A stretch of DNA of 64,000 bases, from contig OZ020515.1 of the NCBI GenBank assembly GCA_963971425.1, positions 5,906,291 through 5,970,290 of the forward strand. Reading direction: 5' to 3'. The position numbers were made by a program, and so were the translations under genes. The DNA is from Bryoerythrophyllum caledonicum. Lineage: Eukaryota > Streptophyta > Bryopsida > Pottiales > Pottiaceae. The notes below the pieces were generated by a model. It had not been told where the DNA came from. It worked only from the letters and a program-made list of their open reading frames with translations, and did not search any database. Below are positions 1 to 64,000 of this stretch, one piece after another. How positions within the stretch are numbered: position 1 is the stretch's first letter; each line of letters begins with the position of its first letter.

Positions 1-289
1 TAAACTATGACCAAGTCTAATTTCCCGATTGAATTAGTGTAACCAAAGCTCTCATGTTGTTATCTTTGACATTACGAACATGGAATTCACAGTGAGTTGT
101 ACACAACGGGATATTTTTTACCCATTTTGAATGCATTTATATCGAGGTTCAAATTTGGACATTACCATTCTCACATTGCCAAAACTTGTAGTTACACGGC
201 GACCTTGTTGTCTCCCCCAAACCCCACCCCTACAGCAACGGCAGTTGCAAAGAGCAATTCAAAGGAGAAAAACGACGCCCATTCAGCGG
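1..289. other. Left-edge sequence without recognised feature
   Basis: No gene, RNA or repeat is seen here apart from the start of the adjoining AGTCCGC-rich array. Open frames that begin here continue into the satellite and are explained by it. Confidence 0.5.
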
Positions 290-590
290 ACAGGCCGCGG
301 GCAGTCCGCGGTCTCTGGGGGCCAGTCAGCGGGCAGTCCACTGCCAGTCCGCTGGCAATCCGCTGCCAGTCCGCGGGCAAGTCCGCGATCAGTCCGCGGG
401 CAATCGGTTGCCAGTCCGCGGGCTCTTCCAACCCAATCCGCGCCCCGTCCGCGGGCAGTCCGTGGGCTCTTCCAACCTAATCCGCGCCTCGTCTGCGTCC
501 AGTCCGCGCCCTGTCCGCGTCCAGTCCGCGCCCCGTCCGCTCCCAGTCCGCGGCCCGTCCGCTCCCCGACCGCGCGGTTCTCCAGGTTCC
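290..590. repeat. AGTCCGC-based GC-rich minisatellite, left array
   Basis: The sequence is an irregular tandem array whose core is CAGTCCGCGGG or close variants such as CCCGTCCGC, repeating about every 10-11 bp. All frames stay open across it on both strands because the short unit contains no stops, which produces overlapping Pro/Arg/Ser-rich frames that are not genes. The same core recurs in the right array at about 3110-3690, so the two arrays bracket the kinase-like gene. Confidence 0.85.
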
Positions 591-627
591 CAACCCTATC
601 CGCAATGTTCCCGACCCCTTGCAGCCT

Positions 628-637
628 ATATAAAGGC
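628..637 (+). promoter_or_regulatory. TATA box upstream of the kinase-like gene
   Basis: CCTATATAAAGGCGG occurs about 220 bp before the first ATG of the kinase-like gene. A leader would begin near 660. The tract ending TTACTTTACAG at about 854 just before GAATGG resembles a 3' splice site, so a 5'-UTR intron is possible. A 13-bp unit, TAAGTGACCGGTT, is duplicated in tandem at about 815-841. These are sequence matches only; no transcription evidence is available. Confidence 0.5.
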
Positions 638-855
638 GGATAGGCCATTGACGACCTCACTTTTTTCCCTCCATTTCCTTGCCCAATAGGAACCCGAGAC
701 CTTGTTGCGCGAGCACAATTGCACGGGTTTCGAGGGTATAGGAGTTGGGAAAGACGAATGCGGGGGTAACCCTTGTCATTTTTTTCTAGACTCACTCACT
801 TTCGCATTGCACTTTAAGTGACCGGTTTAAGTGACCGGTTAACTACTTTACAGGA

Positions 856-2808
856 ATGGCCGATAGCAGGGTGCATTATCAAGATGCAGACATGCAACTC
901 CACGAGGCTCATCAGGTGGAAATTCAATCAACCACTGCTGCAGCCGATCGTGTGAGTGGTGGTATGTTGGCGAGAGGACAAGGTCGTGGAAGTGGGCGAA
1001 GTGACGGGGGTCGCAGGCACGGTATGGAAGAACTGCACCAAGAATTTCATGCACTTGGACGAAATAATTCTCGTGGGTCGCAATCACATTCACGAGGCGC
1101 AGTAGGATCTCGAGGGGTTCCACGAGGATCAGCGCGGGGGACCACTGAAGGAGGGCGGTCATGAGGATCTCAAAGTTTGAGCGGATTTCGACACCCGGGA
1201 GCTTGCAGTTCAGGCGGATCGAGTGGTGAGCCCGCAGTAGGAGAGCCATCACTAAGGGCTGTTCGACATGATGAGGTACCATCTGCAACAAATTCGTTGG
1301 TTCCAAGCGAACCTTCAGTTGGAGCGGGACGAGGGCGGGGTAAACGACCTGCTTTTTCAGAGGACTCAGAGCCCTATAAGAAAAGAGCAAGGACAAGCCA
1401 TATGGATGCAATGAGCAAGGAATTTAAGTGCAGGGTTGTAGCAGATATATTATTTTGGATGATAGAGAAAGGTCTATCCAAGTTGGAGAAACGGTACTTG
1501 TGTAACGGCGCTACAGGACTAGAAGCTATGGAGGCAAGATTGATACTCATTATCCTAAATATTGCCAATGAAGTAAATTTTCGCGAAGATAAATTGAGAC
1601 ATTCAATGGATACATGGCCTAGCTTGTTTGCCAAACAAGCTATTCACAACCCCGTGAAGACTATTTGGGATGTCTATTACAAGGAAGATGTAAGCGAACA
1701 AGCAATGGAAGTGAAGTTATTGTTTGAGAGACTCAAAGAGGGGGTAGAAGCAATCAAGCCGAAAGGGAGAACTAACTTCGTTATTCCTTGGATTGATCAA
1801 GATTTCGTTGCGCGGGTTGCGAGTAGAGGTCGTGAAGGTGTAGTGTGGCTTCCAATGCATGCGGAGGTAAAGGCGTTGGATACTAGAAATTATGAAGGAG
1901 GCTTTGGAGTTGTCCGTCGTGTGAGTATTGACGGTGTAAGTTGCATTCCAGCACACATGGAGTTTGCGGGGAAAACAATGAAGGAGGATAGTCGTGAAAA
2001 AAATCGGGAGAAACGTTCAATTAAGGCGTTAGCATGTCCAGTGGACCATGCAGGGATTATCAAAATCCAGTACCTGGATAGAAGAACATACGAGTCGTAT
2101 ACTCTATGGTAGAACGGTGGCTCACTAGCATCTATTTGGAGGATCGATTCAAAATATGAGGAGGAACACGAAGATGATATTCTTAAAACAGCTGGAATCG
2201 ACCTTGAGGCTCGTATGGAACTATGCGTGTATCGTAAAAATCGGGCCTATTTAGCATGGGCACTACTGTGCATCATGGATGTGATACATTCCCAGCGCAT
2301 TTTGCACAACGACTTGAGCCCCAACAATGTTATGCTTCATTTTCCGCAAGAGAAAAAAGATGTAGTGTACATCCGGGTGTGTGATTGGGGAATGGCATCA
2401 TGGGACGGCGAAGACAAGATGTCAAACTACGGTCGACCCTCTAGTACAGAGCTCGGTGCTTTCCGAGCTAAGTATCGTGATGCTGCCCCCGAGCTATTCC
2501 ATGTATATGGGAAGCCCGGAACACCAACGTCACCGAGGAGAATGGGAATAAAGCATAAGCACAACCATAGATCTGAGGCGTATGCAGTGGGGTACTTGGC
2601 AAGGAGGATCTACAACCGCGATTGCTCTTCAAGCTTGTTCCAAAAGAACAAAGATCCGAGTTCATTGTCCAAGCGATTTGAGCAAGCCATGGACGAGTTG
2701 TTGAAACCCGATCCACTAGAGAGATCAACCGTCACGCATGTAGTAGACTTGTTGAAAGGACCGCCCTACAACCTAGCTACACCATGGGATTTCTTCCGCA
2801 ATGAGTAG
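856..2808 (+). pseudogene. Protein-kinase-like gene with RGG-rich N-terminus, two in-frame stops
   Basis: One reading frame runs the whole length (651 codons) and is interrupted only by TGA at 1162-1164 and TAG at 2110-2112. The N-terminal ~170 residues are low-complexity, rich in RG/GRG, with a basic KKRAR patch that could act in nuclear import or RNA binding. A diverged kinase domain follows: a glycine loop (EGGFGVV, about 1897-1917), a candidate ATP lysine in FAGKTMK (about 1963-1983), a hinge at the TAG stop (YTLW before it, NGGSLAS after), a catalytic loop HNDLSPNN in place of HRDLKPxN (about 2307-2330), DWG for DFG (about 2392) and APE (about 2487). The retained D and N suggest an ancestrally active kinase. 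TGA could come from CGA and TAG from TGG by single transitions. It may belong to a mobile multicopy unit, since AGTCCGC arrays lie on both sides. The family is not recognised beyond kinase-like. Confidence 0.75.
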
Positions 2809-3012
2809 TATATAGTATATTGTGATTTCATAGTCCTTAGATACTGTAGGGTATGTAGCATCTTCTCTATGTTGTGAAGTGTTGTCTAATTTGTATTCGG
2901 TTATTTGCAAGAAGAGAATGCCTTTTTGGACTTCCCTGTAATTTTGAATGAAGAACAACTTTGTACAAATTGTTTTGAATTGGTCTCCCAATCCGCCCTT
3001 TGTATCTTCAGA

Positions 3013-3018
3013 AATAAA
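3013..3018 (+). terminator. Possible poly(A) signal AATAAA
   Basis: AATAAA lies about 205 bp after the kinase-like stop codon, in AT-rich DNA just before the right AGTCCGC array. It is a plausible polyadenylation signal for that gene, but the hexamer is common by chance. Confidence 0.3.
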
Positions 3019-3109
3019 AATGGAATAACGTAATTAAAAAATATCCTAACTACCATATCCGCGCTCCCCCACTCCCAATCCGCGTTGCATTGGCGCTCCC
3101 ACACCTAGG

Positions 3110-3700
3110 CCGGTGCGAGTCCGCGATCAGTCCGCGGCAATGACCGCGATCAGTCCGCAGAAGTGTCCGCAGCCAGTCCGCGGCAGTGTCTGCGGCCAGT
3201 CCGCAGCAGCGTCAGCAGCAACGTCTGCAGCCAGTCCGCGGGTCCCCATCTAGTCCGCTGCGTATCCGCAGCCAGTCCGCGGGTCCACATCCAGTCCGCT
3301 ACGTATCCGCGGTAGTGTCCGCGATCAGTCCGCGGCAGCGTCCGCAGCCAGTCCGCGGGTTCCCATCCAGTCCGCTATGTATCCGCAGCCAGTCCGCGGG
3401 TCCACATCCAGTCCGCTACGTATCCGCGGCCAGTCCGCGGCAGTGTCCGCAGCCAGTCCGCGATGAGTCCGCAACAGCGTTTGCAGCCAGTTCGCGATCA
3501 GTCCGCAGCAGCATTTGCAGCCAGTCCGCGGATACATATCCAGTCCGCTGCGTATCCGCAGGTAGTCCGCGGGTCTGCACTCAGTCCGCGCGTCCAAGTT
3601 CAGTCCGCTGCGTATCCGCAGCCAGTCCGCGGCAGTGTCCGCACGCAGTCCGCGGCATGTCCGCGGACGGTCATCGCATGTCCGCGTGCAGTCCACTTCT
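3110..3700. repeat. AGTCCGC-based minisatellite, right array with higher-order units
   Basis: The CAGTCCGC core repeats here in higher-order units of roughly 50-60 bp, such as blocks reading CAGTCCGCGGGTCCACATC followed by CAGTCCGCTACGTATCCG. Several units are near-identical at about 3225-3420 and 3520-3640. Orientation is the same as in the left array at 290-590. Open frames across it are by-products of the repeat. Confidence 0.85.
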
Positions 3701-5150
3701 AAACTGCTCCCTCTGAAAAACCCCCCAACTTAATTGATTTTCACTCAAAGATTAATACAACACAGCAAAGGGTGAAAGTGGTGAGAGACACGTAGGATGT
3801 CAATGCCACATAGGATGGCCACGTCGACGCCGAGGTAACATACGTACCATACATAGGGTTAAAGTTCAGCTTTGACCCTAGGTTGACTCTATTGTGTCGT
3901 GACGAGAGGGTCCGTCACGACAGGTCACGTCATGACGGCACGTCACTGTCACAATGTCACGATAGACAACCCTGATTTTCTACTTATTTATTACTTGAGA
4001 AAGATCATCACTAAGATATGAGTGTATTCCTAGTGATTTAGTAACACTTAAAACCCTCAAAATGTTGTGTTTAGGGTGTTTTTGAGCAATGTTTTAGTGC
4101 TGAAATTTTGTTGCAAAACCTCAAGTGTGCTTAGCTAAGCGGATGAAATCCATTGGATAAGGGTGAGAATGAGTGGCGGATGTCAACTCTAAACCAATCC
4201 AAGTGGATGATAGTCCGTTGACCTTAGCCTTCATCCACACTCTCTGTGAGGATCTCATATCCGCTTTCACAGGAGAGAGACGACGCGTCTATGCAGTGGT
4301 GGTTTCTGGGGGCCTGCATGGTTCGACGTTGGAAGCCGCGGCGTCTGTGCATGCTGGGAGTTTGCGACGTGAGCTGGGCAGTGGTGCTTCAAGGTTTAGG
4401 GGGGCTGTTGATGCGAGGAGGAGACTCGATCTCCATGGTTGTGCGAGAGGAAGGTGCACCTACAAGCAACTGGTAGCGTGGTGTTCGTGTGCAGGCTCAA
4501 GGCTGAAGCGCTAATGCAGCCACACCAAGGTGCTTAACTTCAGAGTTCTCGAAGGATCTGGTGTGGTAGCCTTGGAAACAACGTCGTGCATGGCCAAGTC
4601 AAGCGGATCAGTGTGCAAGGCACGGGCCTGCAGCTGGTGACGCTAGAGCTCGGAGCGCGAGGCGGGGAAATTGTGGGTGCGCGACGTGCCACCCGAGCTT
4701 CATGATGTGGTGCTCGTTCACGAACCAGGTGATCGCGCAGCTGGAGCTGTGGAACGAGAGAAAGTGAGAGCTAGGGAGGAGTCGTGGCACTAGTTTTTTT
4801 GGTTGTGGGCGGGGCTGTTTTTGGTGGGTGCTGGACAGCAGCACGGTGCGGGGATTAACTTGAAGGCCCTGCGGATTCCAGTGGGTCCTTAGGCAAATCG
4901 TCGGTGCGCGTTTCTTGGAGAATCCGTTCTTGGGGCTTTCGTGCAATTTGAGGCGGAGGGCATTCCTCGGCGACACCGTGTGGCCGTGAGGTTTTACTAC
5001 CGCATTTCATTATAGTGTTTGCCTGCAAAGGAGACTAGTGCATCAGGGTTTGCGGGTCTCAAGTGTCAACAGACCGAACCTCGCCAGAAGTTATAGGAAG
5101 GTAAGTTCGGAGGTGTGTGTACAGACGCGGTGTGCATACAGACAGACAGG
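3701..5150. other. Spacer with a short perfect hairpin; no supported gene
   Basis: A perfect 10-bp inverted repeat, TGTCGTGACG at 3895-3904 and CGTCACGACA at 3913-3922, with an 8-base loop, sits among several CGTCA/TGACG motifs. A 113-codon frame at 4173-4514 and a minus-strand frame at 4608-4976 have no recognisable domain. Nothing else is seen. Confidence 0.4.
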
Positions 5151-5335
5151 CGCAGACAGGTTCCACTTCGACGCAGACAGGTTGCACTTCGGCTATATCT
5201 ACCCGGCCACTGTTACTGACACCCGGCTCCTACACTGGTCACTCATACCCGTATGCTAATGATACCTTGGTGTTTGTATTGAAACCCGGTTCTGTTATCT
5301 ATATCCGTGTCACAGTTGATATCCGGGTCACAGTT

Positions 5336-5570
5336 GGTACCCGGGGCAGGGTGTATACCCGGGTAGGGTGTATACCCGGGGCAGGGTGTATACCCGAGGC
5401 AGGGTGTATACCCGGGGCAGGGTGTATATCCGGGGCAGGGTGTATACCCGGGGCAGGGTGTATACCCGGGGCAGGGTGTATACCCGGGGCAGGGTGTATA
5501 CCCGGGGCAGGGTGTATACCGGGGGCATGGTGTATACCCGGGGCAGGGTGTATACCCGGGGCATGGTTGA
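5336..5570. repeat. 18-bp tandem array, unit GTATACCCGGGGCAGGGT
   Basis: About 13 head-to-tail copies of an 18-bp unit with few substitutions (GGGTAGGG, GAGGCAGG, ATATCCGG and GGCATGGT variants). Since 18 is divisible by three, several frames on both strands stay open and would encode hexapeptide repeats such as GYTPCP. No start context or domain suggests a real protein. It lies roughly 650 bp upstream of the retroelement coding region and may be in its LTR or leader. Confidence 0.9.
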
Positions 5571-6216
5571 TATCCTGGACAATTGGTGATACTCGGGTTT
5601 GATATGTGATACCCGCCTACGTATGATACCCGGCTGACTCCCTGATACCCGGATTGCATTTTATACAGGTCTATGCAATTGAAACCCTCACTTGCCATAT
5701 ACTCGGTATGAGAGTTGAGATCGACTTGTGAGGTTTGAGACCCGATGTTATAGTTGATACCCGGCTGTGACTGCAATACCCGACCGGTACTGTGATACCC
5801 TTATCTGACTCCGATAACCGGCCCCTTGGTTGTTGACCGGCTGTGGGGTTGATGACCTGCAGTTGGGTTGACAACCGGCAGTCGGGTTGATGACCGGCTG
5901 TGGGGGTTGGTAACCGAGCTTGGGCCTGATAACTAGTAGCAGGAAACATTTGCCTGGTTGCAGAGACACAGGTTTACGGTGTAAGCTCTGACTTGTGCAC
6001 GACATCCGCACTGGAATTGTATGTGTGGTTGTCGTACTCGTATGAGGTCAAGAAGGGCTTGCATGTGAGAGCACCTGAGGATCAAGGTTGATTATGAGGA
6101 GGTTGAGAGGTGACTCATGCTCATTGGGCCTGGTGGGAGGTAAAGTCGAAGCGTGTAGGGATTTTATTAACATGGTTTGAATATTTTAAGGATATTGGGG
6201 ATTCCAGTGATGGACC
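5571..6216. repeat. Diverged GATACCCGG-type repeats before the retroelement
   Basis: Degenerate derivatives of the neighbouring array (TGATACCCGG, GTTGATGACCGGC, TTGACAACCGGC) recur every 15-25 bp to about 5930. They look like an old extension of the 18-bp array. By position this could be the 5' LTR or leader of the Ty3 element, but I could not match it by eye to sequence after 14097, and no tRNA primer-binding site was found. Confidence 0.55.
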
Positions 6217-8741
6217 ATGGAGGGAAGAGGTAAGGCTAAGAAACCCGAGAGGACTAGTGGGCCGAAGGTGGAAATTGATGGCGAGGTGTTGGACACCTTG
6301 ATCACGTGTTTGCAGAGCATACATGTGACAGACTCCCCTTCCATAGCAAGTAGTAGCCACGGGAACTTTGAGCTTTCACCCATAGCCAAATCTCGCACGG
6401 GACCCCAGAATTTACGTAAACCAGGCACGAAGGTGTTGAGTGCGGAATCCGTAAAGTACTGGACTTCACTAGGTGGGGTCCAGAAGATCCGCTCACTTCG
6501 GGTGAAGGAGGGAATTTCAGCACCGCTGTGCCGTGCTCGTGGGCAAGTGGGCGTCGGAGACTTAGTGATTGGAGGTAAGGCCGTGGTTCTACGAAATTCT
6601 GGATCCAGATATAGTGTAGAGGTCGAGGACTTCTCTTCAGGAATCGAGTTACCCACCTTCTCCCTCATTTTCACCGAGTTCGAGAGCGAAGGATTTTTAT
6701 TCCACACTACCTGGCAGTAGGAGGTTAATACGTGGCAGTAGGAGGTTAATACGTGGCAAGAGCGTGCCTCGAGTGTGTGGGATACTCTTACGTTAGAGTT
6801 ATTGGACTGGGAAGTCACACCTACGATCTATGCTCCCGAGATGAGAGGAACCCATGAGGCCTGGCGGTTGTTCGAGTAGATTGCGAAACTAGCAATCTGG
6901 AGAACTGGAAGGGTCCCGGGTTTACACGTAGAAACACCCCCTTCTCAGTAGATGCTAGTGAGAGAGTGTTGACAGAAAATCGTGGTAAACCAGAAGAGGC
7001 AGAGGGGAGTGCTTTGCCACTGGTAGAAGAGGAGGAATTTCTTGAAAGCCCACAGGTGAGTGTTCAGGTTCCAGTCTTACCCATAAAGCCTTACCAATCA
7101 TATTTTGATTGGGAGGAAATGGCTTCACCATATGGAGGAGGGGAAAGAGGGGTACGAAGATTTTCAGGTGCCACGGGCACCATCGAAGTCGATGACTTCA
7201 AGAGGGAGTTCACAATGTGGTGTGACCTCCAGAAGTCACGTAACCCCAACTTCAATCCGTATATGGTGTGGAGAGCCTTGTTTGGGTGTCTGGAGGGAGC
7301 GCCACTGGCGGACTACGGAGAGTTCGAGGCAGTTCATTTCACCGAAATCATGGCCTGAAAGGACCTCTACGCACCGAACTACGTGGACGTGTTCGGTGGA
7401 GCACCGAGGGTGACACCCCTACTCTTGTCCAAGGGAAAAATGGAGGAAGGCACGAGCTCAACGGAGGATGTGGAGCAGCCAGAGGTACTGGTAAATCATC
7501 CACCCCCATTCAATCCCACCGTGGGATTTTTCGTGCAACTCCATAGAGATTACCAAGGACAGAGGGCGGATAAGATGAAGGCCCTTCGTTCCTTCACACG
7601 TGGAGGTGACGAGTCTCTAAGAGAGACTCATGCGAGATTAAGGAGACTAATCTCAGCCACTCACGGAGTTACAGAACAACAGGCAGTGCAACATTGGTAC
7701 AGTATCCTGGATAAGGAGTTGAAGACCTTGGTTCGCAATGAGGCGTTGCGATTGGGAGTACCTACGACACTACGGTTTGTTTTTGAGACTTCGGAGCGGA
7801 TTGGAATAAACTTATTGGAAGAGAAGGCTGCCATGGGTTTTTTCAAACGTGAAGAGAAGGCCCCAGAGAAGGTTAAGGTGGCCTAGGTGGCCATTCCTTC
7901 GTATACTGCAGAGTCTGGTGCCTTGTGCTTCAAATGTGGGAAGCCAGGACATCAGAAGAAGGATTGTAAGGAAGGCAAGACTTCCACACCTCAGACTGGA
8001 GGTTTTTGCTCAGGTTGTGGTGCCAAAGGGCATGCAGAGGCCAGCTGTTGGAAGCTCCATCCAGAGTTGAAGCCCACGGGGAGCAAGGGAGCTAAAGGAG
8101 GCAAGGACAAGGAGTCCAAGACCACTGGGGGGGAGAAGAAGAGCTGGAAGGCCAAATTCGCCGAGTTGGAGGCCAAGATGGAAGCTATGAGTGCTAGTAC
8201 CAATGTGGTAGGTAGCAAGCCTCAAGTTACTCCCAGTTTTCATACTGGGGGCGGTTTTAGCTCAATGGATGATGAATTTGGAGATTTTATGTTGAGTGGC
8301 ATGGCACTTGCCATCAAGGATGGCACATAGGAGGCCTATGCTCTCAGACAAAGTCATACTCCAAGTTCCAAGGAGGTTCCACGAGGAGCTGCTCCAACCC
8401 TGGATCCATACCATGGAAAGGATAATCGACAAGTCAGGTTGCCTCAATCCTTCACGTTAGAAGAGATGGTATCCACGTCGTCCATGGTTCCTCCACCACG
8501 ACCAGTGGCGACACCTACACGAGCCTTACCACGAGCTGGAGGACTCATAGGAGGTTCTGGAGCACTTATGGAGGCAACTACTTCCGTGTGGGAAGCCTCG
8601 TTATTTTCTGCTAAGGTGTTGTCACAGGATGGCTTCAGTGTGGCAGAGGTTTTCAAAAGTGTAGCCTCAATGTGTGAGTTGGATAACTCCACGGGGGTTG
8701 ATGTGTTGAAGACAGAGATAATCCAGGCAGAGGAGAGCTAG
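6217..8741 (+). pseudogene. Degenerate gag region with two CCHC zinc knuckles
   Basis: The N-terminal frame begins at ATG 6217 (basic start, KAKKPER) and runs through stops at 6718, 6739, 6877 and 6949 before shifting frame near 6955 into the frame that continues to the protease. A 21-bp unit containing one of the stops is duplicated in tandem at about 6713-6754. The capsid-like stretch at about 7530-7880 is helical and charged, as in Ty3 gag proteins. Two nucleocapsid-type knuckles of spacing CX2CX4HX4C follow: CFKCGKPGHQKKDC at about 7927-7968 and CSGCGAKGHAEASC at about 8008-8049. They would bind the RNA genome. Stops at 7356, 7884, 8328 and 8739 are in frame between clearly collinear segments. 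Confidence 0.8.
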
Positions 8742-8750
8742 AGTGACAAT

Positions 8751-9620
8751 GTGGAGGGGCTGCTTTCAGCAGCCATGCGTGTGAAGACAATGGCCGCTAG
8801 ACCTGCGATTGAGAGATCATCCATTACCCCTGGTGTGGTAGTGGTTGATAATTCCCGAGGTATTTTCCAACTCGTTGGGCCTAAGGGGAAGATATTTGTA
8901 CCTCGACGTGTGCTTCTGGATTCGGGAGCTCTACCTTTGATGCTGGGAGCGTCTGCTATGGAAGGGTTGGGATTAACTAGGGATATTTTGGAGAAGTGTC
9001 CCTGGACCATTAGCACATCCATGGGGGGTACAGAGCACGCGACAGGGATCACAAGGGCTGAGTTGGTGTTACAACTCAACCAAAGTGATGTGGCATATGC
9101 CAGTTCTATGAAGGTGAAGGCGATCGTTATGGAGGCCAAGTCATATGATGTCTTGGTGGGCTCGGCGGTGCTATACCCTATGGGATTCACCTTGGATTTC
9201 TGGGAGGAGTCAGCAAGCTATAGACCAGGATGGCAAGCAAGAGATGGGCGGAAGGCTCAGCTGCCAGCTCGATTTGTTCGAGTTCTTACTGGTAACTTTG
9301 CTGACGTTTTTGCCTTCTCTGGAGGTATGAATATGAAACCTTCATGGTTTCAGTCAGGTTTTGAGGATCCTTCTATGGTTGACCACATTTCAGAGACGGT
9401 GGATGCCTACATGGGCAACACGAGTGGTGGAGAGGAAGAAGGATATAGACCTGGGATTGAGGCGGCATGGAGTAACACCACTCAGTTGAGGAAGGCCGCG
9501 GAGTTAGTAGTGGAAGAAGCATGGCAACAATCATTGCTACCACAGACGCAACAGGAGACTGGAATTGATCAAGACATGGGGCCTCCGTTAGACACTGCTA
9601 CCATCCATTGGAAGGCACCA
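8751..9620 (+). pseudogene. Retroviral-type aspartic protease and linker
   Basis: The retropepsin active-site signature appears as LLDSGALP at about 8908-8931, with DSG in place of DTG, followed by a hydrophobic strand and the GLGLTRDIL segment expected of a gypsy protease. The enzyme would cleave the polyprotein as a dimer. The domain is open in this stretch and lies in the same frame as upstream gag (separated by the TAG at 8739) and the downstream methyltransferase. The ~130 residues between protease and methyltransferase (about 9230-9620) are acidic and unrecognised. Confidence 0.7.
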
Positions 9621-10958
9621 ATGGATGGTATCGTATTATTGGAGCTCTTTGGAGGAATTGGCACAGGCTTGGCAGTTGTTTTACAAGCCGGGATCAAGGT
9701 TAAGCGCTACATTTACGTGGATGTGGATGAAGCAGCAAGACATGTGGCCAAACGTCACACACGGAGACTGAGGACTCAATTTCCAAAATTGTTGGCCACT
9801 AGTGCCATCACAACCTCTTTCTCTACTCTTGTGGGTAATATTTCTCTGTTGACAGATGATGACATTCACCGTGTGGGTCCTGTGGACCTTGTCATTGCAT
9901 GATGGCCTTGCCAAGGCATGTCTATGGCAGGAAATCAGAATGGGTTAAAGGATTCCCGTTCTTCCAGGTTTTTTGACATGATTCGAGTGATTCGATTACT
10001 TCAGACTTCTCAAAGGCAACCGCCTGGTTATATAGTGGAGAACGTGCCCGTGGTGAGCAGTTCGAGGTCCAGGACACTCGAGAGTATGCATAGGATCCAT
10101 CTGACTCTGGGATTGCCAGTGTTAATTGATGCGGCTGTAGTAGGGTCCAGAGCACATAGACCACGCTTGTGGTGGACAAACCTGGCACCAGCAGAATTGC
10201 TACGGTTCGCGGTGGATCGTATTAAACGCCCAGATGTGTATATGAGTGACATTCTGGATCCTCACAGGACACCACGGTGCGTATATCACGATGACCAGGC
10301 ACCATTAGCGGTAGTTAACCGCAAGGGGGAACCACGTAGGGCCTTGCCCACGTTGGTTAGTTTTGCAAGGTCTTATGCTTTCAAAAATAATGGACCTGGA
10401 CTTGTTTGGGATTCAGTGTCTCAGGAGATGGTAGAGCCCAATACAGATGAGAGAGAGAGAGCCATGGGATTTCCCACTGGCACCACCGACGTGCCTGGGA
10501 TTTCAGAACTACAGAGACGATTTTTACTTGGTCAGGCCATGGACTTAAATTGCTTGACTTGGATTGTTTCACTAGTGGTTGCCGAACAGAAGCGGTTAGC
10601 TTCTAGCTTGACTAGTTACATGGGTTATTATGAGTTGCGGGCGGCAGGAGAACCACTTGCCTCTGTCAGGGTGACAAGCAAGGTGGTTGGGGGCGATAAG
10701 GCCTCTGCACCTCATCCATGGAACATGTGGGATAACGCAAATATTTTTGCGACCACCAAGGCATCAGATCTTCACTATGGAGGGGAGAACTGGAGTGAAG
10801 GGAACAGATTGGCTCACCAGAGGATGGATTTGGAGGATGTTGTGGAGAAGATCTTCTTGGAAGAACACACAGCTCTTCACATGGAAGAAATTGACAAATT
10901 GGGTCAATTGGAAGGACTTGGGAGTGTTATTGAGGAGGAAGGAGGGGAGTCTCCTTCA
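9621..10958 (+). pseudogene. DNMT3-like cytosine-5 DNA methyltransferase domain in the retroelement
   Basis: The cytosine-C5 methyltransferase motifs occur in order. Motif I is LELFGGIGTGL (about 9639-9671), the S-adenosylmethionine site. Motif IV is WPCQGMS (about 9903-9923), with the catalytic cysteine in PCQ. Motif VI is ENV (10038-10046). Motif VIII is the arginine-rich RAHRPRL (about 10150-10170). Motifs IX-X read MGFPTGTTDV then LLGQAMDL (about 10464-10550). The GFPxxxTDV segment and the spacing resemble DNMT3/DRM-type de novo enzymes more than DNMT1, although PCQ rather than PCN is unlike animal DNMT3. TGA at 9900-9902 falls two codons before the catalytic PC, so this copy cannot make the enzyme without readthrough. 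About 110 extra residues of unknown role follow to the TAG at 10959. If active in other copies, it could methylate the element or host DNA de novo. Confidence 0.85.
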
Positions 10959-10961
10959 TAG

Positions 10962-12778
10962 GGGATTCAATAGCAACCAAGGGTGGAAAACCCTGCTCCA
11001 AAGGAACCGAAGGAGGTGGTGACTAAGGACACTTGGAAACCAAGAGTAGGCCTGGCGGATGGAGCAGTGGAGGTGGAGGAACATGAGTTCCTGAAGGAGT
11101 ATTTAGATTGTTTTGCTTTTAGTTTACATGATTTGGGAGTGTTGAAGGGGTAAGAAGTGCGTATTAACTTAACCGACGAAGCACCAATTTATCGAAAGCC
11201 ATACAAGTACAGCGACATGGAGCGGAAGATGATTTGTGCTCGCACTGAAGAATTGATGGCTGCAGGATTGGTGGAGTTGGCTCCTCCAGATTGTGAGTAT
11301 GCATCAGCAACGGTTATGCCATCCAAGAAGGACATTTATGGTAATTGGACTGAGAAAAGGATGTGTGGTGACTATAGGAGAATTAATAAATTCACTAAGT
11401 CAGACCGTTATGCAATGCCAACTCCTGAGGAAAATTTTGAGGCCATTGGCCATGCCAAGGTATTTAGTACGTTGGATTTACGCTCTGGATACCACCAGAT
11501 TGGATTGAGAGAGGAAGACAAGGAGAAAACGGCGTTCTGGGCATTGACAGGGATGGGAAGGACCGGTTGTTTCAATGGAAGTTTCTACCGTTTGGATTGA
11601 AGAATGCTCCAGCAGAATTTCAAAGAGTCATTGACAGAGTATTCTCGGGGTTGGATTTCGTGAGATGCTATATTGATGACATCATTGTCTTTAGCAGGAA
11701 TCGAAAACAACATAGACTACACTTGATGGAGGTTTTTGCTAGATTGAGGCTTCATGGATTAAAGTTGCACCCTGGTAAGTGCAAATTCTACTTTGATCGC
11801 ATTGAGTATTTAGGCCACATGATTAATCCAAGTGGATTAGGTGTGGTAACTAGCAAAGTGGAAGTAGTGATGTCTATTCCTAGACCACGAGATGTTAGTA
11901 GGTTGAGAGCATTTCTGGGGTTGTGTAACTATTATAGAAAGTTTGTCAAAACTTTCAGTGCTATTGCCAAGCCATTAACCATGTTGACAAGGAATGATCA
12001 ACCTTGGATCTGGGGAGATGAGCAAGAGGCGGCCTTTCAACAATTGAAAGACCGTTTGGCATCAACACCAATACTTCGGAGGCCTATAGCAGGAAGGACA
12101 TACCAGCTACATACAGATTGGAGCTCGTTGGGGATTGGTGCAGTATTGACGCAAATGGATGATGATGGCAAGGAATTTGTGATTGCGTATGCCAGCCGGT
12201 CCAACAACAATGTTGAGGCTCAGTATAGCTCGTATGAGGAGGAATGTTTGGCTGCAATATGGGCAATTGCTCATTTTCGGTGTTATCTTTACGATCACGA
12301 ATTTCTGTTAGTTACAGATCATCAGCCGTTGAAATGGTTGATGGAGTCTGATAAATTAACAGGAAAATTGGCACGGTGGGCCTTGATGTTGATGGAGTAT
12401 GACTTCAAGGTGGTTCACAGGGCAGGTTTGGTTAATATGGATGCAGATGGCCTTAGCCGCAATCCAATTCCAAACCAAGAAGATGATACAGGTGCTAGAT
12501 GGCATACTGAGGGTGAAACCGACTCATTGCCAGGGTGGCATTGTTCGGTCTTTCTAGGGATGTTGGCAACGAATGGAGACACCACCGGGGAAGCTACTGT
12601 GGCCACAATAGATGAGGATGGAGGTGAGGAGTTTGGGGGCGCCAGAGATATTCATGAAGACACAAACGTGATGCAGTTTTTGCAACATGGAGAAACGGTG
12701 GCTTCATGGTCTCATAAGGAGAGAGATAGGGTTCTACAACGGCTAAGAGGTTTGTATGGGAGAGGACTCACCTTGTGA
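10962..12778 (+). pseudogene. Reverse transcriptase and RNase H region
   Basis: Stops at 10971 and 11151 precede the reverse transcriptase (about 11157-11900). It shows the fingers motif YRKPYKYSDME, STLDLRSGYHQI (catalytic aspartate of the palm), FLPFGLKNAPAEFQR and the active-site box YIDD at 11669-11680. Near 11540 one base, apparently a G, is missing between AFW and the collinear continuation LFQWKFLPFG, which shifts frame. RNase H follows (about 12090-12420) with LHTDWSSLGIGAVL, EEECLAAIWAI and VTDHQPLKW, the usual D-E-D set of Ty3 elements. A second frame change near 12760 separates RNase H from integrase, so these are remnants of one pol polyprotein. Confidence 0.85.
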
Positions 12779-13920
12779 GATTGTGGCCAGATGGTACTAA
12801 GAAGGTAGTACCAACTTCAATAGAGAGAGTGAAATTGATTAAGGACACACATGAGGACCTTAGACACTTTGGAGTGCGAAGGACTTATAGTCTACTTCAG
12901 ATTCACTACTGGTGGCGTGGAATGCAATCCCAAGTGCAAGCTTTAGTGGCTCGGTGTATGGTGTGTGACCGGGTACGAGCGTCTTTTAACGCTCCAATGC
13001 CTCAGTTACAACCTTTGCCAATTATGGGCTTAGGATATAGATGGAGCTTGGATTTTGCCGGTCCATTGCCAGTAACACCTCGACACAACAAGTATGTGTT
13101 GGTAATCATCGAGCATTTCTCGAAATGGATAGAATTAGTGGCATTGCCTGATAAGTTCAGTGAGGGAGCTGCTTATTTGTTTCTTGACCGTGTTCTGAGT
13201 CGCTTTGGAGCTCCAGCAGAGGTACTTACAGACCAAGGCAGAGAATTCTTGGGTGAGTTTCAGACGTTGTGTGAGCAAGCGATGATTGATCATCGCACTA
13301 CTTCGAGGGATCACCCCGAAGCAGATGGATTGGCGGAGCGCATGGTGCAAACCGTCAAGAGGGGGCTCCGGAAGTACAGCTTGAAGAAAGGACATCACCA
13401 GGATTGGGATTTACAGCTACCATGGATAGCAATGGGCTATCGGTTCAGCAAACAGGCATCATTGGCGTCTTTTTCACCTTACTATCTATTATTTGGAAGA
13501 CACCCGGTTTTACCGAAGGCCATTCAAGCAGATGCTGACACCGTGTTGGCTAACATGGACAATCCAGACACGTGGGCTCAAGTGTGTGAGCAACGTGCAG
13601 AGTTGTTCAAGAGGGTGATGCCTATGGCATTGGAGAACCTTTCCATTGCTCAACATCGGGATACGTTGCGCTATGCTACAATACGAGGAGGTGGTTATCG
13701 ACCGCAGGTGCGGCGTTTCACACTTGGAGACTATGTGTATTTGCAGCAAGCAGCGCCCACCACCTTGGATGTGACAGCAGGAAGGGTAATCTTGAGAGTT
13801 CGTGAGGTGAAGGACTCAGGAGTGTTAGTGTTGGAGGGTCGTGATGGCAAGAAGTGGAAGGATCACACACGTAATTGTGCACCTTGCCACTTGCCACACA
13901 TTGATGGGACAGTACACCGT
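12775..13920 (+). pseudogene. Retroviral-type integrase
   Basis: The HHCC zinc-binding region is at about 12850-12975 (ends in CMVCDR). The catalytic core has the first aspartate in WSLDFAGPL (about 13045-13070), the second in LTDQGREFLG (about 13227-13256) and the glutamate in DHPEADGLAERM (about 13309-13344), giving the DDE triad of Ty3 integrases. The long downstream part has the GPY/F-like strand region (DYVYLQQAAP, RVREVKD). The frame is uninterrupted from about 12766 to 14097 through the PHD finger. There is no chromodomain; the PHD finger occupies the C-terminal position that a chromodomain takes in chromoviruses. Confidence 0.9.
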
Positions 13921-13929
13921 GGTCTCTCT

Positions 13930-14097
13930 CACATCTCTATTGGATTACGTTGTCGGTTATGTGGTAGTGCCAAAAGGGCAGCCACTATGGTTATTTGTGA
14001 CTTATGTTCTGCGGGGTGGCATTTAGAATGCTTAACTCCACCTCTGTTGGAAGTACCAGTGGATCAATGGTCTTGTCCTGAGTGTTTAGCACGTTGA
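13930..14097 (+). CDS. PHD zinc finger fused to the integrase C-terminus
   Basis: The last ~50 residues of the integrase frame contain CRLCGS, then CDLCSAGWHLEC and finally WSCPEC before the terminal TGA. That is C2-C2-H-C-C2 spacing with the conserved Trp two residues before the last cysteine pair, a canonical C4HC3 PHD finger. PHD fingers read histone H3 tails, so the likely job is to steer the integration complex to particular chromatin. It ends four residues after the final zinc ligand pair. This finger is intact even though the upstream element is broken. Confidence 0.85.
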   Translation, partial: HISIGLRCRLCGSAKRAATMVICDLCSAGWHLECLTPPLLEVPVDQWSCPECLAR

Positions 14098-14527
14098 GGG
14101 TCTGAGTGGACAAAGTCTAGCATTAAAAATATGTTAGAGGCGATTAACGATGGGGCTCTACTTGCACCCGGCCTACCCTTTGTTTGTTAAGTCTTTTAGC
14201 GTCTTTTCATGTGGATTACAGTGATTCTGTGGTTTTGAGAGGTTTTTCATTCACGGTTATCATTCAGTTTACATGTAAACTGTGTGGTTCGCCGGTGTGA
14301 AAGGGGCTTCAGCACGGGCGAAGGGGGCGAGTAAAGGGGTACTTGGAGACCGCTTACTACTTCTTGGTGTACGAGGTCATGGGTCATTTATTTCTTTTCT
14401 TCAAGTCAGGATTGCTGAAAGTGTGTAAGTGTGCATTGTATTATTGTTTTATAGAGGTAACGGTGGTGGTTATGTCACCGTTACTCTCGAGTTGTCTCTG
14501 ACTGTGCGTTCTCACCTAATTAGCACG
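14098..14527. other. 3' flank of the retroelement; possible polypurine tract
   Basis: No coding signal. A purine-rich run GGGCGAAGGGGGCGAGTAAA near 14318-14338 could be a polypurine tract marking the start of a 3' LTR. The 17-mer GCGATTAACGATGGGGC at 14140-14156 recurs exactly at 15116-15132 after the next reading frame. No LTR pair could be established. Confidence 0.35.
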
Positions 14528-15069
14528 ATGTTATCTTGGCACGATGCGGTTGTGCACGACATGGAGAAGAAGGTAAAGCACTACCTTCAGGAAGCAGCTC
14601 TGGCGGTGATGGGCCGGAAACCGACGGAGGGTATCTTACCTCCCAACCCGAATACAAGTGAGATCCTGAAGAAGCTTCCGGATCTGCTGTCGCCACCTAA
14701 CATGAGCCTGCTAGACCCTCCGGCCGAAGACGACCTTCCGGCGGCACCAAAGTCCGTTTCCCGGAGATTGGCGCCTGGACCAAGGAGTCCTTCCGAAGCT
14801 ACAGAAACTCGGTCCGGGAGACCAGGTCAGCTTCAGAGACGGAACCACCAACGCCTTCTATTCCGGAAGGTTCACCGGAACAGCCACCTCCATCGCGGGC
14901 CTCTAGAACTCTGGTGGCAGGGATTTCTCCAACGGCCGGACCATCCACGCAGAAGACCAACTTGTCCCCCGCAACATCGAAGAAGGCGAAGGATAAGCAG
15001 CGGACTTCGGTGGAGATCTCCCCCTTCCGTCGGAGTGGGAGAAACCGGGGACCAGGTGCTCCGACTTAG
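14528..15069 (+). pseudogene. Unknown coding remnant with one-base frameshift
   Basis: From ATG 14528 the frame encodes a charged start (WHDAVVHDMEKKVKHYL) then a Pro/Asp-rich stretch. Near 14749 coding-like sequence jumps to the next frame, where it continues as KVRFPEIGAWTKESFR and a Ser/Pro/Lys-rich tail ending SGRNRGPGAPT with TAG at 15067-15069. A single missing base explains this. Codon-like composition and the lack of stops on each side of the shift support a real ancestral protein of about 180 residues. I do not recognise the family. It starts 430 bp after the PHD finger and is followed by the same 17-mer that follows the integrase, so it may be an accessory frame of the retroelement or part of a neighbouring element. 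Confidence 0.45.
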
Positions 15070-16530
15070 ATTAGTTAGGTTTAGTAGTTCTTTGGGTTTG
15101 GATTCCGGATCAGCAGCGATTAACGATGGGGCCCCAAGTGCACCGGCTGCTAACGGAATCGACTGCCAGTTTTGTAGCTAGAGTAGGAATTCCGGAGCCG
15201 GAACTATTCCGAGATTTTAGGATCTGAGATCCGATCTGGGACCTTTCCGGATTTCTCCGATCTTTTAGATAAGATCTAGCGGACTTCCCGTAGGGTAGCT
15301 AGGAGGAAGGCTAAGTTTAGCAGGGACTTAGTACTTAGTAGTGAGGTTTTGAAAAAAAAACCTTTCATCTTGTCTTTCGCACTTGGTTAATATACAACAC
15401 TACTTTGTATTAGACTTGCTCTCTTGTACTCTTGGTGTGAGGTGTATACTTTGTAAATAGCAGATCCATTCCTATGGGAGAGGTTGTCTCAGTATCTTTC
15501 CGAAGTGTGGTGATGGTTAGTTCGTTAAAGAGAGAAACCGGTCAAGGTCCGTGTCGGGAGATCCCCTGGGAGAGCTGGAGGGCTATTGCAGAGGTGTGCC
15601 TAATAGACTCCATGGTCCGGAAGTAGCCAGGAGGGGAGGGGACGAACTCTAGAGGTGTTCTTGGTAGTCTCTAGGAAACGGAGAGATCCGTTTTAACCTA
15701 CATACCGGTCAAAGCCGGAGTTTTCCGCCAAGATAGGAAAAAGCCTGATGCGTAGGTCTAGACGGAGTACCCTGACGAGGTAGTAACACCACTTCCGGAG
15801 GATAACAATTGCACTCACCGGAATGTCGTTGTAGTCCGGACTTATCTCTGTGTGACCGCCTCCTCAAGGCCTTCCGGATGTCGTGAGAGTCTAAGTCGAG
15901 CAACAACAATCAAATCATCAGTTAGCAGAGTAGGGAGAGTGGCGTTCGGTCACTATAAGTTCCAGACAGTGGGTGCCTAGCCACTTTAAGTCACATGGCA
16001 GTGAGAAATCCAGCCACTTACACAAAATAGGATCAGTGGACTCCAGCCACTCGCTTAAAAACTCCAGGAGACTCTCTGAGAAGGAACAGAGACAAATCAA
16101 ACTACCCTCCAGACTTCCGGAAACTACTTTCCGGAAATTGTTGTATAAAATCCGGACTCCGGAAGGACCCGGATCTACCCTACTTAAGTAAAGATTATAG
16201 CTATCTTATTTACAAATTAATGTGATAAGTTTAGTAATTCGGAGTATTTGGAAAAGAACATTAGGTCTTTGTGGAAACAAAACCGGAGCGGTTACTTTGG
16301 AAGCACTTAGTGACGATTGGGTGCATTCCGGAGGGATATTATCTCTACAAACTGCAACAGAACTCCGTAAGGACGACGACGAGGAACATGAGCGAGTAGG
16401 CGGGAGGAACATCACCAACTCCGCGACGCAGCAAGGAGCATACGCAAACTAAGAGGACATAAGCATTGCCATCATTACAAATATAGGAGGGCAAAGGCAA
16501 AGATGGAACCGTGAGGGCAACCATCACCAA
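15070..16530. other. CCGGA-rich non-coding stretch
   Basis: The sequence is enriched in TTCCGGA/TCCGG motifs, as is the whole 14.6-21.7 kb block. No protein domain, RNA gene or convincing terminal repeat is seen. Composition suggests one old, large element whose coding parts are the remnants at 14528-15069 and 18130-19820. Confidence 0.4.
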
Positions 16531-16536
16531 GAGGGC

Positions 16537-17270
16537 TTGGAACGGACTCGGACTAAGACCACCACAGTGCGGACCGAGCTTGGAGGCGGACGAGTAGTAG
16601 AAGAAGACCGCGAGCAGCAAAGCAAGGAGCAAGCGCGGCGCAAGCAAGAACAAGAAGAGAGCCCGGAAGTGAGCCGAGAAGAGAGCCTAGAAGTGAGCCC
16701 GGAAGTGAGCCCGGAAAGTTGTCCCGGGAGTCCCGAATCTTGGGAGAGGCATAACTCCCTTGATACTTGTCTAAATGAGATGAGTGAGGAATCTATCGGC
16801 ATCTACTTAACAAGAAGATGTCAATTAAGTGGTTGATTGTCCCGTTTGGATGCGGGACAAGGAAGAAACGTTGCTTAGAAGGTTTAGGAACACTCGGAGC
16901 TCGGATTGAGAGGGAGCTCGGAATGAGTGAGAGCTCCGATGGCGAGAGAGGACGACCACCACCGTGAGGACAAGCCTAGACCAGGAAGGATAGGACGAGA
17001 GCGGACCCGAAGGAGAGGACGAGCCTGGACCCGGAAGGAGAGGACGACTCCGGACCGGGAAGGATAGGACGAGTCCGGACCGGGAAGGATAGGACGAGTC
17101 CGGACCGGAAAGGAGCGGACGACCCGGGACCGAGAAGAAGAGGACGAGCCCGGATCCGGAAGGAGAGGACGAGCCCGGATCCGGAAGGAGAGGACGACCC
17201 TGGACCGGGAAGGAGAGGACGAGCTCGGACATGAAGAGAGGAAGAGACTCGAGGAGTTGGCCCAGAAGTA
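16537..17270. repeat. GA-rich tandem arrays
   Basis: Two arrays are visible. At about 16650-16725 the unit is near AGCCCGGAAGTG. At about 16980-17230 the unit is about 25-27 bp, based on GGACCGGGAAGGAGAGGACGAG, in about ten variable copies. They keep long frames open on both strands (Glu/Arg-rich on plus, Pro/Leu/Ser-rich on minus). I regard these frames as repeat artefacts. Confidence 0.7.
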
Positions 17271-17779
17271 GGGTCAGCATCTTGGTTCGTAGATCATTGT
17301 TCATTCCGGGATTTGGCCCCCGATTTTATTTTGGTTTTGACTTGATTTTGCCTTGGAATTTGTGTTTAGATGCCTTTTGACTTGGTGCGTAGAGTTGGTG
17401 GGACGGTGGCTGCGCCGACAAGGATAGTTAATGCCGCCATGTTTAGTTAGAAGGCATCTTTTGCTTTGGACGTTTGTGTGTGTCTGCAGCAGTATAAGCG
17501 GGGAGCCTCTTGGCACCTCTCTTTACAACTTGATGTGTGTATTTGCTTTTAGTTTAATTCTAAACCCACGCTCTCAAAGCCTTCTATGGTTAGAGAGCTC
17601 GGATTCTATACATGACTGTGTGTTAGGGACCAAACTCAAAACTAGGATTGAAGGCAAGAGAGAGAGCTAACTTGATATTAGAACAAGAACAAGGTACAAG
17701 AAGGCCTTGGCTAGACCACAAGAGTGAGTTGTCGAGACTGAAGACACCTTCAGCCTCGACTCCTATTTATACTGTTGGC

Positions 17780-18065
17780 GTAAGGACCTTATGGAAGCTT
17801 CTCGAGCGACTTCCACACAAGCTAAGAAGCTTCTCCAGTAACTTCCTAAGAACTACGAAGCTTCTCTAATAACTTCCTATAAGAAACTTCTCTAACAACT
17901 TCCTATAAGAAGCTTCTCTAATAACTTCCTAGAGTCTCCTAGAATCTTCTAAGATTTTCTAGAACCTTTTATAGTCTTCTAGAATCTTCTAGAGTTTTCC
18001 AGGGTCTTCTAGAGTCTTCCTAGAGTCTTCTAGAAACTTCTAGAGTCTTCTAAGACTTTCTAACG
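17780..18065. repeat. TTCTAGAA/GAAGCTTC array resembling clustered heat-shock elements
   Basis: The first half repeats GAAGCTTCTCTAATAACTTCC-like units of about 30 bp. The second half (about 17935-18060) is dominated by CTTCTAGAATCTTCTAGAG-type units. TTCTAGAA fits the inverted nTTCnnGAAn heat-shock-factor site, and runs such as TTCTAGAATCTTCTAGAG hold three to four alternating modules. The array ends about 65 bp before the reading frame at 18130, so it lies where a promoter would be. Factor binding is inference. Confidence 0.6.
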
Positions 18066-18129
18066 TGTCTTCTAAGGTATGTCCGTGACACTGTGAGTAC
18101 CATTTCAAGTAGTCCGCTCCTCAATTCGA

Positions 18130-19820
18130 ATGGGATGTTTCAGGTTTTGGGAGCAGCCATGGGATTTCAGAGACGACGCAATGGTCCGAGAGTTGCTGGA
18201 TGGGATCTCCAACGAATTCAATGGCACCATCCGGGGAAAGCCGGAGAAGTGGACTTCAACAATGTGGAGCGAAGTCTACGGGTTCCCGATTTGTGGAGAA
18301 GGTATGTGCTCGTGCCGGGAATGTTTTATTGACGAGAAGTTTGCGCGGAAGGCAGATCCGAAGGACGGCCTGGCGGTGGCAGACTGCAAGGATCCGAGGG
18401 CACGAAAGGTGTACAAGTTTCTACTCCTCATCTTGTATCGGCATCGGCCATCAAAGACCACTACAACTCCGACCAACACGATCAAGGGAGCGTACACCGG
18501 CGAGCGCAAGGTGGCATGGGGAGACATCGTGGGGGAACTAGTAAGTAAGTTCTTGACCGGATTGGGGAAGGTACGACCTACCCCAATCTCTCCATTTCTG
18601 TATCATTTATACGAGCACGAGAACTTGCTGCGCGACAACGAGAAGACCGCCTACGAGACGGCCAAGCTGCTGGCGAGCCATGACTGGGAGGATGCAGAAC
18701 CGGATGCAGAATCCGAGTAGGAAGCGGATTTGGACTCGGATTCCTCCGATGATGACGACCCGCCAACGATAGTCAGCCCAAGGAAGAAGAGGAAGTAGAC
18801 AGAGAGGAACAACACGACCCCTCCTATTCGACGGAAGAAGGTGAGCAAGGAGAAGGAAGAGGAAGATCCTTTCGACATGATTGCGGAAGGGTACGAGAAG
18901 GCTAAGGAGACTTACGAGCGGATCGAGGTCATCTTGGCTGAGGCGTGCCGGATTGCGCATGACGTAGGGGCAGACAAACTTTGCGGACATCTAGAGCGGA
19001 ACTTGCAACCTCGAAACGTGCAACCCCGGAACGTGCAGGAGCTAGAGGCTCGGCTCATCTCCATGGAAAACAGGATCCGGAAGATGAAGACGACCCTGAA
19101 CTAGAAGGAGGTGGACCTGGCTGCAGCGATGGGTAGGCAAACGATTCCGCGATTGCTCTCACCCGGGTGACAGAATTCGTACAGCAGCCGGGAGATGTGT
19201 TGTTGTAGGCGAGGTTGTTCGATGCCGAATTCGACGAGGCCTGGAAGCTGGACGGCCCGGTGGCGAAGAAGCTTGTCGGAGTATTGGTGGAGTACATTCC
19301 AAGATGGAGAAGGTGCTGGAAGAGTGCCAGAAGATTCACCCAGGGATCTTCCGAGATATGGGGAAAGGTAAGCGGAAGGTGTCTCTTGAATCCGAGCCGA
19401 CGGAGGCGCTTCCGGTAGTGCTGGCGGTTTCGGATCCGGAAGCCGGATTCTGAACCCTAGGTCCGGAATCCAAGAAGCGGAGGGATGTGCTTCCTCCGTT
19501 GTCTCAACTGAATATAAGGGTTCGGCAGGGGAAGGTGAACAAGGTGGAGATTGACACTCCGGATTCGCGAGTTTCCAAGAGGCGGACCCTGTCCGTTTCT
19601 GAGAAGGTAACCTCCATCCGGCAAGCTCGGTCGGCTTTGTAGACTATCACTCGTGAGGCGAAGGAGAGGACACCTACAAGTCAGCGGATTGGGGTAGAAA
19701 AGGCGGAAGACAAGATTGAAGAGGAAGAACCGGCTTCACCTCAAGTCGGAACGTCAATGGTAAAGCTCTTGGATTCTTTAGAGGAAGATGAAGGTCAGGA
19801 CCAAGAAGACAAGGAGTAGG
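18130..19820 (+). pseudogene. Unknown gag-like, Lys/Glu-rich coding remnant
   Basis: ATG 18130 opens a 196-codon frame with aromatic and Cys motifs (WSEVYGFPICGEGMCSC, about 18265-18320) and a helical region, ending at TAG 18718. The same frame continues collinearly through an acidic tract (DSDSSDDDDPP), a basic KKRK patch, a further TAG near 18796 and a coiled-coil-like segment to TAG 19102. After frame changes, coding-like sequence resumes at about 19305-19819 (Lys/Glu/Ser-rich; stops TGA near 19459 and TAG near 19639). Together this is a decayed protein of about 550 residues with disordered acidic and basic C-terminal parts. It resembles a structural or gag-type protein of an element, but no zinc knuckle, protease or polymerase follows. 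The TTCTAGAA array lies just upstream. Confidence 0.45.
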
Positions 19821-21660
19821 ATGACTCCCTTGCCTTGTGCGCAAGAAACTAGCTGTAGGCGGTTAGGAGTCTAGTGGTAGAGTTAAACGGTCACCGCGGT
19901 GACCCGGTTATTAGGGTTTTACCCGGAAGCGGAACCTGTTCCGGGAAAAGTGGATTGGATCCGTAACTTTCGGATCTGGTCGGGATTAGTTAGGAAGTGG
20001 CGGACAAGTTGTCAGGACCCGTTTTTATCGTGGATTCTGGGTTTTGTGTTTTGTTCCCGAAGGTAGGGTATTTAGTTGTTAGTTTCAAATCGGTTTGGGT
20101 TTTATTAGTTGACCTAATCCTAAGAGCAGGGAGGATTACGGACCCGGGCAATTTAGGGTTCTTGTGTGTAGGTCGGACGCCTTGCATGGCCGCCGCTGCA
20201 GCTAGAATCCGGTTCTCATTATCTTAGTGTTAGGAAGAGGGTTTGCTAGCACCCAACTACGGGGCTTTATTTCTTTACGTTGTATGAGATGCGTTGTCCA
20301 TTTTTATTGTTAAGTTTGTGTCTTTCTATCTTGACACCTATCTATCTTTTTTTGTGTGAGCTCCGAAGTGGTCCTTGTCACGGACGTACCCCATTCCAAA
20401 TGGTTGTGTAACCTTCATGAAGCCTGGATTGGGATGAAAAGGAAAAGGTGAGGGGTCCGGGTTTCTTTGGGATTCCGCGAAAGGGTTTGAAACCGTAACT
20501 AGTCATAATCGGATCCGGATACTCTAGGATTCCTGTTGTTGTAGTAAGCGAAGGGTTGAAATACCTCTGCGTGACCGGCTGTCCGGTAGCAACCCTATAG
20601 TCGTGAGGAAGTAGACACCCCCTTGGTGCGCGTGTTTGTCATGTGTAGAGAATGTTAGGATCGATAGTGGATTCCTTCGCCACTCTAATCTATGAGGCGA
20701 GAGTTTTGCACATCGTCCCTCTCCAGATAGGATGCGTCCTCCGATAGCTATCGTCATGAGGGAAAACTAGAGCTGATTATTGTTGTGTGTGGTTTGATAT
20801 TCCCGGATCTGGATTCAAAACCGGAAACAAGAAAGTGAGGAGAGGCAATCCGGATAACTAAAAATGTAAGATAACTCGATTTAGCCTTATTGAATAAGAA
20901 GAATAAGAACAAGTATAGGAAGGAGTTATAACTGAATTGTCCTAATCTAGTGAACTTCACTAGAATCCCTGGAACAATACACAAGTCACCACTTGGGGTG
21001 TTTTGGTCATTTAAAACACTCAAGGGGATGCACTTGCAACAACCGTGTTCCGACAATGAGTCCAGAGTATTCTGGGGTTTCTACCTTTACAGTGGATGAG
21101 GTCCCTTGATGCCCGTGGAAGGTTGTCTTGCTCTTGTTTGGCTCTTGTTTGTCTTTTGTTTGTCCGGGTAGTCCTTTTTTCAGCCATGGTTCAAAAACCG
21201 AACTTTCAATACCTCACAATCCCTCCGGTCACTCCTGCACGCACTGACCTCACAAAGAGCTCTCAACTATCGGAACGGTTTTGGACTATCACAACAGGAG
21301 ACGAAAGGCAGAAGAGGGAGAGAGAGAAAGCAAAGAAGTAGGAAACGACAAAATGTGTGGACCCCTCTTATACCTCTAACGGGGTACGGATGACAACTAG
21401 GTGACGTCTCAGTCACGATGGCGTTTCCGGATTCCGGATTTATCCGAAGAATTCTGGACGTGACTGACCAAGTCCGGCCATCTGGATTCCGGTCTAGCAC
21501 TCTGTTAGGGCTTTTAAGAAATCTGTATGTCACCTTGGGTTCTTATTTACTAATTCTATTTTCCTACTGTATTTTATTCCTACTTCTAAATGTTCTAGTG
21601 CTATTTTTTTTTATTTTTCCGGATTTTTAGGTCGAATCCGGAACCTTGTGGAAACAGATT
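19821..21660. other. CCGGA-rich spacer without recognised gene
   Basis: The CCGGA-rich character continues. A 76-codon frame at 19997-20227 and a Ser/Phe-rich frame at 21418-21630 have no domain. No terminal repeats were identified. The block ends abruptly against the truncated Harbinger transposase at about 21665. Confidence 0.4.
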
Positions 21661-21668
21661 CCCACAAC

Positions 21669-22641
21669 CTACACTTCCAAAATTCCAAGAGCTCCCTCGA
21701 CGCACATACGAGTAGAGCTTTGAATGAAGTTACAATGCGCCTTATATGGCGGAAGAGAAACATCCACTCCTCCTCTAAAAAGACAATAAATCCATGGCCT
21801 TATAGGAAAAGCAGCATCTCTAATTAGCTTGTAGGGTAGCAATTGTCCTTCTATGCATTTTCTACCAACTTTTGTAAGTTTAAAAACTATACAATCATGC
21901 ATGCTCCCGCCCATCCAAACTCATAGTCCCAAAAAATGCCATTTGTATCAACTATGTCTTGCAACAATGCAGTGTGAAAAGATTTCTGACAATAATAATC
22001 TTCACCCCTATTCACTGGTGCTATAATTGGTATGTGAGATCCATCCATAGCTCCTACTACATATTGAATGCCATGTAATGCTTCAAAGTCCTTTGCTAAT
22101 TTCCGGAATTTATATTCACTTGAAAACATCACAAATTTCTTTTGAAGATGTAATCTCACCATTCTACAACAGTCCCTCACTATCTTTGAAACGGTGCTTT
22201 TTGCTACTCCAAATAAATCACCAACAATTTGCAACCCATTTCCACTTCCAAGCCTCATCAATGACATTGTCACTCCTCTCTCTTCTGTAATAGAATTTCT
22301 ATAATTTATATCTTGTTTCATCAAGAAAGGACCCAATTCTTCACAAAGATATTGAAAAGTAGCATGTGAAACTCTAGTTCTTTCTCGAAACATTAGCTCT
22401 GTGTAAGAGCCCATCAAATGCATGTCACAAAATCCATCTTGACTATCAATGCTCCACACCTTCTCTCCTTTCTATCACACAAGCCACACAAAGTCACAAT
22501 CAAAGCTGAATTTTGTAGTTCAAAGCCCAAAATGAGAGTTTGCATGCTCAAAACATATTGAATCAACATATAAAAGCACCAATACATAGCTAGTACAACT
22601 AGAGCTCGTTTTCTTCTTTCCGTGATGCCAAAAATCATCAT
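21669..22641 (-). pseudogene. PIF/Harbinger transposase, frameshifted and truncated
   Basis: Three overlapping minus-strand frames make one DDE_Tnp_4 (HARBI1-like) transposase: an N-terminal piece (22641-22460), a central piece (22459-21914) and a C-terminal piece (21914-21669), joined by frame changes near 22460 and 21905. The central piece has a helix-turn-helix-like segment (LFGVAKSTVSKIVRD) and the first catalytic aspartate in VVGAMDGSHIPI. The second aspartate is in GSMHDCIVF just after the frame change, and the glutamate in MCVEGALGILE near 21680. The protein would cut and paste elements with TTA target duplications. The expected C-terminus after the glutamate is missing where the sequence meets the CCGGA-rich block. 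The MITE at 57355-57869 has the matching target preference. Confidence 0.85.
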
Positions 22642-23360
22642 AAACGGCCAAAATTTGAGAGAGATAAATCAAAACAACACTGGAAGATGTAGGGCAGCAT
22701 TGATTGCAAAAGGTTCTATGACTATGGAGTAAATTTTTAAAAATCTTCTGTAGATAACTCTACTTTTAAAAATCAGCCCAAACGCACAATGGGCCATGGC
22801 TCAACTCTTTTGGTTTACACCGAATGTTAGGGCTACTACCTACTTATTAGTCCCTTGTTTCAAGCATGGTACCCTACTTACAATGGTCTCATCCCTCGAA
22901 CAAAGTACCACTTGTGTTCATGGATTGAAGCCCAAGCTTTTTGGTAGAAACAGACCCTCAATATATATATTATAATTGAATTATAATAATATTATAGAAT
23001 TTTTGATTAATTAATCAAATATTAAAAAGAATTTATATTTTAAAAGAAAGAAATAAAGTTTTGATACTACTCATTTGAAATCATAAAAAAATGAGAGATA
23101 CTAAAAAGCATCATGTACCTACGATTTTTGTTGTTCCACCAATTAGATTGTCAAGAACTCGTACCATGGCCACGTCGACGGTGCAACTCCTATTTTTGAT
23201 ACCTCCTTCATTATGAACGGAATATCTTCCTCAATCAAATGTACTTGTCTCGGCACTGTTGCCAAGTACATTCATTGTCAACTTCATCGAGAAAGGCCGC
23301 ATTGACATGGATTTGCCTAAATACCCCGATCGAGCGTTGCACCAAGCTTCAGGCTTGGAA
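22642..23360. other. AT-rich spacer, no feature seen
   Basis: AT-rich DNA (a nearly pure A/T run at about 22960-23050) with no frame, repeat family or RNA gene that I can support. Confidence 0.4.
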
Positions 23361-23560
23361 GGGTGGGGGAAGGTAGGGACATAACCGGCCCTTGTTTTTA
23401 TATTTGGGAGGGGCTACTTGATCCAGAGGGGGCTCGTCAGGGTTGTATAAGGCCGCAGGCCCTAATTTTATCAAAAAAAATCCCAAAGAAAGCCTCTAGA
23501 ACTCTAAATCGGGCAGGGCCTGAAAAATGGTCCCACCCAAACTTGGCGCCCGACCCATGC
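23361..23560 (-). mobile_element. Degenerate copy of the GGGGCC-rich MITE family
   Basis: Read on the minus strand, this matches the interior of the elements at 23925-24203 and 31016-31282: a TTTTTTTGATAAAATT run, then GGGCCTGCGGCC, then a stretch ending in AAACAAGGGCC. The termini have decayed. Confidence 0.5.
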
Positions 23561-23924
23561 TCAACCAGGGTGAATAAGGAGATCCCATTGACATTCGCCG
23601 CAAACTCCTTCCAGTGATCCTTATGAACTGGCCACGATGAATATTGTAATACTTATCTTTAGACATCTAAAGAAGAAATTGCGTACTATTCACTGATCAC
23701 TCTCTATTGACCTTTCTCTTACCCCACTTATCTTCTTGGCTGACCTGAGAACACTGCCCCTTGGTCCATAAGTTAACAAAACCACGACCTGGAGTTTGAG
23801 CCATGATAGCAAAACTTTCAAGTAGAAGTGTAGCACGCAAAATGAAAGCGCTCAAAAGTGAAGTAAAACAAGGAGAAAAAGGTGAAAAAAATATGATGGC
23901 TACTCAAACCCTCGTTGTTCTCAA

Positions 23925-24203
23925 CGCCCAGGGCGAATTGACCCCTCGTTGGCAATTACCCGAGGTGGGCCCGTCTCAATTGCATGGGGTCATTTTTCTG
24001 GCCTTCTTACTTTGGGAGGTCTAGAGGCTTTTTTGGATTTTTTTTTTGATAAATTTGGGGCCTACGGCCATTGTTTACCTTAAACGTCCCTCTGTGCTAT
24101 AATTAGGGCCACATCCAAAAACAAAATAGGGGCCAGGTTTGGCCCCATCACTTGGTGGCCCCCTCGGATAACTCCCAACGAAGGGGTCAATTTGCCCTGG
24201 GCG
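23925..24203 (+). mobile_element. 279-bp MITE with CGCCCAGGGC terminal inverted repeats
   Basis: Left end CGCCCAGGGCGAATTGACCC and right end GGGTCAATTTGCCCTGGGCG form terminal inverted repeats. The element is flanked by direct copies of TTCTCAA (23918-23924 and 24204-24210), a target-site duplication of 7 bp (8 if a shared terminal G is counted). That length fits hAT-type insertion. There is no coding capacity. A related copy lies at 31016-31282. Confidence 0.8.
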
Positions 24204-24522
24204 TTCTCAACATGCAAAGTGTAGATATATAGTATTACACTAAAGATCGCTTTCAGTGTAGTGGACACTAAATACGAACCCATACACTAATTGTAAAGTT
24301 TACAACTAGTATAGTGACAAAACTATATACTAAATGTCAATTACTACACCAAATGTCAATTCTAGTAAATAGTGGAATATAAAGTTTTTTACTTGTGGAC
24401 ATTAGTGTATGAAACCTAGAAAATGATTATGTATACATTTTGAGCATCAGAGTAAAGAAGATTTTGAGTGCATGTAGAAAAACAAGAACTTGCAAGAGAA
24501 ATATTCGGAAAAATAGATAGTA

Positions 24523-26154
24523 CAGTGGTGACCAAAAGACTTCAGACAGTGAACCACCCCTCTAACAAGTGTTGACTGTAGCTTAGTTGGTGGGTTAGTA
24601 AGAGATTTTTTAGGCCAATTTTAATTTGTACACCACATGGCACCTTATTAACATTGACTCCCTCAAAATTTGCCACTTCTAGAGATTATGCATGCAAAAA
24701 GCATGAAGGGGTGTGTACAACTTAATATGCACATAAGTTGTGCACACCACTATTTTTTCATTACAAGTGCACTTGTGAAGCTTTTTGTTTTGGATTTTTT
24801 TTTAAGATTTAAGGAGGCTTTAGATGATTTTCTATAGCTCCTAGAAGATATGAGAATCAACGTAGGGCAATTCTTGAGATGTATGAGCGAGGGAACTCAT
24901 ATGGTGAGGTTTCACCAGTTTTGGACATTCCTCGAAGCACTTCTTTTGACATAGTGCGAAGGTTTTGTGAGAGAAAGAGCCTACTAGACAAAACTTCACC
25001 CGATAGACCTAGAATTCTTGATGAACAAGGCAACCGTGACATTGTGAGGAGATTAAATGATCCCAATACTAGTACAGCGGCAACTATAGAAATTATGTTA
25101 TGATCTGAGGGCTTGCAATTGATTGATAAAACGGTTAAAAGGAGTCTTTGGAGACAAGGGTTGAGAGCATATGTGAAGACCAAGAAGCCACTTTTGACAA
25201 AGAAACATCAAGCACGTCATTTGCAACGGGCAGAGAAGTGCAAGCCTAGAGATTGGGAGTTTTGGGCTCATGTCATTTTTTCTTATGAATCTAAATTCAT
25301 TCTTTTGGCGTCAATATTGATGGACAAAGAGTGGAGAACGTCTTTTAGATCAGCATGTGCAATCTATAGTCAAACATGGAGGAGGAAACATTATGGTTTG
25401 GGGTTGTATGAGCTGGGAAGGAGTTGGCAAGCTTCATTTGATTGAAGGGAAGATTGATAAATATGTATATTGCGATATTTTAGAGACAAAACTTATGGGC
25501 ACTATACAGATGCAAGGTTTAGAAGAGGATGAGGTTATTTTTCAACATGACAATGATCCAAAGCATACTGCACATTATGTTGTAGATTGATTGCGTGCTC
25601 AAAAATTCTAGTTTATTGGACACCCTCCACAATCACCCGACCTCAATTCAATAGAACATCTTTGGAATGAAGTAAATCGTTGTCTGAGAAGGTTTAAGAG
25701 GAAACCCACTAGTAAAGGTGACTATTGGAAGAAGATCCAAGGAATTGGGAATAATATAGAGCCTGATGTTGTTAGGAAGTTGATACTCTCTATGCCTCAA
25801 AGAGCTCTTAATGTCTACCAAGCAAAAGGTGGCTACATACGGTGGTAGTGTTGTGGGTGCTTATGAATTGAATCATTGACTTGTAAAGGTGTTTAGTAAT
25901 CTTTAGTCTTGTTTTCTACAGTTGATATGCAATAAAAATCAATTTGACCATAAAGAATCGTACAGGCTTGTTGCACATTTGAATTATTGTGTGTTTTTCT
26001 AGTTCATGTTTTCATTGACAACTTTGTGCTTTATGCTTGTTGCAACTATTTGTGCTTGTGGTTGTGTTCTTGCTATTTTATGAGAGCTCATGTAGATTTG
26101 GTAGTTGATTTTGTAAAAAAACTCCAATCGTACAACTATTTTTGGTCGTGACTG
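24523..26154 (+). mobile_element. Tc1/mariner element
   Basis: The left end CAGTGGTGACCAAAAG (from 24523, preceded by TA) pairs with the right end TTTTTGGTCGTGACTG (to 26154), allowing a few mismatches. The resulting 1.63-kb span is typical of Tc1/mariner and encloses the transposase remnant at 24850-25848. Right-flank TA is not directly adjacent, so the exact end is uncertain. Confidence 0.7.
24850..25848 (+). pseudogene. Tc1/mariner transposase, multiply broken
   Basis: The N-terminal paired-like helix-turn-helix is visible (ILEMYERGNSYGEVSPVL, SFDIVRRFCER). A TGA at 25101 interrupts it; CGA to TGA would explain it. The catalytic core follows: FSYESKF near 25280, where Tyr replaces the expected first Asp; then, after a frame change near 25360, VWGCMSWEG, QHDNDPKHTA with the second Asp, and SPDLNSIEHLWNEV with the Glu. 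Two more stops (TGA at 25588 and TAG near 25609) sit between the last two motifs. The frame closes with TAG at 25846-25848. The lost first Asp means this copy could not be catalytic even without the stops. Confidence 0.85.
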
Positions 26155-26289
26155 GAGATATGGATCAAAAGGAAAATTCCAAAAATTGGACAAAGAAAAA
26201 TGTACCTACAGAGGGAAAATAAAACTGCAAGTACAAGATTGGAAAAATAAGAACTTTGATTTAGAAGGAAAGTGAGAAAAGAAAGGAAT

Positions 26290-26815
26290 ATTGGAAAAGG
26301 AAAAAAAACATAAATATACAATAAATACACAATAAATATACAATAAATATACATCAAATACTCATTAGATATTCATTAAATATGTTAAGTATGCATTATA
26401 CATTCATTGAAAATTCATTGAATATTCAAATACACATTAAATATACATTAGAAATTTATTAAATATTCATTAAATATTCATTAAATATTCATTATGTATA
26501 AAAATATACATTAAATTGTCATAAAATATACATTTAAAAATCATTAAAAATTCTTTAAAAATTATTTTAAAATAAAAATATACATTAAATATTATTTAAA
26601 TATACAAATATACACTAAATATTCTTTTAATATTCAAAATACATTTTATATACAAATATTCACTAAGTATTCTTTTAGTATACAAATATACATTAAACAT
26701 ACAAATGTACTTTAAATATTATTTATATATTCTTTAAACATTCATTAAATTCTCATTAAATTCTCATTAAATATATAAATATATAAATATACATTAGATA
26801 TTCATTAGATATTCA
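26290..26815. repeat. AT-rich simple repeat region (ATTCATTAAATATTC)
   Basis: Irregular repeats of AAATATACATT, ATTCATTAAATATTC and ACAATAAATAT fill this stretch with almost no G or C. They look like a decayed short-period satellite; no coding. Confidence 0.75.
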
Positions 26816-27900
26816 TTAAAAGTTTCAAGGAATGCAAGAGATGTGAATGGGAATAGTTGGAAATGGGAGGATAAGGAGATGAGGTTGGGGATGAAATGGG
26901 GAGAATAAATGCATGACGGCCAGTAGGTGGTTGATTGGAGGCTAATACTATTTATCAACTTTATCAACAAATTTTTGTACTAGGTAGGTGGTTGATTGGG
27001 GGCAAATACTAAAGGTACTAGGGTAAGTGGGCGATTAAAGGATAATATTCATGAAAATGGCGGCTAACACTAATTGCCAACTTATTAACAAACAGTGTAC
27101 TAGGGTAACTACACTATTTGTACCATTACACCAAAAGCCATCTTTAGTGTAGTGAATCCTTTGTTTGGTTCTCAATGGGCAATCCCAATTGAGTCCCCAT
27201 CCCAAGTTTAGTCCATGTCTTCTTCCCGGTTATCTCCTGATTATCTCCCAGCTAAGTCCCAATCGTATGTCTGTCACATGTCATTACAGGCTTTCCTGCA
27301 CCCTTTTTATCATTCCACTAGTATATATACCAACACATTGTACTCAATGATATTGTCAGTTTTGATAAGTTAACTACAATTGGACAAGCAAAAGTAAAAG
27401 TAAAAATAATAAATGGGAACAATTACAGTCCCCTGCAAGGAACTCTTGGCCTGTAGGAGTTAAATTGTCAGTTTTAATGCAAAAAGTAAAGAAGATTGTA
27501 TGAAAAGTTAAATCTGTCCACGTTTTGGCTATCGAGCAAGTAAAATAATCGGAAACTGGCACTACCAGAAGTAAAAATCCAAAATGAAAGCACTGACTCA
27601 ACCTCACCAAACTGAATTAAGCCAGACAACGTGACAGTAAAGGAAACATCGAACAATATTTGAAGCATGGACACCACCGACACACATGTTTTACTACTTG
27701 TTAAGATGGAGCAATATACCATAAAAGAGATACAGACTCTAGGGAAACCAAAATATAAGAGAGAGCAAACATAAAGGAAAGAGCAAATAACACAAATATA
27801 TTTGAAATATATTAGCTATGGAGAAGTGTGTTCAACTCTGTGGGAGAGTTGCCTTACATACTTTCCTTCCACCACAAAGGTGGAGTTCAGTACAAGCTCA
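26816..27900. other. Non-coding spacer
   Basis: A short direct repeat, TAGGTGGTTGATTGG (about 26924 and 26984), is the only structure noticed. Minus-strand frames at 27374-27722 look spurious. Confidence 0.35.
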
Positions 27901-27904
27901 CTTT

Positions 27905-28035
27905 ACTTTGAGCGGATGTAGAAACATAACCTCCTTTCGTCTTATGTGGATATAGAAACATAACCTCCTTTTGCCTTGTGCGGATACAGAAACATAAGCT
28001 CCTATTACCTTGTGTGGATATAGAAACTACCAATC
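27905..28035. repeat. ~45-bp tandem repeat, about three copies
   Basis: Units of about 45 bp contain GGATATAGAAACATAACCTC and a CTTTTGCCTTGTG-like half, seen near 27915, 27950 and 27995 with a fourth partial copy. Copies differ by a few bases. Confidence 0.7.
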
Positions 28036-28437
28036 ATTTCTAAGTTGACTTTTACTTCAACACCACTCAAAGTGATACACAATCTTAACGGTTGAACAAC
28101 AGAGCGACACTATACTTCAAATGTAAACGTCCATCTCCTCCATCCATCACCATGTCCAAAACATTGGTGATTATTTAGCTCCAATAACCACATGTATCAG
28201 GCCAAAGCAACAAACTGGGGACAGGAAGAAAAACGCTGCCTGCAATCTCCAACATGATGCTTCACGACTCCAACAACCTGCCGTATGCATCAGATGATGC
28301 TGTTGTGAGTCGTGATGTACGACTCCGGCTCTTAGCCACTCTCAGCTCCGGTTGCCTCCATCCCCGGAAGTTCATGATCTAAAACGCACCATGACCCTGG
28401 AACAAAGCAGTAACAAGGATGAGAACCACCTCCAAAC

Positions 28438-28602
28438 TTATGAACTGTGAAAGAAGAGATAACCTCTAGGGTTGGAAGGAATTATAGGAAAGTGACCTCG
28501 CATCTTCGCTTCATCAAAGTGCCCCTCGTTGAGCTTAGGGATGTCGATCGGCCGGGGTAGGTCTTTGGGGATTGGTTGAGCAAGACCGCAATCGACGTCC
28601 AT
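28438..28602 (-). CDS. Possible 54-aa reading frame or exon with strong start context
   Basis: On the minus strand GCCACCATGG precedes a 54-codon frame with a balanced, non-repetitive sequence (start MDVDCGLAQPIPKDLPRPID) and a TAA at 28438-28440. The start context matches a eukaryotic consensus exactly. It could be a small protein or an exon of a leftward gene whose promoter is near 30270. I do not recognise the sequence. Confidence 0.3.
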   Translation of the reverse strand: MDVDCGLAQPIPKDLPRPIDIPKLNEGHFDEAKMRGHFPIIPSNPRGYLFFHSS

Positions 28603-28777
28603 GGTGGCTAAATTATTGATGTGGAAAACTCACTGCACCATCAGAATCACGAAGCGTGTGTAAGATTATCAGTCACATCGTTGTCCGGTACAGACAAGAA
28701 TTGTACAACTAGGGATGTTACCACAGCGATGCTACTAACAGAAACAAATCAGAGAACTGTCCAAGGACCAACCATGC

Positions 28778-29040
28778 GACACATACCTTTCCAAAGCAAG
28801 TCTTGTGCACTCTGTCTCTCTCTCCAACCCGTTTCCAATGAAAATTGGCGTTTGAGGTCCCCTCAAATACGAGCGAGGTGTCTTGGACACCTGTCTTGGA
28901 CAATGTCTTGGACAATGTCTTGGACACCTGTCTGGACAATGTCTTGGACACCTCGCTAGTTCATTGAGGTGCAGAGACGAGCGAGGTGTCCAAGACAGCA
29001 TACCTCTCCAAAAACAAGTCTTGTGCACTCTGTCTGTACA
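28778..29040. repeat. Local duplication and 12-bp GTCTTGGACAAT repeats
   Basis: A ~40-bp segment ending CAAGTCTTGTGCACTCTGTCT occurs at about 28782-28821 and again at about 28999-29037. Between them lie head-to-tail TGTCTTGGACA(AC/AT) units (about 28878-28952) and inverted ACGAGCGAGGTGTC motifs. The array makes artificial Ser/Lys/Thr-rich minus-strand frames. Confidence 0.7.
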
Positions 29041-29256
29041 CGAGCGAGAGGTCCAGGATCGGGCAGAACTCGTTCAACGTAGCATTGTAAAAATCATGAC
29101 GTAAAAAATGGTAGCTAAAGCGTCCGGTCATCATCTAATTTGAAGATAAACCCAAGGATTTCGTAGAGATTAGTTGAATTGATGTAGATGCGGTAACGGA
29201 ATGATCAAATTTCAAATATCTCCTGTATTATTGAAGATGGCCACGTCAAAACTCAC

Positions 29257-29434
29257 CCTCCCACTTGCGCTCTGGGCCCACAAATCCCCAACTTCCTGCA
29301 TTGCAGATATGCTCGACATACGCACCATCCATCTGCAAGTCAGCTACTGGACCGACCTGCCAGCCGATAAGATCGAATCCCTTAATCACACTATTCCTGG
29401 CGTGATCGAGGTGCACGCCATCCCACGAGTGTAC
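29257..29434 (-). CDS. Candidate internal exon of an unidentified leftward gene
   Basis: The minus strand has a TTTGCAG acceptor immediately before 29434 and a GAGG|GTGAGT donor at 29257, enclosing 178 nt open in one frame (segments SWDGVHLDHARNSVIKGFD and GWQVGPVADLQMDGAYVEH). The frame extends upstream beyond the acceptor to about 29530. Splice-site quality is good but no family is recognised, and connection to 28438-28602 or to the TATA box near 30270 is a guess. Confidence 0.3.
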
Positions 29435-30057
29435 CTGCAAATGGCACTTTTTATTCCAAAGTCTGACGTGACCTTCACACATATCGAGAAACGCCACAAG
29501 ATCCTTGCCCAAGGCAATGCAAGGCCCCACTGTCGACTTAGCAGGCTGGCAGCTACTAAATTAGAGTTGTAAAGATAACAACGCATTGTTACCACTGTCA
29601 AAAAAACGACGACGACCTCAAAAGACACGCCTGTCAAACGCAGCCTGTTAAACACTTCGGAACACATGCATCACCATGATGATGCTTAGAATTTTGAAAC
29701 ACGCCTGTCAAAGCAGCCATGCAACCTAGACTTCATCTCGTGACAGGAAAAGGGAAACTTGAGGAGGTGGCAAGCGAACAAAGACTCACCGAGTCCCTGG
29801 AGGGTGTGTGGAGCACCCACTCGGAATGGAAATTTTGAAGATCGGTCATAGTTTACAGATCGCAACTCGAGCTTGGGGATGCCGACAGTCTGGTCAACTA
29901 GGGACGTCAACAATTCCACAGACGGTGCAGGAAATGAATACAACAATAACTACACAAGCTGATACTCATCGTACCTCCTCAATACAAGTTTACAAGTTCT
30001 GATATGCACAAGGTTGTTTGTAGTACGTTATCAGAGAACTACTAAACTTATGGATGG

Positions 30058-30182
30058 TTGTATCACCACATGAGAACTGGAGCTGCAATTGCCTCATCAG
30101 TATCACCACATGAGAACTGGAGCTGCAATTGCCCATCAGTATCACCACATGAGAACTGGAGCTTGCAATTGCTCCATCAGTA
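30058..30182. repeat. ~41-bp tandem repeat, three copies
   Basis: AGTATCACCACATGAGAACT followed by GGAGCTGCAATTGCCCATC repeats three times with one- or two-base indels between copies. Confidence 0.85.
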
Positions 30183-30263
30183 GCTAGAGGCAGAACCAAA
30201 CGCAGGAAAGGGAGCTGGAGCTGAGCAAGGAGAGTCACTGTGAGAGAATGGAAAAGCAGACTT

Positions 30264-30276
30264 CACTCTTTATATA
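30264..30276 (-). promoter_or_regulatory. TATA box on the minus strand
   Basis: Read on the minus strand, CTACTATATAAAGAG is followed about 30 bp later by the CTCTCACAGTGACTC region. It may drive leftward transcription through the triplicated 41-bp repeat and the candidate exons at 28.4-29.5 kb. Only the motif is seen. Confidence 0.35.
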
Positions 30277-30279
30277 GTA

Positions 30280-31015
30280 GGAGTCGGCACCGTTCTCCCA
30301 TTCAAGTTCGGGGTAGTGCCGCCTGCCCGGCTGCCATAGCTGCCCGTCTCTCCTTGGCCCTCCTACGCTCCCTACGCTCCCAGACGCTCCCTACGCTCCC
30401 AAAGTCTCACCGAGCCTTCCCGGCTTTCCTGCTTAGAAGTTACTCTCTCCTTCCTTCACAGCAGCTCTCACTCGGCTCCAAAAACTAGTAACCCTAAAAC
30501 CCTCTGAGTGTTGCGACATGTACTAAAACCCTGGGTGGCTTCATCCCGAAATTCGGACCAGTTGAAATGAGTAATGGAGTGGGCCATCGGTGGTGGGCCG
30601 GGGCGAAGACTGCGGGCCAGGGGGCGGCAAAAACAGGGCCCGGCCATTACGAAGACTCCGGGCAGTCGGGGCTGCCCGAGGAGACTCCTATACTGAGCTC
30701 TGACATGACACATCACTCTGCCGTTCTTTTGGAATGGATCGAACGATGCAATAAGGTACTGGTCCGCGGGTATAGAATTTGGTTCCCGGTGGGCCTATAT
30801 TAATAGTTTGTCAATTCTCTTGTCATAAGTGGCTGGAAAGATATCGCTGGCTTCTTGGAAATTCCGCTGGCCCACTTATTTCAGCTTCACGACTCACCGT
30901 ACGGTATACTGTATATTGTTGGTCCACATTTGATTATGACATTAGTTATAGTTTTTAGTGTACTTGTTACGAGATTGTTTTTATTGAATCTTGGTATGCA
31001 CACAATCGTGGCGCG
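30280..31015. other. GC-rich spacer without supported gene
   Basis: Short CCTACGCTCC repeats occur near 30360-30400. Plus-strand frames at 30240-30488 and 30567-30803 lack domains and are not supported. Confidence 0.35.
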
Positions 31016-31282
31016 GACAGGACATCCCCACGCTCGGACTTACCCGAGGTGGGCCCCATCTTAATTGCATGCGCTCATTTTTCTGGCCCTCCCACTTTGG
31101 GGGGGTCAGAGGCTTTTTTTGGCTCTTTTTTTAACAAAATTGGGGCCTACGGCCCCAATCTAGTCTTCAGGTCCCCCTTTGGCTAAAAATAGGTCGTCAT
31201 TCAAAAACAAAATAGGGGCCAGGTTTTGGCTCCACCACCTCGTCCCCCACCCAGTAAGTCTGAGAGTGGGGGATGTCCTGTC
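31016..31282 (+). mobile_element. 267-bp MITE of the GGGGCC-rich family
   Basis: Terminal inverted repeats GACAGGACATCCCCACGCTC at the left and GAGAGTGGGGGATGTCCTGTC at the right extend about 30 bp with few mismatches. The interior (ACCCGAGGTGGGCC, GGGGCCTACGGCC, AACAAAATAGGGGCCAGG) matches the element at 23925-24203 although the outer ends differ. No clean target duplication was found. Confidence 0.75.
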
Positions 31283-31438
31283 AAATCGCACAATCGTGCA
31301 GCTATCTGTGTAATTGATGACTTGTTGTCCGGCACATGTTGTGTATGGATCAACTCTTTCAACGGACATGGGTTGGCCATGGGAGCAAGGACATGAGGGT
31401 GAGGATGTGGAACTACAGCGAGGGGCATGGATTCTTGG

Positions 31439-32376
31439 TTATCCCCTAAAGGACCACAACCACTTTCGCTCTAAAACCAGTCCAAAAACTGCTGCTGCCA
31501 AAAAGAGACATGAAAATCACATTTTAAAGTGAATTTTGGATTCTCAACCGTAAGATCTTAAAAAAGACTTCTATACAAACATGCCATGAAATTTTGGTTG
31601 CAATCCACCGCACGGATTGATAGATTTTAGTGTTCAAAGTCAAAACAATGGTTCATATCCTTCCCTGCGTTGAGTAGATCAGCAGACTTTGACTTCACTT
31701 TGTATCAAATTTTTGCATTGTACAAGGTCTAAATCTTTTACCATTGTCTTAAGCATGATGTTATTTCCCAACACACCAATTTTTAGAGGTAAAAATGGGG
31801 TGTAGCATATTCAAAACAAGTGTGCAAGGAGTGGAGGTTCAAAAATTGCCATTTCACGTTTTATTTTTTTGTGAACTACGTATGTATTCAAATGATAATC
31901 CAAACGGTCAATAAGAAGGTTTTCACCACATATTGTTGTTGAAAAAATAAAAAGTGAAAAATATGAAGATCTCTAGGTTTTATGTAGAAAAGATGAAGTT
32001 TTTTTCCCCGGTTGCCCGACAATGTGTGAGAATGTTTGACTTGGAATATAATGCCTTTTTACACTAAAGAAAAGATTTTTTTTTTGAAAATTTCCAGAAT
32101 AGGAAATATTCTTTATGTGTGTGAAAAATCTTAATGTCAATAGAAACTTTTGTCAAAAATTTTGGAGGTGCCCGGTGTCCCCACTTTTGGCTTTAAGTGG
32201 TACTAACTTTCAAACCACAAATCCAAAAAATCCAAATAAAAATATGTTCACAAAGCTCTTATCAGAGGCAATCTATGATAAAAATTTCAGAGAAAAAGGA
32301 TTTTTTTTTCAAATTTTAGGAACTAGCCCAAAATCAGAAATCCCCCCGAAGGAGACTTTGGTCCTTTAGGGGTTAT
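31439..32376 (+). mobile_element. TTAA-type MITE, copy A
   Basis: Direct TTAT copies (31439-31442 and 32373-32376) flank perfect 14-bp inverted repeats CCCCTAAAGGACCA / TGGTCCTTTAGGGG. Because TTAT is not a palindrome, its direct repetition identifies it as a target duplication rather than part of the repeat. Other copies use TTAA. The interior is non-coding and holds family landmarks: CAGCAGACTTTGACTTCACT, a GGTGTAGCATATTC block and GGAGGTGCCCGG near the right end. TTAA targets suggest mobilisation by a piggyBac-like transposase. Confidence 0.85.
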
Positions 32377-33480
32377 GTTGGCCTTGGCCACAACGCACCT
32401 TTCACTAAGGTACATGAAGTAAGTTGTTTAGAGTATTGTCAAAAAGGTAATAATGCCTAAATATGTTACAATAAGATATTTGCAACTTTGAAAGAGCCTA
32501 TCCAAGATATTCGAGGTTAGGAATTAGATGGCAAGAACTTGGAGTTTGGATGTGTTTGCAAATATTGAGCAAATTTGAGATATAGTAGTTAGTGCTTGGA
32601 ATATTTGTAATCTTACCATTTGAAGACCAATAAACACCATTGATGCCTAACCAAACTCATACCCAAATTTCCAACCACTGTTTTGAATACCTACCACTGT
32701 ACATGAAGTAAAGTTGACAATGGAGTTGAGATCTTACTTTTGGAATATATGAAGTTGACACCTGTAAGCAACCCTGGGCTTTCTGTATAAAAATAAATTA
32801 AAACAACTGCACAAACAACAAAAAAGTAGACCTCTTGTAGATAAGAAACAACTCCTAGTAGGTGATAGACTTGAGTTCTCGACACCTTCATGTACGTGGT
32901 GTTGATTGTTAGGCAAAAGATGACTGTGATGAATGAGTGAGTAAGGTAGCGGTTGATATTTCCGTGCAGTTCCAATTGTCGCACCCTACATTCCAGGGCT
33001 GTGTGTCAGAAACCAACCAGCCTGGCTTCAGAACGTGTCCAAGCTTGTTCTAATTCCGCCCATGCTTGGGAAAATTGAGAACTTCTGATTGGTTCGAATT
33101 GGTGCACAAGTGCTCTATTTTCAAAATCCAACCTCTCATGAACACCATGACTCTATGAGCGGTTATTGGCCACTCTAGGCCTTCGTTCTTAAAAATTCAT
33201 AGAAAATTGTAGAAATGCTCAAAAAATGTTTTTTTTTTGGGGATGCCTTTGCAATAGCTTTGCAAAGCATCCAAAAATCATAAATTTTTTCTTTCACAAG
33301 TCTAAATATGCAAACCTGAAATTCGCACGAAAATATCAACCTCTACCTTAATGGGCATAAATGGGTGCTGCTACCTTGATATGCAGCTGACGAACAAACA
33401 ATTGGGTGAGGTGATCCGTCTTTTCATGTACACTCATCTCTCCCATAAGTTATTCCTCTGATAAGTTATACTGTCGCTAA
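32377..33480. other. Spacer without recognised feature
   Basis: Non-coding AT-rich DNA. Minus-strand frames at 32691-32984 are short and have no domain. Confidence 0.35.
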
Positions 33481-33864
33481 CTTATAACCTCAGCAACGAC
33501 GAAGAACTCCGGTCTCCAAAGTAGACCAGCGTGAATATAGTGTTTGTTCATTCTTTTCACTAAGCATATGGCCACGGGACATAGGCTAGTGTAATAGAAC
33601 TACTCCCTCCTCTCGAGGGTGAACACTTTTCTACACTAAGTGCTTCCCTACACTAATTGCCTTAGAGACAACCGACATGTCATCTCCCCCAAGGGCTTTG
33701 TGGGTCCCCATACAACGAGGCCTTGGGACACCCCACCATAATTGGGTGGACTATGGTGGTAGGCACCACGCCGGCAATAGGACTTGAACTCACAACCACC
33801 TCACCGATAAACCTCAGCAAACTATAACCTCACCTAAGTTATAACCACTCTTGATGTAATACAT

Positions 33865-35705
33865 TCATCCCTCCCATAAGTTATAGCCAAATCTAGCGCG
33901 GATGGATGGAGGTGGTGAAAACACAATAGAGGTTAAAAGTTAGAAGAGGATTTAGAAGAGGCTTGGTAAGTTCAACCAGATTTCACCTCCAACCACCCGC
34001 ACCATTGAGAGGCGCTCTTCTTCTTCCTCCTACCATTGCTCACTCACGATACAATCTTGCCGCCGTCTCTTTGCCAATCCCCCCCCCCCGATTACCATTC
34101 CATCTGCGCAACATCGTGCTCCGCAACACCCATCTTTCTAATTTGCCTTCTAGACTATAGTTGTGATGGTAGAAGAGGGGAAGTGGGAGGGAAGAACTTG
34201 GGAAGTCGGAGGTTTCCAATCTACTCTTGCAAGTCCCACACGGATGCTTTCGTCTCTCTGTCAAGTTTCTCCATTCACAACAATCAATACTACAACAATC
34301 AACGTCAAAAAAACTTTGAATCGTAAGCGGAGCAGAAATTGTTCTAAATGAAGAAGCCAACTTTTGTGTGTAAGTTGAAGCATACCATCTGCTTGGAATT
34401 GGTGTACAACTTGCGTGAGGTAGAGACATAGCTAAAGCACAAGCGCCATCCTTATAGCCGTCTCCATTTCAATTTTTCTCCTTCATCTCAATTGCTGAAG
34501 CAATTCTTTCATCTCGCAATTCTAGAGGTGAATGTTGTCACATCTTGGTTTTGCTAAGGCGAGCGGCACGATTCTTGTGTGTTAGAACAAACATGCATCT
34601 TCCAGTAATTTTGTCATGTTCACACAATTTATCAAATGTGGACCTACATTAGCCAACAACTTAGGTTATAACTTAATAGAGGTATAAGTTAGCAAAGGTT
34701 GTTACATCAAGAGTGGTTATAACTTAGTTGAGGTTATACTTAGCTGAGGTTATAAGTTAGCGGCATAAACTATAACTTATAACTTATAGGTTATAAGTTA
34801 TAACTTATCATAGGTATAACTTATGGGAGGGATGACTGTAATATCTGCTAAGTAATACCCCGGCTAAATTATAAGTTAAGTTATACCGCTGCAAAGTTAT
34901 AACCTAAGTTGTTGGCTAATGTAGGTCCACATTTGATAAATTGTGTGAACATGACAAAATTACTGGAAGATGCATGTTTGTTCTAACACACAAGAATCGT
35001 GCCGCTCGCCTTAGCAAAACCAAGATGTGACAACATTCACCTCTGGAATTGCGAGATGAAAGAATTGCTTCAGCAATTGAGATGAAGGAGAAAAACTGAA
35101 ATGGAGACGGCTATAAGGATGGCGCTTGTGCTTTAGCTATGTCTCTACCTCACGCAAGTTGTACACCAATTCCAAGCAAATGGTATGCTTCAACTTACAC
35201 ACAAAAGTTGGCTTCTTCATTTAGAACAATTTCTGCTCCGCTTACGATTCAAAGTTTTTTTGACGTTGATTGTTGTAGTATTGATTGTTGTGAATGGAGA
35301 AACTTGACAGAGAGACGAAAGCACCGGTGTGGGATTTGCAAGAGTAGATTGGAAACCTCCGACTTCCCAAGTTCTTCCCTCCCACTTCCCCTCTTCTACC
35401 ATCACAACTATAGTCTAGAAGGCAAATTAGAAAGATGGGTGTTGCGGAGCACGATGTTGCGCAGATGGAATGGTAGTCGGGGGGGGGGGTGATTGGCAAA
35501 GAGACGGCGGCAAGATTGTATCGTGAGTGAGCAATGGTAGGAGGAAGAAGAAGAGCGCCTCTCAATGGTGCGGGTGGTTGGAGGTGAAATCTGGTTGAAC
35601 TCACCAAGCCTCTTCTAAATCCTCTTCTAACTTTTAACCTCTATTGTGTTTTCACCACCTCCATCCATCCGCGCTAGATTTGGCTATAACTTATGGAAGG
35701 AATGA
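33865..35705. mobile_element. 1.84-kb fold-back palindrome
   Basis: Left arm 33865-34673 and right arm 34895-35705 are reverse complements of about 810 bp each, differing at only a few percent of positions by eye. The ~220-bp centre is filled with ATAACTTATA-type short repeats. Mirror-image reading frames on the two arms, such as 34040-34429 minus and 35139-35492 plus, are consequences of the symmetry. Left of the palindrome (33440-33860) more ATAACTTATA motifs occur. A transcript would fold into a very long hairpin. Confidence 0.9.
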
Positions 35706-36011
35706 GTGTATGCAGGTGAAAATCAACGTGAATATGAAGAACGCAGTGTCAGTGGCAGAGGATGGCGCCATTCTAATATTATAAGATTGTGTAGAACATA
35801 ATCTACATGGAAGATACGTTTCATCACAACCCCACCTTACGGAAATCATTCTTGCTTACCAATGCTTGCATCAATTGTTGTGGCGCTGGTCTCGGTAGAT
35901 GATCATCTTGCTTCACCTCTAAGTCACGGTTTGAAATTTTTGTGGAGGTGGCATGTAACACTTGCTACAAGTGTTAATGTACAAAAACGACCTAAAAATG
36001 GACATTAGGTC

Positions 36012-36940
36012 TTAACCCTTGAAGGACCAAGTGACCCTTAGAGGGACAATTTTTATTTCGGACAGGTTCCTTAAATTGGAAAAAAAATCTTTTTAAAAAA
36101 ATTACTTAAGATTGTCCCTGATAAGAGCTCCATGGATTTTTATTTTTTTTGTTTTTTTTGGATTCATGGTTTGAAAGTTAGTACCACTCAAAGTTAGAAA
36201 TGTGGACTTCGGGCAGCTCCAAAATTTTGCTAGAAGTTTCCATTGACATTGAGATTTTTCATACGCATAGAGAATATTACCTTCTTTGAAAATGTCAAAA
36301 ACAAATCCTTGTCTTTGGTGTCAAAAAACATATTAGCTCAAGTCGAACATTTTTACACATTTCTGGCAAGCAAGGGAAAAAACTTCATCTTTTCTACATT
36401 AAAACAAGAGATCTTCATATTTTTCACTTTTTATTTTTCCTACAACAATGCGTGGTGTAAACCATCTTATTGACCGTTTGGATTATCATTCTAAAACATA
36501 TTAAATTCTCCAAAAATTTTTGTTGAGAATTGACAATTTTTGAACCTCCACTCTTTGCACACTAGTTTTGAATATGCTACACCCCTTCTCTTCCTCTAAA
36601 AATTGGTGTATAGGGTAATTACATCATGCTTAACAAAATGGTAAAAGATGTAGACCTTGTGTAGTGCAAAACTTTAATACCATGTACAGTCAAATTCTGC
36701 TCATCCACTCAACGCTGGGAAGAAAATGATCCATTTTCTTGACTTCAAACACAATAATCTTTCAATCCATGCGGTCAAAGTGTATGAAGTTTTGTGAGTA
36801 TGTTACTTGGTAAGTCTTAATGGAGATTCTACAGTCAAAAGGACAAACATAAGGTTTCATTTCCTTCCTTACTCATCGCACTAGAATCAACAAATTTGAA
36901 GTGTTCTAGTGCAAAATTGTCACTGTCCTTTAGGGCTTAA
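36012..36940 (-). mobile_element. TTAA-type MITE, copy B (inverted)
   Basis: TTAA at 36012-36015 and 36937-36940 flanks CCCTTGAAGGACCAAG and CTGTCCTTTAGGGC ends. Interior landmarks (GGGCAGCTCC, TTGAACCTCCACTC, ATATGCTACACCCC) occur in reverse order and strand relative to copy A. Length is 929 bp. Confidence 0.8.
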
Positions 36941-36949
36941 AGGATTAAT

Positions 36950-37760
36950 CCCTAAAGAACAAATTGTTCTTTGGAGACTTTTCCCATTTTCAGCTGGTTT
37001 CTACAATGTCAATTTTGATCACAAATTTCTAAATTTTTTTTGTGAAGATGGAGGCATAGTAGTAGTTTCATGAGAATTTCAATTTCTTTTACATGGGACC
37101 ATTAGAATAACGTTTATGCTATTTCAAGTGCAATTTCTTAGACTTTGAGCAACTCCAAAAACATTACTACGCCCTTATGTAAACAATGAGATTTTTTTAT
37201 AGGAATGTAGAATATTATTTTCTTTGGTAAAGTAAAAAAAATATGTCTATTGTGTAAAATTCCATTTAAATTTTTACACATTGTAAAGTAGGGAACTATA
37301 AACGCTTCCTATTTTCTACATGATATTAGAGATCTTGATACTTTTTAATTTTGTTTTTTTTGCTCTAAGATGTGGTGTAGACCTTCTTATTGACTGGATT
37401 CCCCTTCAATTAGTTGACAAAAAATTTAAATTATTGGCAAGTTTTGAGTAGCTACTCCTTGCACAATTTGTTTGAATATGCTACGCAAGTCCACAAAATT
37501 GGTCTACATGCAATTTACCTCATGTAAAACATATTGGTATAAAATTCAAACCTTATGTACTGCAAAATTTCACACCAAGTGAAGTCAAAATTTGTTGATC
37601 TTCTCTACAGAGGGAAGAAGAAAAACCCATTTTCCAAATATTCAAGCTGCAATGAAAATCTATGCAGTGAGGTGTATAAAATTTTGAAAATTTACAGTTT
37701 CACAAACTTGACCGCTCAAATTGAAAACTTGTGTAAATATGCAAAAAAATAGTCAATCTG
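36950..37760 (-). repeat. Diverged TTAA-type MITE relative
   Basis: Landmarks of the same family in the same orientation as copy B, but strongly mutated: CACATTGTAAAGTAGGGAAC, GTGTAGACCTTCTTATTGAC, GAATATGCTACGC and CACCAAGTGAAGTCAAAATT. No ends are recognisable. The 65-codon frame at 37555-37752 is not a gene. Confidence 0.55.
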
Positions 37761-37787
37761 TAAAATTATATTTCTACAAAGCCACTA

Positions 37788-38004
37788 CATTGATTTTGGA
37801 GTTTAGTGTCATGGGCAGTAAATGACTTGTAAACGCTATAATTTTTCACTCTTTATGAATATTTTTACCAACCATGTCCACTATGATCCCCATCTTTGAG
37901 TAGTATAGATTGTTGTGCTCTTAGTAAAAGTTTATATCAAAAGTAAAAACTTACAACATTTACAAGTCATTTACTACCCATGACACTAAACATCAAAATC
38001 AGTG
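37788..38004. mobile_element. 217-bp palindromic MITE with TA target duplication
   Basis: TA followed by CATTGATTTTGGAGTTTAGT at the left pairs with ACTAAACATCAAAATCAGTG followed by TA at the right. The inverted repeat continues inwards through GTCATGGGCAGTAAATGACT, giving arms of about 55 bp. TA duplications suggest mobilisation by a Tc1/mariner-type transposase. Confidence 0.75.
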
Positions 38005-38009
38005 TACTC

Positions 38010-39785
38010 CTTTCATCATAAGAAATAATAAGAAATTACAAATGGAAACTCTAATTTCTGCTTTAATATGGAAACCCACAAGAATGACCAGAGATACTTC
38101 AAGCTGTATGGAACCAAATGGCTATAATTATCTTTGAAATATGTTTTTTTAATCTATTTTGTCTACTTTGTTTGAAAAAAATCATTTTATTTTCAACTTT
38201 TACTTTTTTAAATAGATGTAAATGATCAAACCAGATGAAATAGATGACATACTTAAATGAGTGTTGTTTTAAATTATAAGAAAATTAATATTATAAATTT
38301 TGGTTTGAACTAGCTTGTAATAAAAAGACATTCTCAATAATATCTAAAAGGCAAATTTTCACCTAGGAAAGTTTAGATATTTTGAGCCGGTTCCTACAAG
38401 GTTAGTGTAATTAGAAATCTTTACAGTCTTTCATAAAGATTTAATATGGAAGTAGCTTTATTGAAATTTTGTTTTCAATCAATGCTAAATCTCTAGAAAC
38501 AACGTAATGTTATTGTATATGCAATTTTATTAATTCCGACCAATTTACTATGTTTGCAAGAAAATCCATTAAAATATCATAATGATCTTGTAAAAACTAT
38601 TTTTTTTTCTTTGTGATCATTTTTAAAAATTAAAAAATCACTCTATTGTGCAAGAATTTTGTTCTAAAATAAGTACAAGCTTTCTATACCCTATTGTCCA
38701 AAAAACTGATAAAAATAATCTTTTTCCATCAAGAAATTTATTTTCTTTTGATTTTGAACTATTGAAGATAAGAAGTTAGTACTGTATGTATCAATAACCC
38801 GTTCTTACCACTTTCTATAAATAATTAAGTTCACAAGATACTGGAATGTGCATTAGCAATTCTAGAATTTTGAAAGTTTGAAAATGCTACAACCCTTGTC
38901 TACCTCTAAAAATTGGTATATATAAAACAAAGATCATTGACTCCAAAATGGTAATAAACTTAGAGCTTTTATGAGCCAATTTTTGATTAAAAAAATAAAG
39001 TTGAAGTCTATCTAACAATAAAGATAATTAGTTTTTAAAGTTTTTTTTCCCATTTCAAACCCTAAAATCTTTCAATCTATGTGGTCAAAATCTATTGGTT
39101 CATTAAAGAAATTTTCTTTTATTGGTCTTGATTAAAATTCTATTGTTAGAGATGAAATGGTTTTAAAAAATTATTCTCTTCTTGCTCTAAAATGGATGAC
39201 TTTTGGTGAGAAATTGTCAAGGATTTTTAGGAGATAATTATAGGAGCTTACTTTACTAAATTTTTTTTGAGATAATTCAATGATTTCATTTTATTTTTAT
39301 TTGAAAATATGACCTCAAAATTTTAAATAAACACAAGATAAAGGATTTTTTTCATTGTACATTCATATACAACGTTACAATATAAAGATCATCAATGGAA
39401 CTAAAAGAGAAGATTTATGCTCAACATTTGTATTCAAGTATTTATTAGATAAAGATTTTATCTAAAATTAGATGATATATAATTAAGTATGATTTCCACT
39501 ATAAAATCCATTTTCTTCAATTAATTTTATATAATGAAAAGATATGATGCATTAATAGTACCAATATTAATCCAGAACCAAAACATATCTTAAAATCTTA
39601 AATCCATGTCATACCTTTATAATTGTGATATTATCATGATCACAAATCATGTTGAATTAGTTGAAAATCACTTCCTCATTGTAAATCTTCTCAATGGAGA
39701 CATGTAGTACACTCTAACCTCTTTAGGATTACTTGATGTAATATCACAAACTACTATATTATTGAAGCATATGTGTAAAATTGCG
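38010..39785. other. AT-rich non-coding DNA with a further decayed TTAA-family copy
   Basis: At about 38860-39090 the family landmarks are still readable (GAAAATGCTACAACCC, CTACCTCTAAAAATTGG, AATCTTTCAATCTATG). The remainder is very AT-rich and shows no gene. Confidence 0.4.
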
Positions 39786-40046
39786 ATACAATCTAACCTT
39801 GATGATGTCACCCTTGTTAATAGAACACCTTGATATTGTCACCCAAAGGCTTGAAACCAATTTTCCTAGTTCAAAACTCCCTTGTTAATATCCCTATCAT
39901 CCTTGATAATATCACTCTTTTTTTTAAAAATCCGTAGTGGAAGTGTGACAATAACAAGTTATAGAGATGAATGAGTGCCGGACGGATGACAGAGATACGC
40001 GCTTTTGTCTTGTTGCCCTTGCCCCCTGTAGACTCAACCGAGGCTT

Positions 40047-40884
40047 TTTTTATTGGCGGAAAATTGACAAATGAACATTGTTGTCAAACATGGATTTGGT
40101 GGTAAATTAAAGGGAAGTTCCATCGGTGGCCATAAGAGAATCTTGCAAAAAAAAATTTAAAAATAAAAAAATTGGACTCAACCCTCCATCTTGCCGAAAA
40201 TTTCTAAAACCGTAAAAAAATTAAATTAAATTGCAAAATTTGTAAACCCTTGCTCACCTCGACAGGCCCTACCTCTTAATTCTGCAAGTTGTCTTCTCGT
40301 TGTCAAACCCTTCCTCCCTCCCCTTCCCACTTGCCCCCAAACCATGTCTCCAAACTCTGTCTACAATAGTGGAATCTAAGACCAAACCCTTCCTCAATGC
40401 AGCCCATGTCCCTCGCCGAATTGCACAGTGCATCACCAATTCCGCCCCTTGCTCCCTAACAGTTATTCCCTGTTAGCAGAATCGCTCTTCCTTAGTTGTT
40501 GTTCCCCAATCACTACCCCTTGCCCCTTGTTGTCACGTCAGGACGCCACCTTCGCCCATGTTACTGTCATTGATCTTCATCTGATTTGGTCTTGGATGGT
40601 CATTGAAATTGCTACGACAAGTACATGATGGGGTCTTTTAGAGAGACTTTAGCTAAAAATATTTGTCCAATTCATTTTCCATATTCATAGGACATGTGCT
40701 ATGTAATTTATAATCTCAATAAATTATCGTCAATTTTAGTCATTGAGCCTCATCAATTTGTTCAGCGCTTTATTTTTGATTTGCTAGATTTCCTTGTGGC
40801 CATTGACAAAACTACCTTCTAGTTTATTATCAAATCCATGTTTGACAACAATGCTCATTTGTCAGTTTTTCGCCCAAAAAAGAA
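40047..40884. repeat. Inverted repeat pair, ~55-bp arms
   Basis: Left arm 40047-40104 contains TTGTTGTCAAACATGGATTT and right arm 40831-40884 its complement AAATCCATGTTTGACAACAA. GACAAATGA and GGCGAAAA-like blocks continue the match outwards. It looks like a small non-autonomous element of about 840 bp. Confidence 0.6.
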
Positions 40885-41060
40885 AACCATGGTTTTGTTC
40901 ACTCATGGTCATATGATGGCCATTGAAATTGCTACAAGGAGTACTATACATGATGGGATCTTTCTAAGAGACTTTTTCCAAAATTTGTCCAATTCATTTT
41001 GCATATGCATTTTGATGGTCATATGATGCATATTGCCAAATATCTTGTCTGTCAAGATGT

Positions 41061-42014
41061 TTAACCCCTAAAGACCCAAAGCATTTTCACACCAAAAACA
41101 CTTCAAACTGCTCGTTCTAGTGCAATGAGTAATGAGGTATTCAAAACGTTTTATTTTTACATCTATCCATAGGATCTAAATTTAGACTTGTTGATTAACG
41201 TCCTCACAAATTTCATAACCTTTTACCGCATGAATTGAAAGATTATAGTGTTTGAAGTAGAGAAATCCGTTCTTTTTCTTCCCTGCGTTGAGTGGATTAT
41301 CAGACTTTGATTTCACTTGGTGTCAAATTTTTGCACTACACAAGGTCTGAAAACATTACCATCATGTTAATCATGATGTTGTTTCCTTGCACACCAATTT
41401 TTAGAGGTAGAAAAGGGGTGTCGTGTATTCAAAACAAATGTACAGTACAAGGAGTAAAGGTTCAAAAATTGCCAATTCACGTTATATTTCTTTGTGAACC
41501 AAATATGTTTTAAAATGATAATCCGAATGGTCAATATGAAGGTTTAGAGCACATCTTGTAGTAGAAAAAATAAAATGTAAGAAATATGAAGATCTCATAG
41601 TTTTATGCAAAAAAGAAGATTTTTTTGGTACCTTGCCTGACAAAGTGTGATAATGTGTGAAAATGTTTGACTTAGATTATTATGCTATTTTCCACTTAAG
41701 ACAAGAGATTTTTCTTGAAAATATGAAAGGAAATAATATTATTTTCTGGTATAGAAAATCTCACATACAATAGAGTGTTCTAGCAAAAGCTTTTGGAGGT
41801 GCCCGACATGCCCGCCCTCCCCGTTTGAAATTCAAAATGCTATAACTTTTGCATAGAATGTCAGATTTTTAAAAAAATTGGACTCACACAAAGATTTTTG
41901 CAATGTCCATTTACAATAGAAATTTAAAAAAGGAATGTTACAAGTTGACACCATAGGAACCTGCCCAAACCTTCAAGAGTCCCCCGAGGAGACTCTTGGG
42001 CCTTTAAGGGTTAA
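41061..42014 (+). mobile_element. TTAA-type MITE, copy C
   Basis: TTAA at 41061-41064 and 42011-42014 flanks CCCCTAAAGACCCA and GGGCCTTTAAGGG ends. The landmarks are in the same orientation as copy A. It is nested inside the 39786-42230 composite. Length is 954 bp. Confidence 0.8.
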
Positions 42015-43010
42015 GTGCCGGATGGGGGCAATTCAATGTGAAATTTTGTTATGGTGTTATTTTTTTATTTGTATTAAAAAAGTTACCTTTTTCATGTTTT
42101 CTACCTTTTTTAATAATATCACATTATGCATAAATTTGCCAAATGTGATATTATCAAATATGTCACACCTTGTTTATATCACACTTTTTGGTGAAACAGA
42201 GGGTGTGATATTAAGAAGGTTAGATTGTATGAGGCAATGTCACAGACATTCTATACTAAACCATGATTCTTCTCATTAGGTATACATGATAGTGTTGATC
42301 CACTAGGGTATGTAGAAAGATGTCCACGCCGTTGTAGTGATTTGGATCATGGCACACTAGTGAGGTGGTTGTCAGTTGAAATCCACGCGCCGGCGAAGTA
42401 CTTACTACTATAAACATGCAATTAAGCAATTATGCACTTAGCCAAGTGCACTGGTTGCTGGTAGAAAGCCGCAAGTTATTTGCTCATAACTTTTTTTTAA
42501 ATAAAAAATTGGCAAAAGTTTAGTATGATTTTTGTCAAATTTTTTTGGTGTTTGTCGTGTCATACCTTGGCATCTTCATGTTCATATCATAAATATATTT
42601 TTTATATTTGCTACCTTTTTCTAGAAAATATATGATTTCTAATCTAGTTTTCAAATCCTACTACAAAATTATAATCATGTGCCCAAAGAGATTATAAATT
42701 TGTTATGAGTTATTATAGGATTTTAGAGTACTGCACTACAAATACAATGTGTAAGAGATACAAAAATATATATGCAATTTCCTTAGACAGTGTAAAGTAC
42801 CTCACTGTATTTTATAATGCAAAAACATACATAATCAAGCAATTCCACACTATTGCCGAGGAATTCTAAAATCAAACATATCATATGGACCACCCAATAT
42901 ATAAATATATACCACCCACCGAACGATAGACACATCTCAAACTGCATTATACTAACGTACTTGTCACCTAAACTGCGTGCATGCTCTACTATAGTATATA
43001 GCTCCAGGGC

Positions 43011-46000
43011 TCACAGCTCATCTTCTGGCGGAACAACTCCCTCCACGTGTCCAATGGCGCTACCTACCATAGCGGACAGTTCATGATCCTGCACTGGACG
43101 ATCTCCCACACCTTCTATGCCAATGGACGCACACGCAACATATCGGTAATTGCCAGGAACACCTTCCCGTGTATGCCTTACCCTATCATCATTGTAGAAC
43201 AAGCCATCCTCTGGATTGAAGGACATCTCTCGCTCTAACGAGAAGGCCCCTTGAAATGCAATGATGTCCTTGGATACGCTAGATCTTGGAACGGAACGCA
43301 AACCTGGTCCGGTATCACTCTGAGTACCTCCGAACGTCTCTTGTGTCTCCGATACAGGCTCTGATTGAGAAGGCATCGAAGGCTGTGGAATCCTCCTCTG
43401 CATCGAAAAAAATTCCAATGAATCCAATTCTTCTTCCTCTATCTCCAGCCTAGGACCATCAAATGTACGTCCCCCTCCTGCCCCTACCGCCAAACCAACA
43501 TCCACTACACCGGTATCTTGCATCCTCTCTGTAGGTGTTGCAGACGTCTCCGCTGAAGTATCTCCCACCGCCCGCTGCGTTGATGGAATCCTCTCCTGGA
43601 GGAGACTGGTTCACTCCATCTTCATCGGCATCTGAACCACTGCGAGATGAGAAATCTTCAGTGGTACCTGAACGTGGCAATCTCTCATGTAAACCACCTC
43701 TATCCTCATTGTCGTCTTCATTCCTCACTCCACCAACCGCCTCTTCGGTCTCACGTACGATGTTGCAACCAATACTTGTTCCACCAGTCCTGACCAACAG
43801 TTGTTCTTGGAAATTGTCGGACAACTCATGGTACAAAAATGAAACTCTGTCTGTACAATCGCCAATGATGAAAACCTTAGATCCCTGGAAATCTCCTTCA
43901 AGGATCGTGGGAATGGCCGTAGATATGTTACACGCCACTAAACCCCAACCACAGGGCAAGTATGAGCCCACTAGTCTTGCCAGCTCTGATGGAGATATCT
44001 CAAGTGAATCAACTTCAGAGGGTTGGCGTGCCTCACTCCAGTGATCCAAGAAAACAAGTGGAAGTGGAACGTCTCCAGAAACATAGTTCGGGCCAGGAGA
44101 TGTACCCACACCGTGCTGCATACAAATCACAACATCGCCAATCGGTTGTACTACTTGCTCCAGACGCCCATTCTCTGTAAAATCGAGAGCATAGGGATTA
44201 ACCGAGTTGGGATCAAATGCCCAGCATCCACGTCGCATAGTACATCCCTCTGGAAGCTTCACCTTTGTGAAAAACTCTTCGTTGGCATACACGGCCGCTG
44301 GTAACAAGAAGATGACGTTCCATCGTTCAATATTTGCCATCCATAATGCCAGCTGTGCAAAAACTGTGGATAACTGGGCGTCTCCCCAATGACCATCTCC
44401 ATGGCTCCCACCGCCACGTCGACAATCAATCACCCACAAATATGGTTTCCCCAACTCTATGTAGTCGGTGCGGAATAACCCTCTTCTACACCGAACCGGA
44501 AGAAGATTCTCTGTGTCGCTCTGCCCTGGCCTCTTGACTTCCATCTGCCATTCCCAATTAGCAGTAGCCTGTCCTCCCACATCCAAGGACAGTCCAATGT
44601 ATCCACGCCCCCCTGCTGCAATATCACCATAATGAAACCTGATGGAAGGGGGGATGAGGTAGCCTATGTCTTCCGGTTTAGACACCTTCCCCCGTACAGG
44701 AGCAGTCCAAGCTTTTTTCGTGGCAACATTCAAAAGCTTCCCAAACGTATCAAGTTGTGCGTTACTCCTCGGAAAATACTTCCCTACACGGATACGAAAG
44801 AAATCCTCCATGGAATCAGGTATACTTTCCTTGTTCTCCACCATCAACGAACGGATAGAATTCATTACAGCTTCTCGTCTCTGATATCGGTCAATCACAC
44901 CGGCAATCGTACGAGGATGTGGATTTGGGTCTTTTACACCGTCGAAGTAATATGCTTGACGTGGTCTTACTCCATCCTCCCCCACCGACTTCGCTGTAGC
45001 AGACTTTGCCAAGCGAAGATAATATGGATTCGGAACCCTACCTAATGGCCTCAACCAATTCTGCGTCATTTCCTTTCTTGTTGGTCGTACGTCCACATTT
45101 GGATCCAGTTCTTTCTTCCTCGCCATGTCCTTCCACTTGTCCTCTTCCTCCTTGCTGTAAAAGAGAATGTCGTCTTCGTAGTCCTTGCATACTTGAATGA
45201 TAGCTTCAAAGCAATCATTACTCGGATTCCATGCATGATTGGTCAGATCCTCCATGTTTTTGGCCAACCTCTTCACCGTGACAACTCCACCCCCCTTGGG
45301 CAACTTATGCACTGCACTTGCCGCACTCACCAAAGCAGCAGCCCTGCGTGCATCCTCCGCACGTAGTGTGCTATCAGGCCTACCATATAGATCCCAAATT
45401 TGACGGATCTTCCTCAAATCCTCGTCTATGGTAGAATATGACTGTCTCTGGAACTCTGCCACGTTGATCCGTGCAGACTTCTCAATGTAAAAGCGACGAT
45501 CATCATACACCACAAAAGAGGCCTCCCGTCGCTCGAACGTGTCGAGATACTCATTTAAAGGCATAGTACCATCTCTCCACTGCTGCTGTGCAAACTTACA
45601 AGCTGCTACTATGTGTTGGCCGTCCACCGGTTCCCAAATGATATGATCTTGAAGCCAAGAATATTGGGATCCCATGGCACCCTGTGCAGAAGCACTCCCG
45701 TGTGCAATGAACATGTGCTCGAACTCTCATGCGGTTTCTACTAACGGAAATGGCAGCTCCTCCTTCTCAATGACACCATCATCAGTGGTAGTATGCACGA
45801 TGTATCTGATCGGTCGAAGTACCAATCTACTCACCCGACTCGCAGATTCTGGGTCTCTTAAGCGGTCAAATACTTCTCTGGCCCTCTTCTGTGATAAAAC
45901 CCGGTGGTTCGTTTCCGAGTTCTCCACAGAGACAATGCGGTCTATGTGTGCCTTAAACACAAAATTCCCCCACACTGATCCTTTCGTAATCTCCTTCGTT

Positions 46001-46848
46001 GTAGGCACTGGTGCTTTTAAATACATTGAAGTTGGAAGATCCTGTGGTATCTCCGCATTGTCTTCAAAATCCTCTGGTATACTGTCTAGAAGGTTGTGAA
46101 AATCTTCTTCCTCCGACGCCATGGCTGACAAATCAGCTAAATCTCCCGGTGTAGATGTAGGGGCCCTACGATGACCATCAGGCGTCCTGAGCTGCGACTT
46201 AGGAATCCTGCCACCCGATCTTGTACTTCTCCCAATCAACCTCCTCCCGCTTGGATCCAAACTTGATGGGCCTTCTCTTGAACCAGAAGCTACATCAGTG
46301 TCAACACGTCGTGGCCTCTTCGTAGGACGTCTACTCGTTAATGGAGGATTTGGTAATGTCTGTACCTCAGAAGTTGTGCTGGGATGTTGGCCTCCACTTC
46401 CCCTCTCCCCCTCCAGTGGTCGCCAATCCAGTTGCAACGGCTCAGCAAGAACTCGATAAACTTCTGTTTCTTCTAGTTCCGCTGCTGGGGCTTGAGTTGT
46501 CGCACGTGATAGGTCCCTCTCCCGAAATGCTTCATATCTAATATGTTCCTTCATAATCTTCTTAGCCTTGAGCACCATCTCCGGTGATAACGCTAAACAG
46601 GATAAGACGTTGTTGTGTCTAGCAGTACATACCGCAAGAGAGATGTTTAACCAAAACGTCTGCAATGATTTGAGGAATTTCACTTGACCTGGATTTTGAA
46701 GAAAATTCAAAGGTACAGGTGCCAAAAGCAACTTCTTTGAAAGAGAAGTCTTCACCTCCGATTGACTTGGACCCACTACACAAGTAACGTATACCATATC
46801 ATCACGTTGAAGAATGATTGCTTGGATTTTGCCAAAACTCTTCCCCAA
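43011..46848 (-). pseudogene. Large companion gene of the DUF7869-type transposon, broken
   Basis: Read leftwards from ATG 46848, 373 codons end at TGA 45727-45729. The same frame goes on for 755 more codons (to 43459); GCA TGA GAG could derive from GCA CGA GAG. Near 43570 true coding shifts to the frame ending at 43011, adding about 180 residues, so the ancestral protein had about 1,300. The N-terminal third is Arg/Ser/Pro-rich with basic patches (RRPTKRPRR). The centre is a folded domain of unknown family with hydrophobic strands (KPYLWVIDCRRGGG, WNVIFLLPAAVY, LPLVFLDHW, GWGLVACNIS). The order of strands and loops vaguely resembles a class I methyltransferase, but no SAM motif is convincing. 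The C-terminus is acidic and Ser-rich. It is divergent to the DDE gene inside the same inverted repeats. Confidence 0.7.
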
Positions 46849-47039
46849 CGCCGATGTACGCTTTCCCAGCTCAAAGGGATAAATCCGTCACCCATAAGAA
46901 GGCGCTCGACTCATCCACTTCTGCAATCCACCAACCGTGGCTCTCCCAGATTCTATCAATATTTGGTGGTGCCATAACGCCACACTCAAAAAACCTGTAT
47001 ATCATTACAAAACAATAGTCACTATTAGTATGGAATAAG

Positions 47040-48115
47040 AATTTTTGAACCACCACTCATTGCACAATATTTTTGAACATGCAACACCCCTTGTCTACCT
47101 CTAAAAACTTTTGCACTACACGAGATCTAAATCCAAAACCATCGTGTTAAGCATGTTCTTAGTTCTTTGGTGAAATAGCATATTAATCCAAGTCAATTAT
47201 TTTCACACATTGTCACACATTTTCGGGGAGAGTACCAGAAAACTTCTACCTTTCCACATAAAACTTTGAGAACTTCGTACGATTCACTTTTGATTTTGCC
47301 TATAGCATTATGCGATGTAAAACTTCTTATTGACCATTTGGATTATCATTTAAAACAATATCAAATTCACAAAAAAACATAACGTGAATTGAGAATTTTT
47401 GAACCTCCACTCATTGCACATTTTAGAAAAATATGCTACACCCCTTGTCTACCTCTTAAAACTTTTGCACTACACGAGATCTAAATCCAATACCATCGTG
47501 TTAAGCATGTTCTTAGTTTTTTGGTGAAAAAGCATATTAATCCAAGTCAATTATTTTCATACATTGTCACACATTTTCGGCCAAGGTACCCAAAAAAATT
47601 CTACCTTTCTACATAAATCTTTGAAATCTTTGTATGATTCACTTTTGATTTTTCCTACGGCATTATGTAATGTAAAACTTCTTATTCACCATTTGGATTC
47701 TCATTTAAAACAATATCGAGTTCCCCAAAAAATATAATGTGAATTGAGAATTTTTGAACCTCCACTCATTGCACAATTTTTTAAAATATGCTACACTCCT
47801 TGTCTACCTCTAAAAATTGGTATATAGCAAACTAACATCATGCTTAACATTATGGTAATCAATCGAGACCCTTTAAAATGCAAAAATTGGACACCAATTG
47901 AAGTCAAAGTCTGCTGATCCATAAAACACAGGGATGAAAACAAGCCTTTTCTCAACTTCAAACATTATAATCTTTCAATCCGTGCGGTCAAACTTTATGA
48001 AATTTTTGGAGTATATTACTTAATAAGTCTTTATTGAGATCCTACGGTTAAAACTACAAAAAATACTTCATTTTTTCATCCAAGCTAATTGCACTAAAAC
48101 AAGCATTTTTAACGA
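47040..48115 (-). repeat. Tandemly rearranged TTAA-family sequence inside the large transposon
   Basis: Family landmarks appear two to three times in a row: TTTTTGAACC(A/T)CCACTCATTGCAC at about 47043, 47394 and 47746; GCTACACCCCTTGTCTACC-like at about 47080, 47440 and 47790; and TTAATCCAAGTCAATTATTT at about 47182 and 47537. The ~350-bp unit is repeated head to tail. Only the last copy continues to the left-hand landmarks (TCAAAGTCTGCTGATCC, TCAATCCGTGCGGTCAAA). No TTAA termini remain. Confidence 0.75.
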
Positions 48116-48119
48116 GTTT

Positions 48120-49140
48120 TGTTTGAGATATTCTCTACACCATTTATGGACTATGGTACTTTGGGTATCAATAGCGAGGGTATCACAACCAGGGTATGAT
48201 TTCATGGGTACCAACATCCGGTTATCAACATAGGTACTTGATAAGGGTATCAATTAGGGTTTGAAAATTAGGGTTTTCGTTTAGAGGGTATCAACTGAAG
48301 ATATCAATCCTTGGGTAGTCCAAGGAGGGGTGTGCGCGCACACACCCCTGCCATAGTGGAGAGGAGGCTGCAAGTGAGAGAGAGAGGGTTTGGAGGAGGG
48401 AGAGGTTTGTGGGTTTGTCAGAGAGGAACTTGTGAGGGCGTAGGGTGAGGAGAGAAGAGATATGAGGGAGAGGAATGGAGGGGAGGTGTGAGGGAGAGAA
48501 GGTGTGGGCGGCTAGGGTTTGGGAGAGAGAAGGAGACGAGTTTGGGTATGAGAATAGGTGAGAGGAATGGAGGGGAGGTGTGAGGGAGAGAAGGTGTGGG
48601 CGGCTAGGGTTTGGGAGAGAGAAGGAGAAGAGTTTGGGTATGAGAATAGGTGAGAGGAATGGAGAGGAAAAAAAAAGTAGCCGCAAGTTTCTGGAGAGAG
48701 TAGCTTCTGAAAAAATAGCTGCCTCGCGCCTGCAAGCGTCGCCCCGTGCCTGAGAGAACACGCGCCGCGCCTGCGGACACTGAGTGTGCCGAGGGCACCA
48801 AGTGCGCCTGCGGGCACCGAGTGCGTCTGTGGGCACGAGTACGCCGCGCCTGCGGGTGCAAGCATCGCGCCTGCGGGCACCAGCGCCGTGTGGTGCCTAC
48901 GTGCAGTGATTGTACCTGCCGCGCCGCTAGGCCACACCGAGGTTGCGCAACAGGGTTGTGTCGCTTTAACTTACATCCTAAATTTTAATGGAAACCTTCA
49001 ACTCACGAAGCTCTTTCTGACCGTCGTGAAGAGGTGACACGCGATGGAAACTCACGAAGGCCAGGTCCATTTCGAATTGATGGAGGAGCACCAGCAGTTG
49101 GGGGTGTGCGCGCGCACACCTCTAGTCTACAGTTACTCCA
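48120..49140. repeat. GGGTATCA repeats, 94-bp tandem duplication and TG/CG hairpins
   Basis: GGGTATCAA-like motifs recur at 48165-48300. A near-perfect palindrome GGGGTGTGCGCGCACACACCCC is at about 48327-48348 and a related one, GGGTGTGCGCGCGCACACC, at about 49098-49118. Between them a ~92-94-bp block (containing GGGCGGCTAGGGTTTGGGAG) is duplicated in tandem at about 48471-48562 and 48563-48656, followed by a GC-rich segment with GCGCCTGCGGGCACC repeats (48720-48900). The two palindromes could be the ends of one nested insertion. Confidence 0.6.
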
Positions 49141-49174
49141 TGAGGTGACGTGCGAACTCCATGGGAACGGTGGC

Positions 49175-49350
49175 TAGGGTTTGATTGCGGCAACTAGGGT
49201 TTGGGTGCGGCGGCTAGGATTTGGGTGTGGCCGCTAGGGTTTGGGTGTGGCGGCTAGGGTTTGGGTGATTGGGTGTGGCGGCTAGGATTTGAGTGCCTGG
49301 GTGTGGCGGCTAGGGTTTGGGTGCCTGGGTGTGGCAGCTAGGGTTAAAGG
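49175..49350. repeat. GGCGGCTAGGGTTTGGGTGT tandem array
   Basis: About eight copies of a ~20-26-bp unit built on GCTAGGGTTTGGGTG. The AGGGTTT core resembles the plant telomere repeat, but the unit is longer and variable, so this is an ordinary minisatellite. Confidence 0.8.
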
Positions 49351-50464
49351 TAGTGCATTCATGTGCTATTCTAAAGATTTAGTGCCATACTGCTAGCTAC
49401 TTTCTTGACATCAATTCTGTGTGGTTTTGGTGTAAAAACTTCATTTGAACAAAGGCTTATCACGAGCTGTTGACTGCTACATGTGTATTCACTCAACTTT
49501 GTTGAATTTGCAGTTTTGTACGTACTAAAGTTGGTGTCCTCATTTGTGTATCAAAATACTTGTACTCATCTAACACTTGTAACTCTAACTGAACTTCAAG
49601 GATCATGAACCTAACCCTGGAATTCCCTCATTTTCAGAATTGAAACAGACGAAAAAGCTTACCAAAGTTGCAACAATCTCCTCGATGTGCAAATTTCCTC
49701 CGATCTACACAGTACACAAAGTTTACAGTAATTAGTGAATGAAGTAAAAATCACATCGCCTTGAGGCTTCGATTGCAAGAGAGCTCACCTTAGAAACTGG
49801 GAAAAGAAATGACCTCCACATTTGCATAGAAACCTTATATCCATGTTGTAACCCTGTGCCTCAAGTTTACTAGTGAAAATTTGACTTTTGAACTTTGGAC
49901 CTTTTGCTTTGTTTCTCCTTATGTTCCCACTTTTTACATATAATATTAAAATTTCGGGCTTTCTGTAATATGAAGATACTTAGGAGTTTTTATCACATAG
50001 TTTACCATCTAAATTTTATGCATGTGTTGCAGGTAAAGTGGGAAGAGTTGAAAAACATGTTCAAAAACAACGGAATGGTGATTTAATGTTGAATGCCATC
50101 AAGCAACAGTGCGTGTACCACTAACACCTGCAACGTATCTTGAGGTAAACATTTGTTTTTATACAACTTTAATATTATGTGTTGATTGAGTTTCTGTACT
50201 ATGTTGTTTGTAGAAGAACCTCTATGTGGATGTACAAACCCTTTCTTTTATTAGCGATTGTAACAAGTTTCAACGGTGTCAGTAATAGCAAGTAGAGAAC
50301 ATGGTTCATTTTCTTCCCTCGGTTCAGTGGATTCCCTTCGTTTCAGTTCACTTGGATTCAAAAGATTGCATCACACATGATCTAGATTTATTATCATTAT
50401 GTCAAAAATGATTTTAGTTCTATTTTATACCAATGTTTAGGGATGCAAAAGGGGTGTAGCATAT
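49351..50464. other. Non-coding interior of the large transposon
   Basis: AT-rich DNA without a supported gene. The 63-codon frame at 49895-50086 has no domain. Confidence 0.35.
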
Positions 50465-51417
50465 TTAACCCCTAAAGGATCAAGTGTCAAAAATGGGCTT
50501 CTTGAAAGTTTGGTCACGTTCTTATGGTGTCAATTTCTAACATTCATCTTTGAAAATTTTACTATAGAAAGGCATTACCAAAACTTTAGTGGGAATACAA
50601 TTTTTACCTAAATTGGACATTTGATCAAAAAGTTTTAGGGTTTTGAATTTCAAATGCGGAGAGCGGGCAAGTCGGGCACGTCCAAAATCTCTTGCTAGGA
50701 CACACTGTTGAATGTGAGATTTTCAGTACTCGCGAGTAATATTATTTTCCTTGATGTTGTCAAAATAAGTTCTTGTCTTTAGTGAAAAATAACATATCAA
50801 CCTAAGTCAAACATTTTCACACATTGTCACTCATTGTTGGGCAAGGTTCCCAAAAAACTTCTTGTTTTCAAAATAAAACCTAGATATCTTTTTATTTTTC
50901 ACTTTTTATTTTTTTCCACAACAATATGTAGTGTAAACCTTTTTATTTACCATTTGGACTACCAACCTAAAACATGTTAAGTTCAGAAAAAACCACAGTT
51001 TAAAAGTTCAAATTCCGAACTTCCACTCCTTGCACAGTTGTTTTGAATATGCTACACCCGTTCTCTACCTGTAAAAAATGGTGTACAAGGAACTAACATC
51101 ATGCTTAACAAGATGGTTGTGGATTTATACATTAGGTAGTGCAAAAATTAGACACCAAGTGAAGTCAAAGTCTGCTGATCCACTCCACGCAAGGAAGTAA
51201 ATGAACCATATGCTTGACTTCAAATACTATAATCTGTCAATCTGTGCGGTCAATTTTTATGAAATTTTGTTTATATATTACTCAATAAGTCTTTATTCAG
51301 ATCCTACGGTCAAAATTAGAAATAAAAGTTTTTGTTTCCTTTTTTGTTCATTGCACTGGCATCCAATAATTTTGAAGTGTTTTTGGTGTAAGATTGTCAT
51401 TGTACCTTCAGGATTAA
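50465..51417 (-). mobile_element. TTAA-type MITE, copy D (inverted)
   Basis: TTAA at 50465-50468 and 51414-51417 flanks CCCCTAAAGGATCAAG and TTGTACCTTCAGGA ends. Landmark order matches copy B (TTGGACATTTG, GGGCAAGTCGGGCACGTCC, ATATGCTACACCC, CAAAGTCTGCTGATCCAC). Length is 953 bp. It sits inside the 13-kb transposon about 180 bp upstream of the DDE gene. Confidence 0.8.
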
Positions 51418-51595
51418 AGACTCCGTGCAAGAAGTCATGCTCTATAAATTCTTAATTTTATCATTTCAAAGTTGTTTTATCAAAAGTTCCAATATCATCA
51501 TCATATTTTGAACAATAAATATGTGTTTTGAAACATATCTTTTATGAGATGAATGGTGCTTTGAAGGTTAACAATTAGTACATGTATTTTGACTA

Positions 51596-54500
51596 ATGTG
51601 CAGCCATAATGTTCCTATTTTTTCAATACTGATAATGGAGAGCCGCACGATTGAGACTCCTTCGATACGGCCACACATCCATAGGGATAATATGCATTCC
51701 AATAGCTCTGTGGGGGCTCGATTAGTACGAGCAGCACGTGCAAGGCAAATTCAACAAAGATCTGTTGGAATCATGTCATCTGAATTAGAAAGGGCGGTAG
51801 AATTGCTTTCTGAGAGAGGAGATGTAGTGGGCTTAGCAATCAGGGAGCATGCATTCAAAAGTGGCATGAAATTGAATGGGTCGAAGTTGTTCCCATTCGA
51901 GGTGGCGGTGCGTATCACTAGGGTTGATGATGCATTGCATTGGACCGGAGAGACTGTAGGAGAACGCCTTGGCATGTGTGTGGGCTTGATCATTCGTTGG
52001 CATCGATCTTTGCTACGTGTAGTGGCTATAGAACCTGATATGACAGGTGTCCATGGTGACATTGGATCACAGATAGCACCTACACAAGTGATGGCCCCAG
52101 AGTTTGATTTTCCTGAGTTCATCAACACACCAGGATCCACCGAGAGGTCTCGACGTAGTAGTCATGCTTCAAATGCCGTAGATGAAAATTCGCCGTTTTC
52201 CCAATCTACTCCTTCAAACATCCAAGATTTGCCCCATGTAGATGGATTTGCTTATGTTAGACCGGCACGTCGTCCATATTCTATGCAAAATAGGAGAAGA
52301 AGAGATTCAAGAGAGACATCATTGACAGAAGCTGCACCATCTAAGGTATCGCTTAGAAGCGTGCAAATTGCAATGGCACAAGGAGGATGCAAACGCAATT
52401 GTTTGAGGGACGTTGCAGCAAGGTATCTATTGGACATGCGTTATAATGCATGGGGGAATGAGTTTTCAGTAAGAAGTACGTGGATGAGACAGATGCTGGT
52501 TTCTTTTTACACAAGAACGGAAGGAACTCGTCGAGACAAGTTTGTAACAAAGTTAGATGGGAAAGAAGTTTGCAATGCTTGCTACGCTTTTGGGGTTGGA
52601 TATTCACAGAAGCGCTTTAAGCAATTGAAGAAGGATTGTCTCATATATGGAAGAGTGACATGGATTCACGGCAATACCCTTTCAAATCCAATCAAAGAGA
52701 GCAGTAGAATGTCTGCGGCAGAGGCTTGCTTTAAATCGTTTGTCGATGAAGCTGGTTGTCCTCAACCTCATCGTTGTATTCGACGCAAGAGTGACAACGA
52801 AGTGGTGCCTCTCATTCTCCTTCCTATGAATACAGCCAAATTTGATGTATTCAATTACGTGAACGAGGAGGTCAAGAGAATTTGTAATGGGGAAACCATT
52901 TCTATGAGTTCGTTCCGGAGGATGTGGCGCATGAAGTATCCCCACGTTCAGGTACCTCCATTCTCGAGATTCTCAAAGTGTTATCATTGTTGGGAGTATA
53001 AATGTGCCATGGAAGGAACCACCAATGTGGATGCAAGGATAAAGATAAAGGAGTTGTTTATGTTACATCTACACAACCAGATGGAAGAACGTAGGCATTA
53101 TTGGATATTCAAGAGGTCGTGTTATATTAGCCCTGAGTTGTACATGTGCATCATAGTGGATGGCATGGACCAAAATACGACCATGGTACCGAGGATGCGG
53201 CAGACTGTGAAGAACATTGAACATCGGTTTGTGAAGACCCATCTGTGTGGTGCTCTTGTACATGGCATTGGTTTATATTGCGACGTGTGGTTTGGGGCTC
53301 ACCACAAACACGATAGCAACCAAGTCGTGAGTACATTGTTGTACGTGATAGGGGATGTGCTGCGGAGGAGGGGCTTTTTGCCACCAACATTGCGAATCCA
53401 GGCGGACAACTGCACACGGGAGAACAAAAACATTTATATGTTTGCTCCATGTGCTACATTGGTGGGATTGGGGTTTTTTCAGGAGGTGGAACTATCTTTT
53501 CTTATAGTAGGCCATACATACGAAGATATTGATCAACGCTTCAGTTGTATATCAAATACGTTGAAGAGGTCGGACGTGGACTTGTTGAAGGAAATGATGA
53601 GTCTTATAGAACGAGGAACATCTCCTACGGAAGCATTTGTTAGCGCCCGGCTGCTAGAGAATGTATGGGATTGGAAATTGTTCATTACTCCTCACTTACT
53701 GACAGGTCAGGATTCATTAGTGGGCATAACATTTCCGCAGCACATGCGATTCTATATGGACAATCGAGAAGGGACTCGTGAGGTTCGAGTACAACACAAG
53801 CATTATTGCAAGGATCCATGGGGACCGGAGGCAGGGACGAAAACTTTGAGGTCGTTGCCAAATAGGGATGAACGACCATCGTTTGCGGAAGTATTTGCAG
53901 CGGACGAACGGGAGTTGAAGGCGTTGGATGACTTCATTGCATATAAACAAAGGTGCATTCAAAGGTTGCAGCATGAGGACAAGAATCGTGAGGCAAAAGT
54001 AGAGGCTGAAAGATTGAAACTCTATTTAGCTGAATTTCCACAGAAAGATCGTAGCAATGAGCATCGTTCCTTACCGTTTTGGCCTTCAGAGTTCTCCAAC
54101 ACCGGACCTACAGAGACTATATCTTTGGATGTAATGGAGGGTACAAGTGAAGAAAATCGCGAGATAGATGTCGTAGAGCAGGTAGTGGCGATGCTTCCAA
54201 ATGCTGAGGCTCGAGGATACTTTGGTCCTCGTAGAGGAAGACCCTCTAATCAAGCACTGCGCAAGGCACAACGAACAGAGCGCAACTATGTTGAGGAAAG
54301 AGCCGAAGAAGGAGCAATGAATGAAGGTAACCACGACCCATTTCCACCATTTAATCCACAATCTGATATCCGTTGTGGACAATTTGTAGCCTTGAGTGTT
54401 GATCGAGCAGAAATAGAAGGCGGTGTACCATTCTATGTGGGAAAAGTGATTGAGGAAGGAAAAAACCGATGGAGACTTAAGATAAAGGTTTGTTGGTATT

Positions 54501-54826
54501 GGCCCAGCATCCAAAGGGGGGTTGTTGATGGACATGGGTCTTCTGCACAGCGGTATGCAAATTGCATGGACTCAATCTGGGAGCCATCTGGGGAGAGCCA
54601 TAGTTGGGTAGAGAAAGATGCATGCATTTTTTCATGGGTTGACTCTCCGGAAAGAACCATGTCAGGGGCCAGCGGGTGGACAAAGCGCAATGTATTTGGA
54701 GTGCAGGTTGAAAGTAGGATTCGCATTCTTCAATCGGCAAAGGCTCACATGCTACAATATATTGCAATGCAAACCGAAGCTATCGATGACGACCGTTTGC
54801 AAGCAGCCCTAAATTCTATGGAGTAG
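51596..54826 (+). CDS. DUF7869-type DDE-like transposase candidate, intact 1,076 aa
   Basis: The longest intact frame in the window. Residues 1-260 are variable and low-complexity; M1 is at 51596, but the CAG just after it and an in-frame ATG at 51635 leave the true start open. About 260-420 holds a Cys-containing region with GKEVCNACYAFGVGYSQKRF, matching the module that precedes DUF7869. About 450-500 has FSKCYHCWEYK, a second Cys pair before a helical linker. The core (about 515-690) reads MCIIVDGMDQN, then LRIQADNCTRENKN, then IVGHTYEDIDQRFS. These could be the D, D and E/D positions of an RNase-H-fold transposase (inference). About 780-830 is coiled-coil-like. GPRRGRPSN (about 880) resembles an AT-hook. 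The C-terminal ~170 residues (FVALSVDRAEIEG, FYVGKVIEEGK, CWYWPS) resemble an SH3/BAH-like barrel. TAG at 54824-54826. It lies 0.6 kb inside the right inverted repeat. Confidence 0.8.
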   Translation: MCSHNVPIFSILIMESRTIETPSIRPHIHRDNMHSNSSVGARLVRAARARQIQQRSVGIMSSELERAVELLSERGDVVGLAIREHAFKSGMKLNGSKLFPFEVAVRITRVDDALHWTGETVGERLGMCVGLIIRWHRSLLRVVAIEPDMTGVHGDIGSQIAPTQVMAPEFDFPEFINTPGSTERSRRSSHASNAVDENSPFSQSTPSNIQDLPHVDGFAYVRPARRPYSMQNRRRRDSRETSLTEAAPSKVSLRSVQIAMAQGGCKRNCLRDVAARYLLDMRYNAWGNEFSVRSTWMRQMLVSFYTRTEGTRRDKFVTKLDGKEVCNACYAFGVGYSQKRFKQLKKDCLIYGRVTWIHGNTLSNPIKESSRMSAAEACFKSFVDEAGCPQPHRCIRRKSDNEVVPLILLPMNTAKFDVFNYVNEEVKRICNGETISMSSFRRMWRMKYPHVQVPPFSRFSKCYHCWEYKCAMEGTTNVDARIKIKELFMLHLHNQMEERRHYWIFKRSCYISPELYMCIIVDGMDQNTTMVPRMRQTVKNIEHRFVKTHLCGALVHGIGLYCDVWFGAHHKHDSNQVVSTLLYVIGDVLRRRGFLPPTLRIQADNCTRENKNIYMFAPCATLVGLGFFQEVELSFLIVGHTYEDIDQRFSCISNTLKRSDVDLLKEMMSLIERGTSPTEAFVSARLLENVWDWKLFITPHLLTGQDSLVGITFPQHMRFYMDNREGTREVRVQHKHYCKDPWGPEAGTKTLRSLPNRDERPSFAEVFAADERELKALDDFIAYKQRCIQRLQHEDKNREAKVEAERLKLYLAEFPQKDRSNEHRSLPFWPSEFSNTGPTETISLDVMEGTSEENREIDVVEQVVAMLPNAEARGYFGPRRGRPSNQALRKAQRTERNYVEERAEEGAMNEGNHDPFPPFNPQSDIRCGQFVALSVDRAEIEGGVPFYVGKVIEEGKNRWRLKIKVCWYWPSIQRGVVDGHGSSAQRYANCMDSIWEPSGESHSWVEKDACIFSWVDSPERTMSGASGWTKRNVFGVQVESRIRILQSAKAHMLQYIAMQTEAIDDDRLQAALNSME

Positions 54827-55391
54827 ATAGTGTGCCTTTATGAGAGTATACAAGTTGTGTATGGTAATTGATATATAGTGTATGTGTAAGAGTAGTATAT
54901 TCTAAGGGTGATGTAAGACGTTATGTCATTAATCCTTTACAGTAAAGTTGTGTTTATTATTGGTGCTAAGTCCAATTGTTGAAGCATCTATATTTAGTTT
55001 CCACCATTGTATGCATTATGTACTATGTAGAATATCTTTTAATCAACTGCCAACCCTTGCATAAAGTATGTTTTTTTATAATTATGCCTGTTTAAATACT
55101 ACAATCCTCCAAATCTATTTTTGAAATATTGTGAAACTAAATTAAATACATATTTATCTAGTATTAACGAGGGGCCACCACAAATTAGTTGAAAATGCCA
55201 AAAAATCGCTTCCAATATTAACAACCATGATTGTATGTAATATTGTTGCAGAAGCTCATTTTTTTAAACTTTGGAAAACATTTTTTTTAATGATTTTTTT
55301 TTTTTTTTCAATTTTGCCACTTTTGTTCGCAATGGCCGCCATTGTACCCAAGTGCACTTTTAAATGGCCAAGTGCATAATTGCTTAATTAC
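54827..55391. other. Right sub-terminal region and terminal repeat of the large transposon
   Basis: AT-rich 3' region of the DDE gene with a long T run (about 55266-55311), then the right inverted repeat. The repeat contains two displaced AAGTGCA motifs (55350 and 55370), as the left end does, which may be sub-terminal transposase-binding sites. Confidence 0.55.
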
Positions 55392-55555
55392 GTGTTCTTA
55401 ATGGCTCTCAATGCTTTATGAGTTAGACCGGAGTCTACCATAAGCAAAGCAAAAATACCCGAATTGAAGTAACTTTGAATCCTTTCAAGAACCTTCATCT
55501 CAGCGATATCTTCAATAGATGTTCAAACGGTCCAATTTTGCATAGCTCGATCTTA

Positions 55556-56296
55556 GCCCAAACGTCGTTTTAATATGTCACTTGAACCCTGATATTGAAT
55601 TGCTTCCATTACATCTTCATCCCCAATTTGGTCTAATGGGATTCCCGTCACAGCTGATGCGGAGTAACAAATGCCTAACCACCATTCTCGCTTCCGACGA
55701 GTTAGGTGTCCCCCATGAGCTAAATCATTCATATGTTTTCTTGCCCTTGCTTTAGGTGCTAAATTTTCACCTTCCCTCAAACCCCCTCTATTGTAAACAT
55801 CAAAGAAATCACCGACACCTTCCATTGTGTTGGCCTCACAATCTTCATCAACTTCATTCAAGATTTGCCCATGCATTAATGATAAATCATTAACACATCT
55901 ACTAGAAGATGCTACATTACCATTGTGTGCATGGTCATTTTGAATCAATGATGGTTCTCCAATTTGTGATAAAGGATAAATAGGTACGTCATTGCAAGAT
56001 GAAGATGGAATAACAATCAATGGTGACCTTTGGACCCTTGAAACACCAATAGTCTCTGATGATGATAACGAGACATGATTTCCGCCTCCATGAACCGGAA
56101 TAGATGATGATACAAGAAAACCCGTTTATGAAGGTCTAAAAACTCCGAGCTGAGGTGCACGGCGTCGAACTCCACCCAGCGGTGTAAAAGTCAGTGTACC
56201 GGTAAATGGAGGTAAAGTTGGAATTGAATTACACTCTTGACTTGTACGAGTACTCGACGAAGGTGGTGAATGCAAATGATCTCTCACGTTTTCCAT
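55556..56296 (-). pseudogene. Unknown ~246-codon gene with one in-frame stop
   Basis: From ATG 56296 a single minus-strand frame runs to TAG 55556 with one TAA at 56126-56128. The first ~130 codons are Ser/Thr/Pro-rich. The C-terminal ~85 residues look folded and basic (KARARKHMNDLAHGGHLTRR, KREWWLGICYSASAVTGIPL). The family is not recognised. It lies just outside the right end of the 13-kb transposon, so it is either a host gene fragment or an accessory frame of another element such as a Myb-like second gene. The stop may also be an intron boundary artefact. Confidence 0.4.
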
Positions 56297-57351
56297 TGTA
56301 TATGCCTACACATGTGTAAAGAATATAGTTAGCTACTGAAAATTATAGATGGTTTAAAATCAAGTTTCAACCATAGAATAGTGTAAGTAAGACAATCATT
56401 AGAAAGTCAAAAATATGAACACTATGCAAACCAAAGCACTATACTTCTCACCAAAGCACATCGTCTGGGAAAGGAAGTCCAACCTTAAAATCCTCCATAT
56501 TTATTCTAAAAGTTATGAATATTTCAATTGGTAACATGGAATTGAGGGCCCAAAACCATCTTGGCCAATCTCCACCATTGCATCTTGTTGTTACAGTATT
56601 GTGTTTAGCATACATCTATTCTAATCCCCTAAGTCCAAAACAAGCATTTGCACATCACATGCTTTCAATAAATTGAGTACTTGCATATAATTGATTTTGT
56701 CTTTATTCCTTTACATATGTACTTTATTGGTTGGTGGCCCACACTGTAGTTTATTATTAAGTGTTCTCAATATTTTATTTTTTACAAATTCACTAAACAA
56801 TATTTTATTTACCGCAGTAAATGTTATTTCAGAGTTCCCGACCCGTTCCCAATATGTTCCTTATAATGTTCCCTAGTATGTTTTCAAATATTTATGCAAA
56901 AGTTTTTCTTTTGACATGCCACTTCATCATGCATTGACTAGGTGCTTGCTTTTAAAAGATACAGTAATCCATTTGCCAACTACTTTTGCAAGTTGGAGGA
57001 ATAGTTCTAATATTTTATTGTAGTTGCCATTTGGAGTGTAGTGCATGATTTCATCATGCACACCATGTCGACCCATTTTTAGGACGCTTTTAATGCCCTA
57101 TGTTGACTTTTATCAAATTCATGGAGTATTTTGGCCACATGTCGGTTTACTTTGTCTTTTGAAGGAGGTTGTGACTTGCAATAGAAGGTTTCTAGGTTGT
57201 TTTTATCATTTTTTTCCGGGTTTTCACCATTGTCATCCCATCTTTTCCTCTCAAATTCTTTACAGGACGAGCCTCTACTCTTTGTAGATGAAGAATCATT
57301 CGCCAATTGGCTTTTGATTCTTTTGGCAAGAGGTCCATATCTTCCATCTAC
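56297..57351. other. Spacer without supported gene
   Basis: AT-rich non-coding DNA. No repeat family or RNA gene was recognised. Confidence 0.35.
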
Positions 57352-57354
57352 TTA

Positions 57355-57869
57355 GGGCCGCTTTACACCTAGAGGCCGGGCCAATTCATTGTGTCAGAGG
57401 CTTGAAATCCTCACTTCGGATTGGCTAAAAGGCTGAAATTGGCCCGAAGCCCTTTACACCTAGAGGACCGGCCAACTTGGTTGTCAAAAAAATTTATTCT
57501 AAAAAACTATGATCTGACATGGCCCGAGCATGGCCCGAGCTTGGTGAATTGGGTGCGCCAAGAATGGAAGGCCAATTCTTGGCCTAGAGGCCAATGTCAG
57601 ATTCAAATTAAAAAAACTTTTTTGAATAAAAAAATATATTTTTTCAACAAGTCATATCCAAAAAAAAAAGAGAAGGGCTAAAATTCTCTAGATTTATTGA
57701 GTCGGCCCGGCTTCTTGGCCCCAAGGGCTTTACATATGGGAGAATTGGCCCCGGTTATAATCTTATTATAATGACTACTTGAGGTCGGCCTCTAGCCCAA
57801 AAATGGGCTGAAATTTTGTGCAATCGGCTTGGAGATGAATTGGCCCGGCCTCTAGGTGTAAAGCGGCCC
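57355..57869. mobile_element. 515-bp PIF/Harbinger-type MITE
   Basis: GGGCCGCTTTACACCTAGAG at the left pairs with CTCTAGGTGTAAAGCGGCCC at the right. The inverted repeat extends about 38 bp through GGCCGGGCCAATTCAT/ATGAATTGGCCCGGCC. Direct TTA copies flank it (57352-57354 and 57870-57872). TTA duplications and GGGCC ends are hallmarks of PIF/Harbinger. A partial internal copy, CCTTTACACCTAGAGGACCG, is near 57450. No coding capacity. Confidence 0.9.
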
Positions 57870-57872
57870 TTA

Positions 57873-59799
57873 ATATTATGTGGGTCAATGAGCAAGAGCT
57901 AAAATAGCATCGCAAATGACAACATCATCATTTGATGGTGCCTCATCGCAGTAGGGAACATCGTCATTATTGGCAACTTCATAGTCGCCATGTTTATATT
58001 CTCCATCGCTACCATCTGTGGTCCAATAGCCCTCGACTTCCAAGTTTTCATTTCGAAGCTCCACAATTGTTTCACCATTGCAACGTGAGTCAAAAGAAAA
58101 ATAACCTTAATTGTGTGAGGCCTCACAATCAAAGCACATTGGATAAGTTTATGGATAAAATGCTTCACAAAATTTACATGATTGTTGATGATCATCATCA
58201 TACAATTTGGTTTGTTTTGTGAAATTTGTACAATCATTGACCGAGTGCATGTTTATGGAAAATCAAGATTTATGTTGATTTTTTTCATTGAACTAACCTT
58301 GATGGAAATATAATGTCTAATTTTAGTATCTAACCTTACAAAATTGAATTTAACAAAATTGACTTAAATTTGGAGAGAATTTGTGTAACATCCAACAATT
58401 AATGGTAGATTAGATAATAGTGTTAAAGGTTATTGAATAACATTGGTATTGAAAATTGTGGATTTAGAAAGGTGTAGTTATTTATCAATCAATAGTTTCA
58501 TGCAAGAAAATTCATACTTTTGATGAAAGAGGTTCAAATGTGTACTAGGTTGATAAGTTTTCATGGACACATAATACATGAAATAAACATTTGTGCATGA
58601 TTTTTATGATTTTTGCGTTTGTCTACTTGATGTACAAAAATGTTCCAAAAACTTTCGAGAATTTAAATGGAAGTTTTGTATGCGATAAGAGATCAACAAT
58701 CACATATTACCAATGAAGAATCTTTTGGAGACAAATTTCAATCAAATTTTAAGATCACATTTATTGTGCATGTGTCAGAAATACAACATAGTACGTGGTA
58801 TTGTATTTGTAGCTCCTCATTGTAATTAAGTGAATTTGACGTATTTTGTGATGTATTCCCACCTTTTCCATCAGTTCTATAACTCCAAATTGTGATTTGA
58901 TTTTTTGCAAAGTATGCTTGTAATGTGTGCAAATCTCAACTTCAAATTACACAATTTCATGCAAATTGGGATTTAACACATCCACGGACCACATTTGGGA
59001 AACAACATTCACTTGAAAAATTGGCAGAAATTTCCGAATTAAGTGTAGATATCTACACTCTTTTCTGATCCCTATTTCTGTAACAATGAAATATATGACT
59101 TCAAATATAGGCTACAAACAAACATATGAATAGGAATCAACTATAAAGCTTTCAAGTCTTTATACCTTATGTATTAAATGTCCCAACGTGCTGCCGATGG
59201 TCATGTATTCTACATGTATGGTGTCGAATTTGAACATGAAAAGATTCACATATTCAAATGACCTCCAAAATGAAAGATGTAAATTGAAGAATCCTCAATC
59301 CAAAGGTGTAATCCAAAGGTGTACGTCTTGCTAAACTTTAATACATATTTATATTCTACAGAGTAAAATACGTGACCGTATATGGGGTCGTTTAAGGCTT
59401 AACAAAGAAAGGGCTTCAAAGGAGAGATTTGTAGATTTCATACTAAACTCCTAATTTCTACTGAATCAGAGAAGTAACTCTGTACTTTAAGCTAATCAAC
59501 CAGAGTGATTTACAACGAAAGAAATTGCTATGAAATCTGCCTCAAAGCTAAACTACAACACCAACAAGGTAAAAAAGAGATGCAGGAAAGGTGACATAAC
59601 GTATAAAAACAATCAAGCAAAAGGCAACTTTCATATATTGGTAAGCAAAAAAGCTGCGGAGAAACCCACCGGAAAACGAGACTACAAGACTTGGGAGATA
59701 TATGTACTAAAGCTAGGTGAACACCACAGAGGCCCGTACCTCGGGTAGTGGATAAAAGAATAGATGGTCTTGAGAGATCAACAGGCAAGTCGAAAATTA
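57873..59799. other. Intergenic region between the MITE and the HRD1 gene
   Basis: AT-rich DNA with no supported gene. The end next to 59799 would include the 3' untranslated region of HRD1. Confidence 0.4.
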
Positions 59800-62700
59800 T
59801 CATGAGTGGTTATGATCAGATTGCCTTTCATCGGTGATGTCCACTTCATCCCTGTTGTCAGCCTGGACCGGAGGAGAGGAGAGTTGAGCAGAGGCTTGCT
59901 CCTTTGGAGTCAGCAGAGACGCCAGATCATGCGCCCGTGTAGTTGCGTCTGAGGACGAGGGTGGGATTATTTCTTCATCTTTCTCGCCGACAGGCGCCTT
60001 CCCCTTCACATCCACTACGGGTGTCTCCACGTTCTCCTGCTGCGACGATCCCAGCCCGGCCTCTGGAGTGATGCTGCTCAGTTGACGCTGCAGGACCATT
60101 GCTGATTGCAGCTGCTTCTGCGTGGTCTGCGAGAATAAGGGATGACTGGTAAGTGCAGGATCAATAATCAATGACTGACCCAAGGTGGTGATCAACGATT
60201 ACACGCAGACGTGAGAAATACTTCAGTGTAATGCTTGATGGAGAGCAAGATCAATGATCAAGGACTGACCCACATCACCCAAACCACAGAAGTAGTGCAC
60301 AGAACGACATACCTCGATGTAATTCTCCAGATGTTTGAGCTGGATCTGAAGCAAGGATGAATTTATGCTCGATCCAGTCTGACGTTCTGAATCTGCAGGG
60401 GCTGGTGATGCTTGGGCATCTTGAGCTTGTTGTTGTGAAGGAAAGCCAGCCGATGGAACGTAACCATACATGTACATTTGACAAAACTGTGCGGAAGCAT
60501 TTAATGTTCTTTGCTGCTGGCTTGAGTTTGATTGGCTGTCCGAGGTGCCGCTTAGCCCAGCTTCGTTACCCGGCTCTACAGAAGCACCGGAGTGACCAGC
60601 TTGAGAACCACCGACTAGAGCTGCTTGGGGAATCATTGGTATGTATACCGGGCACCTGTACACAAAGTGAATGAATCAATAATCATGAGACTTATCACGA
60701 AGTACGCATTTCAAAGTACTCCTAAGTAGACGACATCAGAGTAGAAATCAGAATATCAAAACCATATTTGAATTAGTTGGAGAAATCAAGATACTCCAAT
60801 CCCGCAATATTTTCTTTGGATTAACAGGCATTCTTTCGGACTGGCAACAAGAATTCGTCGGTTATTTTTTCCGTATTCCCACGTCTGCCCTACAACGTGA
60901 TAGCGTTTGCAGGTGTTCCACTGCAAGACACTAGTAGTTGGACTTCTCTAAGAAATTCATTGGTTGAATAACGTCTCGAAGTGAGTTAAGATTCACTTGC
61001 AACATCATCTGCATCCAAGTTAGGATCGATCCATCTACCCCTACAGAGTAAATTTTAGGTGTTATCATCCACTTTATATCTTTACATGGAAAGGCCAAGA
61101 ATCGGATACTCCCAACTGGTTCGCAAATTGTCTAAAGAATGAGAATGAAAATGACGTACCATGCCATGTTGCCATGCTGCACTGCAAGAGATGTAGTTCC
61201 TGAGCGAGACTGATTGTTGGCCGCCGCAGCAGCTTGCATATACAGTGGATGTCGCATGTAAACAGATGGACCAGTCCCTGGCCATTGAGCCACTGCCTGT
61301 CCTTGAAAAGGGCGCCTATCAGGAGCACCACCTTGCCCTGCCCACCACGTTCAAAGTTGATTAAGACATTTGCTTTCCATGAGTACGTGAGATGCAGAAG
61401 GAAAGAATGCAAAGTTCGACATTCAGACCTTATCGCAACAGACTAATCTTCTAGTTTAGATAACAAACCTTCAACTGGTGGCTGGTCGTGCTGAAGACCG
61501 TGCTGATGCGCTGCTGGGGCTTCTGTTGGGCTTGCTGGAACAGGATCAGCAGCAGAAACAGGCCCTCGACATGTGGGGCAAGTCTGTTGCCGCTCAAGCC
61601 AGGATCGCAAGCAATGGACATGGAAAAAATGTCCACATGGGAGCTTTTTAGCCGCCGACATTTCCTCTCGACATATAATACAGGTCGCATCACTACTGTA
61701 CAGGCAACAAATTTCATCGGAGAGCAGTCAGCAACAACATAGTGATTTGATTACAAAAAGTTTATTTAGAACACCTTCATAGTGCTGAATAGCAACTCCA
61801 GTGCCTCGTAAAGGGCGTAAAAATAGAAGGTACACATTATAGGCTATAGATCAAACAGTAAGTTCAAAAGCTGTGACTCGTAAGAGAGAGCTTAAACATG
61901 AAACCAGAAGCCATACCGTCCAAGTTCTTCCTCAGTAGCATCAGGGAATCGATCATTCATGTTGGAGGTAATCTTCCGGTACCGTATAAAATCTGCAACT
62001 CGAGCTTTGAAATTTCTGAAGGTTTCATAAAGCTCACGTACAAGGTGCAGAGGAAGACCATAATGTCTACAACCACAAAAAAATCAACGACAAATGTAAG
62101 GAAATAATATTCCAACTCCAGTTAGCACGAACAGCTATGTTAACAATGTTTCACTAATAAAAGGAGAGAACTTCCAGTTAAATAAAGTGTGAAACGGATA
62201 ATGTTCTGATTTAGTATTTAAAACACTGGATAATCTCCCTATCGATACACATTACAACATAGTCAATGTGGAATCGTTCACATAGCTTGTGGTTAATAAG
62301 CAACGACAGGCGAGACCTAACCACACTATCCATGGAGCGTCAAAATACTGTCAGAGGGACACTATAGAGCGGACAATGCAGAGCCATAGATAAGCAAAAA
62401 TAGGCAATAAACCCAATCACTCCACACGAAGACATAGCTTAAATCTCATCTCAACTGGGAAGAGTCGGCTTACATGAATATCACAAGGAAGAAGAAAAGA
62501 TACAGAGATAGGTGCAGCAGGTCTCGCACAAGCTCTAGGTAGAAGATGTACACAGCTTTGTTGTCCCACTGGCCCTCCATTACCATGTCTCCCACGTATA
62601 AAACATATTTAAAAAAAGTCGCTACTGTAGATGTGGCCAAAATCACATACCTGCAGAGAATTGCACAACATGAATTCAGAAACTCTGAGAAAGTGAACTA

Positions 62701-63680
62701 GTACTGAAGCTTAAAAAGAACCTAGTTGGACAATGTAATGGCTACAATCTAGTATACGAACATCGATGCCGGAGTGATCAAAGCGCTGGAGCGTAGCTGA
62801 TAACTGAAAGGATCCTTAAAAATCTGTGATGATAGGAAAACCTAAATATCTCACATAATAGCACGCGGTCCAACAATAACTGATGAATTTCTGTAATCCT
62901 CGACGTTCTCTAGAGATGAATACGGAAGAAAATTCTAAATTCATGGCGACAACAGAGCACGGGCCATATGTCAACGAAAATAGTTCTCTACTAAAATTCA
63001 GCTACTAAAATAAATAAAAAGATGTGCAACCAATCCTCCTAGCACAAGCGTTGTGCCCCGCTATGAATGTCAATATGAGATACTAACTCCCATTCTCAAA
63101 GGCAAGAACATCCACATCAATTGACAAGTACAGGTAGGGTTACTCACTCAAACGCAAAGAAGAGCGACACTGATGCTTTCCGCGTACGCAGAAGGTGCGC
63201 GACAGAGAAGTGAAGAAACAAAATATCAAGAGCTAGCAGGAGTGCCATGAATGTAATTATTCGGAAATGCGACAGCCTCGATACGGACGGGGTGGTTTCA
63301 ATATACTCCACTCTCTTTTGCGAGAGCCAGTGGAAAGCCTTGATGAATAGAAGCACGGTGATCATAGCCACGAACGTCACATTGAATTCTTCTCTGAAAA
63401 TCGTCATCGCAAACAGAATCTCCATAACCTCACGCCACGACTGCTCATTCAAGCGCTCCACCTCCGCCTCTCGCAGGCTCCCAAGGAACACGGTCTTCAC
63501 CGCTTGCCACAATATGCACATAAGCACCAGCGCCATATTCAGAAGCAGAACTAGGCTGATCTTCGACGTCGCCAGGTACAGCATTGCAGGGTAGAACTGC
63601 TCTCTACTCCTGAATGCATGAACGATAATAGCCAACGCGCTCCCGGCGCTGAGCACCGCATACCGCCCTAATTGCACCAT
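59800..63680 (-). CDS. HRD1: HRD1/synoviolin ER-membrane RING E3 ubiquitin ligase, seven exons
   Basis: Coding exons in transcript order: 63680-63148, 62650-62474, 62066-61917, 61695-61469, 61331-61160, 60655-60313 and 60126-59800. All introns are GT-AG and the phases join cleanly to 643 codons (642 aa). Exons 1-3 encode the multi-spanning ER membrane domain (start MVQLGRYAVL; FHWLSQKRVEYIE; QWDNKAVYIFYLELV; RYRKITSNMNDRFPDATEEE). Exon 4 carries the RING-H2 finger: CIIC, CGHFFHVHC, CPTC. Exons 5-7 are Gln/Ser/Ala-rich and disordered. HRD1 ubiquitinates misfolded proteins exported from the endoplasmic reticulum (ERAD). The start agrees with the family N-terminus; a longer upstream frame to 63836 looks like leader. 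Compared with family members it has a fully conserved membrane and RING part and a long tail. No defect is seen. Confidence 0.93.
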
Positions 63681-64000
63681 CCTCGCAAACAACTGTAATC
63701 CTCGAATCTGCTCACACCCTACACCAAATCCGCCTCCCGCAACACATCTCCTCCTCCTCAGATCCCTACATCCCGCGCCTCCCTCGCCATCCAAATTCAC
63801 TTCCTCCACTCCACTAAACCCTAACCAGAGATCCAAGTACTCACTGAAGCCACCAAACCACGCGCGCCTTCACACCGATCAACTCCCGCGCCAAAAAGCA
63901 CCGCATCACTGCGTCCACCGCTCAACCAACCGGTTCCCCACGCCTTCACTCATCAAAAATTCACAAAAGACCCTCAAAAAAAACATGCCAACCGCTCAAT
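63681..64000 (-). promoter_or_regulatory. HRD1 5' leader and promoter region
   Basis: C-rich (on plus) sequence upstream of the HRD1 ATG, consistent with a leader. No TATA box was recognised. The region runs off the window. Confidence 0.4.

Follow-up and report, generated by a model that had tools for sequence, protein, structure and literature searches.

A DUF7869 gene and a ParB/methyltransferase-like partner in a probably Sola1-like transposon of the moss Bryoerythrophyllum caledonicum

The window, by which we mean the whole 64,000-nucleotide stretch of Bryoerythrophyllum caledonicum DNA analysed here, harbors at positions 42413..55396 what is likely a decayed copy of an abundant cut-and-paste transposon of the Sola1-like type. 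In brief, the element would be moved by a DDD transposase containing the Pfam domain DUF7869, and it carries on the opposite strand a ParB/methyltransferase-like accessory gene in which the usual catalytic motifs are lacking.

The original prediction, made from the sequence alone, placed exact 20-bp inverted repeats at the ends of the element. The 20-mer is indeed exact at 42420..42439 on the plus strand and at 55370..55389 on the minus strand, and it gave no match across 100 shuffles. Twenty bp as the full repeat length is ruled out, as conservation extends 7 bp outward and gives a repeat of 27 bp. These outward 7 bp read AACACGC exactly in 20 of the 30 loci fetched with the 20-mer (counted by eye) and differ from it by one or two bases in the other 10; in the window copy the left end has AACATGC and the right end, in the inward direction, AACACGT. 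We therefore set the element at 42413..55396, 12,984 bp, an extent that also rests on alignment to other long copies. The left repeat (42413..42439, plus strand) matches AACACGCAATTAAGCAATTATGCACTT at 26 of 27 positions and continues into AGCCAAGTGCA, and the right repeat (55370..55396, minus strand) matches AACACGCAATTAAGCAATTATGCACTT equally well and continues inward into GGCCATTTAAAAGTGCACTT. Inward of the repeat the two ends diverge, the left one reading AGCCAAGTGCACTGG and the right one GGCCATTTAAAAGTGCACTTGGG, and TGCACTT and AAGTGCA are both present within 50 bases of each end. A short palindrome, TGCACTTAGCCAAGTGCA, spans the inner edge of the left repeat at 42433..42450 and is a candidate protein-binding site.

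The genome of origin, 437 Mb in 894 contigs, contains the 20-mer with up to two mismatches 1047 times in forward and 1068 times in reverse orientation, that is 2,115 ends, as compared to a single match for the backwards control. The expectation of many copies with the same ends was thus borne out. By eye, approximately 29 plus/minus pairs were seen among the first 100 listed places, and the flanks were read for 17 of these, including the window copy, and then for two short pairs, L102 and L105. A second sample was reached via the genes. Ten of the twelve top-scoring transposase genes after that of the window were followed (C561:7457 and C14:1684846 were left out), and downstream of each, at a distance of about 550 bp, lies the right repeat. 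For C4:32008461 and C14:19122185, a search of 3.4 kb each revealed no left end, leaving eight pairs.

Exact 4-bp target-site duplications flank 13 of the 17 repeat-chosen pairs and seven of the eight gene-reached pairs, together 20 of 25, whereas left and right flanks taken from different copies match over 4 bp in 9 of 600 comparisons. Other lengths were nearly absent from the same 25 pairs: a length of 2 was seen in two, and lengths of 3 and 5 to 8 in none. Beyond their ends, L102 and L105 have nothing in common with the window element apart from one 83-bp stretch at 75% in L102; their flanks agree at three of four bases. Overall, 4-bp duplications are found in 20 of 27 pairs, in line with the constant length that had been anticipated; the seven pairs without one include the window copy itself, which has TATA on the left (42409..42412) and CTTA on the right (55397..55400).

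Empty sites were looked for by joining the flanks of 17 insertions, minus one copy of the duplication, and comparing them with available sequence. Three of the 17 insertions lie in repeats and allow such comparisons, and the joined flanks of a further one, L029/L030, gave one weak spanning alignment. Within 10 bases of the junction, 3/3, 2/2 and 48/51 spanning alignments are gap-free; the related repeat copies involved are about 67-86% alike, and some are nested within other element copies. In one of the three, L033/L034, the flanks are equal at only three of four bases; the other two are direct evidence of insertion with a 4-bp duplication. That the repeats pair by chance, or belong to a family that is not a transposon, is extremely improbable given the number of ends relative to the control, the duplications and the empty sites, even though the missing duplication of the window copy points that way.

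The two long divergent genes seen between the ends of the window copy recur elsewhere. Ten other long copies, 12.3-13.9 kb and picked by paired repeats, all carry the DUF7869 gene and the partner gene at the same place, on opposite strands and divergent. Nine of these align with the window element over most of its length; the tenth, E55, represents a diverged subfamily. Only E59 has both frames open over the whole likely length. Genome-wide, we considered the best 43 of 4,276 transposase candidates and the best 35 of 2,401 partner candidates, lists in which intact copies are over-represented; 21 of these 43 and 19 of these 35 have no internal stop, and the nine loci common to both lists are all divergent (compared by eye).

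Compared with the other ten copies, the transposase of E55 gives a dS of 0.86-0.94 and a dN/dS of 0.14-0.18, and its partner a dS of 1.09-1.19 and a dN/dS of 0.29-0.33. These low values suggest that, in the lineages that proliferated, purifying selection acted on both genes. Across all 55 copy pairs the medians are 0.28 for the transposase and 0.38 for the partner, with maxima of 0.75 and 0.57; such higher values are expected if many copies are dead. Some insertions depart from the full layout. A 3.7-kb derivative has lost most of both genes but still has intact ends and an ACAT duplication, and was thus probably moved in trans. The 5.7-kb copy L104 (C1:11028750-11034440), flanked by a CATT duplication, is nearest to E55 in its left part and to the window subfamily in its right part; it is a chimera of two subfamilies that moved.

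These comparisons also bear on the origin of the partner gene. One might suspect a gene captured from a host or a virus and irrelevant to transposition, as the partner has no credible match in Pfam. Such a passenger would hardly be expected at the same place in every long copy, kept in a second subfamily at a dS of about 1.1 and a dN/dS of about 0.3, and with relatives of 38-71% identity among proteins from other sources, and we consider this explanation unlikely.

The transposase gene is found at 51596..54826 on the plus strand as an open frame of 1,076 aa, intact as originally described. Its likely start is the methionine at residue 14 (position 51635), giving 1,063 aa, since relatives are 1,062-1,066 aa long. 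Residues 544-726 (53225..53773) match PF25273, DUF7869, at an E value of 8.5e-47, and a sequence search of the PDB gave no credible match. Three acidic motif blocks had been noted in this protein, and they are conserved across a 25-row alignment. D522 (53159..53161), at the end of predicted RNase H strand 1, is D in all 25 rows, and D604 (53405..53407), at the end of predicted strand 4, is D in 24. The third block is YEDID (residues 642-646, 53519..53533), at the start of the helix after predicted strand 5, where the acidic residue would be D644 or D646; among the rows with letters these are D in 24/24 and 23/24, respectively. Residue 643 is not conserved and is S in three rows, so the third acidic residue is probably a D, while at residue 642 the window copy has Y and the 23 other rows with letters have H. 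Acidic residues at these three places of the RNase H order (strands 1 and 4 and the helix that follows strand 5) are likewise found in retroviral integrases and in the Mos1 mariner transposase. The predicted order of the RNase H elements, the acidic triad, the element ends and the constant duplication agree with the proposal that the DUF7869 protein is the transposase, and we infer that it is a DDD enzyme with a predicted RNase H fold.

Relatives of this protein reach animals: an amphioxus protein, P0023, has DGMDQ, QADNCxRENKN and GHTHEDIDQ in common with the transposase. Pattern searches of viral and GTDB contig collections turned up 2, 49 and 48 stretches, of which none encodes a transposase relative.

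The partner gene (43011..46975, minus strand) is broken in the window copy: its reading frame shifts near 46,880 and again near 43,600, and there is an in-frame TGA at 45729-45727. Another copy has an uninterrupted frame of 1,314 aa starting at the corresponding methionine. The original prediction was right about a broken partner of about 1,300 aa that belongs to the element; it gave no identity for the protein, which looks like a ParB-like/methyltransferase-like protein. A ParB/sulfiredoxin-like region (45433..45990, minus strand) carries a VDGQH motif in a predicted order of strand, VDGQH, helix and strand. It is followed by a mostly helical middle of about 280 residues and by a predicted fold resembling beta-class DNA amino-methyltransferases (43792..44541, minus strand). 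It should be noted that neither ParBc nor any other Pfam family, nor the PDB in a sequence search, matches the partner credibly, and that NCBIfam gave nothing near a cut-off for four partner proteins. When E. coli YbdM and six relatives from phages were combined into a ParB profile, the hhalign probability was 1.1%, against 0.1 to 0.8 for eight column shuffles. A viral model named ParB/Sulfiredoxin aligned to the partner over 758 columns, but the viral models superpose poorly (rmsd 26-32). The profile being negative, the ParB-like identity draws on the motif, the strand order and the weak viral fold matches.

Active beta-class DNA methyltransferases have a DPPY-type motif IV and an FxGxG motif I. 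By the predicted strand order, the place of motif IV in the partner is 44416..44427 (minus strand). Of the 17 rows with letters there, 16 read DCRR and one DCPR; GxG at motif I is present in none of 14 rows. The partner thus has neither motif of an active enzyme, which makes it quite improbable that it is a functional DNA methyltransferase marking the element's own DNA.

We suggest that the RNase H core, with D522, D604 and D644 or D646, would bind the 27-bp ends and excise the element, and that the transposase would then join it to the target across a 4-bp stagger, repair of which would leave the 4-bp duplication. The derivative without most of both genes would probably have been mobilised in trans. 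The partner, of about 1,310 aa, would keep a ParB-like and a methyltransferase-like fold with the usual catalytic motifs gone. It most likely binds the element's own DNA, for which the subterminal TGCACTT/AAGTGCA repeats are candidate sites, and would act in transposition as a cofactor, either structural or reading methylation, instead of methylating that DNA itself. More tentatively, we speculate that DUF7869 could mark a transposase lineage with an obligate ParB-methyltransferase pseudo-enzyme as partner, in which DCRR in place of DPPY would reflect either a cofactor reading DNA or its methylation, or a new chemistry for end recognition.

The remainder of the window contains other features. 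Pieces of a Ty3/Gypsy-type polyprotein (reverse transcriptase, RNase H, integrase and PHD finger) are found at 9918-14097 on the plus strand. The ORF ahead of them has weak matches to C5 cytosine DNA methyltransferases (PF00145 at E 4e-4, below the cut-off, and DNMT3A chains at E 7e-5), and the region is possibly a retrotransposon carrying a DNA methyltransferase. A host-like gene piece with repeats of a synoviolin/HRD1-type E3 ubiquitin ligase (PF25563, E 4e-66) is located at 63144-63836 on the minus strand. A repeat of about 260-360 bp occurs in the flanking DNA at 31818-32108, 36249-36561 and 41445-41795, and in the middle of the element at 47164-47778 and 50683-51039; one of its relatives is the insertion site of another copy of the element. 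Tandem arrays of 92-bp and 20-28-bp units lie between the divergent genes at 48468-48668 and 49162-49345.

Several known superfamilies could be set aside. piggyBac and Kolobok produce TTAA duplications, and the duplications found here are varied 4-mers, none of them TTAA. EnSpm/CACTA elements have CACTA-type ends and 2-3-bp duplications, and here the ends read AACACGC and the duplication is 4 bp. Ginger is defined, in the account given in PMC10741241, by a Gypsy-like integrase (rve) domain, which is absent from the transposase: a Pfam search at E values up to 1 returned nothing besides DUF7869.

As for its classification, the element is most likely a Sola1 member of the Sola superfamily. The original prediction saw in it an undescribed superfamily, a claim that does not fit well with the published descriptions. 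In the passages concerned, Sola is described as having DDD transposases, 4-bp duplications and terminal inverted repeats of 11-1124 bp, and as occurring in the moss Physcomitrella (PMC10741241), and a brown-algal Sola-1 transposon is described with a ParB-like and DNA-methyltransferase gene opposite the transposase strand (PMC12477816). The moss family has the 4-bp duplication (in 20 of 27 pairs, the window copy not among them) and repeats of 27 bp. We file it as probably Sola1-like on the basis of a similar rare gene pair, an equal duplication length and three conserved aspartates, Sola being represented in this comparison by its description only. Conversely, DUF7869 could found a DNA-transposon superfamily outside Sola that gained its ParB/methyltransferase partner independently. 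DUF7869 is not named in the literature searched, and the motifs of the partner are unlike those of an active enzyme, whereas the description of the Ectocarpus protein predicts that it methylates (PMC12477816). The duplication length, the probable D as third acidic residue and the layout of the published Sola-1 element speak against a separate superfamily, which we regard as rather unlikely.

The Pfam domain of unknown function DUF7869 gains a likely role here, through the association of its genes with the ends of the element, with target duplications and with a predicted fold like that of integrases. Other DUF7869 genes, such as that of amphioxus P0023, become testable as transposases or domesticated ones. 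The results also suggest, as far as the brown-algal Sola-1 type is described, that its ParB and methyltransferase accessory gene has been under selection in another lineage, with methylation probably lost, and the role of such accessory proteins thereby becomes testable.

The partner is 4-8% identical to the beta-class DNA amino-methyltransferases M.BceJIV, CcrM, M.RsrI and the N4C methyltransferase of Adineta vaga, and differs from them by DCRR in place of DPPY and by the missing glycines of motif I. Its domain order is like that of phage ParB/methyltransferase fusions, and in the relevant text of a PNAS 2025 survey (PMC12704722), N6_N4 methyltransferase is one of the domains found together with the ParB fold more often in phages. 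The partner differs in its mostly helical middle, and neither the profile nor a search of phage records with partner P0038 gave a credible match, the latter returning five records, each a tail-terminator match at E 3. The closest likeness in layout is to Sola1-1_Ec32 of Ectocarpus, for which the description gives a length of 21.5 kb and a partner of 1,104 aa with ParB-like and N4C/N6A-type methyltransferase domains (PMC12477816). The moss element differs from it in its length of 13 kb, its partner of about 1,310 aa and the replaced catalytic motifs, but both are giant DNA transposons that pair a transposase with a ParB-like/methyltransferase-like protein on the opposite strand.
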